Positions 1 to 64,000 of a stretch of 64,000 nucleotides of DNA are shown here, one piece after another. A model generated the notes under the pieces. That model ran no database searches. It was not told where the DNA came from and worked only from the letters and a program-made list of their open reading frames with translations. Origin of the DNA: Phanerodontia chrysosporium (lineage: Eukaryota > Basidiomycota > Agaricomycetes > Polyporales > Phanerochaetaceae). The position numbers and the translations under genes are program-made. The first letter of the stretch is position 1. Each line of letters begins with the position of its first letter. The stretch is taken from the NCBI GenBank assembly GCA_001910725.1, contig MJGA01000004.1:1798001-1862000 (forward strand), written 5' to 3'.

Positions 1-741
1 AGGGGTGCAGGCCTCGCCCTCGAGGATCGCGGCTAGCGTCGTGACGAGATAGAATTGCGGTGGCATTAGCGCAATCTGCTTCGCCGCACACTCGCGCAGC
101 GCGGCCGCAGGATGCAGGAACCGCGCGGCGATGACCTCCTGCCCGCCGTCAGGAGTGGGAATGCGCTCGACCTTGTTGCCTACGGAGAAACCGGCCGCAG
201 GGGCGTTGTCGAGGAACGTGACGAAAAACTGCGTCTGAAACCTCCTGTGCGTGGGAGCGCACGTCAAACCTTGGAGAAGCCACAGGAGTAGGCAGTACAT
301 ACTTGGGTACATTCGGTGGCGTTACCCACTGGGTGAAGGGCAGGAGTGCCTGCCTGTCCAAGGCCAAGCGGTGATGCGCAAGGAAGTCTCGGAAAAGCAG
401 CTTCTGTGAATGGACCTCCTCCCGCGCTTTGTCCAGTTCCTGGTCACTCGGCCTGTGGCCGTCGGTAGCCTGGGCGAGGAGAAGCCCCGTCTCTTCGAAC
501 GTTTCTCGGACCGCTGTCTGGACGAGGTCTTCATCTTGCGTCACGTCAAAGTTACCCCCAGGGAAGACCTGTTATCGCTCGTAAGGGGCCCAGGAAGTTA
601 TGTCAAGAGCAGACTCACGTGCATTCCAGCAAAGGCACTAGATTTGGGGTTCCTGTGAACTAACAAGATCTCGTTGCGTGGGTTCACGACAATGAGACTC
701 GCCGAAGGCCGTGGCACTGCGGGTGTCTTCTGTGGGGCCAT
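1..741 (-). CDS. Nudix hydrolase, NUDT19/RPP-like (3' end cut off by window)
   Basis: This is a Nudix-fold hydrolase. The family cleaves nucleoside diphosphates linked to another moiety, and NUDT19-type members act on CoA and acyl-CoA in peroxisomes or mitochondria. I read three exons: 741-619, 568-303 and 244-1, joined by GT-AG introns of about 50-58 nt. The start ATG at 741 begins MAPQKTPAVPRPSASLIVVN. The first junction gives F-A-G-M-H-V-F-P-G-G, typical of the NUDT19 group. The Nudix core follows as R-E-T-F-E-E-T-G-L, matching REUxEExGU. After it comes the long insertion expected in NUDT19 relatives, including LLPFTQWVTPPNVPKRF and FLHPAAALRECAAKQIALMP. The C-terminus lies outside the window, so a peroxisomal signal cannot be judged. 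Family assignment is strong; substrate is inferred only. Confidence 0.85.
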
Positions 742-1755
742 TGTCTCTGTCCACCTCCGTCCAATCGTCCAGTGTGGTGCCTCTCTGCCTATCTGCAAGA
801 CACGGTGAAGTGCTGATGTTGTACGAAGGCGGAGAGTATGTCGTCCGCTCAGCGGCCTGGCATGTGATAGCATCCGGTGTTGCAAGGTGCGCGAAGAGGT
901 CGAGGGGCTGCTAATGCTGCTAGTTCACAAACAAGAACATCCGGAACTTCTTTCCGACTTGCACTGCACCCCCGCCGCCCCGACTGCAGAAAACACGAGG
1001 GCGATGCGGGGAAATGAACATGTGGGGGAGGTCGATGGCAACAACCGCTCACGCGTCGCTGGGGGCCACGGCGTCTCGCCGCCGGCAGATGCCGGGGTTG
1101 CTACTGAACGCCCGGGGCGCATCAGTGCCTTTCCTGGACCTTCTCCGCTGCCACGCTCGTTGTCTCGGACGGTGCGAGGCACGAGGGCTTTCCTCGAGGC
1201 TGTGCCTAGATTTGCCACCTCGTGCCTTTCATATACTCTGCTTTAGCCCGCGATGGTCGTGCCAAAGCGGCCGGTCGTCGCATTAATTGCGTGGTGCCAC
1301 TCCGCCACCGCGCCCACGTTTTCGCTCGACAAGGACGTTGCTGCGGGTTTGCTCGCTGGCCCGTCGGTCGATAAGCACGTTGCGTCTGATACCTCCCCAT
1401 CGATCAGATGGATCGGACTCCGAACATCATGCTCACATTGTACTGTAGCCCAGGTAGCCCATCTGGACAATACCCTCCGCCGGTACCTCAGGGTCCTGCT
1501 TCTATTGAGTGCATTTTGCCTTCGCTAGGACCCTGGTGTTGTGGCAATTTACTGCCTGCATTTTACCACCTGCTGTCAGCCACAGATCTGATGCGCGGCC
1601 CGACAGCAGATCGCTTTGCCTCGACGCAACGTGTCGTGGCCACATATTCACATCACTCGGCAGGCTCATGAACTCATAAAAGGATGCTCGCCGCTCGGAA
1701 GATTGTAAACAATTCCTCCCAATCTCCTCTCTTCCTGACGCCCCTACTCACCGCC
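742..1755. other. Intergenic stretch, divergent promoter region
   Basis: This lies between the minus-strand Nudix gene and the plus-strand gene starting at 1756. Short open frames exist on both strands, but none has splice-compatible extensions or recognisable motifs. I see no RNA gene or repeat. Confidence 0.5.
1675..1681 (+). promoter_or_regulatory. TATA-like element CATAAAA
   Basis: CATAAAA lies 75 bp upstream of the ATG at 1756. That spacing would allow a start site about 30 bp downstream plus a short leader. It argues against the ATG at 1684, which is only a few bases from the box. Confidence 0.4.
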
Positions 1756-3816
1756 ATGTCTAGCTCTACAGTTTCAACGGCTTCCGAACAACCCACGCCA
1801 CCCAGCCCGGGCAGCTCTCTTCCACGCAGCGCGAAGCCTCTGGCAGGGCTGGGCCGCTCCTGCTCAGCTCCTCTGATTGGCAGCGTCTCTGCTCCGATGC
1901 AGACTCGTCACGTCTGGAAGATTCAACACCACCCCATCACCTTTCTCAGCCCTCGGAAGCAGCAGGGCGCACCTTGTCTACAAAATATAGCAGAAGAAGA
2001 AGATGCTGAGCCTACGGAGAAGCCTGCTTTGAAGCCCGACGAACACACTGAAACGCTTGGGCCACAGCTCAACGGTGATACGGAGACCTCAGCAAGCCCC
2101 CTCGTGCAGGTCGCGAAAGACTGCCAACACGACGTAACTGCTCCCGCCACTCCGGTAGTTGGCAATGCTTCAACGCCTGCGCCTGCAGCGGTGCAAGCCA
2201 TCGCATCTGATGCACAGACTGAGGCCGAGACCGACACGGAGACCGAGTCTGTGTACCTACCGGCCACGCAAGACTACGACGCCGACGACGACAGCTCCTC
2301 TATCGCGAGCCACGACACTTTTTATACCGTTGACGATGGCAAGGACGACGACAACGACCTCCGTTTCCCTCCTGGCTTTATTCCTGGACAATGCTACACA
2401 GGCGGCATCGCTGGCTGGATGTATACTGAGGACCGCGATCCCTACGAGGTTTTCGCTGCCGCGCCCATCGAGGATCCTGTCGTTGTCTTGTCAGTGAGCG
2501 ACGCCGAAAACTGGGGTTGGGCTGCGCACGAGATCGTTCTACCAGTCCCAAAGGTATGCTTGCGACGCTTGGAAGCCATCGTGTACGTCACCCCTTTCTG
2601 TTCTTGCGTAATGTCACTAAGCTCTTGCGCAGGCCAGGTATTAGTGGAATGGACAATGCTAAACTCAGCAAAGTCAGAATTTCTGTCGCGCGGGCCTTGG
2701 CGCTGTGGCAAAGAGAGACACCGCAGCCTGAGGCTCAACCTCGGCATGTGCTCCGCGAGCGGGAACCTCAGGTCTCTCAGACCTCGGTCAACACTGTGCA
2801 TGAACTGCCGCCCTCCAGTAGCCCGCTGCACGGCTCGTCCTCGGATGTAGGCCTCGGTCATAACTCCAGCTCGCCATCGCAAATGTTCGACGACATCTTG
2901 TTCGGCACTATGCCTGGAAGCTACTACCCCGCATCTACTGCCTCTTCGCCAGAAGATCGGGCGCGACTAGGACATTAGGTTTTCTACCTCCTGGGTCATC
3001 CGCTCTTCCCTCGTCTTTGCCGTTGTCTCCCCGCCGCCACAACATACTAGGTCAGCAACGCTACAATCCGTACGGCCTCCACGCCACCGCGTCATCGTCT
3101 ACGGCGCAGCACATCGCGGTGTCCGTCCCTAAACATGCTTTGGCCGGTCCAGGGATGCTTACTGGCATGGGTATGCCTTGCCACCCTCGGCGGAGACAGC
3201 GGATGGCTGCCCCTGCGAACGGCCTTTACCCGAGTGGAATGTCTGCTGCTAACATGCACCTCGGACATACTAGTGCTCTTTCAGTCTCCTCTGCAATGCC
3301 GGCTGTGTCTTTCGGCACTGGGATCTCCTCTGGCTCTTACGCATCGGGCTCAGCTCACATGGTCAACCATCCGATGGCGACATTGGCCGCCGCCCCGACT
3401 CAGGGTCCCTCTGGGTATCAGACGACCGAGGGCTTCGGGCCAACAGCAATTTTCCCTGCGTCGTCTCTTGCTGATAACAATGGCGTTATCCCGGTCATGT
3501 ACTCCGCAAACAGCCGGGGTTCTGTGTTCCAGCAGCAGCCGCAGAATTTTGGGCCAGCGAATGGCTTCATGGGCGGGCAGATTAGAGAAGACGTGATGCT
3601 CCAACGCTTCTTGCCATCCGACTTGATATCGATGCCGGGCCAGTTCATCGAAGACCGTGCGCAGGCCCCGGGGGATCTCTCGTCGCGACTGTACGGCCAG
3701 ACGTATCAGACTCAGGTTCGTGTTCTCCCTCACATTGCGTAGCAGCGAGAAGTCTGAGCGATTGCTTGCAGAACGCCGGCCTGCCGTGGAATGGTCTGGG
3801 GAATACGAACTTCTGA
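1756..3816 (+). CDS. Hypothetical Ser/Pro/Thr-rich low-complexity protein
   Basis: I do not recognise a family. The ATG at 1756 (context caccgccATGTC) starts a Ser/Thr/Pro-rich protein with acidic patches (EEEDAEP, DADDDSSS) and no obvious transmembrane segment. An intron with a gtacgt donor at about 2587 and a ttgcgcag acceptor near 2632 joins I-V-P-G-I-S-G-M-D. A second intron after Q at about 3714 (acceptor cttgcag, exon from 3772) gives the C-terminus NAGLPWNGLGNTNF, stop 3814-3816. The frame is broken near 2959-2961: one extra G in the GGG run joins S-P-E-D-R to G-A-T-R-T-L-G-F-L-P-P-G and opens 240 further codons rich in Met, Gly and Ser. The middle region resembles disordered regulators; function is unknown. 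Confidence 0.6.
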
Positions 3817-4107
3817 GGTATCGCCAATGAACTTTGCCGGCCGCAGAGGTTGCACGTAATAGAAGCGACCGCCCTATGTTCTCGCCACTTCACATGCCTC
3901 TTCCACCCTAACTCTATGTTGCTTTCTGGATTCATGCGCCTCCGTTCTCTCGTTATCCGTAGTCTTTGTATATGCACCTCCTGTCAATGAGCTTATTCCA
4001 AGAATGCTAGGCCTGTTATGCGCAGCTCCTGTGCGCTGTTCGCGCAGCGTCCGTTTAGACTTTTGCTGGCACGGCGTTAGTGCCGAAACAGGGCGGCAGC
4101 GCCCAAT

Positions 4108-4134
4108 AGAGCATATCAGCTAGAGTAATTATTA
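4108..4134 (+). repeat. Left terminal inverted repeat of the Harbinger element
   Basis: It begins AGAGCATATCAGCTAGAGTA and continues with AT-rich sequence. It is preceded by AAT at 4105-4107 and pairs with the repeat at 7060-7084. Similarity to the inverted right end of the nested copy (5621 leftward) extends for roughly 48 bases, further than to its own partner. Confidence 0.9.
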
Positions 4135-4218
4135 CTGATTTTCTCCATCATGACCTCGACGATTTTGCATTGTGGTGCCATCACGTCATGTCGGTAGCTG
4201 TGGAGAGACCCCTGGCAC

Positions 4219-4225
4219 TTATAAG
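4219..4225 (+). promoter_or_regulatory. TATA box of the transposon SANT-like gene
   Basis: TTATAAG lies 52 bp before the ATG at 4277 and inside the transposon, so the element carries its own promoter for this gene. Confidence 0.55.
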
Positions 4226-4276
4226 CGCGACTGGACACGGTCCGAACGTGTTGGACGCGGCGAAACAGCATTCATC

Positions 4277-5440
4277 ATGTCTCCTTCGCCAACCATCGAG
4301 TATACCAGCCGGCATCCTCTGGGTCCCATGTCCCCTCAATCTCACACCGCTACGACTTTCGCATCATCGCCGTCCGCCCTTCAAAACGCGCAACCCGCAG
4401 CGTTGGGCGCCTCTGAGCAACTCTTCCCGCTTCCCACCACGTCCACGTCTACATCCTCGTTACCTACGATCACTACAGTCACCAGCACCCGACATGGCAG
4501 CGCAGAAGATGGTGCTCAAGATGACACATCCGTGTCTGACTCTGAGCCTGTAGAGCCCACCGAGCCGCAGTCCGGCAAGTCGACACGTACAAAGCGCAAG
4601 TTCAGCTCGAACGAGCTCGAAGAGCTCATTCGTGTCACTATCCAGCGGAACCCATGGGCAGCGAAGCACAAGGAGAAAGGGAAGGCATGGGATGAAGTTC
4701 GTGCCACTCTGCAGAGCACGGGGCTGTGTGAGGGTACGAGCTCTGCCACACTGCGAAACAAGGTGGAAAACATGATCAAATGGCATACGGTGCGTGGTCC
4801 TTAAGGGTTTCCTGTCCTCACACTGATGATCTGTAGGACCCAGAGTCTGGTGCAGGCAAGACTATGGCCAACGAACTGTCTCCCGGCTCGATGATCACAC
4901 TCAGTGCACTTGTCGATCGCGCCTACCTCTTGAAGGTTGATGCCCAGAACATGACTGATGCACAGAAGGAGAAGGCACGAAAGGTGCGCGATCTCATGGT
5001 TAACTATATATATACTAACGTCCCACCAGAAAGATGAAGAGGACCGCGTCGGTGGTGAGGCAATCCGGAATGCGGCACTCACTGTCTTTCGCAAGCGCAA
5101 GTCAGACGGAAGGACCACGCCTGCCTCCACCGACGTCTCAGACGCCGAGAACGAAGATCCTACGACACCGAGGAAGAAGAAGAAGACTCACCGTGTGTCG
5201 AGGTCAGGCTCTAGCGCGCTCAATGCTCTCGAGCGAGAGGAGCGTGACATTGAGTTCAGCCGCCGCATGCTTGAGCTCATGGAAAGGTCTGAGCGGAGAC
5301 AAGAGGAGATGCAGAAGCAGATGCTGGATGTGCTACGTGAGAGTCAGCGGACTACGGCAGAGGCTTACGAGCGAGTTGCAGTAACCATCCTAGGTGCATT
5401 GAAGGACATTGTATGTGCAGACAGTAGAAACTCGGAGTAA
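4277..5440 (+). CDS. Transposon Myb/SANT-like DNA-binding protein (Harbinger ORF1)
   Basis: Three exons, 4277-4789, 4837-4983 and 5030-5440, are joined by GT-AG introns in phase 0. The N-terminus is Ser/Thr/Pro-rich. A Myb/SANT-like helical domain follows at about residues 110-170, with F-S-S-N-E-L-E-E-L-I-R and N-P-W-A-A-K-H-K-E-K-G-K-A-W-D-E-V. A basic stretch (PRKKKKTHRV) is a likely nuclear localisation signal, and the C-terminus is a coiled coil (DIEFSRRMLELMERSERRQE). In Harbinger elements such a partner recruits the transposase to DNA and the nucleus. The stop codon at 5438-5440 touches the insertion site of the nested 179-bp element. The role is inferred from family knowledge and from its place inside the inverted repeats. 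Confidence 0.8.
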
Positions 5441-5442
5441 AT

Positions 5443-5621
5443 AGAGCATATCAGCTAGAGTATTTATTACCGGATCCATAATACAAACTGGCACTTCGCA
5501 TGATGAAAAATAGGCGGGTTTCAAGCGGGTGTCCACTGGTGGTGTTGGGAGCTCCATGATGTAAAACTCGCTGGGCCATGATGAAGAAACTCCGTGATAA
5601 TTATTCCAGCTGATATGCTCT
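5443..5621. mobile_element. Nested 179-bp MITE-like element sharing the Harbinger ends
   Basis: A second pair of the same inverted ends lies between the two transposon genes. The left end, AGAGCATATCAGCTAGAGTA at 5443, faces a right end whose reverse complement starts AGAGCATATCAGCTGGAATA. AAT flanks both sides (5440-5442 and 5622-5624). There is no coding capacity. The inverted right end resembles the parent's left end over about 48 bases, so it looks like an internally deleted derivative that landed in its own parent. An alternative is that the whole interval is a composite of two overlapping elements, since all four ends have AAT next to them. Confidence 0.75.
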
Positions 5622-5634
5622 AATAACCAGTATA

Positions 5635-6905
5635 TTAGTCATGGAAATAGTCATAGATTGTAGGTGGAGGACATTCAAAGTACTGTGCTACTTGGTTTGG
5701 CCGGAAACAGTTCATGGCGTTGGTCATGAGTACACCAAAACGATAGTAACGTCCTCCTGGTGAAGAAAACACCCGGATCTTCCAAGATGCTCGCAGAAAC
5801 TCCCAGTTGTTCAACACCACTCCAAATCCATGCTCGACCTCTATTCGCACTGACGCCATGCGGTTATTGAACTCCAGCTCTTCTTGGGTACGTCCACCAG
5901 AGTCAGCGAAGGGGCTGATGAGACAAGGCGAGATGCCGTATGCTGGGTCTCCGTACAGCTGGTAGTAACGCTGCGCAGGCGGGTCTTCAGGGCTTGAATC
6001 AGGGCGTATCGCATATTTGGCACACTTCTCGAGTATCTTGCTGTCCTTTACAAGGTGTCCGTCTGCACGTCGTCCCTCGACTGGACCGTGTAGGTTGCCG
6101 AATATACCGTTGGGTAGTACCACAGCTTGATACTTGAGTGCGTGTACCTTCTTGTGACCGCTGTATGCGACACGTTGATGTTGCGTTGGTCGACTAATCT
6201 CCCGGATGGTGCAGTCAATGAATCCCCAAACACCAGACAACGGTGCCCCACGATTGAAGACTGCACGCGCGTACCGCTCAAGGTTGTTGGGATGCAGCAG
6301 TCGTTCATGATCATAGTCGAGAAGGTGCCCCCAGCGCACATCCACATAGTGAACCACCCAGTTCACAACCTCTGATATAGCTGACTGCTGTCGTCGATAT
6401 ATGATGGACAATGCTAACTGACTACATGCCGACCGAAATCGTGCACACGTCAATGCAAGTGCCTCAAAGCAATCAAAGCGGTTTCGACTTGGTGTGACAA
6501 TCACTTCAGGAAGCCTCAAGGCTTCGACAAGCTCAGCCAGTTCTTCATAGATGAACCTATGTTGGTCATAACTTATATAGGTGACAGAATGTTGCAGCTC
6601 AGTGTAAACTAGACGTACCCGAAACGCCATCTAGCTTTCTCCATGGGAAGACCCTGAACCCACTCCCTCGTGATCCTTCGACCATCAATCCCTGGATAGC
6701 CCCGGAGGTGCTGCAGCAGGGCTCGCTCACGCCGGCTGTGCTCGTTGTAATGTGTTACAGTGGGCGTATGCAAGCGCTCTCCAAGAGCTTGTGTAGGCGA
6801 TGTGCTACTAGTGGCTGTAGTGGCGAAAGCTGCAGGTGTTGGTGCGGGTGGAGGAGCCAGAAGAAGGGGAAGAAGCGCAAGTAGAGGCTGGGTGGCTGTA
6901 GGCAT
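5635..6905 (-). CDS. PIF/Harbinger DDE transposase (HARBI1-like)
   Basis: This is the transposase of the element. Exon 1 (6905-6619) and exon 2 (6556-5635) flank a 62-nt intron with a gtacgt donor. The junction reads W-R-F-G-F-I-Y-E-E-L-A-E-L, equivalent to the F-R-M-S region that starts the helical domain in this superfamily. The DDE domain has first Asp in G-F-I-D-C-T, second Asp in Y-G-D-P-A-Y-G-I and the Glu in R-I-E-V-E-H-G-F-G, with a G-H-K-K-V-H-A-L-K-Y strand between. The triad and spacing match DDE_Tnp_4. The N-terminus is Pro/Ala-rich. At about 400 residues it is full length, and no stop or frame break is seen. Confidence 0.9.
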
Positions 6906-7059
6906 AATCGGGAGGGGTAGTGCACAAGACGAAGATGAGGATGTTCACGGCGCGACGCGTCCCATTTCGCAGCTCAACGGAGCTGGGCGCCGCGGACCCC
7001 AAACACCTCTGGCCCATTTTTCATCATGCATGGCGCCGATTCATATCACGGCCCCAACG

Positions 7060-7084
7060 ATAATTACTCTAGCTGATAAGCTCT
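7060..7084 (-). repeat. Right terminal inverted repeat of the Harbinger element
   Basis: Read on the minus strand it begins AGAGCTTATCAGCTAGAGTA, one mismatch from the left end. It is followed by AAT at 7085-7087. Confidence 0.9.
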
Positions 7085-7230
7085 AATTGCAAGGCTCCGT
7101 CCCGAACGAGCCCACGGATCACGTCCTCCGGTCCGCCGGGCGGGTCTTGTCCCGACCCCAAGCTCAAGCTCTGCGCTAGCCCCCGCACGTCCTGCCACCG
7201 TCGACGTCCACCACGAAAAAAACACTCCCC

Positions 7231-9085
7231 ATGTCTGCGACACGTCTCCTCGCCCGCACGTCCCTCAGAGCCCCCCTCGCCCGCCCTCAGGGGCTCGCCC
7301 TCCCCGCGAGACGCCACGCCTCGTTCTACAACACTGCGCTGGCAGGCCTCACCGAAGACCAGGCAGAGGTGCGCGACCACCCCCTGTCCCAGCGCGCAGC
7401 CCTGACCCCGCACCACAGTTCAGAGAAGCCGTGAGCGAGTTTGCAGAGAAGGAGGTCGCGCCCCGCGCCGCCGAGATCGACAGGACGAATACCTTCCCCA
7501 TCGTACGTGCGGTCATCCATGCGTCATGCACACACAGCTGAGATGCGGTCCCTGCAGGATCTCTGGCCGAAGCTGGGCGAGATGGGCCTTCTCGGCATCA
7601 CCTGCTCGCCGGAGTACGGCGGCCTCGGACTGGGCTACTTCAACCACACGCTCGCGATGGAGGAGCTCTCACGCGCATCGGGCTCAGTAGCCCTGTCGTA
7701 CGGCGCACACTCTAACCTGTGTGTCAATCAGGTGAGTGTGTGCCCCTTGCTGCGCAGTCCGCTCTGCTCGGTACCGACCCCCCGCGACGCCAGATCCACC
7801 GCTGGGGCACAGACGCACAGAAGAAGAAGTACCTGCCCGACCTGATCTCGGGGAAAAAGGTCGGCAGCCTCGCGATGAGCGAGCCGGGCAGCGGCAGTGA
7901 CGTGGTCAGTATGAAATTGCGTGCCGACAAGGTGGACGGCGGGTATAAACTTAACGGCAACAAGTTCTGGTGAGAAGCGCATCTCCTTACGTCCGCCCGA
8001 TACCCCCCACATACCGACGCTGCGCGGATCGACGCAGGATAACGAACGGGCCGACCGCCTCGACGCTTGTCGTGTACGCGAAGACGCTGCCTGATGCGGG
8101 CTCCAAGGGCATCACCGCGTTCATTATCGAGAAGGGCTTCGCCGGTTTCTCCACGCATCAGAAGCTGGACAAGTTCGGCATGCGAGGCAGCGACACCTGC
8201 GAGCTCGTGTTCGAAGACTGCTTCGTCCCCGAAGGTTCGTACTCTCGCGCTGTGCCGCCCGCAACACCCGTACTGAGCGCGTTTCCAGAGAACGTCTTGG
8301 GCCCGGTGAACAAGGGTGCTGCGGTCTTGATGTCCGGTCTCGACCTGGAGCGTCTTGTCCTCAGTGGCGGTCCTCTTGGGTGCGTATCTCAAATTCACAG
8401 CCCCGTGTCGTGACTTACGTTGGCTGTGTGTAGTCTCATGCAAGCTGGTGGGTCTCAGTATGCCCTTGTGTGCATCGCACGTTCGCCGTTGCCAATCACT
8501 GACCGGTCCTACTTTACCCCTTTAGCCTTCGATTATGCCGTCGAGTACGTACATGATAGGAAACAGTTTGGTGTCCCGTTGGGTCGTTCCAACTCATGCA
8601 GGGTGCGTGTTGCGGCTCGCAACAGCCATGCACATCTGAAAATTGACGCTGCTCCAGGCAAGATCGCGGATATGTACACAAAGATGAACGCCTCGCGCTC
8701 GTACGTGTACGCAGTGGCGCGCGCCTGTGACGCCGGCAAGGTCAGCAGGAGGGTGCGTATTCCGGTCGTCGTTGCCTGGTGATAACCCCCAAGCTAAGTC
8801 GTTTTAGGATTGCGCGGGTGCGATCCTGTACTCCTCTGACAGAGCGGTCGAGGTCGCGATGGAGGCGATGCAATGTCTTGGGGGCAACGGCTACATCAAC
8901 GGTTAGTCCCTATTTCCCCCATGGACGCGCAGTTTCCTGACCCGCGGGCGCGCGGTGCAACAGACTATCCTGTAGGGCGCATCCTCCGTGACTCGCGCCT
9001 GTACACGGTTGGCGCGGGCACGCAGGAAATCCGGCGGATGCTCATCGGCCGTGAGTTCAACGAGGAGCTCAAGGGGAGATCGTGA
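7231..9085 (+). CDS. IVD: Isovaleryl-CoA dehydrogenase, mitochondrial
   Basis: This flavoprotein oxidises isovaleryl-CoA to 3-methylcrotonyl-CoA in leucine degradation, passing electrons to ETF. I place ten introns, all GT-AG. The Arg-rich N-terminus ([20 protein letters not shown]) is a mitochondrial leader. Landmarks in order are [27 protein letters not shown] (acyl-CoA dehydrogenase signature 1), [12 protein letters not shown], whose Glu corresponds to the catalytic base of IVD, and [10 protein letters not shown] (signature 2). The tail is [13 protein letters not shown]. One base is missing: in the GGG run at 8581-8583 an extra G is needed so that V-P-L-G continues into S-F-Q-L-M-Q-G-K. 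I read this as an assembly error, since every other exon is intact. Confidence 0.95.
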
Positions 9086-10637
9086 TCTGGGCCTTTTCAA
9101 TTGCACGGCGTTCTCTCCGGACGGGTCACGGAAATCAGTCCGGATCGTCGGAAGCATGTGGACTGGGATTGTCGAGGCTGGACGTGAAAGGCAGGAGTGA
9201 ACGCTTGCGGAGGGGTTGATATTGAGCAAGCGCACACATCATCTGTGACCAATGTAAACTACCAATGACGACGCAGGGATGCTTTCAACGGACGCCGTGC
9301 GTAACCGTTCAGCCTGGCCAGGCGGGCGATATCGTTCAAAGACACGCGCTTCGGCCAGGCCGTCGCGCTTCCTCTGGTTGCTTGGACTTGCCCCTTTGAG
9401 CAGAAGCTCTCTGCAGCCGCAGGGCGTGGCAGAGGACTCGCCCGGCGTTATCCACACAAGGCCGGGCGGATGCTTTTGAGCTGTCGCGCGCTCAGCGGTG
9501 GGGACACGGACGAGTCATGCGCGAGTGGTGAGCAATTGCGCCACGCGTCATCGCGCGGGCTCTTGGTCAGCTCCTATGCGTGCAGGCCTCGTCCGCCAAG
9601 ACGCGGTCGTCGCCCGCAGGCCCATGTCGCGCCCTGCAGCGTGGCAGTGACATGAGAAGCGTTGCCGTAAAGGTCTGGGAAGGGCCGCGGAGAAAACCAG
9701 GAGGGGTGCAGCAGATCTCCTGCACGCGGGTTATGCATGGGATTCCAGCAGCGCAATGTTCGTCGTCGCCCGCCCTCGCGATGACTGCATGACGGCGTCA
9801 TCGCGCGAGCCCCATGCAAGGTCCGATCGTATCACAGACACTAGAGTTAGTGCCTGTGTGGTGGGCATGCTGAAACTAAGACGCCGGCGCTCGGCACTTG
9901 CGCTGCCAGAAACGCGCAAGGCTGGCGGCGGGAGCGCGAGCCGCGAGCCCCTCGGACGGTGCAAGGCGGGCACCCGGGAGGACCTGCGACTGGCTGCAGC
10001 GCAGTGGGATCTGGACAGAGACCATGCATGCCTCTGGAGGGCTTTCTTGCCCAAGTGGAGCTGCGGGATGCCGACATGAAGATTAAAGCCTGGGCAGTGG
10101 GCGACGACGGCAGTAGCCTTCGAACGGCCGCACAGGAAGCGTATAGGTGGCCACGCGTGATAGCCGTTTCTTCTTCCATGCTAGGCTTCGCGCCGCGCAT
10201 AATTGCAGAGTAAAGCCTGGCTAGTTTATCCAGACCATCGATCGTGGCGGGCTACATGTGCGTTTCAAGTTCTAGGGTGCTGCTGGGTCGGGCGCCACCG
10301 CGTTATTCGAATATCGCGCAGCCGCGACCTCCTTTCGTGTCCGAAGTCTACTCGGTTTTCATACACGTCTGACACCCCGAGTCCGCTTCTCGGTGGTTTT
10401 AACGCCTTGCATTCAGCGAACCCCTAACTGCAGAGCGGCTGACCGTGAGCTGCCTGAGATGTGGCTGAGGCCAGATTCCACCTGATAGGGACAGCCTGCC
10501 GCCGTTATATGTAGCACGCCGGGCGAGCCTCGTTATTTCATGCGCCACTTCTCTCTGTTCGAGTGAGAGGTGATCGCTGCATACCCAATATCCCATACCC
10601 CCTCTCCTTCCCCTCCCCCTCCCCCTGACCCTGAGCA
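9086..10637. other. Gene-free stretch of about 1.5 kb
   Basis: This is GC-rich sequence between IVD and the Zn(2)Cys(6) gene. Only short overlapping open frames occur, without splice-consistent partners, domains, tRNA-like folds or clear repeats. Pyrimidine-rich sequence just before 10638 (cctctccttcccctcc) is probably the leader of the next gene. Confidence 0.5.
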
Positions 10638-12609
10638 ATGCCTTCCGCCCTCTCTCGGCTGGAGGCCACAGCCGCGAACACCGAGTCTGCAGTGCCCCCG
10701 ACGCCGATTTGCGTCCGTTCCAGGAATTTGCATCCGCTAGACGTACAGGCTGCTGCACAGGCCGGCACCGACCAGCCCTCGCCGAAGGCCGCCTGGCCTC
10801 AGGAGCCCATATCCCCGCCCTACGCGACACCCTCCTTCGCCCTCGACCCCGCCCTCTGCGGACACACCTTCCTTCTCAGCGGCTCCACGAACGGAGTCCA
10901 AGTCCTCACCTCACCCATGTCGTCCTCGCCCAACCCGGTGTCGCGCCTCGCCATTATACCTCCCCAGTTTCAGGCCAGTGGAGCGATCCATCTCCTGTCT
11001 CAGCAATACCTACCCAATGTCGATCCTAGGGTCGATCCACGGATGCTGCAGCAGCTGCCGTCCGAGTACGGGCCCGCCGCGTTTGCGTCGCACACTACGG
11101 ACCCACAGCTCCTGTACAACTACCAGCTCGCGGACCAGAGGAACCAGTCGATCGGCTGGGGCACGCGCGACCTCGTGCTGCGCTCGCCGCCGCTTCCGCG
11201 CCAGCGAAGCGCAAAGGCCTGCAAGAAGTGCCGGAAGCGCAAGACGAAGGTACGCTCCGACGCTTCCGTTCATCGAGTAAGGTTTTTCTGACCGGAGCCG
11301 CCTTGGTTCGCACGTTATCTAGTGCTCTGGCGGGCAGCCGTGCTCGCGCTGTGTCGCACGTGGCCTGGAGTGCGAGTACGACGAGAAGTCGACGCTGCGC
11401 GGGCCGCTCAAGGCTCGCGCGGAGAGCCGTGGCAGGAAGCCGGCGTCGAAGCCTGCGTCCGTCGACGGGGACGTCCGCTCGCGCGTGCGGTCTCAGGATG
11501 GCGACAAGGCTTCGTCTTCGCCGGGCCTGAGCTGCTCGGACAAGATCCCGTCCGTGATGCAGCCCGCACCTTCCGCTGCTGCTGCGGGTGCGCGCGAGGA
11601 GACGCCGCAGCCCGGGACTCTCGGAGGCGGGTGCGACCCTGGGCAGTACACCGCGTTTGTCAGCGGAGGATCGCTGTCCGAGAGCGCCTGCGCGTCTAAT
11701 TCTGCGCAGATGTCTCTCATCCAGGGCTATGTCGCCCCGGACGATCATGCGTCCCGCCCGCGGTTGCCCTCCGCTCGAAACACGACCTGGCCCGCTGCGC
11801 CTCGCATTATCGCCTCGGACATCTCAGACACCTCGAGCCGGCCTCCGTCCGCCTGCTCCGACTACTCCCAGAGCTCCTCAGACGCGTCTGGCTACACGCT
11901 CTCCTCAGACGCGTCCTCTCGCACGTGAGTACTGCCCTCCCGTGCCGCGCTGCGTCTCGTATGCTGACGCCCCGCGCGCTCGCCCAGCTCCAACGCCTCG
12001 TCGTCTCCCGTCGCTTGGCCCGCGGCAGTCTCAGACTACAGCTACAGCCGCGTGTTCCCGCGCACGCTCGCCTCCTCGCTCTCCTCGTCCTCGCTCAAGG
12101 ACGCCCTCGTCCCGCGCCCCCGGCGCCGCGCGTTCTCGCAGGCGTCTCCGCTCTCCGTCGAGACCATGCCGGCCGACCCCGCACACTCGCTCTCCGCGGT
12201 CCTGCGCCACGCCACCCTAGCCGACTCAGCGTGCGCGCCGCGCTCGCCGGCCGAGACATCGCTGCTGGGCGCACCAGGGCCGCTCGCCGCGCCCGGCCTC
12301 CTATCCGCGCCGCCGCAGTGGGGCGCCCCGCCGTCCTCGCTCCCGCCGACGCCCGCCGACACGCTCAAGTTCGAGGACGTCTTCAACTTTGCGCCCGAGT
12401 CGCCCGCACACGACGCCGGCTTCGACGCGCTCCCCTCCCGCGCCAACACCGTCAAGGCCCGCGACAGCGCGCAGGCCCTCGCACACATGCACATGAACGC
12501 CGCCGCCATGATGGGCCTCGACCCCGCCCACGGCGCTGACGGCTTCGGCTTCGGCGCATCCCTCGCCGCGCCCACCGACCTCCATACCGCCGCATACCCG
12601 CACGCCTAG
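10638..12609 (+). CDS. Zn(2)-Cys(6) binuclear cluster transcription factor
   Basis: This is a fungal-specific DNA-binding regulator. Exons are 10638-11249, 11323-11924 and 11988-12609. The first intron splits the zinc cluster exactly after A-C-K-K-C-R-K-R-K-T-K. Splicing gives C-S-G-G-Q-P-C-S-R-C-V-A-R-G-L-E-C, so the motif is CX2CX6CX5CX2CX6C with a basic first loop, the canonical Gal4-type arrangement. The cluster is unusually central (about residue 195), preceded by a Pro/Ser-rich region. The C-terminal half is Ser/Ala/Pro-rich, with an acidic segment (L-K-F-E-D-V-F-N-F-A-P-E) that could activate transcription. No fungal-specific middle homology domain is visible. Targets are unknown. The stop at 12607 is convergent with the WC-2-like gene. 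Confidence 0.85.
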
Positions 12610-13358
12610 ACCCATCGTCTCGGGCCCCGTTGTAATCCTAGGTATAACTATCTATGCCCAGTCCTCCTCTCTCTCTGCTTTCGCACTTGTTGTCGGTTGC
12701 CCCGCATATCTATTATCTATTTTATATCCCCTCTTTTTGTCATATATCCTATGTTGTACATCTATTTGGTTGCATTACCCATCTTCGCCTTCGTTTTGCC
12801 TCCCCTCTTTCCTTCGGACCCTTCATTGCCTACCCTTGTCCTGTCATACCTTTCTTGTTGTGCCATGGGATCACTCGCCTGTCTTCTGGTATGGGTTTCC
12901 GTATATGTTGTACTCGATTCCCTCAACTCGTGTCATAACACGACACGGGGCTGATCGCCAAAATGTATAGGCTATATCCTAGCCGCTTTCTTTCCATTGG
13001 ACACTCGTAACTTATACTTTCGGACACCCTTGCTCGCAACCTTCTTTGCTTATGCTTTGATGTATCTGTCTAACTTATTGAAAGAATTTGCACAAGGCTG
13101 ATGTACATAGAGATAGATTGGAAAGCGGACAATATACATAGCTGCATACACGAGAAATAGCGGAGGGAGTGCGCTGAAAGCAAGACACATGACCAAGAAA
13201 CGTTGAGCAGAGCCGACAGCAGACGACAGCGAGGACAACACGGGGCGGGGACAAGACAATGTAGAACTTTGGAGAGTTCGAGGGCGGGAATCTGGAGGAG
13301 ATCAGCAGTACCTGCTATATTTACCAAAGTTCAGAACCAGGTGTGATGCAGATGGCTA
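12610..13358. other. Convergent 3' region
   Basis: About 750 bp separate the ends of the Zn(2)Cys(6) gene and the WC-2-like gene. The first half is strongly C/T-rich on the plus strand, as in fungal 3' untranslated regions. I see no gene. Confidence 0.5.
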
Positions 13359-14830
13359 TCACGCTCCCGTGGATGGATCGCCCTCGCCAGCGAGGGCAAA
13401 GTTCGTGCGAACGGACTTTGCCCAACGCAAGCCGCAGGCATTGCAGAGGGTCTTTGGACCCTGTGGACCCTGACGGTGCAGATGTGGCGTTTGACTATCC
13501 ATCACCCGATCCAGAAGCAGGCAGGCGTACCTTGCGCCATTCCGGCGAATCTGTCCTCCCACAAGTCATGCAGCAATACAATTCCTGTGCGAGCGGCTTC
13601 TTGCTCTGCGTCAATCACGGGGACTTAGCGTCTCGATAATATTGAGTTGAGACCAGTTGAAGACGAACCTTCTTTCGTGGAAACGTGGGGTCTGCGGCTG
13701 GATCTGGAAGCTCGCTGCGCTCTGCGCCCGCCGGATACGACGAAGAGCTTACGGCCTGGTTTGAATCAGACAGACCGTCGTAGAACTGCCTGGTGTCGAA
13801 GCTACGGCTCGGTCCGGCTGCAGCAGAACTTTGGGTCCAGGCAAACGATTGAAAAGAGGATGCGCCTGCGTTACGTGTTTCGGCCTGCCCAGGGTACGGT
13901 GTCTGTTGGGGAAACGCATGGGAACGCCAGACCTGTCTCTGCCCTTGCACGCGGTCTAGCGCTTCGACTTTGGCCTTCGCGTCCCGAAGTCGTTGCTGCA
14001 ATCGTTCGTTTTCTATCTTGAGTTCCAGGAAGCTGTTCAGCCTATGACGAGAAGCATGAATCACTCGTCTGTGGTGAAATGCGCACTGCTGCGGGACCTA
14101 CATGGCAGTGTTACGGCTCGGATAGGGTTTGGCCATGGCAAAGAAGCAGCTGAAGGTGCGGCCGTTGGCAGAGGACGACACGTTTGAGGGGCCTGCCTGG
14201 GCTTCGACGTTTGCCGTAACATGTACGTGAGGGTCGGCAGTACTGTTCACTCTCGGCATGGATGAATCGGGAATGAAGTGCGGGTATCCCTTGATCTCAA
14301 AGAAGACCTCCTTCGCAGGGGGGCGTGCAGGCTGGATCGGTCGAGCACTGCCGACGCCGGCTGGCTGCGTGGGTAAAGTTGGCAGAACGGGCATGGAGGG
14401 CCCGTACACGTCTTGTTCTGTCTTGCACCGTAAGCGGGCATATGACAGAAGGTCGCTGCCGGCCTTGATAGACTCTTCGAACTGTCGCTGGAACACGGGT
14501 ATATCCTCGTCTGCAGATAGGCGCATTCGAATTTGCAGTGTCGTGTAGTCTAGCCCAATGTGAGGACGTACCGTTCATAATGTCACAGAAGTTCATGTCC
14601 ACCAGCTCTTCGTCGGCCCATCCGAGCAATGCCTTCACCGCGGGCCCACAGTAGAGGACGGTGGCATCGCCCGAGAGCACGAGCATGACCGCCTCGGTCA
14701 GTTCGGTCACGAGCAGATCCGCCCATCTCTTCCGCTTCGTGAAGTCAAAGATGAGCTGTTGATTCGCCAGTTTGTTCGCTGCGGGTGCCGCTGGCGGCGG
14801 CAGCATCGTGACTGGCGGGTATCCCTCCAT
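13359..14830 (-). CDS. wc-2: White-collar-2-like PAS/GATA transcription factor
   Basis: This is the partner of the WC-1 blue-light receptor, which binds light-response promoters. The start is at 14830 ([20 protein letters not shown]). A PAS domain begins at about residue 30 ([17 protein letters not shown]) and runs through [20 protein letters not shown] 61-nt intron (14571-14511) then leads to [16 protein letters not shown] short coiled coil follows ([15 protein letters not shown]). The C-terminal GATA finger is split by an intron after E-W-R-K and reads C-M-T-C-X18-C-N-A-C, the 18-residue loop type typical of WC-2. There are four introns. No FAD-binding LOV cysteine motif is present, as expected for WC-2 rather than WC-1. 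Confidence 0.92.
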
Positions 14831-15234
14831 GCTGGAGGAGGAGAAGAGGCAAGGCGAGACCTGGGTGGTGGTATCCAGGAAGAAAGAGGATCAGCCTCGT
14901 CCGCGTCGCATGCGGCTCAGCGCAAGGCGTGTGGATCTCTCCATCTGGGCAAGGTTCATACCGCATCCGTGCGACAGCGTCCGCGTCATCGTCAACATCA
15001 TCCAGGCCTCGTCCGCGTCCTGGCGCCTAAAATACATCCGTGAACCTTTTCCGGGAAATTGCGATAAATATATTCCAAAGTCCATTCAAGTCAGGGTACA
15101 CAATGCTACATAATGTCGTCTACAATGATGTGGATACAGAAAGGTCATAAGCAATACACCCATAAAAGCCATAATACAGACAGTCCCAATAAGAAAGACA
15201 ACATGAAGAAGACAGAAAGACAAAGAGAAGAAGT

Positions 15235-17029
15235 CTAGTAGTATATAGGTCCATCAGCAGAGTCCCAGACACGCTCGACGTCGACGCCCTCGGGAGCTGT
15301 GCAAGGCAGGAGGACCCTGACAAAGGCGTCTGCATCAAGGCTGCAGACCCATGTCAGCCATGCGTCGAAGCCAAGGGGGAGCTCACCCGGGCTTCCCTCC
15401 AGAGGAGCACCCTGCATGAATGGAAGGTGCTCCTCCGCGGGCTGGAACGCGGCCCCAGATGCGACCTCCCCGCTGATAACTCCCGAAAGGTCCCACGCCT
15501 GACCTTCGGGAAGTTGATGCGCAGGGAGCGCGGGAGGCGCGTCACCCACAAGCGGCGGGCCCGGGAAGGGCGCCTCGGGTGGCGCGAATAGAGGCGCGAG
15601 CTCCGCCTCCAGCACATGACCCGCCAAGGGTCCAGCGTGGGAGAGGGACTGCTCCGGGAGTTGCGCGGCGGAGAAGTAGAAGGGCGCGTCCAGCGCGCTA
15701 GGGAGCCGTGGCTCCGCGAACTCCTGGGCGATGACGGAGGCGGGCGCGAGAGAGTAAGCAGCGGGGGATGGTAGATGATGGAGTGAGGATGAAGCCGCGG
15801 GGTAAGCGGCTGACTGCTCCGGTACATGGAAAGGGAAGGAGGGAGCAGGTAGTGACGACGGACCAGCCGTCTGGGTAGGTACGATGGGTTCGTACCAAGG
15901 GGAGAGTTGTGAGGGCCCGCGTCGACGAACGATGTGTCGAAACGGCGAGGCGAGGCTTGGAAACCAGGCGGGAACGTCGGGATTGTGATGGCGGGGCAAG
16001 GGATCGAGGCGGCGGGGTCGTGGACCGGCGTGTCATGCTGGGGAAGCGAGACTTGCCTTGAAGGGCCGGCGATAGGCTTGTCGCCGCCCCTTTTCGTCCG
16101 CTTCGGTACCTGCTTCCCAAGTGCCTTCCGGCGGTTGATGACCTGGATCTCGACGGCTTCGCTGGCGAGGATCGACACGCCGACGAGATCCTGGTTCAGC
16201 CGCCGGCAGTGCGGCTTCAAGCGCATGTGCCGCCATGGCGAGTCCTTGCGGTACGAGCCCCTGCAGGATAGCGTAGTTAGTAAGACTGCAAGATAAAAAA
16301 AAGCGAAAAACTTGACATACATGTTACCGCAGTTCTCTGCGTTCGGGCACATCCACCATGGCACCAGAAACTCGTCCAGCTCCATCCCGAGGCAGTCGGC
16401 GAGCCTCTCGATGTGCTCTCTTGTTCCCGCATGGCGAGTGTCGCGGTCTGCCTCGAAGTAATCTTCGCATATTGTGCAACACTAGACAAAAGTGAGTGAG
16501 AGCGGTCGAAAAGCAAGTGGCAACATACCCCGCGATGATTAACGCCATGACGCCTCATCGGGTGGTTCGGCGGTATCACTTTGATACCGTTCTCCTTGCA
16601 GTAGTCAAAGTCTCTGCGCGACATCTTGGGACAGCAGTAGTATGCGAGCGCCTCGAAACCCATGCTGTTGAGCTTGCCGTCGTCGTCGAAGAACTCTTTC
16701 TTGAGCCAGACACGAAGGTTGGACAGGTCAGCTGAGTGCTCCACACCCCACAGAAGAACAGTGCGGTCGGGGATGTCGATGGGTTCGTCCTTGCGTCTCC
16801 AGTACCAGACCTGCTTGGTGTTCCGCTTGACAGCTTCCGTAGTAGACACAATTTCGTCGTTGTCGTGGTGGTCGATGGTCTCCATGACTATCCGGTATTG
16901 GATATCATCTGAGGCGGCAGCGGTGGGCGCGGCGGGCGCAGGGGCCGCGGTCTTGTTACGGAACCGGTGGGCAGTGCGAGGCGGATTTCTACGCGGCGCT
17001 GGGGATGTCGTAGTACGGATTGCAGGCAT
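15235..17029 (-). CDS. Hypothetical protein with Cys/His-rich N-terminal half
   Basis: Not recognised. The start is the ATG at 17029 (MPAIRTTTSPAPRRNPPRTA). After a basic, Pro-rich leader comes a region with V-W-Y-W-R-R-K-D-E-P-I-D-I-P-D and Y-Y-C-C-P-K-M-S-R-R-D. Two introns (gtatgt donors) follow, giving C-C-T-I-C-E-D-Y-F-E-A-D-R-D-T-R-H-A-G-T-R-E-H and W-W-M-C-P-N-A-E-N-C-G-N-M. The Cys/His pattern suggests zinc binding, perhaps C2H2-like. The C-terminal 250 residues are Pro/Ala-rich and acidic at the end. The frame shifts near 15913-15918; one extra G or C in GGGCCC restores it (D-A-G-P-S-Q-L-S-P-W-Y). A 56-nt intron with a poor GTCGAC donor (15926-15871) would also do so. The gene lies directly upstream of wc-2 on the same strand. 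Confidence 0.6.
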
Positions 17030-18350
17030 GATGAAGGACTGCTGGGAAGCGAGAAGAGCGATTGGTAGTGAGGAGGTGATGTGTTCGGAGGGCAGGGAGG
17101 CACATACAGGTTATATACAACGCAGTAGCGGAGTACTTCCTAACTGGTACATACTGAGTAGGGACTTCGCGAGAGCATCGTGGCGTGCGACTGGACAGCG
17201 CAGTGAAAGGAATGCATTGAGAGAACGCACGGTCGCCATGCGACGATTGAGGTAAAGCAGGACGATCGGGAAATTTGCCCCGGACCGAGGCAGAATTAGT
17301 GGCATGCCGCGAAGCATCTGAGGCCCAGCAGCTATGCAAGGCGCGGGGCGAGCGAAAGCTTGCATTGTGCCGCGCCCGATTTGCATACTTTCGCAGGCCG
17401 CCGCAAGGTCAAGAAAGCGCGTCAAAGTGCTCGGAAGCACTCCAGAGCGTTATTCCGAGTGGCATAGATCTGATAGCTGCCAAAGCGATCTATGATTTGC
17501 AATCAGCGCTCCTTGTACTGACAACAGAGAGGCTGACGTACCCACGGAAATGAATCTCTCTGAAGAAAACCATACATCGAGGCTCGTTCGTCCGGGCCTA
17601 TCGACCACCAATGTAGAAAGGCTACCCTCGACCCTGATCGTCTATCAGGTCAATATTACCGAAACGACGATTGTGGCCCACAGAGTTACTGGCCTATGAC
17701 TGAGCAATACCATCCTTTCTCCGCGGTAAACACAGTAGCTAATAGCAGAAGACCTCACTGGAGCAACTTACCATCTGAATCTGCGTTCACGGAGTACGGT
17801 GAAGTCCCCGCGGGGAGGCTTGTTGATGGGGTGCTTGGCCTCGGAACACGGGGCTGGGCGCTAGAAGACGTCACATCTTAGCGGATGTACCTGTGGAAGT
17901 GAGTTTTCACATGCACAAAGCTGATAAATGACATTCATTACCGCGTCTTCTGGGGGAGACAAGCCTGACACGAGCAGGGAGGACCCCCAAGGGCTGACAA
18001 ATTTCGTGAAACCCACGCCTGCACAACGATAACACGGTGCTTAGTGTAATGAAAGCAATAAAGCGTCATTGTTGGGCATTGTTCACATACCGGAGCGGCC
18101 TCCGAGGGTGCGTCTTGCCGACGACATGGCGTGTCGAGGGCAAGAGCCACAGTGCCTAAACGAGCCAGACGCGCAAACTGGACCAAACAGCGCCACGAAG
18201 ACGCCGCCTTCCTTAGACGACCTACGCGCGTCTTGACCATCAACCGCGTCGACACGAGGTCCACCCCCACCTCGCCCCACCCTCCTGCCTCGCCCGACAC
18301 TCTCGCTCTCCCGCACATACTCCTTTTTTTACGCGTAGGAATATCACACG
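17030..18350. other. Divergent intergenic region of 1.3 kb
   Basis: This lies between the minus-strand unknown (start 17029) and RPA3 (start 18351). The last 100 bp are C/T-rich, as is common in fungal promoters. I find no supported gene or RNA. Confidence 0.5.
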
Positions 18351-18866
18351 ATGGCTGAGCACATCACTCCTCGCGTCAACGCGGCGCGCATGCCCGACTT
18401 CAAGAACCACACCGTTCGCGTCTTCGGCAAGATCCTCCGGGTGCGTTTCACGCGTTGACGACTACGAGTGTGCCACTGACTGAACCTGTAGCTAGATGAC
18501 GACGCGAACGAAGTCATTATTCAGGCGAGCGATGGCGGCGAATTGAGGGTCCAGTTCGTTTCGGTGCGTCGCACATCTTGGGAAGAAAACGCGTGCTTAA
18601 CTCATTTATTCCTACGCCGTTAGCCTCCTACTCTGTCCTCCCAGTACATTGAAGTGATTGGAAAGGTTGCCAAAGATGACACGCTGAAAGCTCAGGCCAT
18701 CGTCGAGCTAACCGACAACTTCGGTGAGCCTCATGTTTTGGCGCGCCTGGCTGCCCTCGCTCACTCAACCTTAGACATGGAACTGGCCGACTTCGTCGTT
18801 CAAATGTGGCATGACCCGCGTTTCGAGGTCATGACAGGCATGAAAGACTTCAAGCTACAAGCCTGA
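18351..18866 (+). CDS. RPA3: Replication protein A subunit 3 (RPA14)
   Basis: This is the smallest subunit of the heterotrimeric single-strand DNA-binding complex RPA, used in replication and repair in the nucleus. Exons are 18351-18440, 18492-18563, 18645-18723 and 18775-18866. The product is about 110 residues, the usual size. It is a single OB fold: an opening P-R-V-N-A-A-R-M-P-D-F-K-N-H-T-V-R-V-F-G, the strand G-G-E-L-R-V-Q-F-V-S, then Y-I-E-V-I-G-K-V. The C-terminal helix (D-M-E-L-A-D-F-V-V-Q-M-W) packs in the trimer core. The tail is F-E-V-M-T-G-M-K-D-F-K-L-Q-A. All junctions are in phase. Confidence 0.9.
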
Positions 18867-19190
18867 GCATTCTCTGTCCCTCATCTTTTTCTCGTCCAAG
18901 TTCTGTTCTCCGTCGTGCTCTGCAGAAAGCTGTCATATTGTGTAATTATATCTCATATGGATCATTTCGATGTTCGAGGCCATTAACATACATGAGGCGT
19001 GACAGCAAGACCTTCCAGATGTCCTTCGGGGAATCATGTGTGAAGTCGGTGCAGTATTCCAGGCGAAGGCGGGGAAGGGCAGAAACGCCTGCGGCCAACG
19101 CTCAAAGCTCGCTGCACCAGAAACAGAGCAATAGCAAACGGTCTAGCGCAATGCGAGAGCGCAGGCAACAGTGCACGTGCGATGAGACTG

Positions 19191-19331
19191 CTATACTTCC
19201 GATGATGGCCCTTCCTCAAAAGCCCCCGATTCCTCCGCATCCATCTGGTCAGAGTCCTCGGGTTCTGTGTCCTGCAAAGAAATGTTATGTGGCTCGTCCA
19301 TATCAACCATGTCAGCATCGAGGTCCTGCTC

Positions 19332-19363
<32 letters not shown>

Positions 19364-19849
19364 CATCTGCGTCCGTGTTGTTATTGCCTTCAGAGTCGGA
19401 GCCGTCCGAGCCGTCGTCCTCGTCGTCATCGTCGTCGTCGTCTTCGCTTTGATCATCGGCCTGGGATAGGGAGGAGCTTTGAGTACCGCGTGCGGAAGAG
19501 CTGCTCGAGGAGCTGTCACTGACATCGTTCTTCTCCTCGTGCTGCGTCAGCGAGCGGCCGATGGGCACGAGCCAGTTGTACCCCCGTTTCTTGATCTCGT
19601 CCATCTGTCGCGCCCTGAGCGACATACACTCCCCGCGTGCACACGAGAGAGCCCACGCACCAGCTCGTCCAGGTCGTCCTCCTCCTCGCTGAGGTCCTCC
19701 ATCTCGCGCGCGAGGTCGCGGGTGGCGTTGAACCGCGCGGGCTGCTGTCCGTAGCGCGGCAGCGGCAGCGGGTGGGGCTGCGGCGGCTGGGGGAGCAGCG
19801 TCGGAAAGACCGCCGTGCGCGGCAGCAGCGTCGGCGCAGCGACAGACAT
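19191..19849 (-). CDS. Anaphase-promoting complex subunit 15 / Mnd2-like
   Basis: APC15/Mnd2 is a small acidic APC/C subunit that promotes turnover of the mitotic checkpoint complex and restrains Ama1-type activity in meiosis. Exon 1 (19849-19661) opens with M-S-V-A-A-P-T-L-L-P-R and contains A-R-F-N-A-T-R-D-L-A-R-E-M-E-D-L, matching the family's opening followed by W-F-N-x-D-R-P. A 56-nt intron (19660-19605) leads to M-D-E-I-K-K-R-G-Y-N-W-L-V-P-I-G-R-S-L, equivalent to the conserved N-L-V-P-I-G-K. An extended Ser/Asp/Glu tract follows, with runs of seven Asp and eight Glu. The acidic tail is the family hallmark. It is divergently arranged with the gene at 19974, only 124 bp apart. Confidence 0.75.
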
Positions 19850-19973
19850 CGGTGAGGCCCTGGGAGAATGTGCAGGTCAGGAGAGGCGGCCGCCGCGGAG
19901 GTCGTGGTCGCGGAACAAAGGCACCGAAGCCACGTGCCTGGCGTGCCGCGCGACAACTCTCACCGCGTCCACC

Positions 19974-21375
19974 ATGTCCGCTGCCCTCTCGCGCGCGCAG
20001 GACGCCCTCGCCGGCTTTGTCGCTGCGTACGGCAGCCTTCTCGACGATGTTGATATGTCTCTGGTGTACCGCGATGCTCTCGACTGGCTGCGTATTGGCA
20101 CGACTCGACTCAAAGACGTCTACCTCTCCGACCTCCAGCAACGCGTGGGGCGCTAGACCTCTCGCTCTTCGACTTCCAGCTCTCTCCTGACCTGCTGTGG
20201 TGCTCTTCTGCCCTTGCTCTCTGTGTATTTACTCTCCTTCTTTTTCTCTTTGCACGACGCTCCCAGCCAGAGGCTCCCGACAGCCCACGCCTGCGCGCAC
20301 CACTCAACGCGCTCCTCAGCTTCGCCGCGCCGACAACATCCTCCTGGCCCGACCGCTATCTTTCTATCGCGCGCCGCAGCGTTACAAGCCCGTCTCCTCA
20401 GCTGCGCGTATCCTTGTCCGGCCTCCTCGACGATGTCGCCTCCGGTGCGGTCGAGCTGCGCGCCGCGCCGCTGGACCTGCCGCAGTACATGTCCGGAACG
20501 CTCGTACGGCATGGCTGGACGATCCTACCCCATGTAGGACTGTCCTGGCGCGTGTACGTCGCGTTTCGGGTTGCATGTATGCGCCTCGTGACGTGCATGC
20601 CCTCGGTGCGTATTCCAGCACTCTGCAGTCCGTTGTGGCCGCCAACCAGTGTTACGTTTCGCGCTAGCTATTCTATGCTACAGGTATGTGTATGCATGCC
20701 CACAGTTATGTATGGTGCTGAATTATTCTCTTATGTGTAGCCGATACCAACACTCTGTTTGCGAAGTACTCTGCTCTGGGTAGACTGGTGGACAAGCCCT
20801 CTGCGCACTTGGTCGATCCTGCACCCGACATGACAATGTTGAGCCTCGACGCCGTATCTGTCTCCCAGCTCAAGACGTACATCCGCAACGTACAGGCGTC
20901 CCTGCCACCAGGAGCCTCTGCCATGGTCGGATTCTCGACACGGGGCGGGTCAGTGTCGTACCTGAGCGCTGCGTTCGTGCATGCATCGATCCCATACTTT
21001 GCTCGCAAGCATGTTGTCGGTCGACGGGAAAATGCAGCATTACCACACGATGGCGTAATTCCTGGACGGACTCCCTTCCTGGACATGCAACCGACGCCGC
21101 TGTCAACCTCGCTCGATCACATCCTGCGGCTGCTCACGTCGGGCGCGACGCCGCTGTCGGTGGAGTCGGTGGAAAATGTCTCGGGGCAATATGCGAACTA
21201 CCTGGACCGATACGTGCAGGATCTGACGGAAATGCCAGCGGTGCGGGCAAGATTCGTCGCTCGATGGGGAATGGCGGGCTGGCGGGAAGAGCGGCTATTG
21301 GTGGCCTGGGAGGCTGCGACGTTCAGGGCAGGTCTCATGTCGCGCTGGGCAGTATACGTCACCCGTAGAGCTTAG
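19974..21375 (+). CDS. Hypothetical membrane protein (exon structure partly unresolved)
   Basis: Not recognised. The ATG at 19974 has a good context (gtccaccATGTCC). The opening (M-S-A-A-L-S-R-A-Q-D-A-L-A-G-F-V) is helical. The frame breaks at the GGGG run 20147-20150; one more G joins Q-Q-R-V-G to A-L-D-L-S-L-F-D-F-Q-L-S-P. Next is one clear transmembrane helix (L-L-W-C-S-S-A-L-A-L-C-V-F-T-L-L-L-F-L-F) followed by R-R. The segment from about 20540 to 20745 holds at least one intron that I cannot place with certainty. The last exon, open from about 20742, carries F-A-K-Y-S-A-L-G-R-L-V-D-K-P and ends at 21375. It is rich in short helices (Y-A-N-Y-L-D-R-Y-V-Q-D-L-T). Two genes rather than one remain possible. 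Confidence 0.5.
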
Positions 21376-22123
21376 AGCCTGTCCCGGACTTGTGCTCCGA
21401 GCTCGACGGCGATACCTCTGCAATGCTAGGTGCACATTCGAGTCGGAATATTGCCCTTGGTAAGCCGTAGCGCCACGCCTTGATTCCGACCCTGCTGTGG
21501 GCGCTAAGCGCGTGCTCCTTGGCCATTTTGCCCGGTCTCGGACGGCCTTGCAAGACCAGGTAGCTTGCAAGAGCTGGGAAATTGAAGCCTCGGGAATGCA
21601 TGGCGCATATCGCCTATCGTCTTGGCGAAACAGGTCACGCTCTCCACAGCTGGACATGTGGTAAGGGTCCTGGTATGCTCTTTTCTCGCTGAGAAACGGA
21701 TGACTGATGTGAGGATGCTAGGCACGACGCTTTGCAAGGGCTCTGATGCAGACAGCAGCGATGCGGAGAGTGCTGAGGACCGTGCGGCCGTTCGGAAGAG
21801 GCCTCCGGGGCCGCCCGAGGGAGAGGACCCGCCTTTTCGCACGTCTCGGCCGCTGACGTCGGGCGGCGCCTAGCACAGCAAACTTTCCAAGTATGGCAAA
21901 CATCGTGGTATACAGGCCCGCCTACAGCTTCCCGTGTGTGTCCGCAGAGCGACCATGTCGCGCTATAAAATACTACCCCGCCCTCCCCACTATTTCCAGC
22001 TCACGTCCCATCGTATTCTAGGCACCGCCTAGCAACATCCCCGTCTCCCTCCCGCCCCGTGTCTCTGTGTCTCTGCCATGGAGAGCCCCGTCATCAGCAC
22101 GAGCAGCACGCTCGCACACAGTG
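21376..22123. other. Intergenic region upstream of the MFS transporter
   Basis: No gene is recognised. It contains a good TATA box at 21964-21970 about 160 bp before the proposed transporter start. The ATG at 22078 opens a 32-codon frame that is out of phase with the transporter. That frame could be the true N-terminus if the sequence is faulty there, or an upstream ORF. Confidence 0.45.
21964..21970 (+). promoter_or_regulatory. TATA box of the MFS transporter gene
   Basis: TATAAAA, followed by C-rich sequence and a C/T-rich leader (acatccccgtctccctcccg), is the strongest TATA match upstream of the transporter. Confidence 0.55.
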
Positions 22124-24082
22124 ATGACGAGCACAACTCATACCACTCCAAACCCGCGAGGGCCATGTCTCGATGAGGCCTCCGCGCCCCAGGAGCCCCC
22201 GAGCCACGACCCCAACGCGCCAGACCCGTCCTTCCCGTTCGCGAGCACAAACATCGCCCAGGGCGGCATGACCGACGAATACCGCGTTGTCTCGCCCACG
22301 GGCATGATCTCCGGCGACAAGGCGCTCCGCCCGATACCGTCCAACCACTCGGTCACGCCACCCGTGCTTCGCGACCCGGAGACGGCGCGCGAGCTCAAGA
22401 ACGTCAAGCTCGTCACCTTTGTCCCCAACGACCCTGAGGACCCGCGAACCTGGTCAAAGCTCTACAAGTGGTGTACGTCTCATACTCTCCCAAATATATC
22501 TCACAGCTGACCTGTTTTCTCCAGGGATAACGGCCATTTGCGCGATGTCGGTAGTAGAGGTCGCGTTTGCTTCGTCGGTCGTCACCGGTGACTTTGACGG
22601 TCTCATGGAGGAGTTCCACATGGGTCTCGTCGTCATCTCACTGAGTGTCAGTCTCATGGTCTGCGGCTTCGGACTCGGGCCTCTGTTCTGGTCGCCAGTC
22701 GTAAGTCATCTTCCATCTTCGCGTGCCGCCATCACATACTCACTTTCTTCAGAGCGAGATCGTTGGCCGGAGACCCATCTGGATAATACCGTCGATCATC
22801 TACGTCATCTTCATCATCCCCTGCGCTGTCGCCAAGAATATCCAGACGCTGCTCATCTGTCGTTTCCTCTGCGGTTTTTTCGCGTCTGCTCCATTGACGC
22901 TCGCCGGCGGCACGATTTCTGATATCTGGGACAATGAGGAGCGTGGCTTTGCCATTGCACTCTTTGCCGCTGCTCCGTACGGTGGACCCGTCCTCGGCCC
23001 TATTGTCGGCGGTTTCACTGGCGAGGGCGCTGGCTGGCGCTGGATCTTTTGGGTCAGTCCCTCCGTCCTCCTACGACTGCACGATCTGTGCTGACTGTGT
23101 GGATTACGATAGGTTAACATGATCTTCGCTGGTGTTATGATGCTGTTCAAGGCCTCTGTCCCGGAGACGTACGCGCCTGTTATCCTCAAGCGACGTGCCG
23201 CCAAACTCAGGAAAGAGACCGGAGACCCAAACATCTGCACCGAACAGGAGATGTTCAGGGTGCCATTAGCAGAGATGATGAAGGACACCCTCATCCGCCC
23301 CTTCCAGATGCTCGCGACAGAGCCGATCCTGCTCCTACTTTCCATGTACATCGCGCTCATCTACGGTCTTCTGGTAAGCACACGACCGCATGTAGTATGT
23401 CGCCCTGCTAATGCTCGAGTCCAGTACGCCTTCTTCTTCAGCTATCCCGTCGTTTTTGGCGGCAACTACCAGTGGAACGACGGCCTCGTCGGGCTGACGT
23501 TCATCTCCGTCTGGATCGGGCTCGGCCTCGCGCTCTGCGTGATGCCCTTGCTGCAGAAGGACTACATGAAGCGCGCCGCGGCCAAGGGCGGGAAGGCGGA
23601 GCCCGAGGACCGCCTCGTCGGCATGATGGTCGGCGCGGTGTGGGTGCCGATCTCGCTCTTCATCTTCGGCTGGACGAGCCCGCCCGCGGTCATGCCCGGC
23701 GGCGGCAACTGGGTCGGGCCCGTCAGCTCGGGCATCCCGTTCGGCTTCGGCATGGTCACGATCTACTTTTCGGCGAACGCGTACATCATCGACGCGTTCC
23801 CCGGCTACGTCGCGAGCGCGCTCGCTGCGAAGACCGTCATCCGCTCGGGCTCGGGCGCCGCGATGCCGCTGTTCATCACCGCTATGTACCACAACCTCGG
23901 CAATGGCTGGGCGGCGAGTACGTGGGCGTTCATCTCGCTAGGCATGGTGAGTTCTGCAGCTCGTATTCTTGTGGATGATGACGGGAGCTGACGGTGTCTC
24001 TTCCTAGCTCCCTATCCCCTTCCTCTTCTACCGCTACGGCAAGTTCATCCGGTCAAAATCAAAACGTGCTACGTCAGCATAG
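22124..24082 (+). CDS. MFS transporter, DHA1 drug:H+ antiporter type (Tpo1/Flu1-like)
   Basis: This is a plasma-membrane proton-driven exporter. The subfamily moves polyamines, azoles and other small molecules. An N-terminal hydrophilic region with N-D-P-E-D-P-R-T-W-S-K-L-Y-K-W is diagnostic of this group. The first helix is I-T-A-I-C-A-M-S-V-V-E-V-A-F. The loop 2-3 signature is S-E-I-V-G-R-R-P-I-W-I, and helix 5 has A-P-Y-G-G-P-V-L-G-P-I-V-G-G-F (motif C-like). The C-terminal half has the P-V-S-S-G-I-P-F-G-F-G-M-V-T-I-Y helix and ends F-Y-R-Y-G-K-F-I-R-S-K-S-K-R. Six introns are placed, the first splitting the Trp of K-W-I-T-A. About twelve helices are expected. The start is uncertain: 22124 is the first in-frame ATG, and 22078 is out of phase. 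Confidence 0.87.
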
Positions 24083-24535
24083 AGCTTCTTGCCCCCTTTC
24101 CTATCTCTCTCTATTCCCTCCATTTGTTGTTTACTTGTCATACAGCGACGCCTCTCACGACCACACGTCTCTACCGCGTACCGACGCACGTCGTTCTTTT
24201 TCTCCTTGCATACATCCCACTGTATTACCCTATAGATCGCCCCTGGGCTTGTATTGGACGCTGTAATCTAGATACCACGGGTTACCTAGTAATGTATATC
24301 TCCCGCACGCGCTGCCACGGAAAATGCCATTCCGCATGATTAAAGAGTCCATTCATAGTGTGCACGTACAGCGGAGAGGGTCAGCATGCAAGCAGAGCTC
24401 GGGAATACAGAGAGAGATGGTGACGAATACAAGACGAGTCGGGTGTGGTAGATGCAAGAAAGCGGGCCGTGTGGCACATCCCCCTAGGTTAAGAATAAAG
24501 ATGCGATAAGATATTGCGCGCGCCGCCGCGCCGGC
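24083..24535. other. Convergent 3' region
   Basis: This lies between the ends of the MFS transporter and creC. The first part is C/T-rich, as in fungal 3' ends. No gene is recognised. Confidence 0.5.
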
Positions 24536-26868
24536 TCACCCGAGCACGTCGGTGTCTGCGAAGGAGTTGCTCCGTGCGGTCCGGCTTTTCAGGTGCCGCG
24601 GGTGCACGGCGAGCGGCCGCACCCAGAGCTTGACGTGCCCGACCCTGTTCGCGGTGAGCAGCCCGCGCTGGTAGAAGATGACGTCCGTGAGCAGCTCGCC
24701 CTCGATGGGCTTGATCTGCCGCGCGTACTCCGGTTAGTGGTGGGCACGCGTTGAGCAGCGGGAAGACGCACGAGAACAGGCTGGAGCACGGCGACCTCGT
24801 TCCGTGACGGGGCGGGGTGATACCGCGGCATTGGCGGGTCCATCCCCGGACCGCCTAGAAAGACAGTCGACTCGCCGCGTCTTCGAAGAGCTAGTGACAC
24901 GCTTGACGTCATGGACATGCGTTGGTGATGTGCTGCAGCCTGACAGAGGATTTGTTGGGTATTGACGAGTGTCGTAGGGTAGCACGTGGGTCACGTACCT
25001 GCAGCTTCGGTCGATGCAAGGCACCACTTGAGAAGTCCCACTACAGTACAAGCTCATGGTCAGTCACAATAGCGACAGTGGGGCGACATATTCACCAATA
25101 TGAGCTTGTTGTCCTCGCCAACGCTACCGAAACGATACGTCCTGCCGTCGCAGCGGATATCATCGAACGCCACAGCAGCGACAAATGACGAATGGCCTTG
25201 ACACCGCGCAACCACGCGTTGCTCCCATGGTGAATAAATAGTAACGAGGTCATCTTGGCCTCCGGTCTTGATCGCGTCAGTTCGGAAGACCGCATGTGCC
25301 AAAATTAAGACGCGGTGCTTACCAGTATGTACCGTCCGTCGGGGGACCAGGCTACGCAAGTCAAGGCGCCGAAGTACGATGCATAGCAATCCACGAGTCT
25401 GTGAACCATAAGCACGCGTCCTCTAACTGGTCATGCAACGCGATACCCACTGTTCCGCCACAGCATCTATCACACGTAGACAACCGTCTTCCGCGATAGC
25501 AGCTACGTACTTGACATCTGGGGAGAACACGAAGTCTGCACTGACGTAATAAGCACATAGATGGGGCTGCTGTTCGGAAGATGCACGAACCGACAACTTT
25601 CTTCTTGGACACGCGCCAATGACTGACCGGATTCTTGGGTATGCGATCCTTGTCCTTGTCAGTCTTTCCATTAGACATAGAGGACGCTATAGTTGCGGGA
25701 TGCCATGGAGGGAAGGTGACAAAGATCGAGTCCAGAGGGTTCCACGGTTCTGGTGGTACCTGAGGAGTTTGAGGTATACCGTTCACGTCGGTAGGGACTG
25801 TGGACGTGGGATCCCTAGGAGAGAAGACACCATCTTCTCGTTCCTTATCATACAACAATATTGTGCCGTCGCGTGGGATACGAGGAAGAGGTTCGGTGAA
25901 GACGGAATCCATCGTACTGCTGTACATGGCGAATTGCAGATGCGGCCCTTATCGTTCGTTAGTGACAATCTCTCGGTATCATGGTGCGACACACCTGTTT
26001 GTTCAACCTGCCATATCTCGAGGATATGGGGTCTATGCCAGTGTTAGGACGCGAATGCGCAATATCTCTTGAAGTCCTTACCAAACCATAAGAGATCGCC
26101 TGTGTTGAAGCCTATGATCACGTCTATCCGCTCAGCAGAAGAGGTAGCGGTGTTGACATCATGGCATGTAGGATAGGCTGCAAAGAAGATGCGTGCCAGA
26201 GGTTCCTGGCAATGCTTTAGGGATGAAGGCACATGGGATAGATAATCACTCACCTTCGCTTTGCAGCCAGCCTCAGTCCAAATGAAGGACTTCGAGGAAT
26301 TATAGAACAGAAAGGTCGTCTCCCCCTGCTTCGATGCTAGATTTCTGTTCAGGTTATCCACGTTCTGGAGCCTAGTAATGAAAGTCGAGGACGTGGTTCG
26401 CATGTTGTGCTTGGGGCGGGCAGCGGACTTCTTCTTGCCTACCTGAGCCTGAGAAGGTCCGCCGAACAGGCTGTTCAGCTGCTCATGTGCGAGGGTCGGA
26501 GACGTGACATTGTCTGGTGAAGGGGAGAACGTCGATGGATCTGGTGAGGGTGCATCGTCCGGGGTTTCGCTGCTGGATACGCTGAGGCCATCCTGCTGCT
26601 TGGCCTCTCGCTCCTTGTCCAGCCTCTCCTTCTCCTGCTTCTCCTTCTCCTTCTTGTTCTCCTTCTCCCTGTTACCCCCTAGCAGTTGCGAGAGCACCTG
26701 GGAGTTGGCATTCTTGGCAGCAGTAAACTTGACCGTCACCGTCTTGAGCTTGGTTGGGTAGGTAACAGGAGCAGCAGTGATGGTATGGACACCGATGAGA
26801 TTGTGTCTGTGCTCTTCGGTGACGGTATAGACACCCTCCGGCGCAACAAAGGACGATTCAGTCTCCAT
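24536..26868 (-). CDS. creC: WD40 protein CreC / WDR20, catabolite-repression regulator
   Basis: CreC is the WD40 cofactor that stabilises and activates the deubiquitinase CreB (USP12/46 type) in carbon catabolite repression. The start is at 26868 ([14 protein letters not shown]). A Lys/Glu-rich coiled segment ([11 protein letters not shown]) precedes the conserved block [16 protein letters not shown] repeats follow: [39 protein letters not shown], and [18 protein letters not shown]. The last blade is split by introns, and the C-terminus ([10 protein letters not shown]) matches WDR20. It is divergent from BCKDHB across about 226 bp. No frame break is seen. Confidence 0.9.
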
Positions 26869-27094
26869 GATGCATCGCCGGGTGCGGGGTAAGCGGGCGT
26901 TATGGGTGAAGCTGCTACAGCTCCGGCGGCAGAGTGGAAGTGGTCCCGGACAGAGGTCATGCACCGGATCTTGCGAGCGGACCAGGTTGTCTTTGCACCC
27001 CCATGTTCTCCTCAAGGTCTGCCCGCCTCGCCAGTCGACGACTGCGGCTGGTCAACGTACGCCTCTCTGAGCAGTTTAATCTCGTTTATTCGTG

Positions 27095-28628
27095 ATGCTC
27101 ACGCCCAGGGCAGCATTCCGCACGTCGCTTCCAGTCGACCGACCGAGCCGCCACCCGCGGGCGGTCATTTACCCTCAGTCGCGACTTCGTCTTTCCTTCG
27201 TACTTCTCGCGACGCCGCCCTGCGCACACCCGGTCTGCGCTGGGTAGATGCCGACAATGAATCCTCAGACAATGTCCTTGCTGGTAGAGAAACTCGCAAG
27301 ATGAACTTGTACCAAGCGGTCCGAGACGCCATGAGGTAAATCGCCTATTTTTCACTCTGACCGCTAGGCTCAGCAAACGCTACTATGCAGTGTCGCGATG
27401 ACGAAGGACGATACTGCCGTAGTGTTTGGCGAGGACGTCGCGTTCGGGGGCGTGTTTAGGTGCACCATGGGGTTGGCAGAAGAGTTCGGTACGTGTTCTT
27501 CTCTATAGAAATGCGGGGTGAACTCATGCAGCATGGAACAGGCCGAGAACGCGTCTTCAACACACCATTGACTGAACAGGGTATTGCAGGCTTCGGCGTA
27601 GGCCTAGCCTCCATGGGCCATACCGCCATTGCCGAGATCCAGTTTGCAGACTACATTTTCCCTGCATTCGATCAGGTCTGCATACGCGCATACTCTGTGA
27701 TCGCTAGCAGATGCTCACAAATCTAATAGATCGTCAACGAGGCTGCGAAGCATAGGTTCCGCTCGGGTGGTCAGTTTGGCGTCGGCTCGCTGACCATTCG
27801 ATGCCCGACCATGAGTGTTGGCCATGGTGGTCTGTATCATTCGCAAAGTCCAGAGGGTTTCTTCATGGGCGCGTCCGGTCTGAAGGTATAGTCCTGGCAA
27901 CCTTGACTGAGACTCAGTTGCGAATTAATGCCCGCAGATTGTTATCCCGCGTTCGCCATTACAGGCGAAGGGTCTGCTTCTTGCTGCTATTCGTGATCCG
28001 AACCCGGTTATCTTCATGGAGCCCAAAATTCTGTACCGTTCGGCTGGTCAGTGCTTCCTCACACCTAAATGCTAACTGTATCTGACGTTGATGATCTTGC
28101 AGTCGAGCAAGTCCCGATAGAGGACTACGAATTGCCCCTTGGCAAGGCAGAGCATCTGACGCGCGGTAACGACCTGACGCTGCTGACATGGGGCACGCCC
28201 GTATACCACTGCGAGACCGCCCTGCATATGCTAGCAAATCCTCCGGAGCCCATCGCCAAGCATATTCCTGCCTCGGTGCGCTCTGCAAAGGTCGAGCTCA
28301 TTGACCTTCGCACCATCCTTCCATGGGACGTGGAGGCAGTAGAGGAGAGCGTCCGCCGGACAGGGCGTCTGGTGATCGTGCACGAGGCCAGTCGCACTGG
28401 TGGCGTCGGCAGTGAGGTTGCTGCAGAGATCCAGAAGCGCTGCTTCCTCAAGCTCAACGCGCCTGTCAAGCGGGTCACCGGCTGGGAGTAAGTATTCGCT
28501 TTGTGAGATGGTATATCGATTGCTCACTGAACTTTCCCAGCACCCCTGTACCGATGCAGTATGAGAAGTTCTACATTCCAGATCCTCTACGCATCATGGA
28601 TGCCATGGTGGAGACCCTCACGTTCTAA
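27095..28628 (+). CDS. BCKDHB: Branched-chain 2-oxoacid dehydrogenase E1 component, beta subunit
   Basis: This is the E1 beta subunit of the mitochondrial complex that oxidatively decarboxylates the 2-oxo acids of leucine, isoleucine and valine, forming the thiamine-diphosphate site with E1 alpha. The mature part starts near [12 protein letters not shown] and has [40 protein letters not shown], and [12 protein letters not shown] near the end. Six introns are placed. The ATG at 27095 gives an Arg-rich leader ([13 protein letters not shown]) if one G is added in the GGG at 27159-27161. Without that, in-frame ATGs at 26902 or 26959 give less leader-like N-termini. The product is certain and the start is not. 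Confidence 0.92.
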
Positions 28629-28691
28629 CGTATGCAAGCCCTAACAGATGCACATCTTGTAACATACGTGTATACATTACATGTACAGCCA

Positions 28692-31314
28692 TTATTGGTT
28701 TAAAGCAAATGCAAGCACGATAGTATCAGCCTTCCGTGCGTTTCCCGTCCGTATGCTACGCATCACCTGATTGCTCGTCCCGGCGAACGCTCTGGCTTGG
28801 ATGGCGTATAGCTTGCTGTACTCCCGCCTAGTGTCATCAACTCTGGGTGCGTCCCCGCTCGACCAGTTTCCCTTCTTTCATGCAGCTATGCTATGATGTC
28901 AGCATCATCCGCCTCCTGTGCATCGATCGTCTGACGTACAGGATGAGATCGGCATGCTTCGTCAAATGCTGGAAGCGATGGGTGACGAAGACCATGGTCT
29001 TTCCAGCACGCATAGCGCGCAGCCTTTCGAAGAGCTCGAACTCTGCACGCGGGTCCATCGCCGAGCTCGGCTCATCGACGACCACGAGCTTGATCCTGCC
29101 CGACAGCAGGCGCATGAACGTCCTCGACCTGCCACAAACCCGATCCTCAGCGACGCCCCACCCAAGAACTACATATCAGACTCACGCTGCCAGCCGCTGC
29201 TTCTCACCGCCCGACAGGCCGCGTGGGCGCTCGACCGCCTTCCTGTGCTCCGCGAGCGCGCCGGCGTGCGCGGGGCCGAGCGTGCTCACACACGTGTTCA
29301 CGGGGAGGACGTCCTCGGCGAGGCCGTGCGGGAGCGCCGCGACGAGGGGCTCTGCGCCACCGAGGCGCGCGGCGGCGCGTACGCGTGCGGCATCGTCTGC
29401 GGCGGCGGGGTCGCCGACGCCGATGTTCTCGCCGACGGAGAGCCCCGGGAACAGCGCGTGCTCCTGCGAGAGCAGCGCCGTCGCGGCGTGCCGGTCGGGC
29501 GCGCGCAGCGTGCGCGCGGGCGTCCCGTCGATGAGGAGTGTGCCGGTGCTCGGCGCGAGGAGGCCCGCGAGCAGCCGCACGAGCGTCGTCTTGCCGCTCC
29601 CGTTTGCGCCGACGACGACGACGAGCGAGGAGGGTGGGATGGTGAGCGTGACGTCGTGCACGACGGGGGTGCTGCTCCCGGGTAGCTGAAGCTTGCGTTT
29701 CTAGTAAGGGTATGAGCGTTCGGCGAGACGTGGAGGGTGATGTGCGTACTGCAGCTCGATGCCCATTCCGAGGGTTGGGTCCGCGTTGGGTGAGGGATAC
29801 GGCGTGTCTCCTGCCTGTGGTGCACCGTCTGAGCTGGTCTCTGGCTCGGCGTACAGAGCTTTCGAGCGGGCGACGGCCGACCATAGCGTGCCATGGCTCC
29901 AGCTGATGGTATAGAATGTGTACGCCATGTTTCGTGTCGTTTGCTGAAGTGTGGCAAGGAATGTTAAGGAGAAATCCCGCTCCGGGTTTGACGTGACCTG
30001 TAAGATGTAGAAGACCTGGGCATCGTAGGCGGTCAGTATGTCGTTAGCTAGGTACAACTGCAAAGCCGTACGAGAGGAAGCTGTTCGAGTACAGTGGCCA
30101 GGCAGCGAGACAGAAACTGTGGCTCGGAGGATTCAAAGGGCGGCGGGTCGTGCCAACCCTTCATAGAGTGAGACGACTTTATGGCCTTCTCGTGCTCTAG
30201 TAACTCTGGCGTCAGGCTCTGTGTTCCACAGTGATCTGTGACATACCAGTAATTATATAATTCTGTAGGCCGCCGCTGATGATCTCAGCCCGAACATGCT
30301 GTGACATGGCGATCTCATAGAAGGCGAGAGCGCGGCGGTAGCCGGTGTCTGTCACGTAGCATATCATACCTGCCGTCGGAGCTATCAGTGTGGCGTTCAG
30401 TGTCCCTTTGCAGAGGCACTTACTACTGAGACCCACTGAACGTGCCGTGTATTGGCGCACCATCGGACTTGCGAGGCAAAGCATGACGAGCACATATCTA
30501 TGACGCTGGCCCTTCACTAGATTCATAAGTAGAATGAGCTCTGAGCTGAGGGTACTGAGAGAATCGAGCATGCAGCAGATGTGCGTGAGCATGTTGTCGC
30601 GCATCGAAATAGGCAGGTGGTGATTACGAGGTCCTGCAGGCCCTGTTGTTGGCTCAGTTCCTGCAGTAGCGACTAAGAAAGATGGGGAGTACTCACCTTT
30701 TGTGGCTTGCGGGTCCAGCTGGAGCTCGGCTTTCATTTCGCGAATTTTGCAGAGCATTTCCACTCGGGCGGCCAGAGTGCGATCGGCATATGTTCTGTCA
30801 TTGGGAAAACATGTGATACTATGTATCACATCATTACTGGAGCGTGACTTGCCTCGACCATTGCCACGCCGTCGAGAATAGTTCAAGGACAATGCGCCAC
30901 GCCAGTATCTGAAGAATTTCATGCAAGTCGACTTTCTTGGTGCTGATTGCCTTCTCTACCTATAGTATGACTGTATGAAAGCGCGATGACCGTATCTAAA
31001 GTGAAACGTACCTCTCCTAAGAGTTGATTATTTTGAAAGAGCTTCATGCCGCTGTCAATGCCGGAGAGAAGGTTGCACGCGAGGTATAGAATGAATAATG
31101 CAGGACCTGTGGAATATACGTCTTTCAGGAATCGGAAGGCATATCTCAGGTCCGAAAGGTATTTTATATGAGAAGAAATAGGTTCCCAGAAGTGCACCAA
31201 TTTTCTGCTGGAAGGACGCTCCGTGACGACTCGCCATATACCGGATTGGTGGGAGAATAGGGAAGGATGAAGGCATTCGTCGGTTAACTTCAAGCCTGAG
31301 GGAGGATTTTCCAT
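28692..31314 (-). CDS. ABC transporter, MsbA/ABCB-like half transporter
   Basis: This is a fungal half-size ABC exporter of unknown substrate. The start is at 31314 (M-E-N-P-P-S-G-L-K-L). The N-terminal membrane half is spread over several short exons and includes G-P-A-L-F-I-L-Y-L-A-C-N-L-L-S-G-I-D. The C-terminal nucleotide-binding domain has Walker A G-A-N-G-S-G-K-T-T-L, a Q-loop in L-L-S-Q-E-H, signature L-S-G-G-E-K-Q-R, Walker B L-V-V-V-D-E-P (Glu present) and switch His in V-F-V-T-H-R-F. The tail after a gtacgt intron reads C-M-K-E-G-K-L-V-E-R-G. It needs two single-base corrections, in CCCC 28853-28856 and CCC 28823-28825 (plus-strand view), to reach T-H-P-E-L-M-T-L-G-G and E-Y-S-K-L-Y-A-I-Q-A, with a stop at 28692. 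Without them it stops early. Confidence 0.85.
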
Positions 31315-31991
31315 TGTGAGGTGAGACTTGACGGAAGGAAGGATAGCTAGTTTCTCGCTACCTTGGTGTAGTACTGCCAATTATATTGTAGGTGGATGCT
31401 CTCCGAAAAGGGTAAATGAGGTATGTGGCTAGGATGTGAATTCGGAGATTAATGAGATGGATGCGTATGATAAGAATTAAAAGGGGAGCGCCACAGGAAA
31501 AGTGGGAGAGGCGGTGGGCGGGGAGCCATTGAGTCTGAATGGGAATGTGCATATCGCGTTAGTGCAGTCTGCGGGCGCGGCGACAAGGCAGCTGCTCATC
31601 AGAACATCGAGGCCATGTGTCCGAATCGGCGCCGCCATTGTTGGCCCGAGTCTCTGGCGCAGACAAGGATGACCATCTAGGGGATGAGCGTGTGCAACCG
31701 CCGAGAACTGGCAATGTTGAGATGCTCTTTTCCGCGGACGACGCATCCGGTGGCGCGTGTGGCGGTGCGTCTCTGCTGACCCGGAGACTCCGGAGGGCGG
31801 AGACGGCGGCAGACTGGTCTCTTCGCTGGACGAGGGGAGGAGATCGCGCGGAGACTTCGGTCGCGACGAGGACCCGGAAAACGTCCCTGACGCCACAAAG
31901 CGCGCGCTCGATCGGACTGATCCGACTCGCCGCCGCTCTCGGCACCCGGCCAGACGCCTCCGAGTCCCTTCCCGTTGACGACAACGACACC
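31315..31991. other. Divergent promoter region (ABC transporter / STT4)
   Basis: These 677 bp lie between two outward-facing starts. A plus-strand frame is open here but runs straight into the STT4 start without a recognisable protein. No separate gene is supported. Confidence 0.5.
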
Positions 31992-34900
31992 ATGGACTGG
32001 CAAGTGCAGACACTCTCGCTCGGCAACAGCTCTTCTCACCCTACCACAGCCTCGAACTCAACATACACCAGCTCATCCTCTCTGACCTCGCGCAGAACAT
32101 CGGAGACTGCAAAGACTCTACCTCGCTCGACGAACTCAATACCTCCATAGATCTCGTCACGTCCCAGGTGGAAACTAGAGCCGTAGAAGAGCAAGATGGA
32201 GAGCAACTTAGGGTGTTTATGGTGCGCACTACTCCTCCTCGCTGATGCGCCTCGTAACTCATCCTTTCAAGTCTACTTCCCGCGTACACTGCAACATAGG
32301 CTTCTCTGAACTGGCTGTAAACATGCCAGACTCGCTCATGTCGGAGACCGTGCCTGTTCTCGTCGAGATTCTACGCGACGTTCCGTACATTGACTTTGAC
32401 CGATGCCTTGCTTGGGATGGTGCGTCAGCACCGAATGCCATCGTGCCACTCTGCTTAACGTTTGACTAGACTGGGCACTCCCGGACCAGCTGGTGGCTGC
32501 TACAGTCTCGGCTCTGCTCCGCATCGCATCTCGTCACGCAGAACACCGTGAAGCTGCCATGGATGCCATCATCAACTTCGTCTCGCGGATCGTGTCTATG
32601 CTGTGCAAGGGAGACTGTGCGTAACCTATATGCGCTTCTGCGCTGCCCGACCGATACCTGACGTGATGCAGCTTCTGACATCCTCGCCCAATTTGCGCCC
32701 GCCTTCCACGGCTTCTACAGGGCCATCATCTCCATCCCTTTCTCGTGGTCGCTCGAGGAATGGACTGCCATCGCAACCCACCTGAATGCGCTGTTCTCCA
32801 CCGAGGTCGTCGCCGGCTTGAACCACCTGCTCATTGACGTTCTGAGGCAAGAGGAAGAAGACCCCGAGGGTGTGCTCTTCATCCGCACCTTCCTCTCGCG
32901 CTACATCTCGCGGGGCCGGCCCCTCAGCGGCTACTTCATCTTGTGCTGCGTCATCGAAGCGCAGTGGACGATCCTTGCACAAGCCCTAGTGAGAGGTCCA
33001 GAGGAAGAAACACCAGCTTATGCAGAGGCTGCAGCCGCCAATCACGCGTGGAAGAGCCTCGTGCAAGGCCCGCTGGAGGTCTCTCTGACCGGGAGTGAAG
33101 AGTTCCGGAACGCCCTGAGCAAGACGCTGGAGAGTGCAATGAAGTGCTTCACGAACCTCCTCATACAGATCGAAGAGCTGGACGCAGAACCCTCAGAAGA
33201 CAGCTACGCGTGGGAGACCATGTCGGAAAGTTTGGTATGCTTGCTATATCCGGAATACACTGTAGATCCAGACTCAACGAGACCAGAAACTGGCGTCAGT
33301 CTGCTCGGCCGCATCACACAGCCTGGACAAGGCGCTGTTCGCCCGCATCCAGCTTCTCCTCAGCGAAGACTCCCCTGTCTCGGACAACCTCGTGCAGGAG
33401 GCGGCGCTCAAGGCAACCGCCATCCTCGTCAGGAAGTGCGTGATTCTCTCGCCTTTCACATTGCGGCGTCGCTGACCGGAGGCGCGAACTACTCTAGCTT
33501 CCCGGAGATAGCGGCGAAGATGGCGAACCACCTCCGCCGCTTCGTCACGTCCCCGCTCCGATATTCGAGTTCGAATTCACACCGGGGACTCGCACTCCGC
33601 CGCCGCTCGTCGCAGCGGCCAAATGCCTCGCGCTGTGCATCGACGTCAGTCTGCCCATACTTTGCGCCGTAACCCGAAGTGCTGACACCCCGTGCTAGCT
33701 CGCTCCCGGCGACGACCTCATCATGTCGTACATGTACTCGCTGCTCAACCACATCGCCGCGACGAGCAAAGAACCGTACGAGGTCGCGAACGTCATCACC
33801 TCGCTCAGCGACTCGGCGGACTCGGCGACGCTGTACTCCATGGAGACGGGCCTCCGCGGGCTCACAGAGGACGAGAAGCGCCTCGTCGCGATCAGCACGA
33901 TCTCGGTCGTCACCAGGCTTGCGCTGGAGTTCAAGACCGAGGAGGTCAGTCGGTTTCCCGATGCGCTGGTGCGTGAACCTCACATGACGTTGCAGGTCAC
34001 CCGCTTGACGATTTCGATGCTGCTGCAACGACTGCGCAGTGCGGAGCCGACCGTCGAGGCTGCTATTGCCTATAATTTGGTCGATCTAGCGCTTGAGGCT
34101 CCTGAAGCTGCATTTGCGGACATTATCAAGGTCTTCTCAACCATCAATCGGTCTGCAAATTCAGATGATCCCAGGTTCTCCAATAACATGGTGACGATCT
34201 TCGCAGCGAGAGGTGTACTTGTATGCTGACCTCGTCTGTTCTAGGTCTGGCTGCTCAGACCAGGCTGGCTCGGGAACTTCGCCGAAGGCCCGAGTTGTAC
34301 GAGCTTTACCTAGTCGAGCTCTTGACCTTGTTCTGCGACAAGGGTGTCGCTATCCAGAACGCGACGATCTCAAACCATCGCACCAAGGTGCGGCGCAATT
34401 CCCTCACATACAATCCCGAAGGTGACACCCCCACCAAGGTCGAGGCGATGACCGAGCAGCTCGCATCGCTGCTACTGCCGATCGACGCACTGTTGAACCA
34501 CGCCGACTTCACGGTCCAGCCGTCATCGGCTCTCATCACGCTCTTCCGGAACATGTGGTTCATCTGCGTCCTCTTCCACTTCACTGCCGAGGACGGCGAG
34601 CCGACCGCGATGGAGTGGCAGCGGCCCGCGCTCGCGCGCATCGCCGCGAAGACCCCGCCGATCGTGCTCGACGAGTCGCACGACACGATCGTGAGCGACC
34701 TCGAGTACAATCCCGTGATCCGCAGGGAGTACGCCGAGACGGTAAGTATGCGGCTGCGTGTCGTGTCTGGTCCTGCTGAGCGTGTGTCGCTAGGTCATCG
34801 GCAAGCACCGGGAGATGCTCATCAAGCACATCTCGCTGCGCTCGAGCGAGATCCGGAACCTGTACCCTGGCCAGGTCATTTTTCTGCTGTGCATGCACGA

Positions 34901-37900
34901 CATGGAGCGGCTGCGCTCTGCGGCAGGCCTGCCCGCGTCGCTCGTGACGTACTTTGCGAACAACGGCCTGAACAAGAACGTCGGGCTCGTGCAGTGCATG
35001 GAGGCCGTCGCAGAGAAGGTGCGTGCCCCACCTGGGGGTCTCACACCGTGGCTGCTCACGATCCGTTGGGCAGGTCATCCGCGAGAGCGTCATCGACCTG
35101 AACGCTCTCGCGGCGAAGCAGGCACTGCCACAGGCGCTCTCGCAGGAGCTGCGCCGGCTGCTCACGTATAGCACGCACCGCATCGCGCGCGCGCGCGACG
35201 TCGCGTCCAAGTATCTCAACCGGCTCATCACGTCATTCCCGTCGCTCACGTGCGACCCGCCGCTCGTGTTCGCCGTGCTCGAGACGCTCACGCTCCTGCG
35301 GCGCGCGTGCGAGAACGAGTACCTCGACGAGGTGCGTGTCTGCGAAGACGCGTGTTAGTTCTGGGCGAGAAGCTGATCGGGGCGTGCTGGAATGCAGGAC
35401 AACCCGACGTACGTGTTCCGCTCGGACAAGAGCGAGCTCGCGCTCGAGCTCACGGACGACTACTCCGCGCGGAACCAGATGCTGCGCTCGCTGCAACACG
35501 ATGCGCACAACTGGTTCGAGCTCGCACTCGGGCGTGCGCCCATGGAGCTGCACGCCACGCTGCAGGTGCGTTTGCCTCTGGAGACTCTGACAGCGCGTGG
35601 GATTTCGCTGATGGCTCCATTCGCAGAGGTACCTCAGCTCGAACACCGCCGCGTCGTCCGTGGACCCGTCGGACCTCGGCCCGTCGATCGCAGTGGACTT
35701 CGTGCGGGCGTACGGGCCCATTGACAGGAGACTAGGTAGTGCTAGCTCGCACAAACCAGAACGGTGGCATGCTGATGTGGCTCGTGTGCGTTTTAGCGTC
35801 GACGTCCGCCATGCTTGGGCAGCAGTACGACCGATCAAGGTCGCTGCGGCGGAGCTGGCCTCGAAGGCGTACTTCTCCGGAGAGGCGTCTGGCTTCCGCA
35901 TCGCGAGGCTCATCGGTACGCTCCCAGGTTTCCGAGCCAAACGGTCGTCTGATGACAGGCGGGGTAGATCCTAGGACGGACGACACGCAGACGACGCCAC
36001 AGGAGGTCCGACTCCTCAAAGATCGCCTGGAGGAAGTCATGCGAGACATTGCGGAGAAGCGCAGCAACTTGACGATGCAGGACCTGAAGCGGCTGCTGTT
36101 CCGTACGGCGGCGACGATCATCTCTCTGGACAAGGTGTGTTACCTATCATGCTCCTATGTAGGCCGTGTTGTTTAGACAGCCTCGCCAGTTCGATCGTCA
36201 GCTTGTGCATTACCTCGTTGCGCTGCCTTTTGAGCTCTTCACCCCTCCGTCGGTATCTGCCGGCATTGAAACGTGGTCTTGGGTCATATCAGAAAAGCCT
36301 CGGTACGAGATGGTCCTCATGTCGGAGCTAACGTCTGCCTGGATCGATACCATCAAGTTCGGCCGCGGGATATTCTGCAAGTCGATGAAGTAAGCTACTT
36401 TATTCTCTATATATAAATTTGAGTGACGCTCATTCCTTGGTAGTTACACAGATCCGTTCCTCCATTCTGTAGAATACAGCCCCTCGAACAGAGAGGAGGC
36501 CGAGCGCAATGCGAAGATAGCCCGGCGTCTGCTCCTCCCGCACCAGCTCATTCTGCAGTTGCTCGTCAGCCGACTCCAAGCAGCGCGCTACCGCAAGCCG
36601 GGGCTTATGCTCCTCCTGCAGCGACTCACGCTTGCGTCCACGCGTGCCCACAGCCAGATAAGGTGCGTGCCTCCGAACCGCCCCTCATGCTGACGGCGCT
36701 GACTGTCCGTCCGTAGTTCGCATCCGCTAGCGAGGGAGGCACGCTTCTCGCTGCTCCTATTTGGCTTCGAGGTTCTGCGCAGCTCGCATCTCGACACCTA
36801 CTGCGAGCACCAGCTCCGCGACTGCATCTACCGTTGCGCTTTTGCCTGGTTCGCGGTCCGTCCTCAGTAAGCTCACTCCGGAGTGATCCTGTTGCCCGTC
36901 GCTCACTGTATGCGTATCATAAGGTGGTCATTTGGCTCCAACCGCGTGCAGATCGACACGGACGTGAAGGTGCTTGGCGAATTCTTATCGTATTTGCAAG
37001 GAGACACTGTCCGCGGCTTCGCGTCAATCTCAAGCCTCGCACCTGTGCAAGTCGCCGGTCGTTCGTCATGTAAGGCCTTACCATTCTCCTTTTGCGCTCG
37101 TACTCAAGCCGGCGAGTGGTAGATTACAAGAACCTTCTGAAGAACCAGAGTGTTCCTCTGCGCCTACTGGTCGAAAACGAGATGTTCCGTCTCACAGTCT
37201 GGGCCAACCCCACGAACGAGTCGAAGCGCGGCAGCGACCACGCGGGCACCGTCGAGAAGGTCATGATGGACGTGAGTTATGGCTTGCTCGTCTATGCTAC
37301 AGAGTTGACAGCGTGCCACTAGTCATCGTGGGTCAGTGCCGTCAGGAATGTGTGGAAGATCGACCCCGCAATCGCGATTCAATTGAGCGAACGGTTCAAC
37401 GTCCCGGTGCTAAACAACGAGATAACGCGTCTGGTGCGATCGAATACGCGCGATGTGCTGGACGTACCGGAGGCGCTCCGCTTCCTCATTGGCGACAGGC
37501 TCGATGCAAGCATCAAGCGCGATCTCAAGGTATGCTGCGTGGTTGCTCCGCTCTTCGCAGTGCCTGACCTACAACCTTAGTACTTGCTACTGTGGGTTCC
37601 CATTCCGCCAGTGCTCGCGATCACGTTCTTCGAGAAACGCTATAACAACGACCCGCTCTTATTACAATACGCGCATCGTGTGCTGGAGCAGCACCCTGTC
37701 GACCTGACGTTCTTCTTTGTCCCGCAAATTGTACAAGCCTTGCGGTACGATGATCTTGGTGAGTTCATGTATCAAGGACGACCAGTCTGGGCCCTGACCG
37801 AGCTATTAGGTTACGTGGCAAGGTTCATATTCGAGACTGCCAAGATCTCGCAATTGTTCTGCCACCAGATTATCTGGAACATGAAGGCCAACTGTTACAA

Positions 37901-39448
37901 GGACGACTTGGCCGAAGTGGAGGACCCAATGAAGCCCGTGCTGGACCGAATGACGGACGTGATCGTTGCTGCGCTATCTGGAGAGGCCAAAGAGTTCTAC
38001 AACCGCGAGTTCAGCTTCTTCAACACGGTCACGTCCATCTCTGGAAAGCTGAAGCCGTTCATTAAGAAGACCAAGCCAGAGAAGAAGGCTAAGATCGACG
38101 AGGAGATGGCCAAGATCCATGTCGATGTCGGGGTGTACCTCCCGAGTAACCCGGATGGTGTCGTCGTTGATATTGACAAGAAGTCAGGAAGGCCGCTTCA
38201 AAGTCACGCTAAGGTGGGTCGCATGGTTCGGCTGAAGGTCTGATGCTGAATGTAGCTGTACAGGCGCCGTTCATGGCGACCTTCAAAGTTCGCAAGACTC
38301 GTGTCATAGCTCTTGAAGAGAGCGACACCCTCGGAGATGTGGACGACTCGAAGCAGCAGGAGCAAGAGTACGACGTCTGGCAAGCGGCCATCTTCAAGGT
38401 CGGCGACGACTGTCGACAGGATGTGCTCGCGCTCCAAGTCATCGCCATGTTCAAGAACATCTTCAGCAGCATCGGCTTGACTGTCTACCTCTTCCCCTAT
38501 CGTGTCACAGCTACTGCCCCAGGAGTAAGCCCTCGGTCTAAGTTGTTGAATTCTACAGTATGCTGACGGTGTCTAGTGTGGCGTTATCGATGTTGTGCCC
38601 AATGCAACTTCGAGAGACGAGATGGGTCGAGCGAAGGTCAATGATCTGCTCGATTTCTTCGTTGCGAAGTACGGCGGCGAAGAGACTGTCGAGTTCCAGA
38701 GAGCTCGTCTCAACTTCATTCAATCCATGGCCGCGTACTCTGTGGCTTGTTACATTTTGCAGATCAAGGACAGACACAACGGCAACATCATGATTGACGG
38801 TGAAGGGCATATTGTTCACATCGGTGAGATCATTCTCGGTGCTTCTGTGTGACTGGTTCTAACTATTCTGTAGACTTCGGCTTCTTGTTCGACATAGATA
38901 AGTGTCCTAGTCTCTTCCTTACTCAATATGTGTAACTTATCTGCTTGTTTTTTTGTTTTTTTCTTCTTTTTTTCGCTTTTTCACGTCCTGGAGTAAGTCC
39001 CCTTTCTTGTTCACTTCGTTCAACTCATAACACTCTGACAGGGTGTCAAATTCGAGCCAAACTCATTCAAGCTGACCCATGAGATGGTCGTCCTAATGGG
39101 TGGACGATACTCACAAGGATATCAGTTGTTCCAGCAGCTCACCGTCAAAGCGTTCCTCGCTATCAGGCCGCATGTTGATCAGCTAGTCAGCACCGTGCAG
39201 CTGATGCTCGACACAAGCTTGCCGTCCTTCAAGGGAGAGCCAACGATACGCCGCTTGAGGGAACGCTTTGCCCCTGGTCTCAACGAACGGCAGGCAGCCG
39301 AGTGGATGATGGCCATCGTCCGCAACGCGCACGAGAACGTTCGAAGCACCGCGTATGATGAGTTCCAGAGGCTGCAGAATGGCGAGTTCACTAACCATCT
39401 CTGCATCGCGTGTACTTACGGTTCTCTTCAGGTATCCCCTACAAGTGA
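31992..39448 (+). CDS. STT4: Phosphatidylinositol 4-kinase STT4 (PI4K type III alpha)
   Basis: This makes PI4P at the plasma membrane, with the Ypp1/Efr3 scaffold in yeast. The protein is very large, about 1,900 residues over many exons. The long N-terminus is helical repeats (S-P-Y-H-S-L-E-L-N-I-H-Q-L-I-L). A lipid-kinase-unique/helical region follows (Y-L-L-L-W-V-P-I-P-P-V-L). The kinase domain has W-Q-A-A-I-F-K-V-G-D-D-C-R-Q-D, the catalytic loop D-R-H-N-G-N at 38769-38786 and D-F-G split by an intron. An apparent AT-AC intron and an 8-nt exon then give F-D-I-G-P-G-G-V-K-F-E-P. The last intron is GC-AG, yielding the terminus L-Q-N-G-I-P-Y-K. One base is missing in GG 31999-32000 (M-D-W-A-S-A-D-T-L) and one in CC 33558-33559 (S-P-L-P-I-F-E-F). 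Confidence 0.93.
38898..38984 (+). other. Candidate U2-type AT-AC intron in STT4
   Basis: The exon ends GACATAG and the intron begins ATAAGTG. It ends in a very long T-rich tract and TTTTTCAC, directly before the 8-nt exon GTCCTGGA (38985-38992), which is followed by an ordinary gtaagt donor and an acag acceptor at 39041. The joined codons read D-I-G-P-G-G-V-K-F-E, the family consensus. ATAAGT is the usual U2-type donor with A for G, so this is not a U12-like ATATCCTT donor. No GT-AG alternative that I tried keeps both frame and motif. Confidence 0.7.
39382..39431 (+). other. Candidate GC-AG intron in STT4
   Basis: The last intron starts GCGAGT after AATG and ends cttcag, 50 nt in all. Splicing gives L-Q-N-G-I-P-Y-K and a stop at 39446-39448, the conserved C-terminus of STT4 proteins. 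Reading through would add unrelated residues. Confidence 0.7.
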
Positions 39449-39773
39449 GACGGCTAGGAAGTATTGTTATACCCTCAGTGTATCCATGTTCCCTGTTGCC
39501 ATCTACCGTACCTTACTTCTGCATAATCCTCTTCTCGACTTCACGTCGTCGATGATTGGTTGGGAGAGCGTGAGACGAACTGCCAAATTGGGCGTCTATA
39601 GTGCGATTGCATCTTGCCTCGTGCCTCCACCTGCGGGGCAGTCCTCGCTGTAGGCACGTCCTCCTGCCAGCTGCGAGCGTGTATTCCATCCCTGAACCTG
39701 GTCCAAGTCTGCCAACTTGCAACCCATTGAGGCTGGGATTGTCAGGCTTGCACCTGGTTGACTACGACCACCG
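39449..39773. other. Spacer between STT4 and the RdRP gene
   Basis: This 325-bp tandem intergenic region must hold the STT4 3' end and the RdRP promoter. No TATA box or gene is evident. Confidence 0.5.
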
Positions 39774-42700
39774 ATGGAGATCGAGCTCAAGTACATACCT
39801 TACGAGGCTTCGCAATGGGACGTCAAACGCGCCATTGGCGGTGTCCTGCATAGCGATGATTTCTTCAATGCATCGGACCCCAATGCGCGACCTATGTGAG
39901 TTTATCGACACATTGAACGTGGTATCCATAACACGTCGAGTACAGTAACTTTGAAGTCACTTTGAACAAGCACAAGACCGTCGAGGCCCGCAATGACGGC
40001 ACTGGGTCACTCATTCTTCCGGACCGCAAAGTCGGGAACAAGCTCATTAGGCAAGTTCGAGATGGTACCCAGAAAATTCGCGTCAATGGTCGCAAGATCT
40101 ATATGAATATCTCCCAGAGGAAACCAGATCATAGAATCAAGGAGCGGCTGGAGAAGACCCTGTATCTCAATCCAGAGATAGAGGAAGAGCTTGAGGCGAA
40201 ACTCGAGAAGCTGGATGTAGGCCTCCACGTAGACAAGTTGCAGTTTGGGGTCTACTACCGCAGACCGGGCGACAGTTTCAAGTCATCAAGACTCTTCTCT
40301 AATGAATACGAAATCTCCCACCGTAACAAGAGTGCGGGCCTCCTGCAGTTTGAATATACTCACAAACTTATCCGAATTCGGGTAAGTATAGTGGGCCCTC
40401 CTGAACTCTGACTACTTACTCAGAGACTACAGCTTGGAGATCCCATGACCGAGCAACTCGCCCATAACGTAGTCATCACCTTCGCCAATATACGCAAGGT
40501 GGCGATGGGCCTCGATTTCGGTAATCCCTGTAAGCACCCGCCCAAGCTCCAACAGGAATCGTCATTTACTGTTACGCAGTCATATGCTTCGAGCTGCTCG
40601 TCCCTCCCGTATTCCAGCTCGAGAACTTCAACAGGACCTTGACAGGCGTGGAATGGCGCGATGAACGGAAATTCCGTCAGCGTCTCGACAGCCTGAACGA
40701 GGTTCACGCCGCCATTGCACCCTATGCTCATCAACTGAGGATTATTCTGCACGAGCAGAGCGATCTGGAGAGGTTTGCCAACCTCTGCGAGGTCGCCGAG
40801 CTCTGCCGTCCCTTCCGCACCCAAATGGAAGCTTTCACGAACGGGTTTTTCCATCCATCCCGTATCAACAAGGTCGAACGCATGTTCAAGAGTTTGACTG
40901 GTCCATAGCCTTCCAGCTCGAGGCCCTTCTGCGCAACGGGTTCCTGAATACCGAGGATCTCTTGGAGCGTTTCTACGGCCTCGTCAAACAGCTATGTGCT
41001 CGACGACCGAGGACGGCTGCCGAGACGCTCCGGTTATTCACGGAGGCCATGCGCAGCAGGGACCCAAGAGATGAACCTGAACATGTCTACCAGAAGGTCT
41101 TGTCTCGGGACGAGCCAGAATCCATCGAGCTTTCGCCTGGTAATTTCATGTGCCACCACGTCACGGTCACCCCTACCCGAATGCTGCTCGAAGGGCCGTA
41201 CGTCATCCAATCGAACCGCGTCATCCGGCAGTACAGAGGCTTTGAGGATCACTTCATTCGTGTCGATTTCCGTGACGAAGACCGTCTGCAGTACCGTTGG
41301 GACCGGGATGTAAGTATGGTCTACGTCCATCTTACGCACTGACTCAATCTGCTCCCTACAGACCGATGGCAAGTCTTTGCTCGAAAAGCGAGTCGGTGGT
41401 ATCTTGAAGGGCGGCTTCAGCTTGGCTACTCGAGATTTCGAGTTCCTGGCCTATTCTTCGTCTGCACTTCGTGAACATGCCGTCTGGTTCGTGAACCCGT
41501 TCCACCATCCGGAGAAGGGCTGGATCGATGCCGAGTACATCCGTTCCAGCCTCGGTGACTTCAGTGCCGTTATCCACTGCCCGTCAAAGTACGCTGCGCG
41601 TATCGCGCAGGCATTCACCGCGACCGATCCCTCTGTCGAGATCAGCCGGGATCAATGGGAGGAAATGGATGACCTCGGCGAGGAGCCATACCTCTTTACC
41701 GACGGTGTCGGCACAATCTCCCCTGAACTGGCGGATAAGATCTGGGAAGCTCTCTGTTCTGCTCGCGATGACAGCTTTAGGAGGAATATCAAGCCATCTG
41801 CAGTGAGTCTCATCCATCTTTCAAGTCTTCTTCATATTAACTTCGTCCAGTACCAAATTCGTTTCCTTGGTAAAGTGTCTGCATATTTGTTCTAGGCGAT
41901 ACTGATGGCGTTGCAGGATACAAGGGTATGGTGGCAGTCGATGAAAACCTCAAAGGCGTGAAGATGCGGTTGCGACCGTCGATGAACAAGTTCGAGGGCC
42001 CCGCAGAAGAGACCGCAACCATCGAGATTGCGAGAGCGTTTGAAAAGCCCAATACGTGCTACCTCAACAGGTGCGTGCAGCCTCGATCATAGCATAACAT
42101 GCCCGCTAATCGCGCGCCAGGCCTCTCATCATGATACTGGAGGACCGCGGCGTGTACAAGCAGGCCTTCCTCGACCTGCAGGAAGCCGCAGTCGCCAACA
42201 TCCACATGTCGAGCGACAGCGTCATGCAGTGCCGGCAACTCTTTCGCGAGCACTCGCTCGGTGGTTCGTACCGCCTCTCGTACGTTTGGCAGATGCTCAA
42301 CGCCGTCGGGCTCGGCATGGAGTACGAGAAGAACGCTCGCGTCGTTCTGCGCGACCCGTTCTTTGAGCGCCTCGTACAATTCGCGAAGAATGACGTGCTG
42401 CGCTCTATCAAGCACAACGCCCGCATCCCCGTTTACGACGGGTACCTGCTCGTTGGTGTTGCCGATGAGGGCCCGGCATATGAGGCTGAAGGGTTCGAGA
42501 ATGTTTTCAAGCTGCAGGAAGGAGAAATTTATGGTAGGCCTCTCGCTCATGCGTACATTTAGCAACCGCGCTCATTGAGGCAGCTTGTGTGCAGAAGTCC
42601 ATAGACGAGCCACCCGAATGGATCGAAGGTGATGATACTGCAGAACGCGTACATCTGCTGGGACTGACTCCTTCACAGGCGCCGTCACGATTTCTCGCAG

Positions 42701-44205
42701 TCCCGTCGTACATCCTGGAGATGGTCAGTTCCTCTATAGCCTCATCCTTGCGCCTCTAAAAGACTCTTCTACGTGCAGTACAGCGTGTCACTGCTATCGG
42801 CAAGCCTCCGGACGACGGCCGACTGTGTTTCTTCCGAAACTTGAAGAATGTGGTCGTCCTCCCGTCGTCAGGCGGGCGATCGCTAGCGTCGATGCTCGGC
42901 GGAGGCGACCTGGATGGGTACTCCATTTCCGCTTTGTGGTAGACTTATGCTAACACGTGTTATTTGCGTCATGCAGCGACCTGTACTCAATCATACGGGA
43001 GAGCACCCTGCTGCCCACGGAGCACCAGGAGCCGGCGGCCTACGAACCTGTAGGGAAGCGAGAGCTCGACAGACCAAGCCAAATCGAGGACGTCTGTGAT
43101 TTTATCATTGAGTACATTGACTCTGACGTCCTGGTACGTGCTCTGCTGACAGGTTATCCGAGCTTTTCCTGAGACTTTTGCAGGGCTTGCTCTCCGATAG
43201 GCATCTCATTCTCGCAGGTATGCTTCCACTGACGCAGTGTTTTCTCATCGATGACTAACATTCGATCGCATCTTATAAGACCAGTCAAAGGTGAGCGATA
43301 TCATTCTCTATCGGCGTTGATCTCACGCGATGACGTCGTAACAGGAAGGGACGAGGGACCCGGGATGCATCAGGCTTGCAGAATTGTGCAGTCAGGCCGT
43401 GGACTACCCAAAGAATGGAGTGCCGGTCGACATGTACGTCAACTTTCTTCTCCCGACGGCACCAGTTCCCTGATTGTGGTACAGCCAAGACTCGCCACGC
43501 TGGCTGATCCCTTACAAGCCCGACTGGAAGAAGGCCGAGGATAACGCGCCGCGCAAGACCGACTACTACACGTCTGACCGCGCGCTCGGCGAGCTTTTCC
43601 GCAACGTGCAGCTGCTGGACACGCCCAAGTCGGCGACGCTGCCCACGAAGCGGCAGCCGCCGCTCTCGGACAGCATCTCGCAGGCGCTGCGGCCGCTCAT
43701 CGAGGAGGTGCTGGGGGTGGGCGGCGCACGGAACAGCGAGCGCGGCCTGCTCGGGATCGCGCCGCTCTTTGGGCGGTACGCCGAGGAGCTGCGGTACATC
43801 TGCGTGACGCACTCGCTCTCGGACTCGCCCGAGAGCCGGCTCGTCGAGGAGGAGGTCGTCGTCGGCACGATCACGGCCGTGTGCTCACAGCACCGGTACC
43901 GCAACGACCGCACGTACCGCATGCGCCTGCACGCGAAGGCGCTCGTCGACAGCGTGCGCCGCCGCCTGTACGTGCCCCCGCGCGACGACCCCATGGGCGC
44001 GGACGCGACGGGCGCCATGCGCTACGGCCTGCAGCAGGCGTGGCTCGCGTGGGACTACGGCATGCGCAACCGCCACATGTTCGGCGCGAACAGCTTCGCG
44101 GTCGTCGCGCTCGGCGTCATCGGCGCGGTGCTCGCGGACTTGGGCAAGATCACGCTGAAGCCGGGCAAAGAGGAGGCCGCCGGCGGGGGCGGTGATGACA
44201 TGTGA
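39774..44205 (+). CDS. RNA-dependent RNA polymerase (QDE-1/RDR family)
   Basis: This is a cellular RdRP of RNA silencing that makes double-stranded RNA for Dicer in quelling-type pathways. The start ATG at 39774 gives M-E-I-E-L-K-Y-I-P-Y-E-A-S, and the first junction is R-P-I-N-F-E-V-T-L-N. The polymerase region includes P-Y-L-F-T-D-G-V-G-T-I-S, G-Y-K-G-M-V-A-V-D, the core M-R-L-R-P-S-M-N-K-F, and V-T-I-S-R-S-P-V-V-H-P-G-D. The catalytic loop is G-G-D-L-D-G-D-L-Y, with an intron inside the codon between D-L-D and D; all three Asp are present. The tail is Gly/Asp-rich. One base is missing at about 40899-40901 (S-L-T into S-I-A-F-Q-L-E-A-L-L). At about 1,200 residues it is full length and probably functional. 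Confidence 0.93.
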
Positions 44206-44354
44206 AGGAAATGATGCACATGGGTTGCTCAGATGGTCATTTGTCATGTTTGTACAATAGCCCCCGGAGAGAGGCAGCTGATAGACACAACGCTCCTTGC
44301 GCTCGCAGATAAGGCGGGAAGTCCGAGGGAGTTCGAGGGCGGTCGAGAACAAGC

Positions 44355-45316
44355 TTACGACAACAGCAGCGCTTTGTAGTGTTTGATCAGGGCCGAGGCG
44401 TCGGTGGCAACCTGTATGTGGGGTGTATGCGCATCAATAAGCCACAGAGTCGGAGCTGAGCTTACACGCTGGTTCTCTTGCTCCTCGTCGATGCGCGCCT
44501 TGGCCCTCTTGATCAGCCTCCTCCGCGACTGATGGCGCTCAATAGAATGAGACTCGACTAGAAATGATGACATAGGGGCAGGGTCGGTCACTGCACGCTA
44601 AACAAAATAACATGGAGGAGGCACGGACGCATTTCACTGGTCCCATTTATAGCTTCGGCCCGTCGGTGGGAGAGATCGTCCAATAAGGGCGGGAAGGCGG
44701 CGAGTACGGCTTTGACGGCGTCCTATGGGCCGCAGATGCGGCATCGGAGCACGAAATAAGCGCATATGGCGACGCATACAGCCAGGTTTTCACGCACCTC
44801 TCGGGGGCTGAAGAGCGACGCGTCCTTGAGACATGTGTCCTGGGCGGCCTCGCGTGCTCGGAGCTCCGCTATCTTGGTGCGGTACTGCTCGCTATATGCG
44901 GCGCATTAGGACGAAACGGGGTGGGTAGGGCCGACGCACATGTACGCGACGCCCTCTGCGACCGCGTTCTCGGCGTTCTTGCGCGCCTCGGCAAAGAGGG
45001 CGTCCTTCTTCGCATGGAAGGCGGCCGAGCGTGCGCTGCCCCTGCCCGACTTGCGCTCTGCACGCGCGCGGTTAGCTGCCGTCCCGGCAGGATTTGAGTC
45101 TGCGCGGACACGCACTTTGAAATTGCTGCAAGACCGCGAGCATCTCGAGCATGTCGCTGGACAGCGCGTGGCCAGTTCAGCTTCCGCCCAGCGCTGCGCA
45201 CACGCCCAGACCTCACCGCTGCTCGTCCTCTACATCGTCGTACTGGCGTCGTTGTCGGAGTTGTCGGAAGGTTCAGCTGTTTTGAGTTTGGCGCATACAG
45301 TCAGGACTCCACTCAT
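44355..45316 (-). CDS. Hypothetical coiled-coil protein
   Basis: I do not recognise a family. The proposed start is the ATG at 45316 (M-S-G-V-L-T-V-C-A-K-L-K-T-A-E-P). An acidic stretch (S-D-N-S-D-N-D-A) continues into Y-D-D-V-E-D-E-Q-R if one C is added opposite GG 45245-45246. After short introns come L-E-M-L-A-V-L-Q-Q-F, A-A-F-H-A-K-K-D-A-L-F-A-E-A-R, E-Q-Y-R-T-K-I-A-E-L-R-A-R-E, A-V-L-A-A-F-P-P-L-L-D-D-L, and R-R-R-L-I-K-R-A-K-A-R-I-D-E-E-Q. The end is L-I-K-H-Y-K-A-L-L-L-S. The pattern is alpha-helical with coiled-coil heptads, as in kinetochore or spindle subunits, but no diagnostic motif is visible. It is convergent with the RdRP gene. Confidence 0.55.
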
Positions 45317-48300
45317 ACCGCCGCACAAGGTGCATACCTGCGCGAAAAGTTAGAGCTTACGCCCTGCAAAGAGATCGCCACTCGCCTTTCAGAGCGGGTT
45401 TGCGTGGCATCGTTACGAGAGGTGCTGGAGGGCTTTCGTAAAGCGTGGGCCGGTGTGGTCGTCGTGCGGTCCTTGTTGTGGCACGCTGGGGTGGAGCCCC
45501 GCTCGGCGGAGTATGAACTGCGGCAGCAGCCAAACAAACGCGTCCGGGCACGTGCGCGCGCCAAGGGTGCGCTTGAGCCGGCGGCCCCACCTCGTGGACG
45601 TCGCGTGGCGCACCTGCTCCCCGCTCCACAGCGCAACGGGCCCCGCTCCACACTCCACCAGCACTGCTGGTGCCCCTGCGAGTGCGCCACAGCGAATGCA
45701 GAATCTACAAGTACGGGCCCGACAGCGACGAGTGCCCTCCAGCCGTCTTCCTCTGCGACGCGGACATCCCAGTCGCGCCTGTGCAGTGTCAAGCCAGCGG
45801 GATCTGCTCTGGACCCATTTTGTGCGCTTTGCTCTGCGTCGTCTGCGCTGCACGGACCTGCCATCGCAGCCTCAACTGACACTGAGACCAACAGAGCTCT
45901 GGAACAGACACATCTGACCTGGTTTCTTGCAGCACTAGTACTGCGAGCTCGCCTCGGGGCGTGCTACCAAACTTCTCTCCGCGGCGAAGCTCCTGGGCAA
46001 TGGGCACCCCAGCCGTGCCCTGGCCCCGGCCGGCTCCCGAACGCTACCTCGTCAGAAGAGCCGCCGCCGACTAGAGTTTCATCTGCTGCTTCTGCAATTC
46101 TGCGCCCCGAACCGAATTTTCTGCGGGTGGAGGCCTCGGCGCAGGCGACCATACGCGCGGCTAGGTGCTGCAGCATCGTCTCGACTCTTGTTCAGGTGCT
46201 ACGGGCCGTTTTGTGCCAAGACATGCCACACACCCAGCACGCCGAAAGCCTCAAGTCTGAACCCGTCCTGAGCCCGACTCTCCGCGACTTTCAGCTCAGG
46301 CCTCTTCAGGCTTATCTTCGGCGTGCATGAGAACCCTATCCACCGTAATACCCTGCCATTGCGTAGAAGATGACTCGCGGGAAGCCTTGCAAGCCTATTC
46401 CCCCTGGGGCACCCATTCACATTGATCAGAAGGGCGGTGTAGCGCTAGATATGCACGCATGGACCAGCCCTGCGCTCGCGAGTTCCCCAGGCCAGAAGCA
46501 GCCGAGCAACCGCCCCACGACCGCAGCCTTTCGCACGAGCCCCAGGCCGGCGAGCCAAGGCCGTCCGCACGCGCCGTGGTTTTCTGCTGCTTGGTCGCTT
46601 ACGGCGCTGGTCCCTGAGGCACCCCCGACGGGTAATACAAATTAGATGACACGATGCAATGCACTCCTATCACCGGAGGGAGACGTCGAGGACGCACCGC
46701 AGCGCTGGGGCGTGATGCACGAGGGTACGAAAAAAAGAGGTAACTCCACAACGCAGAAACGGGGCGGCGGGGTCAGCACATGCCGCCCTGCGAGCTGAGG
46801 GTGCAGACCTGCGACACGTAATGCTTTATAATATGTGCCGAGGGGATAGGACAGGGCGTGCTTGGGCAGCGGCAGTACTACCAGCGAGGCTGCCTTCGCG
46901 GAGAATGCTCCGTAAACCTTAGGACCGTGCACGCTCCAGGCGAGCCGCATCTAGGCAGGTCACGCAGCGCGCGGTGAGCACTCGATTTATTGCGCAGCGG
47001 ACAGACGCACCTTGCACGCGGCCCGGCTCTCGACGTGGAGGCGAGGCTCCGGAGTACGCTGGCGAGACGTTTCCTCCTGGGCTTCCGAGGACGTGGCCCG
47101 GCGTCCTTTTCTCGCGGTGGGTGCTGGGACACCTGGGCGGCTGCGGCGTGCGCGCGTGCCCATGCGCCGTTTGAGTTTATGCTTCGCATCGATAACAAGC
47201 AGGCGCACCGAGCTGCACACATTCAAAGGGATCAGTGGCCCGACCGCCTCGCCACGGGCGATCACGAAGCGCATTTGCGGTGACGGGCGGCATGCACGCT
47301 CGCTGTAGCCTGGGGATCCGTCGCCCGCCCACAGGCGTCAGCGTGCTCCGCGAGCGCGCCGCAAAATCTTGCGCAGACGAGCAGGCGTGCTCGTCGTGCC
47401 CAGCGTGAGCGGACGGGACGCAGGCCGTGGGCGCGTGATCATGGACGCAGGCGCGGTGGCGCGAAGCGCACGCGGCGCAGGACGCTGCGACGCCCGTCCC
47501 TGTTCGGACGCTTTCCCAGGATGGCACGCGTCGCCGCCGTGGCCGGTCCCTGGGCTGGACCTGCGCGTCCAGACCGCGCGCCGGCGCGCGAGGCTCCCAC
47601 CCGTCTCAGCGCGTGCCACGCGGCCCGCCGACGGCCTGTGGGGGGACCAGGCGGTCCCCGGGGGCGGGCAGCGCGCCCCCCGGCGCGTTGGCGAGTGGTT
47701 TGCGCCCGGCGGGAGCGGCGGCGGGCGACGCCTGATTTGGCTTCCTGCGGTCGAAGCGGTGCGGCCGCGGCGCAGAAGGGCCGTGTGCACTTTCCGGCCA
47801 TGTGCGCGTGCGCCTGCGCGACCGCGGGTAAGAGGAGCAGGCCCCGGCGCTGCTCCTGCTCCTGCTGCTGCACGGAAAAGAAAAAGGCGGTCTGGTCGCT
47901 TGGCGTGATTTGCTGGCGGGCTGTGGTTTACGTGAGACGGGATAGGCGTTTTCCATCGATTCTCCCAGGCCGCTGCAGACGCACTTGATGGGTCCGGCCG
48001 CGGGGGATCTTCTCGAAGCGGGAACAGCGAGCGAACCGGGCGGGTGGGGCAGGTAGGGCGAGTGGGGACGACGTGCGCTAGAAGAGACGTATTGACAGCG
48101 CGGTTGGGGGCACGCGAGAGCTGATTAACGGTGGATGAGGACGGGCTGGAAGCGGTCTGCGAGGAGGCGAGGTCAAAGGGTCGCGCTAGGGCGGGAAGAC
48201 CGGTTGTTGCTGCCGGAGTGCAGACGGCAGTGTCATGACTGACGTTGACCTGACAGAAAAGACATTATATGGCGAGGTGTGTGTGCAAGTGCAGGCCTGA

Positions 48301-48955
48301 GGCTCGAGGTCGGGGTAGGAGTCTGGCCCGGGTGTGGCAAGGGCACCGGTGGCTGGTCCGTCGGCGGCAGACGTGCCGGCAGAGTCTGAGATTGCGGGGA
48401 GCCAATCGTGGGGAGCGTCCCGCGGCGGGATCTGAGATGCATCAAAGCCCCGCCTGGGCCTGCCCTAAATAGGAACGTCTGTATAAAACGGACCTAGGAA
48501 CGGATATGGGCAGCTCATCCCCTCATGATTTGGCAACTCGTCGTCTTCGTCCCAACGGGCGATGAACTGCATCGTGAGGTCCTCGCAGGAGAGCAATATG
48601 GGTGCACGGCATAGTATGTACCTCCGTATCTCCCTTGGCTGCGTCTGCCACCGGCCTGGGGCTCGTTAGCGTGGTATACATTCTCTCTGTACGCTTAGAG
48701 CACTCTCGTTACGAATACACTTTATGCCATACCCCGTCTCAGTAAGCGCAGCGCAAGTGTGTGTGTAACGCCGGCCTGCCTGGAGATCTAATTGAGGCCT
48801 TGTATCTGGCAATCGGCGAAAGTTCCAGGCTCTGGCTCTCAGTCGCCCGATAGGTGTCCATCATAAAGATCCTGCACACGCCTTGCCTTCTGAACCGTCC
48901 CCTTTTCCTTCTTGTCCACCACCACGACTCCGCCACCCGCCGTCCGCCGTCCGTC
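45317..48955. other. 3.6-kb GC-rich region without a recognised gene
   Basis: There are long open frames on both strands, but high GC content makes open frames common. None shows a domain or a splice-consistent extension. The best candidate (plus, about 45670-45880, with C-R-I-Y-K-Y-G-P-D-S-D-E-C-P-P) has a protein-like composition yet no family. A TATAAAA at 48483-48489 has no supported gene after it. An unrecognised lineage-specific gene or non-coding RNA remains possible. Confidence 0.4.
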
Positions 48956-51900
48956 ATGACCTCGAACCCCTACAAGCTCTCCCAGTCGCTCTCCGGCCAT
49001 TCCTCTGATGTCTGTCAACTCTCCAGACGCGCCCTCTCGCTCCATCGCTTGCTCACCACTCACCACAGGTCCGCGCCGTCGTTTCCCCCAGAGACGACCT
49101 CATTCTCTCCGCCAGCCGCGATACCACCTCGATAACCTGGTCCCGCCCCTCGCCCGCCGCGCCCTTCGCCCAGAACACCATCCTCAGGCCAGGCTCGAAA
49201 TTCGTCAACTCGCTGACGTACCTCCCACCCACTGCGGACGCCCCCGAAGGTGAGTGCCAAGCCGCATGTCCAGCCGTGCGCACATGAAGGTGGGCTAAGT
49301 CGGTGCCAGGCTACGTCGTCACCGGCAGCCAAGACGGGCTCATCAACATATTCTCGCTCTCCTCCTCTCGCGGCGAGCCCTCCTTCACGCTCATCGGGCA
49401 CCAGCAAAACGTTTGCGCCCTACACGCTCTCCCCGACGGGACAATAGTATCGGGATCGTGGGATCAGTACGTAGTCTTTTCTATGACGTGATGCCCTCTC
49501 GTCTGACTGCCACCGACCAGGACTGCCAAGGTTTGGAGGAACTGGGCAGAGCTCTACGAACTCCGTGGTCATTCACAGGCCGTGTGGTCCGTGGTAGCAC
49601 TCGACTCTGAGCAGTACCTGACAGGTACGCGTCATCTTGCTCGCAGACCCGAAATTCGCGGTGTTTAGGCGACCCTAGGATCTGCCGACAACACCATCAA
49701 GCTTTGGCACTCGCACAAGGAGATACGAACATTCAAAGGGCACACACAAGCCGTCCGCGGGCTAGTCGCAATTCCGGAAATCGGCTTCGCCTCGTGCTCA
49801 AACGACAGCGAGATTCGCGTCTGGACCCTCGAAGGCGATGTTGTCTACACCTGTCAGGGCACACGTCATTCGTGTACAGTCTCGCACTGCTTCCGGACGG
49901 TGGTCTCGCCTCGACCGGTGAAGATCGCTCGTTACGCATCTGGAGAGGTGCGTGCGGGTCCTCACAAGGCGGCCGAGTAAGCGTGGGCTAATGCCACTCA
50001 GATGGCGAGTGCGTCCAGACCATCGTCCACCCCGCCGTGTCCGTCTGGACAGTATCAGTCATGCCGAACGGTGATCTCGTCACTGGCGCCAGCGACGGCT
50101 TCGTTCGCGTGTTCAGCGCATCAGAAGAGCGATGGGCATCCCCAGAGCAGCTGAAGGAATATGACGAACGTGTCGCGGCCACCGCTTTGCCGGCTCAACA
50201 GGTCGGCGACGTGAACAAGTCCGACTTGCCTGACGAGGAGGCCTTGCAGCAGCCCGGTAAGTTGGAGACACGTGGGATTCGCTTGTTGAGGATCGTCGTA
50301 TTCACCGAACGGCAGGCAAGAAGGCAGGAGAGGTGAAGATGATACGTAAGGCCGGCCTTGTGGAGGCCCATCAGGTGCGTCCATCGCAATCTCTTCACGC
50401 GGCTGAGCTAAACCAGGTCCGCGGTCCAGTGGGACACCGCGACCATGTCCTGGCAGAAGATTGGCGATGTGGTCGACGCCGTTGGCTCGGGCCGCAAGCA
50501 ACTCTATCAGGGCAAGGAGTACGATTACGTCTTTGACGTCGATGTCCAAGACGGGGTCCCACCACTCAAGCTTCCGTACAACGCGAACGGTTCGTTGGTA
50601 TTAATAGCGTTCCGATAGCGTCACTTATGCAAAGCCTGGCAGAGAACCCATACTCTGCCGCCCAGCGATTCTTACAGAACAATGACCTTCCCCTCAGCTA
50701 CCTGGATGAGGTCGTACGCTTCATCGAGAAGAATACCCAAGGAGTGAACTTGGCCTCGGGCACCAACGACTTTGTGGACCCTTTCACTGGTTGGTGCCTG
50801 ATTGCCTCGTGTATGCGCATATAGTTGATGATTTACTAGGTGCCTCCCGCTATCAGGCGTCGCAGAATACATCGGCTAGCGGTGGACAGGACTTCATGGA
50901 TCCATTCACTGGTGCGTATCGTTGGATTGGTCGGTTGGGGAGGACTAAAGATTGATATCCATACTTCAGGTGCGTCAAGATATAGGGCACCACAACAGAA
51001 CCCTGCGCCACCACCTGCACCGGCTCCGTCGGGAGACCCGTGGACCGGCGCGTCGAGATATTCTGGTTCAGCTGCCCCCGCCGCCCCGACTACCCCAGTT
51101 GCTACATCCGCGCCTGCTGCGACAGCGTCCTCAGCCAAGTCGCGCCTCACTCTTCCTATTGTAAGTCCATGCATTTGAGGGCACAAATTACGCAAGTGCT
51201 GATGAAGCTGCAACAGCGGGGAACACTATCGTTTAAGCAGGCTAACGTTCCCGCGATGCAGAATAAGCTTTTCCAGTTCAATCAGGATCTGCAGAATGAG
51301 CTGGTGAGTTTTCAACGTTGTGTTCACCGTTCAATCACGCTCAATGTCGCTCGGAAGTCAACAGCGACTTTGGTTATGTTCCCTGACGAGCGAAGTCTCC
51401 TAGAAGAAGCCTTCCTGTACCTAGAACAGGCCGTCTCTGGTACATCACCGATCACAGCCCCTTAGTCGATCGAGAGCATGTAGAAGCAGTCGTCTCTCTC
51501 TTGCAGCGTTGGCCTTCAAGCTCCCGCTTCCCGCGTACGTCCAGGTCCATGAACGCCAACTTCTGTCATGTTCAGCATACTAACGCTCCGCACAGTGATC
51601 GACCTGTGCCGACTCATCATTGCATACTGCAGCAATGCGTATTCTGAACCCATCTTCCGGCAAGACTTCTTCCGGGCGCTCTTCAAGCAGGCGGAGTGGT
51701 CTGAAGAATGGGGCTCGGGACAGCGCTCGCGGGACACGAACATTCTTCTCCTCATGCGTGGCCTTGCGAACGCGTTCCAGGATGACACAAGCCTCGGAGA
51801 TGGCGTTTGGGCCGATGAGGTAAGCCCGCAACCCTTTACCCCAGCTGTCACTCATCTGGCGGTTGATCACACAGATCCTGCAAAGGCTGCAGGAGGCATC

Positions 51901-52412
51901 GTACCCTGCCCTCTCAAGGGCAGCGCGGATAGCATTCGGAACACTGCTGTTCAAGTAAGTTCACGCATGTGCAGGACTTCTCCGCATCGGCTCATCGGCT
52001 CTCATTACCGTGTAGTCTGTCATGCGTGGCCTTGCGAGAGCGGGTGGACCCTAGACTGCGCCAGCGGCATGTGACTCTCATAGTTGAGGTATGTATTAGG
52101 TTTCCATCCAAGCTACCTAGGTGGGTAGGGCTGATGTGCCTTCTCTTCAGGGCCTAGAACAGGAGCGAGCGGACTCGGAGCCTGCCTACCGTCTGCTAGT
52201 CGCCCTGGGTAACACCGTGAGTGTGCTTCTCTCGCAGACCCTGTATGAGCCCTGATCAGCATGTGTCGTAGGCGTACACGTCCCGTCACGGACAGCCCCC
52301 ACTTGATCCAGCGCAGGTCAAGCGAGCGAAGGAGGCTATGGCCGCCGTCGCCCGCACCTTCCCTGAAGAAAGGATCGAGTCCATGATTCGTGCAATCAAC
52401 AATATCATCTGA
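48956..52412 (+). CDS. DOA1: Ubiquitin-binding WD40/PFU/PUL protein Doa1/Ufd3 (PLAA)
   Basis: Doa1 binds ubiquitin and Cdc48/p97 and controls free ubiquitin, ERAD, ribophagy and endosomal sorting. The start is at 48956 (M-T-S-N-P-Y-K-L-S-Q-S-L-S-G-H). Seven WD repeats can be followed (for example I-V-S-G-S-W-D-Q-T-A-K-V-W and G-S-A-D-N-T-I-K-L-W). The PFU domain is next (W-Q-K-I-G-D-V-V-D, Y-D-Y-V-F-D-V-D-V-Q-D-G), then a linker with three D-P-[FW]-T-G-A-S-R-Y copies and a C-terminal PUL armadillo domain (A-A-V-A-R-T-F-P-E-E-R-I). One C is missing at 49850-49851: V-V-Y-T must continue into L-S-G-H-T-S-F-V-Y-S-L. More than ten introns are needed. The exact exon edges near 51950-52090 are not settled. 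Confidence 0.92.
50764..51066 (+). repeat. Triplicated D-P-F-T-G-A-S-R-Y module in Doa1
   Basis: Three copies in the linker after PFU read V-D-P-F-T-G-A-S-R-Y, M-D-P-F-T-G-A-S-R-Y and G-D-P-W-T-G-A-S-R-Y. Two introns fall at the same point inside the repeat (after F-T-G), which suggests duplication of an exon unit. Confidence 0.65.
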
Positions 52413-52748
52413 GCGACGAGATGTCTTCGCCCTCGCATCTCGCAACCTTCATGAATCAATTTCTGTATACGAATATTGGAATCGAGGTGATATAATTGGG
52501 CGGAGCTTGTATGGACTGCGTGTATACTGCTGCGGTCGGGGATGACAAGGACAGTTGTGCGTTGCAGTAGGTATATATGTAGGAAAAAAGTAGGACGGCT
52601 CCATTTGTTCAAGTAGGATGGTATGTACAAGGTTATCGGAGCCTCGACTGGCATCGTTTTGTGACTTGGATTAGAACTCCGTCGTAGCAACGTGCGAATA
52701 GTTTGGTGACCCGGGAGCGTTTAGTCCCGCTCCATCGATTCATCCACA
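52413..52748. other. Spacer between Doa1 and the phosphatase gene
   Basis: A 336-bp AT-richer 3' region and short promoter. No gene is seen. Confidence 0.5.
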
Positions 52749-53595
52749 ATGGGGAGGGTACGTGTGTACATTGTGCGACATGGCGAGACCCAGGAGAACC
52801 GGGACGGAATCATGCAAGGGCACCTCGACACGCCGCTGAACGCAGCGGGTCTCGAGCAGGCACAGCTCACGGCGGCCGCACTAGAGCATGTGCAATTCGC
52901 GGCAGCGCATTCGAGCGACCTGCAGCGTGCGATGAAGGTGCGCAGTCCCCCAGGGCGCAGTGCTGAGCCGTACCAAGCCTTTCTGACGACGCTGCGCCTC
53001 CGCCCCACAGACCGCCGAGACGATCCTAGAGAAACACCGGGCGTCGTGCTCCAGACACATGCGGCGCTGCGCGAGCGGGTGCGTGCCTGCCTGTGTTGCG
53101 ACCAGTGCCGTGTGCTTGGCTTGCTGACGCTTACACACACTCCTGCGTCGCGCAGGACATGGGCAGCATGCAGGGCCAGAGCGTCGCAGCGTGGCGCGGC
53201 GGGCTGCCTGCTGACATGGAGTCCGCCATCGCGTTCATGCAGCGCGCGGACCGGTGGTGGCACGAGACGGTCGTGCGGCACGCGCGGGCTGCGACGGCAG
53301 GCGGGAGTGTCGGGGGCGGTGCACGGGCGGCCGGCGCCGCGGCGGCTGAGCAGCACAACGTGCTCGTCGTCTCGCACGGCGGCCTGATCCACGTCATGCT
53401 GCAGAACCTGGTCGAGAGCCGGAAGCTGCGGCTCGCGGAGGGCGTGGACGTCGGGCGGTACCGCGTGCCGAACGCGTCGGTGACGGTCGTGGAGGTCGAC
53501 GAGGGCGGGCGGGCACAGTGCTGATGTTCGCGGACCGGACGCACCTTGACGTCGAGCTCGTCGAGGACAATGCGGACGTCGTCGAGGGCGCGTAG
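52749..53595 (+). CDS. Histidine phosphatase (phosphoglycerate mutase-like) protein
   Basis: This is a small histidine-phosphatase superfamily enzyme, nearest in style to TIGAR-like or cofactor-dependent mutase-like fungal proteins; its substrate is not predictable. The N-terminus M-G-R-V-R-V-Y-I-V-R-H-G-E-T carries the catalytic His. S-S-D-L-Q-R-A-M-K-T-A-E-T supplies the Arg and acid positions, and L-V-V-S-H-G-G-L-I-H has the second His. Two single-base breaks occur, both in GGG runs. At 53039-53041 an extra G gives E-K-H-R-G-V-V-L-Q-T-H. At 53511-53513 an extra G turns an early stop into G-R-G-T-V-L-M-F-A-D-R-T and the end V-V-E-G-A at 53595. Two introns are placed. Confidence 0.85.
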
Positions 53596-53792
53596 CGGGA
53601 GAGATTAGAGTTGGGGTCGCGCTGCGCTAGAAATGGACATTAGAAACTCTAAAAGCCTGTGGAGCGCCCGCGGGCTGTGCGATAGTTGGTGCCGGGTAAA
53701 CTGCATTCATCCACTCTCTATACTTCGTCCAACGTGCTCTCACCCTTTTATACCTCCGGGCCTCAGGAGGTCCTTTTCTTCCTCCATCCACC

Positions 53793-55788
53793 ATGTCCGC
53801 ACTGCCAACCACTGTAAATGAGCGTACGCCGCTCGTCAACGGAAACGGCCATACCAGCCCCGAGCCGTTCTCACGCCGAGTCCTCAAAGTCCTCAAAGCC
53901 GAGGGACAGCCCTCGTGGTTCGCGTCGTTCAAGTGGTTCCTCTTTGGCTCGTGGCTCAACATCCTGCTGGTCTTCGTGCCGTTGAGCGCAATTGCCCACT
54001 ACTCCAATTGGGATGCGGCGCTCCGCTTTGGCTTCAGCTTCGTGGCAATCATGCCCTCGCTGCGGTACGCTCATGTCCCGCCTCCGCTGGCATTACGCGT
54101 GCTGATGCACGGTCTCCGTTAGTTGCTGGGAACAGCCACGGAGCAGATGTCCCTTGAGCTCGGTGATACGCTCTCTGGCCTGCTTAACGCGTCGTTCGGC
54201 AATGCAGTCGAGATTATCGTCGGAATTGCTGCTCTCCTTCAGGGTAAGCTGTACTCGCAGCTCTTGAGACAATTTGCTGACATTGGGGCGTACAGGCGAA
54301 CTCCGCATTGTGCAGACGTCGGTATGTGGCTCCACATGCGCGCGATACCCCACCTCCTGAGTTCAATCCCCAGCTACTCGGGTCTATCTTGTCCAACCTC
54401 CTCCTAGTATTGGGTTGCTCTTTCTTTGCAGGTATGTTAATGTGCTCCTGGGCATGCATGTCCCTCATACACCGCACTCCTCAGGTGGATGCGTCGTGTC
54501 AGAGAGCACGTTCCAAGCTACTGCTGCACAAGCGTGAGTTCTTGGGACTTGCCAAGCGAATGGCATAATTTGCTCATCAGCACGCTTTTCTGCATCTAGT
54601 GCAAGTTCGGTACGCCAAGTACAATACTCCATGACTGCTCTTAAAGCTTACCTTATGCCCTGTAGCTCATGACTTTGGCATGCATCAGTATGTCATTTGT
54701 CTAGGAGTTCGCTCGCTCGCTAACAAGTTTGCTACATAGCCCTTGTCATTCCGGCAGCCTACCACAGCGCCAAGGCGCACGGAGGTATAGACGATGGTGA
54801 CAATGTGCTCCGCATGATGCAGATTGTAGATGGCAGTGACCTCGACGATCGTGCCAACCATGGTCTCAAGATCATCTCTCGTGGAACTGCCATCCTACTC
54901 TTGCTTGTATACATCGGCTACCTCTACTTCCAGGTAAATATCTGATTCCCAGACCTGCCCGAATTGTTCTCAATTCTTCGTCACAGCTTGGCTCGCATAG
55001 TCATCTCTTCAAGGCCATGGCCGCTGAAAACGCTGAGGAGCCTGAAGTCGAGACGCCTCGCATGAACGTGCCTGCTGCTGCTATTGGGTGAGTTGCAGAT
55101 CAACTCACAGAAGTGTATAATTGCTCATTTCACATAGTCTCCTTGCCGTGACCGTCGTCACCTCCTTCTGCGCAGATTATCGTATGTCGTGATCGAGTAA
55201 ATCTGTTGTCTCCGGGCTGATCTTGTTTGGTACAGTTGTCGCATCGATCGAGGAGACCGCGAATCGTTACGGTATTCCGAAGCCATTCATTGGTCTCATT
55301 CTTCTTCCCATAGTCGTACGTTTGCATCGATGGCCCTGTGAGTACCGTTGTGTACGCTGATCTTTCATAGGCCAATGCCGCGGAACATGTTACCTCCGTA
55401 TGGATGGCGATGAAAAACAAGATGGAGCTGACCATCGGCATCTGTGTCGGCAGTTCAATTGTGCGTTCCTATCATTTTTTCGTCCCTTCATCTTCCTGAC
55501 CACGGGACCTTCAGCAAATCGCTGCTTTCGTCGTGCCGCTTTTGGTCATCGTCGGCTGGATCACCCACCACGATCTCACGCTGTTCTTTGCCGACTTTGA
55601 GACCATCGTGTTGTTCGTCTCTGTCTTGCTCGTCAACTTCCTCATCCAAGACGGGAAGTCCAACTACATGGAGGGTATCATGCTCATAACCCTCTACCTC
55701 GTCATTGCTCTTGCCTGTGCGTACTCTTTTCTCTCTGTCGGTCCTCCACACACTCACCTGCGAGGCGTTACTAGTCTGGGTCTCGTAA
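53793..55788 (+). CDS. Vacuolar Ca2+/H+ exchanger (CAX, Vcx1-like)
   Basis: This vacuolar antiporter loads Ca2+ from the cytosol in exchange for protons. The start is at 53793 ([15 protein letters not shown]). The first helix pair includes [13 protein letters not shown]. The alpha-1 repeat is [11 protein letters not shown] (GNxxE motif), followed by E-L-R-I-V-Q-T-S and [14 protein letters not shown]. An acidic loop lies between the halves. The alpha-2 repeat is [12 protein letters not shown], where Ala stands at the position that is Gly in many relatives. The terminal exon gives A-F-W-V-S and a stop at 55786. Numerous introns of 45-75 nt are present. A TATA-like ttttatac lies about 45 bp upstream. 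Confidence 0.9.
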
Positions 55789-56216
55789 ATATCCTGGCGA
55801 GGATTCGTTGAGGCTGCGCCAGACGTTTACAAATCGCCGACGGCCTCCGGCTGAAGACAGGCGTGGCGTCTTCGAGCAGCCTGTTCGAATCTTCAACGTC
55901 CGTTTGCTTCTCTCCTAGTCCCGTGTTTCTCTCCCTGTCTTTCCTTCTTCGACTTCGATCCTCTCTTTTGAGCGATACCCTCTTCTGTACCATCCAAACT
56001 CGTGTTGTGCTACCTCCCCGTACCCCCTCACGCGTGTTCTCACGCGATTATACCTGTACTCCTTGCTTGCTTCTTGATGCCACCGCAGACGCGGTTGCAC
56101 TTGCTTCGCGCTATGCGCGGCCGGACTCGAACTCGTTACCGTGCTAGTAGACTGTCGCTCAGGCTTAGATAGGTCTGAAGATATACTAGCATTGTCATTG
56201 TCCCCAGCATGAACGC
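55789..56216. other. Convergent 3' region
   Basis: 428 bp between the exchanger and the RNase H-like gene, C/T-rich in the middle, with no gene. Confidence 0.5.
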
Positions 56217-58091
56217 TCAATCTTCCTCGAAATCATCATTCTCAAAGTCATCGTACGGGTCGCTTGGTCGCTGGCCCGCTGGCCGAGGGGCCGCTAGTAT
56301 GTCGTTCGGATCTGCGTCGTCGTCCCAGCCTCCTGCAGCTGGAGCGGGAGCTGCAGGTGGCGCCTGCGCCACGTGCCTTACGGGTGCTCGTGCAGGCCTG
56401 GCCTGCAGGCAGAGGAGCTGGTCATCGATTGCATTGCCCCTCACCAAAGCCTGCCAGATAAGCGCGACCAGCCTACGAAACCACGTCAACTATCCATCGC
56501 AGGGGGATATTTCAAAGCACCCACCGGCACTCATTTCCTGCACACCACTGGCCCGCGGTAAACGGGGCGGTGCCCTCGGGCTGCTCGAGCGCGACCTCGA
56601 GGTCGTCGGCGAGGCTCGCGACGGTCAGGCTGGGCTCGATCGGGATGCGCCGCATCGTTGCGTACAGGTGCGCGACGTCGACGACGTACACGGGGTGCGC
56701 GTTGCCGCGGGGCGGCGGCGAGCGCGGGCGAGGCGTGTGTGCGTCGCGTCTCGGCGAGCGCGAGCGCGAGCGGTCGAATTTGGTGCGCTCTCGGGCGTGG
56801 CGGTCGCCGTGGCGGTCGGTGGGGCGGCCGTGGTAGCGGTCAGTGTAGCGGCCGCGCTCGCCCTCTGCCTTGGCGCGGTCATCCGGCGGGTACCGCTCTC
56901 CGACGCGCAGGACATCCTTGCCGACGAGGGGCTCGAAGGCAGTCGTCCATCCCGTGGTGTCCACGCCGTAGAAGCGCAGGACGTCCATCGCCTCCTCGGC
57001 GTTGTGAACGAAGAGCATTATCGGCGCGTCAAGCTTCGGTCAAACAGGAGCGGAAGCCTTTCTCGCAGGTCCTGCTGCGTAGCCTCTTGGCCTTCTCCGT
57101 ATAGATATGCCTGGATGCAGTGTCAGTGTCTGAGTGGCCAGCAGGATCAGGGAAAGCATACCCCCTGCGCGACACCCGGATTTTTGAGTCGAGAATTCTC
57201 CTTAATTTTGTAATAATCGCCCCCAACGGCAGTCATGTCCATGGAGCTCGCCGGTAGGATCCACTCCGCATAGCCAAGATCAAGGAGAACAGGATTTCTT
57301 CTCCGCTCATCAAGATGCCTCCATTGACTCGGTATGTGGACCGTGTAAGCAAGTGAATAAGCCCGGATGTTGTCGAAGAATGGTACGCGCTTGATATCAT
57401 ACTCTTCCGAGTCAATAGAGGCACGACAAAGGCGGTAGAACAAACTATAGGCAAGTGAGAATGCATCCATGGTGACCACAGTAGTGCTCAGACGCGTACC
57501 GGTGATATTCGAACATAACCCTGTCGCGCCCTTCGCTCGTGAGGACGTCAGGTTCCCGACCAGTCGTGTAATGCGTGTTCGCCTGGCTCAAGTCGCGATC
57601 GGGCTCGTGCCGCTTGCTCTTCTTGCTCTTCTGCTGGTGCCTGTCAAGCTTGGCGCGCAGCGTCTGCACGTCGCGAAACTCAACGGGCGAGAGCGCGGCG
57701 AAGCGCGTCGCGGGGTACGCGCGCCCCGTGAAGAGCCTCTGCAGCTCCCGGTTCATGTCGCGCGTCGCGGGCGTCAGCAGGTACGACGCGCCGCAAGGCA
57801 GGATCCCTGCGGAAGGCCGGCCGTCGGTCAGCGCACCGACGTCTGCGGGGACCCTCAAACGCGTCGCTCACCGAGCGTCAGGGTCAAGAGCCCGTCTTCT
57901 GCGAGGTAGTCCCACAGTATGTGCGCGACCTGATCCGTGGGACGAGGAATGTTGCTGTCGGGAAGTCTCCTGAAACAAAGCATGAGTGTCAGGAAGGCGA
58001 GCCTGAAAGTCGACCCACGTTACATGAGAGCGCCAGCCAGTGACCTGATAATAATAGAGTGGCATTCTATACTCTCTGCGCTGTCGAAGAC
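56217..58091 (-). CDS. RNase H-like (DEDDh exonuclease-fold, Gfd2/YDR514C-like) protein
   Basis: The conserved blocks fit the fungal Gfd2/YDR514C family of exonuclease-fold proteins: N-P-V-L-L-D-L-G-Y-A-E-W (strand with acidic residue), Y-Y-K-I-K-E-N-S-R-L-K-N, M-L-F-V-H-N-A-E-E-A-M-D-V-L-R, V-Y-V-V-D-V-A-H-L-Y-A-T-M, and Q-W-C-A-G-N-E-C-R. Further upstream are V-A-H-I-L-W-D-Y-L-A-E-D-G and a basic stretch (H-Q-Q-K-S-K-K-S-K-R-H). The centre is Arg/Ser/Asp-rich. The C-terminus is acidic (D-D-F-E-N-D-D-F-E-E-D). Near 57030-57034 one base is missing between L-F-D-R-S and D-A-P-I-M-L-F-V. The N-terminal exon(s), perhaps reaching about 58250, are not resolved, so the start is a minimum. Catalytic competence is uncertain. 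Confidence 0.55.
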
Positions 58092-58695
58092 CTGGAGGAC
58101 GATGGAGGGTCAGCGTAGGATATATATTAAGCCACTGAGGAACACGAGCCGGGGAACTCTGCGGGGAACTCACTTCTCGAGATCGATGAAGCTCAGGCTG
58201 GAAACTCCGCGGCAGGAGCGCACGATCAACAGAGTTCCCACAGTCGACCGAAATTAATATTCAACAGACAGGCAGCCACGTACAGACAAAAACCCAGACT
58301 ACATTGTGATGTATGCGACACAGCAGGACAAACTACAGGGGAGCGAACCTTCGATTGTCCGACCGTCCGTTCACCGTCCGTTCCTGCACGTAACTATGAA
58401 GGGGGCTAGACAGAACCAGAGACGTGACGCTGCTATCCAAGAACGTGGGGGAGTCGTAATTAATAGAAGACATAGAATGGGAAGGCTACAAGAGTAGTGA
58501 AGAGGTCGTTAAATGAAGCGTGGCAAAAAATTTGGCGTTACAATTGGCGAGATACGAAGAGACACGAGAGAGGTGGAGGCTAAGCAACATGAGGGGACAT
58601 TAGTGCTATACGTTACCAAGCAATGAGCATTTCCAGGTTGAGTCTATCGTCCCAGGGAATGTCCGGGTTCTAGCGACCGGCGAAACGGGGTGCAT
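58092..58695. other. Region between the RNase H-like gene and the YTH gene
   Basis: It contains possible N-terminal exon(s) of the RNase H-like gene (58174-58250) and the 3' untranslated region of the YTH gene. No other gene is supported. Confidence 0.4.
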
Positions 58696-61398
58696 TCAGA
58701 AGCCCATGCCACCCATGCCCATGTAATTCTGTCCACCCATGGGTGCAGGGCTCGGGTTGCGCATGACGCTCTGGAGGGTGTGCGGGTTGGCGAAGGCGGA
58801 ACCCATACCGCCCATGTTCATTTGCATCTGCAACATAGGGTTCATGCCCATGCCCATGCCCATGTTCATGCCCGTAAGGCCCATCTGTGCGGCATAGGCG
58901 AGGGCAGCGGGGTTGGACATGGCGAACGGGTGCTGCCCTGCGGTGTTACCAAGGACAGGGGAGGTCATGTTCGACGACTGCACGGAGGAGTTCTGATCAG
59001 GGGAGGATGTTCCTGACTGCATCCGCCGCTGCTGTTCCTTTTGCATAGCCTGCAACTATATCCACGAGTCAGTAGCCAGGCTACCGGGATATCACCAGAG
59101 TCTTACCTCGTAGAAAGCAAAGTCCTGGAGAAGCGATGTGCGTGCAGGGTGTGTATGGAAGATGCGTAGCATCTCTTGTCCAGCCTCGGGCAACAGCTCC
59201 TGGGTGTCTCGGGAGTTGGTCACAGGCTTGCGCTCTTGCGTGTTACTAGCATATAGTCAGCAATAGCTGCCATGACGCGCAGGGTGGGCACGTACTTGAG
59301 CTTGATGTGGCGCAGGCTCGAGTTGGGAATATCGCGCACGAAGATCCACCTGACCTTGAAGACACCCTTCCACTTGTCGGAGGCCCAAACGGTACTGCTG
59401 CGAGTGTAGTCGACCTACGATACCATGTCGTCAACAATGAACAATAGCAGACCGAGAACGTTCACGTACAGGTGTAAGCATCTCCGCCATGCCACAGAAG
59501 TGGCCGCTAGCGTTCACAGAGAAGAAAAGATAGATCGGACCCCGCCCCGCATTTTCCTTGAAGGCCTTGTCGAGGCGTTTGTTGCCAGGGTCTGTGGAGG
59601 ACCAAATCTCATACTTGAGCGACTTGTGCACGTCATCTTCGGTGTAAGACTTGATAACGAAGTATCGTGCCTATCAGACAACGTGGGTTCAGCATGTTAA
59701 CGTGTGAACGGAACCTTCGGTATTCAAGACTCACGAAGAGGGGCCGTGTATCGAACTCGGCGGGGTTGTACCCCTTGGTCGCAATGAGAGTGGGAACATC
59801 GATAGGAGAAGTGATGAAGTTGTCCGCAGGCGGGCTGGGGTTGTTGGATCCCGAAGAGCCCCTGCCTTCCGAAGACTGCTGGGTGCCTTGAGAAGCATTT
59901 GCGAGACCGAGTCGAGGCGCCTGGCCTTGGTTGCTGATATACTGAGAAGAAATAGAGGTCGAAGGGATGCCTGCGTTCCCGTTCTTGCCTTGGTACACAT
60001 TGTGCATATTCTGGTTGGACATCCTGTTGCCTACATTGCGCTCCTTGTTGTCCCACGGGCCGGAGCCGGAAGCCGTGAAGGACCGCTCTCGGTGATGAGG
60101 TTCTTGTTCGTTTTGTCGTTGGCCTTGCGCCTGCTGCAAGCCATGGCCGATAGGGGGTACGTAAGCAGACGCACTTTGGATCGACCCTTGCTGCATCTGG
60201 CTATCGAGGTCTGTTACCAGCTGCAGCTTGCGCGACGCGCCGTTACCGGCATTACCGCTGTTGCGCATGCCTGAGTAGTTCAGGTTAAAGTCGTTAGGCG
60301 GGTTGAACCGCGGAGGGTAGACAGACTGACCCTGCTGGTAGCCATTGCCAGCAGCGTACTGCTGATTGATCTCCAGAGTGGACAAGGCGCGAGAAACGTC
60401 GTCGATCCCGCTTTGCGCAGCTCCGATATTGGGATTGACATTACCAGCAAGAGGTGTCCTCCAGTCGTTCCCTGCGCCAGGCGTGCTCCAGGGGGACGAC
60501 CTACCGATCGGGCTAGTCGGGTACTGGCCCTGAGCTTGCTGAGACGGTACGCGGAAATAGTCGTCGTCCTCCCGTGCTCGTACGCTGTCGTTGTCGTCGT
60601 CGTACTCGTCTGCGCCCGTCGGGCTAGGGCTCTGCGCCCCAGAGTACGACTGCTGTATCTGACCCTTGAGCGGCGGTGCTTGCAGTGTCCCGGCGCGCCG
60701 AAGACCAGAATTGAGACGCCGCATTGCGGCATTCGCGTTCGGGTAGTTGAGACTCTGGTGTCGCCTAACATTGGCACCGGCGTCCATCGGGGGTGGCGAG
60801 GGTACATGGCCGACGCCTCCGCTAAAGTGAGGGGAAAGGGGGGAGGCGGACGACTCTTGATGACCATGATCAGAGGAAGACAGTGCCTACACGTGTGTCA
60901 TGAGAACAGCAAGTGAATCCACGGTGAGAGGGGGACCTACATCCTCCTCGTGTCGTAAGCCCCTCATTTCTCGTTCCCATTCTTCCTCATCGCCTTCATG
61001 ACCAGCGATGGCTGAGAGGCTGTTCATGGTCCGCGGCGTGTAGTTTCCGGGCTGTCTCTGTCCAGGACCGCCAAAAGCTAGGAGTCGTCAGGCGATATCT
61101 GGTTCGAGAGAGTACGCCCTGACTTACCACGGTGGTACTTGGTGGGCAGCGATGCCTGGCGATGCAGACTGGATTTCTCGCCAACAGCACCGATGCCACC
61201 ACGCCAGTCCTGGTCCACAAGCTCATCTTGAGCCCAGACCTGTTCTTGCTCCTCATCTTCAACATCTTGGGACTGGTACTTTGAGTTTGGGCGCGCGCTG
61301 CGGGACGAAGCAGAGATGGTGTGGTGCCGGCGGACACCTGTGGTAGAATTTCCTGCAGGGCCTGGCGGCGGCGAGACCGAGTGCTCGTGGTGAGACAT
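58696..61398 (-). CDS. YTH-domain m6A reader, YTHDF type
   Basis: This cytoplasmic-type reader binds N6-methyladenosine in RNA. The start is at 61398 ([14 protein letters not shown]). About 500 residues of Gln/Ser/Asn/Gly-rich disordered sequence precede the YTH domain. The domain has [16 protein letters not shown], then E-I-W-S-S-T with the first cage Trp, [18 protein letters not shown] with the second and third cage Trp, and [10 protein letters not shown]. All three aromatic cage positions are Trp, as in YTHDF proteins. The C-terminal tail is strongly Met/Gly-rich ([11 protein letters not shown]). Introns are few and in phase, with no frame break. Confidence 0.93.
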
Positions 61399-61665
61399 CG
61401 GTGTGGAGGGTCAGGTAGGAGAGGACGAGGACAAGAGTGAGATAGCAAACGACGAGTACGCGACTGGAGACGAGATTTTGAAGGAGAGTTTAGAGAGATT
61501 GAAAGATACAGAGAGGCTCACCGCCTCTGCTTCACGCGTGTTTCGGTCTTCCCGGCGAGCGGCACCAGAGATGGAAACGCGGCCGGTTGCTCACAGCGAT
61601 CCTCCGGAGCCGCCGGGGCTGTGCCGCCGCCACCGCCCGCCCGCCTTGTCCTCAAGCCAAGCGTC

Positions 61666-63540
61666 ATGCTGACATGGCCCAGCACACCGCTGCGCTCGCT
61701 GCACTGTGCAGCCAGAAAATTTGCGACGAATGCTGCTCCAGCACACATCACCGTCTGTGAATTTTACGAGCATTTTCTGAGGTGCATGCCGCCCCCGGGC
61801 TGGCCTGCCCGCATAGGTGAGTGCGAGCATCATCAAAGCGTCTCTTGCACAGGTCATGACCAACTTCCCCAAGTCATTGCAAACTCCGGAGGGCCAGACT
61901 CGGTGTGTCTGCTGCATCTCCTGTCCTCCGTTCTGAGGCAGCGCAGCAGCGTAGGCGAGCGACTTGCTTTTCCCTCCGAGGTTTTCTCGGTGCATGTCAA
62001 CCACAACCTGCAAGCTGCCAATGCGGCAATGCTCGAAGTCGCGCGGGACACTGCCCACAAGCTCGGTGTGAAGCACCGTACCGAGACAATACCCTGGGGG
62101 CACGAGCCTTTTCCGGCCAGGCCCGAGGCTGGCCAGCCTATTGAAGAGGTTGCCCGTTCGGCCCGCAGCACACGACTCTTCATGGCCATGCAGGCTTTGG
62201 ATGCGCAATGCATAGCTTACGCGCATCATGCAGACGACCAGGTGGAGACCTCTATCATGCGTCTCATCAAGGGCAGTCAGATGTGGGGCGCTGCCGGGAT
62301 GCTGCCGGTCCGCAGATGGGGGATGGGCTCGCCACAGGACATTGTGCCTGCTGGCGCAGCAGGCATGTTCAATTGGGTCATTCGACCGTTGTTGAACGTG
62401 TCAAAGGTGAGATTTGCTCGCTGCTAGAACGAGCGTCACGCCAATGCGGACTAGGACAGGATCTTGGCAACATGTGAAGCGAACGAATTAGAATATGCGA
62501 TCGACCTTACTAACTTCCAACCGGATATCACTCTGAGAAATTCTGTGCGGGCGTATCTCCAGGAAAGAGAGAACCAGCTTGCGTCCGGAGCGGTGAACTA
62601 CTTTCACGTCTCTCTCGACTTATCCATGCTAAAGACCATTGTCTAGGATGCTATTGTTACGCCTAGCTGGTTAAATGAAGAAGATGCACAATCATATGAG
62701 AAAGCCATTCAGAGACTTCAAGAGCTTGTATCTGGTACCGGAATCTTGTCAGACTTGCGCGAAGCAGCGAGGCAAGCCGGCAAAGAAGTCGAGCGGATAG
62801 ACGTACAAGGTCGGGAGCCTTTACCTTCTGCCTCTTGCCTATAGCTCAGAGCCTCATCAGCTAGCAACGCAATGAGCCAATGCGTGCTTCCGTCGCCTCC
62901 TTCCACAGTCATCCTCGCTCAAGAGGCGCTCTCGCAGGTCACCGACAACGACGTTCGACACGCCATTGTGCGCCGCATCCTGCGGTACGTCTCTCCAAAA
63001 CCATGGGGCTCAGTCGCGGCCGTCGCGCACGGTAAAACATCCAACATACAGAAGATCGTCGACAATCTCTGGACAAATTCTACACACGAAACGGCGCCGC
63101 TGACGCTCGGCGGCGACGTGCTCTGGACGCCCGCCGTGCTGGGGCGTGACGGCCAGCTCCGGCTACGCGCCCCGTTGCACGCGGACGAGCCCGCGCTTTG
63201 GGTGGCTCAGCGTGCGCCACCGACGCGCGCGCTCGAGCCAACGCTGACGGTCGACCTCACCGAGCAGCTGCGCACCTTCAGCGGCCCGCGCATGCTGTAC
63301 CTCTACGACAACCGCTTTTGGCTCAGGTTCGACAAGGAGTGGGCCGGCGAGGGGCTTTCTCTCGAGGAGGTGCTGCACCGTGGGCGCGTCGAGATCAGGC
63401 CGGACACGCAGTTCTACCTGCCGCAGGTGGTGTGGGTGCGAGAGGGCAAGGAGGATATATTCCTCGGACGCTATGCTCCGGCCTGGCGCGGTGTACCATG
63501 GATCCAGACCTGTGGCATACGTGTCCTCACCGTGTTGTAG
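61666..63540 (+). CDS. tRNA(Ile)-lysidine synthase TilS-like, probably mitochondrial
   Basis: TilS enzymes attach lysine to C34 of tRNA-Ile(CAU) so that it decodes AUA. The ATG at 61666 opens a leader (M-L-T-W-P-S-T-P-L-R-S-L-H-C) with few acidic residues, suggesting mitochondrial import. An intron ends just before I-A-N-S-G-G-P-D-S-V-C-L-L-H, the PP-loop ATP-binding motif (SGGxDS). Then follow F-S-V-H-V-N-H-N-L-Q, A-Y-A-H-H-A-D-D-Q-V-E-T (conserved H-x-D-D-x-x-E-T) and R-P-L-L-N-V-S-K. The C-terminal region (I-L-R-Y-V-S-P-K-P-W-G-S-V) is less conserved. The stop at 63540 is the first one, and the terminus may be extended by an unplaced intron. Molds read AUA as Ile in mitochondria, which supports the role. 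Confidence 0.83.
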
Positions 63541-63656
63541 TACCGCACACTGGACCTTCGATTGGGGAGAAATCTAAGTGAGGACTTGGACGTCAATGTC
63601 CCCACGGATCCAAAACAAAATCTAACAGCTACACAAGATGCTTTAGATCTATGAGT

Positions 63657-64000
63657 TCAGTCAGTGAATTTGATACTGTGGCTTTCCATCTGTGCGGGAA
63701 TGAATATGCGAGTCTAAAGCAAAAGGTAGAGCCGAAGCTTACCGTAATCTCTCCGCCACGGTAGCTTCCCCGCTTCTTCTTGTTTTTCTCCTTTCGGAAG
63801 CCAGCACCACGGGTGACGATGAGATCTTGGCTTGCGCGAGCACCGTAGTCGTTTTGGGTGGCGAACTGGACCCTCAGGGTCAGCATGCTCCGTGTGTGAA
63901 AAACAAAAAAGGAATACGCACCCTTGATTCGAAGCTGTTATCCTTCAGACGTTCGTCGGCGAAGACGACCTTCTCGGGCTTGATGCGCGAGAAGCGTTCG
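63657..64000 (-). CDS. Srp40/NOLC1-like nucleolar protein, C-terminal domain (partial)
   Basis: Only the conserved C-terminal SRP40 domain is inside the window; the gene continues beyond 64000. From the edge it reads R-I-K-P-E-K-V-V-F, A-D-E-R-L-K-D-N-S-F-E-S-R, then after an intron D-Y-G-A-R-A-S-Q-D-L-I-V-T-R-G and K-N-K-K-K-R-G-S-Y-R-G-G. A second intron leads to the last exon, M-E-S-H-S-I-K-F-T-D, stop at 63657-63659. The arrangement D-E-R-L-x-D-N-S-F, then L-I-V-T-R-G-x-G-F, K-K-K-R-G-S-Y-R-G-G and S-I-K-F, is the hallmark of the family, which acts as a nucleolar chaperone for snoRNPs and Pol I transport. Confidence 0.9.

Follow-up and report, generated by a model that had tools for sequence, protein, structure and literature searches.

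On the plus strand of the window (the whole 64,000-nt stretch of Phanerodontia chrysosporium DNA that was analyzed), between approximately 32 and 39.45 kb, lies an STT4 gene, which encodes a PI4KA-type phosphatidylinositol 4-kinase and of which the first exons are modelled only roughly. The 298 residues of its kinase part were aligned at residues 1 to 297 to PI4KA in the PDB (E value 6.8e-98), and by this alignment over the entire kinase domain the predicted product is classed as a type III phosphatidylinositol 4-kinase (STT4/PI4KA). The last 400 amino acids were 96% identical, at full coverage, to a protein of Phanerochaete carnosa, and by these two comparisons the kinase part does look intact. 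Dynamic programming without guidance gave a gene model of 1733 codons including the stop; this method forbids stops, and thus the model is no proof that the whole STT4 gene is intact. The locus was found as one copy in the 39.0-Mb assembly. An Rfam scan of the window revealed nothing at gathering scores. The features at the 3' end of the gene are listed in Table 1. The GC-AG intron before the last exon restores the C-terminus QNGIPYK, and thus STT4 has two non-canonical introns near its end.

Table 1. Exons, introns and candidate splicing signals at the 3' end of the STT4 gene (positions are those of the window).
Feature	Position	Strand	Basis
Kinase-domain exon, ending ...GHIVHI plus first base of the DFG Asp codon	38577-38823	+	Translation, PI4KA match
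Ordinary GT-AG intron, 50 nt, GTGAGATC..TTCTGTAG	38824-38873	+	Sequence in unguided gene model
24-nt exon, ending ...GACATAG; (D)FGFLFDI plus G of a glycine codon	38874-38897	+	Sequence, translation
Predicted AT-AC intron, 87 nt, donor ATAAGTG, acceptor TTTTTCAC	38898-38984	+	Sole enumerated FDIGPGG solution; donor echoed in 39 homologue models
Candidate branch point CTTAC	38918-38922	+	Sequence; YTNAY consensus
Candidate branch point CTTAT; followed by no further A before the terminal AC	38936-38940	+	Sequence
Long T-rich stretch lacking A, reaching the AT-AC acceptor	38943-38982	+	Sequence
8-nt microexon GTCCTGGA, completes codons G-P-G	38985-38992	+	Codons, pattern search, splice enumeration
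GT-AG intron, 49 nt, GTAAGTCC..TCTGACAG	38993-39041	+	Splice enumeration; acceptor also in unguided gene model
Exon starting GGTGTCAAATTC, coding GVKFEPNSFKLT... to QNG	39042-39381	+	Gene model, PI4KA match
GC-AG intron, 50 nt, GCGAGTTC..CTCTTCAG	39382-39431	+	Restores C-terminus QNGIPYK followed by stop, as in P. carnosa
Last exon, 17 nt, including stop codon	39432-39448	+	Gene model

The 24-nt exon that follows the DFG aspartate ends ...TTC GAC ATA G, and the next bases are ATAAGTGTCC..., with ATAAGTGT as the donor of the adjoining intron. A preliminary description of this DNA had placed here an exon end GACATAG followed by ATAAGTG, a T tract and an AC acceptor, and both the sequence and the coordinates were found to be as it described; by this reading the intron begins with AT and ends with AC. 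The same description proposed an 8-nt exon with a normal gtaagt donor. This was borne out by GTCCTGGA, which is followed by an intron of the form GTAAGT...CAG and which, predicted to lie between two introns, would be a microexon. When joined across the AT-AC intron and the microexon, the frame reads HIDFGFLFDIGPGGVKFE and agrees with the PI4KA chains of the PDB at PGG, as expected from the earlier statement that the codons D-I-G-P-G-G-V-K-F-E match STT4-type kinases.

Splice choices were enumerated over positions 38874-39070 with introns of at least 30 nt, either as single introns (GT/GC-AG, AT-AC, GT/GC-AC or AT-AG) or as each of these classes combined with a second GT/GC-AG intron. PGG was retained by neither of the two single GT/GC-AG introns that were in frame and by none of the 15 in-frame GT/GC-AG pairs; the claim that no GT-AG combination keeps both frame and motif was thus upheld, and a GT-AG intron that keeps the frame only (38930-39041) does exist. 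Six solutions with AT-AG then GT/GC-AG were in frame, none with PGG. For GT/GC-AC then GT/GC-AG, PGG was found in five of 27 in-frame solutions and FDIGPGG in none; one of these solutions reads HIDFGPGG, at the cost of FLFDI. AT-AC then GT/GC-AG gave 15 in-frame solutions, three with PGG and one with FDIGPGG. The sole enumerated structure with the loop FDIGPGGVKFE was the AT-AC intron, the 8-nt exon and the 49-nt GT-AG intron of Table 1. The microexon pattern (GNCCNGGN plus GTRNG) occurs once in 38898-39041 and three times in the 64-kb window on both strands, and it arose in 0 of 20,000 dinucleotide shuffles of 38898-39041. As read from the window sequence, skipping of the microexon shifts the frame and retention of the AT-AC intron leads to an in-frame TAA. 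Thus, in this window, only accurate removal of the AT-AC intron gives a kinase.

Homologues were compared in a set of 140 long proteins (P0001-P0140; 1051-2744 aa, four under 1500 aa) taken from two lists, the best 120 of 4560 matches and the best 120 of 794; as these are the best-scoring matches, the set leans to close relatives. Among the 140 listed, FGFLFDI was followed by GPGG in 95 and by D in 36, and it was followed by anything else in none. The remaining nine have no FGFLFDI, and in every one the model is disrupted here, between HIVHI or EGHI on one side and GVKFEP on the other. Shorter proteins (the best 120 of 1509) read FDI-GPGG in 22 cases, FDI-D in three and FDI-APGG in one, with another FGF form that includes PGG in 93 and no match in one. 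The models listed therefore include 39 with FDI-D (36 long proteins and three fragments). Their second residue after FDI is E in 17, K in 15, N in three, D in three and M in one, such that its codon starts with A or G in 39 of 39 and has A in second place in all but M. Among the 32 models with K or E, the third residue is S, F, Y, C or L in 30, for each of which a T-initial codon is possible. This is as expected if the FDI-D models represent G followed by ATRAGT, read through by gene callers blind to AT donors; the N and D second residues would suit callers that place the cut at GT in +5/+6. Of the 39 models, 35 rejoin at G[VIM]KFEP, and in these the extra peptide is between 3 and 42 residues long, ends in RPG in four cases and shows no conservation; this variation in length and sequence argues that the stretch is non-coding. 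The misread protein models in these best-hit lists thus point to the same AT donor in the STT4 genes of relatives. A match to U2 donors (RAGT at +3 to +6) is read directly in ATAAGT of the window, and for the relatives it is suggested by translation only.

The 39 FDI-D models represent 37 named species or strains and one further contig (Marasmius tenuissimus occurs twice) and were placed in nine Agaricomycete orders. Suillus spraguei, Phlebiopsis gigantea, Trametes versicolor, Heterobasidion irregulare, Hysterangium stoloniferum and Tulasnella are among the sources of these read-through models. Lineage was looked up for one member each of Polyporales (via Phanerochaete), Boletales, Russulales, Hymenochaetales, Sistotremastrales, Hysterangiales and Cantharellales; we take other FDI-D models to belong to Agaricales and Atheliales, and the remaining species were placed by genus. 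All 12 named proteins of Kwoniella, Naganishia, Cryptococcus and Calocera among the matches listed read GPGG. These genera are presumably Tremellomycetes and Dacrymycetes, in which the intron could be absent or ordinary. Likewise, the GPGG models of relatives could be RNA-corrected annotations, intron losses or GT-AG versions. Among STT4 models of 2525-2744 aa, extra domains were observed in P0060 (Phlebia brevispora; PF07250/PF09118), P0118 (Tulasnella sp. 403; PF13847/PF13489) and P0104 (Panus rudis; PF00300), which are probably fused gene models.

The lgn protein P0024 comes from source contigs of at most 6235 nt that hold a 1962-codon frame and is, by this comparison of contig and ORF size, in all likelihood a transcript. 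Its identity to P0054, a genome model of Suillus spraguei, was 99.5%, with nine of 1963 columns differing, five of them scattered and four at the motif, where P0024 reads FDIGP-GGVKFE and P0054 reads FDIDEFFGVKFE (FDIDEFFG; GP-G versus DEFF). This pair nearly shows, for one species, an mRNA with GPG where the genome goes on GAY-GAR-TTY; in view of the five other differences, the two may be from different strains or sister species. All 13 lgn-only proteins among the best 120 of 4560 read GPGG (FDIGPGG), and the lgn ORFs would be transcripts by the same comparison of contig and ORF size. In P0148 (lgn), which lies on a 48,860-nt contig, the frame runs through the introns (FDIDEFFPIFLSEFSAYLIALSSTSWSKS...FFQGVKFE). 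This genomic ORF reads FDID...SSTSWSK, in which Thr-Ser-Trp-Ser-Lys corresponds to ACG TCC TGG AGT AAG, i.e., AC, then GTCCTGGA, then GTAAG; by codon count its introns are 61 and 56 nt. In six further models (P0029, P0088, P0089, P0125, P0149 and P0153) PGG is preceded by R, for which CGT fits C/GT, and the residue before R is L or P, compatible with a codon ending in A, as an AC acceptor needs. In the Mycena and Marasmius models P0125, P0149 and P0153, the AT-AC intron (69 nt by codon count) is apparently retained in full as an open frame that ends ...RPGG. No match to the 82-aa kinase exon from any relative was detected in scans of genome-contig and viral-contig collections, and no same-species transcript was found among the best 120 of 1509 fragments, of which the best were at most 85% identical save a 211-aa piece at 87%.

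Taken together, it is very probable that positions 38898-38984 are a U2-type AT-AC intron in STT4 that is old in Agaricomycetes, is spliced by the major spliceosome and is followed by an 8-nt exon with G-P-G. That splicing occurs at these AT-AC ends in P. chrysosporium itself is what we infer from the genomic and comparative evidence.

The alternative of a canonical GT-AG intron at 38930-39041, with no microexon and with FDIDKCPSLFLTQYGVKFE as the loop, is in frame, was picked by the unguided gene model, and has the form taken by many database models of relatives. It is nonetheless very unlikely. The PGG of PI4KA is lost, the matching peptide in relatives is without conserved length or sequence, and the transcript-like protein near-identical to one such model has GPGG. 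Moreover, its donor GTGTAA is weak in our judgement, and it leaves the microexon and its GTAAGT, a combination that arose in 0 of 20,000 shuffles, unexplained. The scorer behind this choice appears too crude to decide: when AT-AC introns were allowed at a penalty of -2 or -4 it chose 38898-39039 (FDIEGVKFE, again without the motif), and at -6 or -8 it chose no AT-AC intron. Even less credence is given to a GT-AC intron, in which the AC at 38984 would be a real acceptor and the donor a GT at 38904. Its product FDIDKCPGGVKFE is in frame and keeps PGG, and among non-canonical introns GT-AC is reported to rank second in frequency in Ganoderma lingzhi and Coriolopsis trogii (PMC11590231, PMC13395996), but the donor GTCCTA is by our judgement poor compared to ATAAGT, and three residues would stand where the transcript-like FDIGPGG of relatives (the 13 of 13 lgn-only proteins above) has one.

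The class of the AT-AC intron was examined by its signals and by the snRNA genes of the genome. U12-type introns have the donor consensus RTATCCTT (ATATCC) and a branch element TTCCTTRAY near the acceptor. The donor ATAAGTGT departs from this consensus in reading ATAAGT, and the branch element was not found near the acceptor; the nearest match, TTCCTTACT at 38915-38923, ends approximately 60 nt before it. Genes for U2 and U6 snRNA were detected at five places each in the genome, whereas none were found for U11, U12, U4atac or U6atac in a search that carried no positive control for these families. The U6 places, on contigs C55, C44, C58, C65 and C113, all scored 87.1 bits and spanned the full model. 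Minor snRNA genes bear on the phylum through Cutaneotrichosporon oleaginosum, which is a basidiomycete. For this species such genes have been reported (PMC7072748), and the AT-AC termini, with TTCCTTACT resembling the U12 branch consensus, would also suit a minor-spliceosome intron. Against these points stand the ATAAGT donor, the distance of TTCCTTACT from the acceptor, the snRNA search, and a survey of more than 3000 genomes that reported no minor intron of Basidiomycota as convincing (PMC10639083), and a U12-type intron is scarcely credible here. The earlier proposal of a U2-type intron is supported by the donor, the snRNA genes and this survey, and removal by the U1/U2/U6 spliceosome is the route we infer. 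In yeast, which is without a minor spliceosome, AT-AC was reported to rank next to GT-AG among the terminal pairs of a mutated intron (PMC6726248, which cites Parker and Siliciano 1993). Equally hard to credit is a true sequence GTAAGT...CAG masked by assembly errors or a dikaryon allele: heterozygosity is not visible in an assembly with one STT4 copy, but two independent errors exactly at both terminal bases would be needed, many independent genomes point to the same AT donor, and the genomic ORF of a relative (P0148) points to AC.

RNA structure around the donor was also considered. Over 38874-39060 the predicted stability was not above that of shuffled sequences (z -0.41). In the centroid structure the donor AGATAAGT (38896-38903) is paired with ACTTATCT at 38935-38942, an exact 8-nt complement that lies 31 nt downstream and that resembles the 5' end of U1 snRNA with a U opposite the A of the donor. 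Since this 8-mer turned up in 120 of 20,000 shuffles and back-translation leaves no room for a 7-nt counterpart in the retained introns of P0125, P0148, P0149 and P0153, the pairing is taken as local or chance.

The branch-point consensus is YTNAY, and two candidate sites lie within the AT-AC intron. In the proposed mechanism, the major spliceosome would treat ATAAGT as an ordinary GTAAGT donor whose first base is A, the lariat would form at an upstream branch point, and the cut would be made after the AC that is both the first AC and the first A past the CTTAT site. The terminal A and C would stand in for the usual two G residues in a non-Watson-Crick contact of the first and last intron bases, a contact described in yeast work cited in PMC6726248. 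The 8-nt exon would then contribute the residues G-P-G to the activation loop that directly follows DFG.

Cantharellales are an early branch of Agaricomycetes. With an AT donor implied in gene models from Cantharellales to Polyporales, the intron would have arisen in or before early Agaricomycetes, and the early position of Cantharellales makes an origin at the stem or base of the class probable. Either single terminal change would be expected to spoil splicing, and the intron probably persists because both ends are hard to change at once. AT-AC introns of sodium-channel genes have been proposed to be trapped in this manner, as both ends must change together (PMC2831892), and the need for two simultaneous terminal changes probably also explains the persistence of the STT4 intron. 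We regard it as improbable that the AT-AC ends and the microexon are instead kept by selection, with slow or conditional removal of the intron switching STT4 output across mushroom-forming fungi. The attraction of such a switch is that the guarded exon codes for the activation loop and that the kinase is spoiled or altered unless splicing is correct. In P0125, P0149 and P0153, where the intron appears open in frame, retention would leave the frame unbroken and could yield a variant loop.

AT-AC introns as a class are known and rare. Their reported share of introns is 0.019% across fungal annotations (PMC7072748), 0.0235% for Coriolopsis trogii (PMC13395996) and 0.03% for the SnowyOwl gene models of three fungi that include P. 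chrysosporium (PMC4084796), and a curated Ganoderma lingzhi set contains 13, of which one, in a gene encoding a zf-C4pol domain, was verified by Sanger sequencing (PMC11590231). When one (L022) of the two zf-C4pol places in the P. chrysosporium genome was modelled, no AT-AC intron was chosen there. The interest of the STT4 intron lies in its apparent depth of conservation and its systematic misannotation. If confirmed, it would be a non-canonical intron traceable through a whole fungal class, in a phylum in which the survey found no convincing minor introns, and the idea of trapping by two simultaneous terminal changes would thus be testable at one locus in many genomes. It would also account for an error that recurs in annotations of a lipid kinase at its catalytic loop, namely a wrong activation loop in 36 of the 140 long models listed; the nine other models that lack GPGG are likewise broken here. 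The preliminary description had considered an AT-AC intron beside one of the smallest plausible exons unusual. The intron appears old and class-wide, and so more than an oddity of one genome, but tiny exons are not exceptional among these fungi, with exons down to 6 bp reported in P450 genes of Phanerochaete chrysosporium (PMC1184071), and thus the 8-nt STT4 exon is small rather than extraordinary.

Several known systems resemble parts of this arrangement. The P450 microexons share with STT4 the very small coding exon, and the accessible text of that paper has no occurrence of AT-AC or of non-canonical ends (PMC1184071). Annotated fungal AT-AC introns are of the same class and the same rarity and are known to derail gene models; in their accessible parts, the reports name neither STT4 nor class-wide conservation (PMC7072748, PMC11590231, PMC13395996). 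A literature search that covered mainly the main texts of open-access papers found no report of an AT-AC intron in STT4, and this intron may already be present, unnamed, in supplementary lists of fungal AT-AC introns. The AT-AC cases of Saccharomyces (the SUT635 protointron and a mutated standard intron) are similar in that the major spliceosome alone handles AT-AC, but neither is a fixed intron of a conserved coding gene (PMC6726248). Introns of vertebrate sodium channel genes, such as SCN4A intron 21, are persisting U2-type (type II) AT-AC introns with a U2-like donor (G at +5) that are spliced by the major spliceosome (PMC2831892), as is proposed for that of STT4. They differ in gene and kingdom; by contrast, the STT4 intron occurs in a phylum without convincing minor introns according to the survey and adjoins an 8-nt exon.
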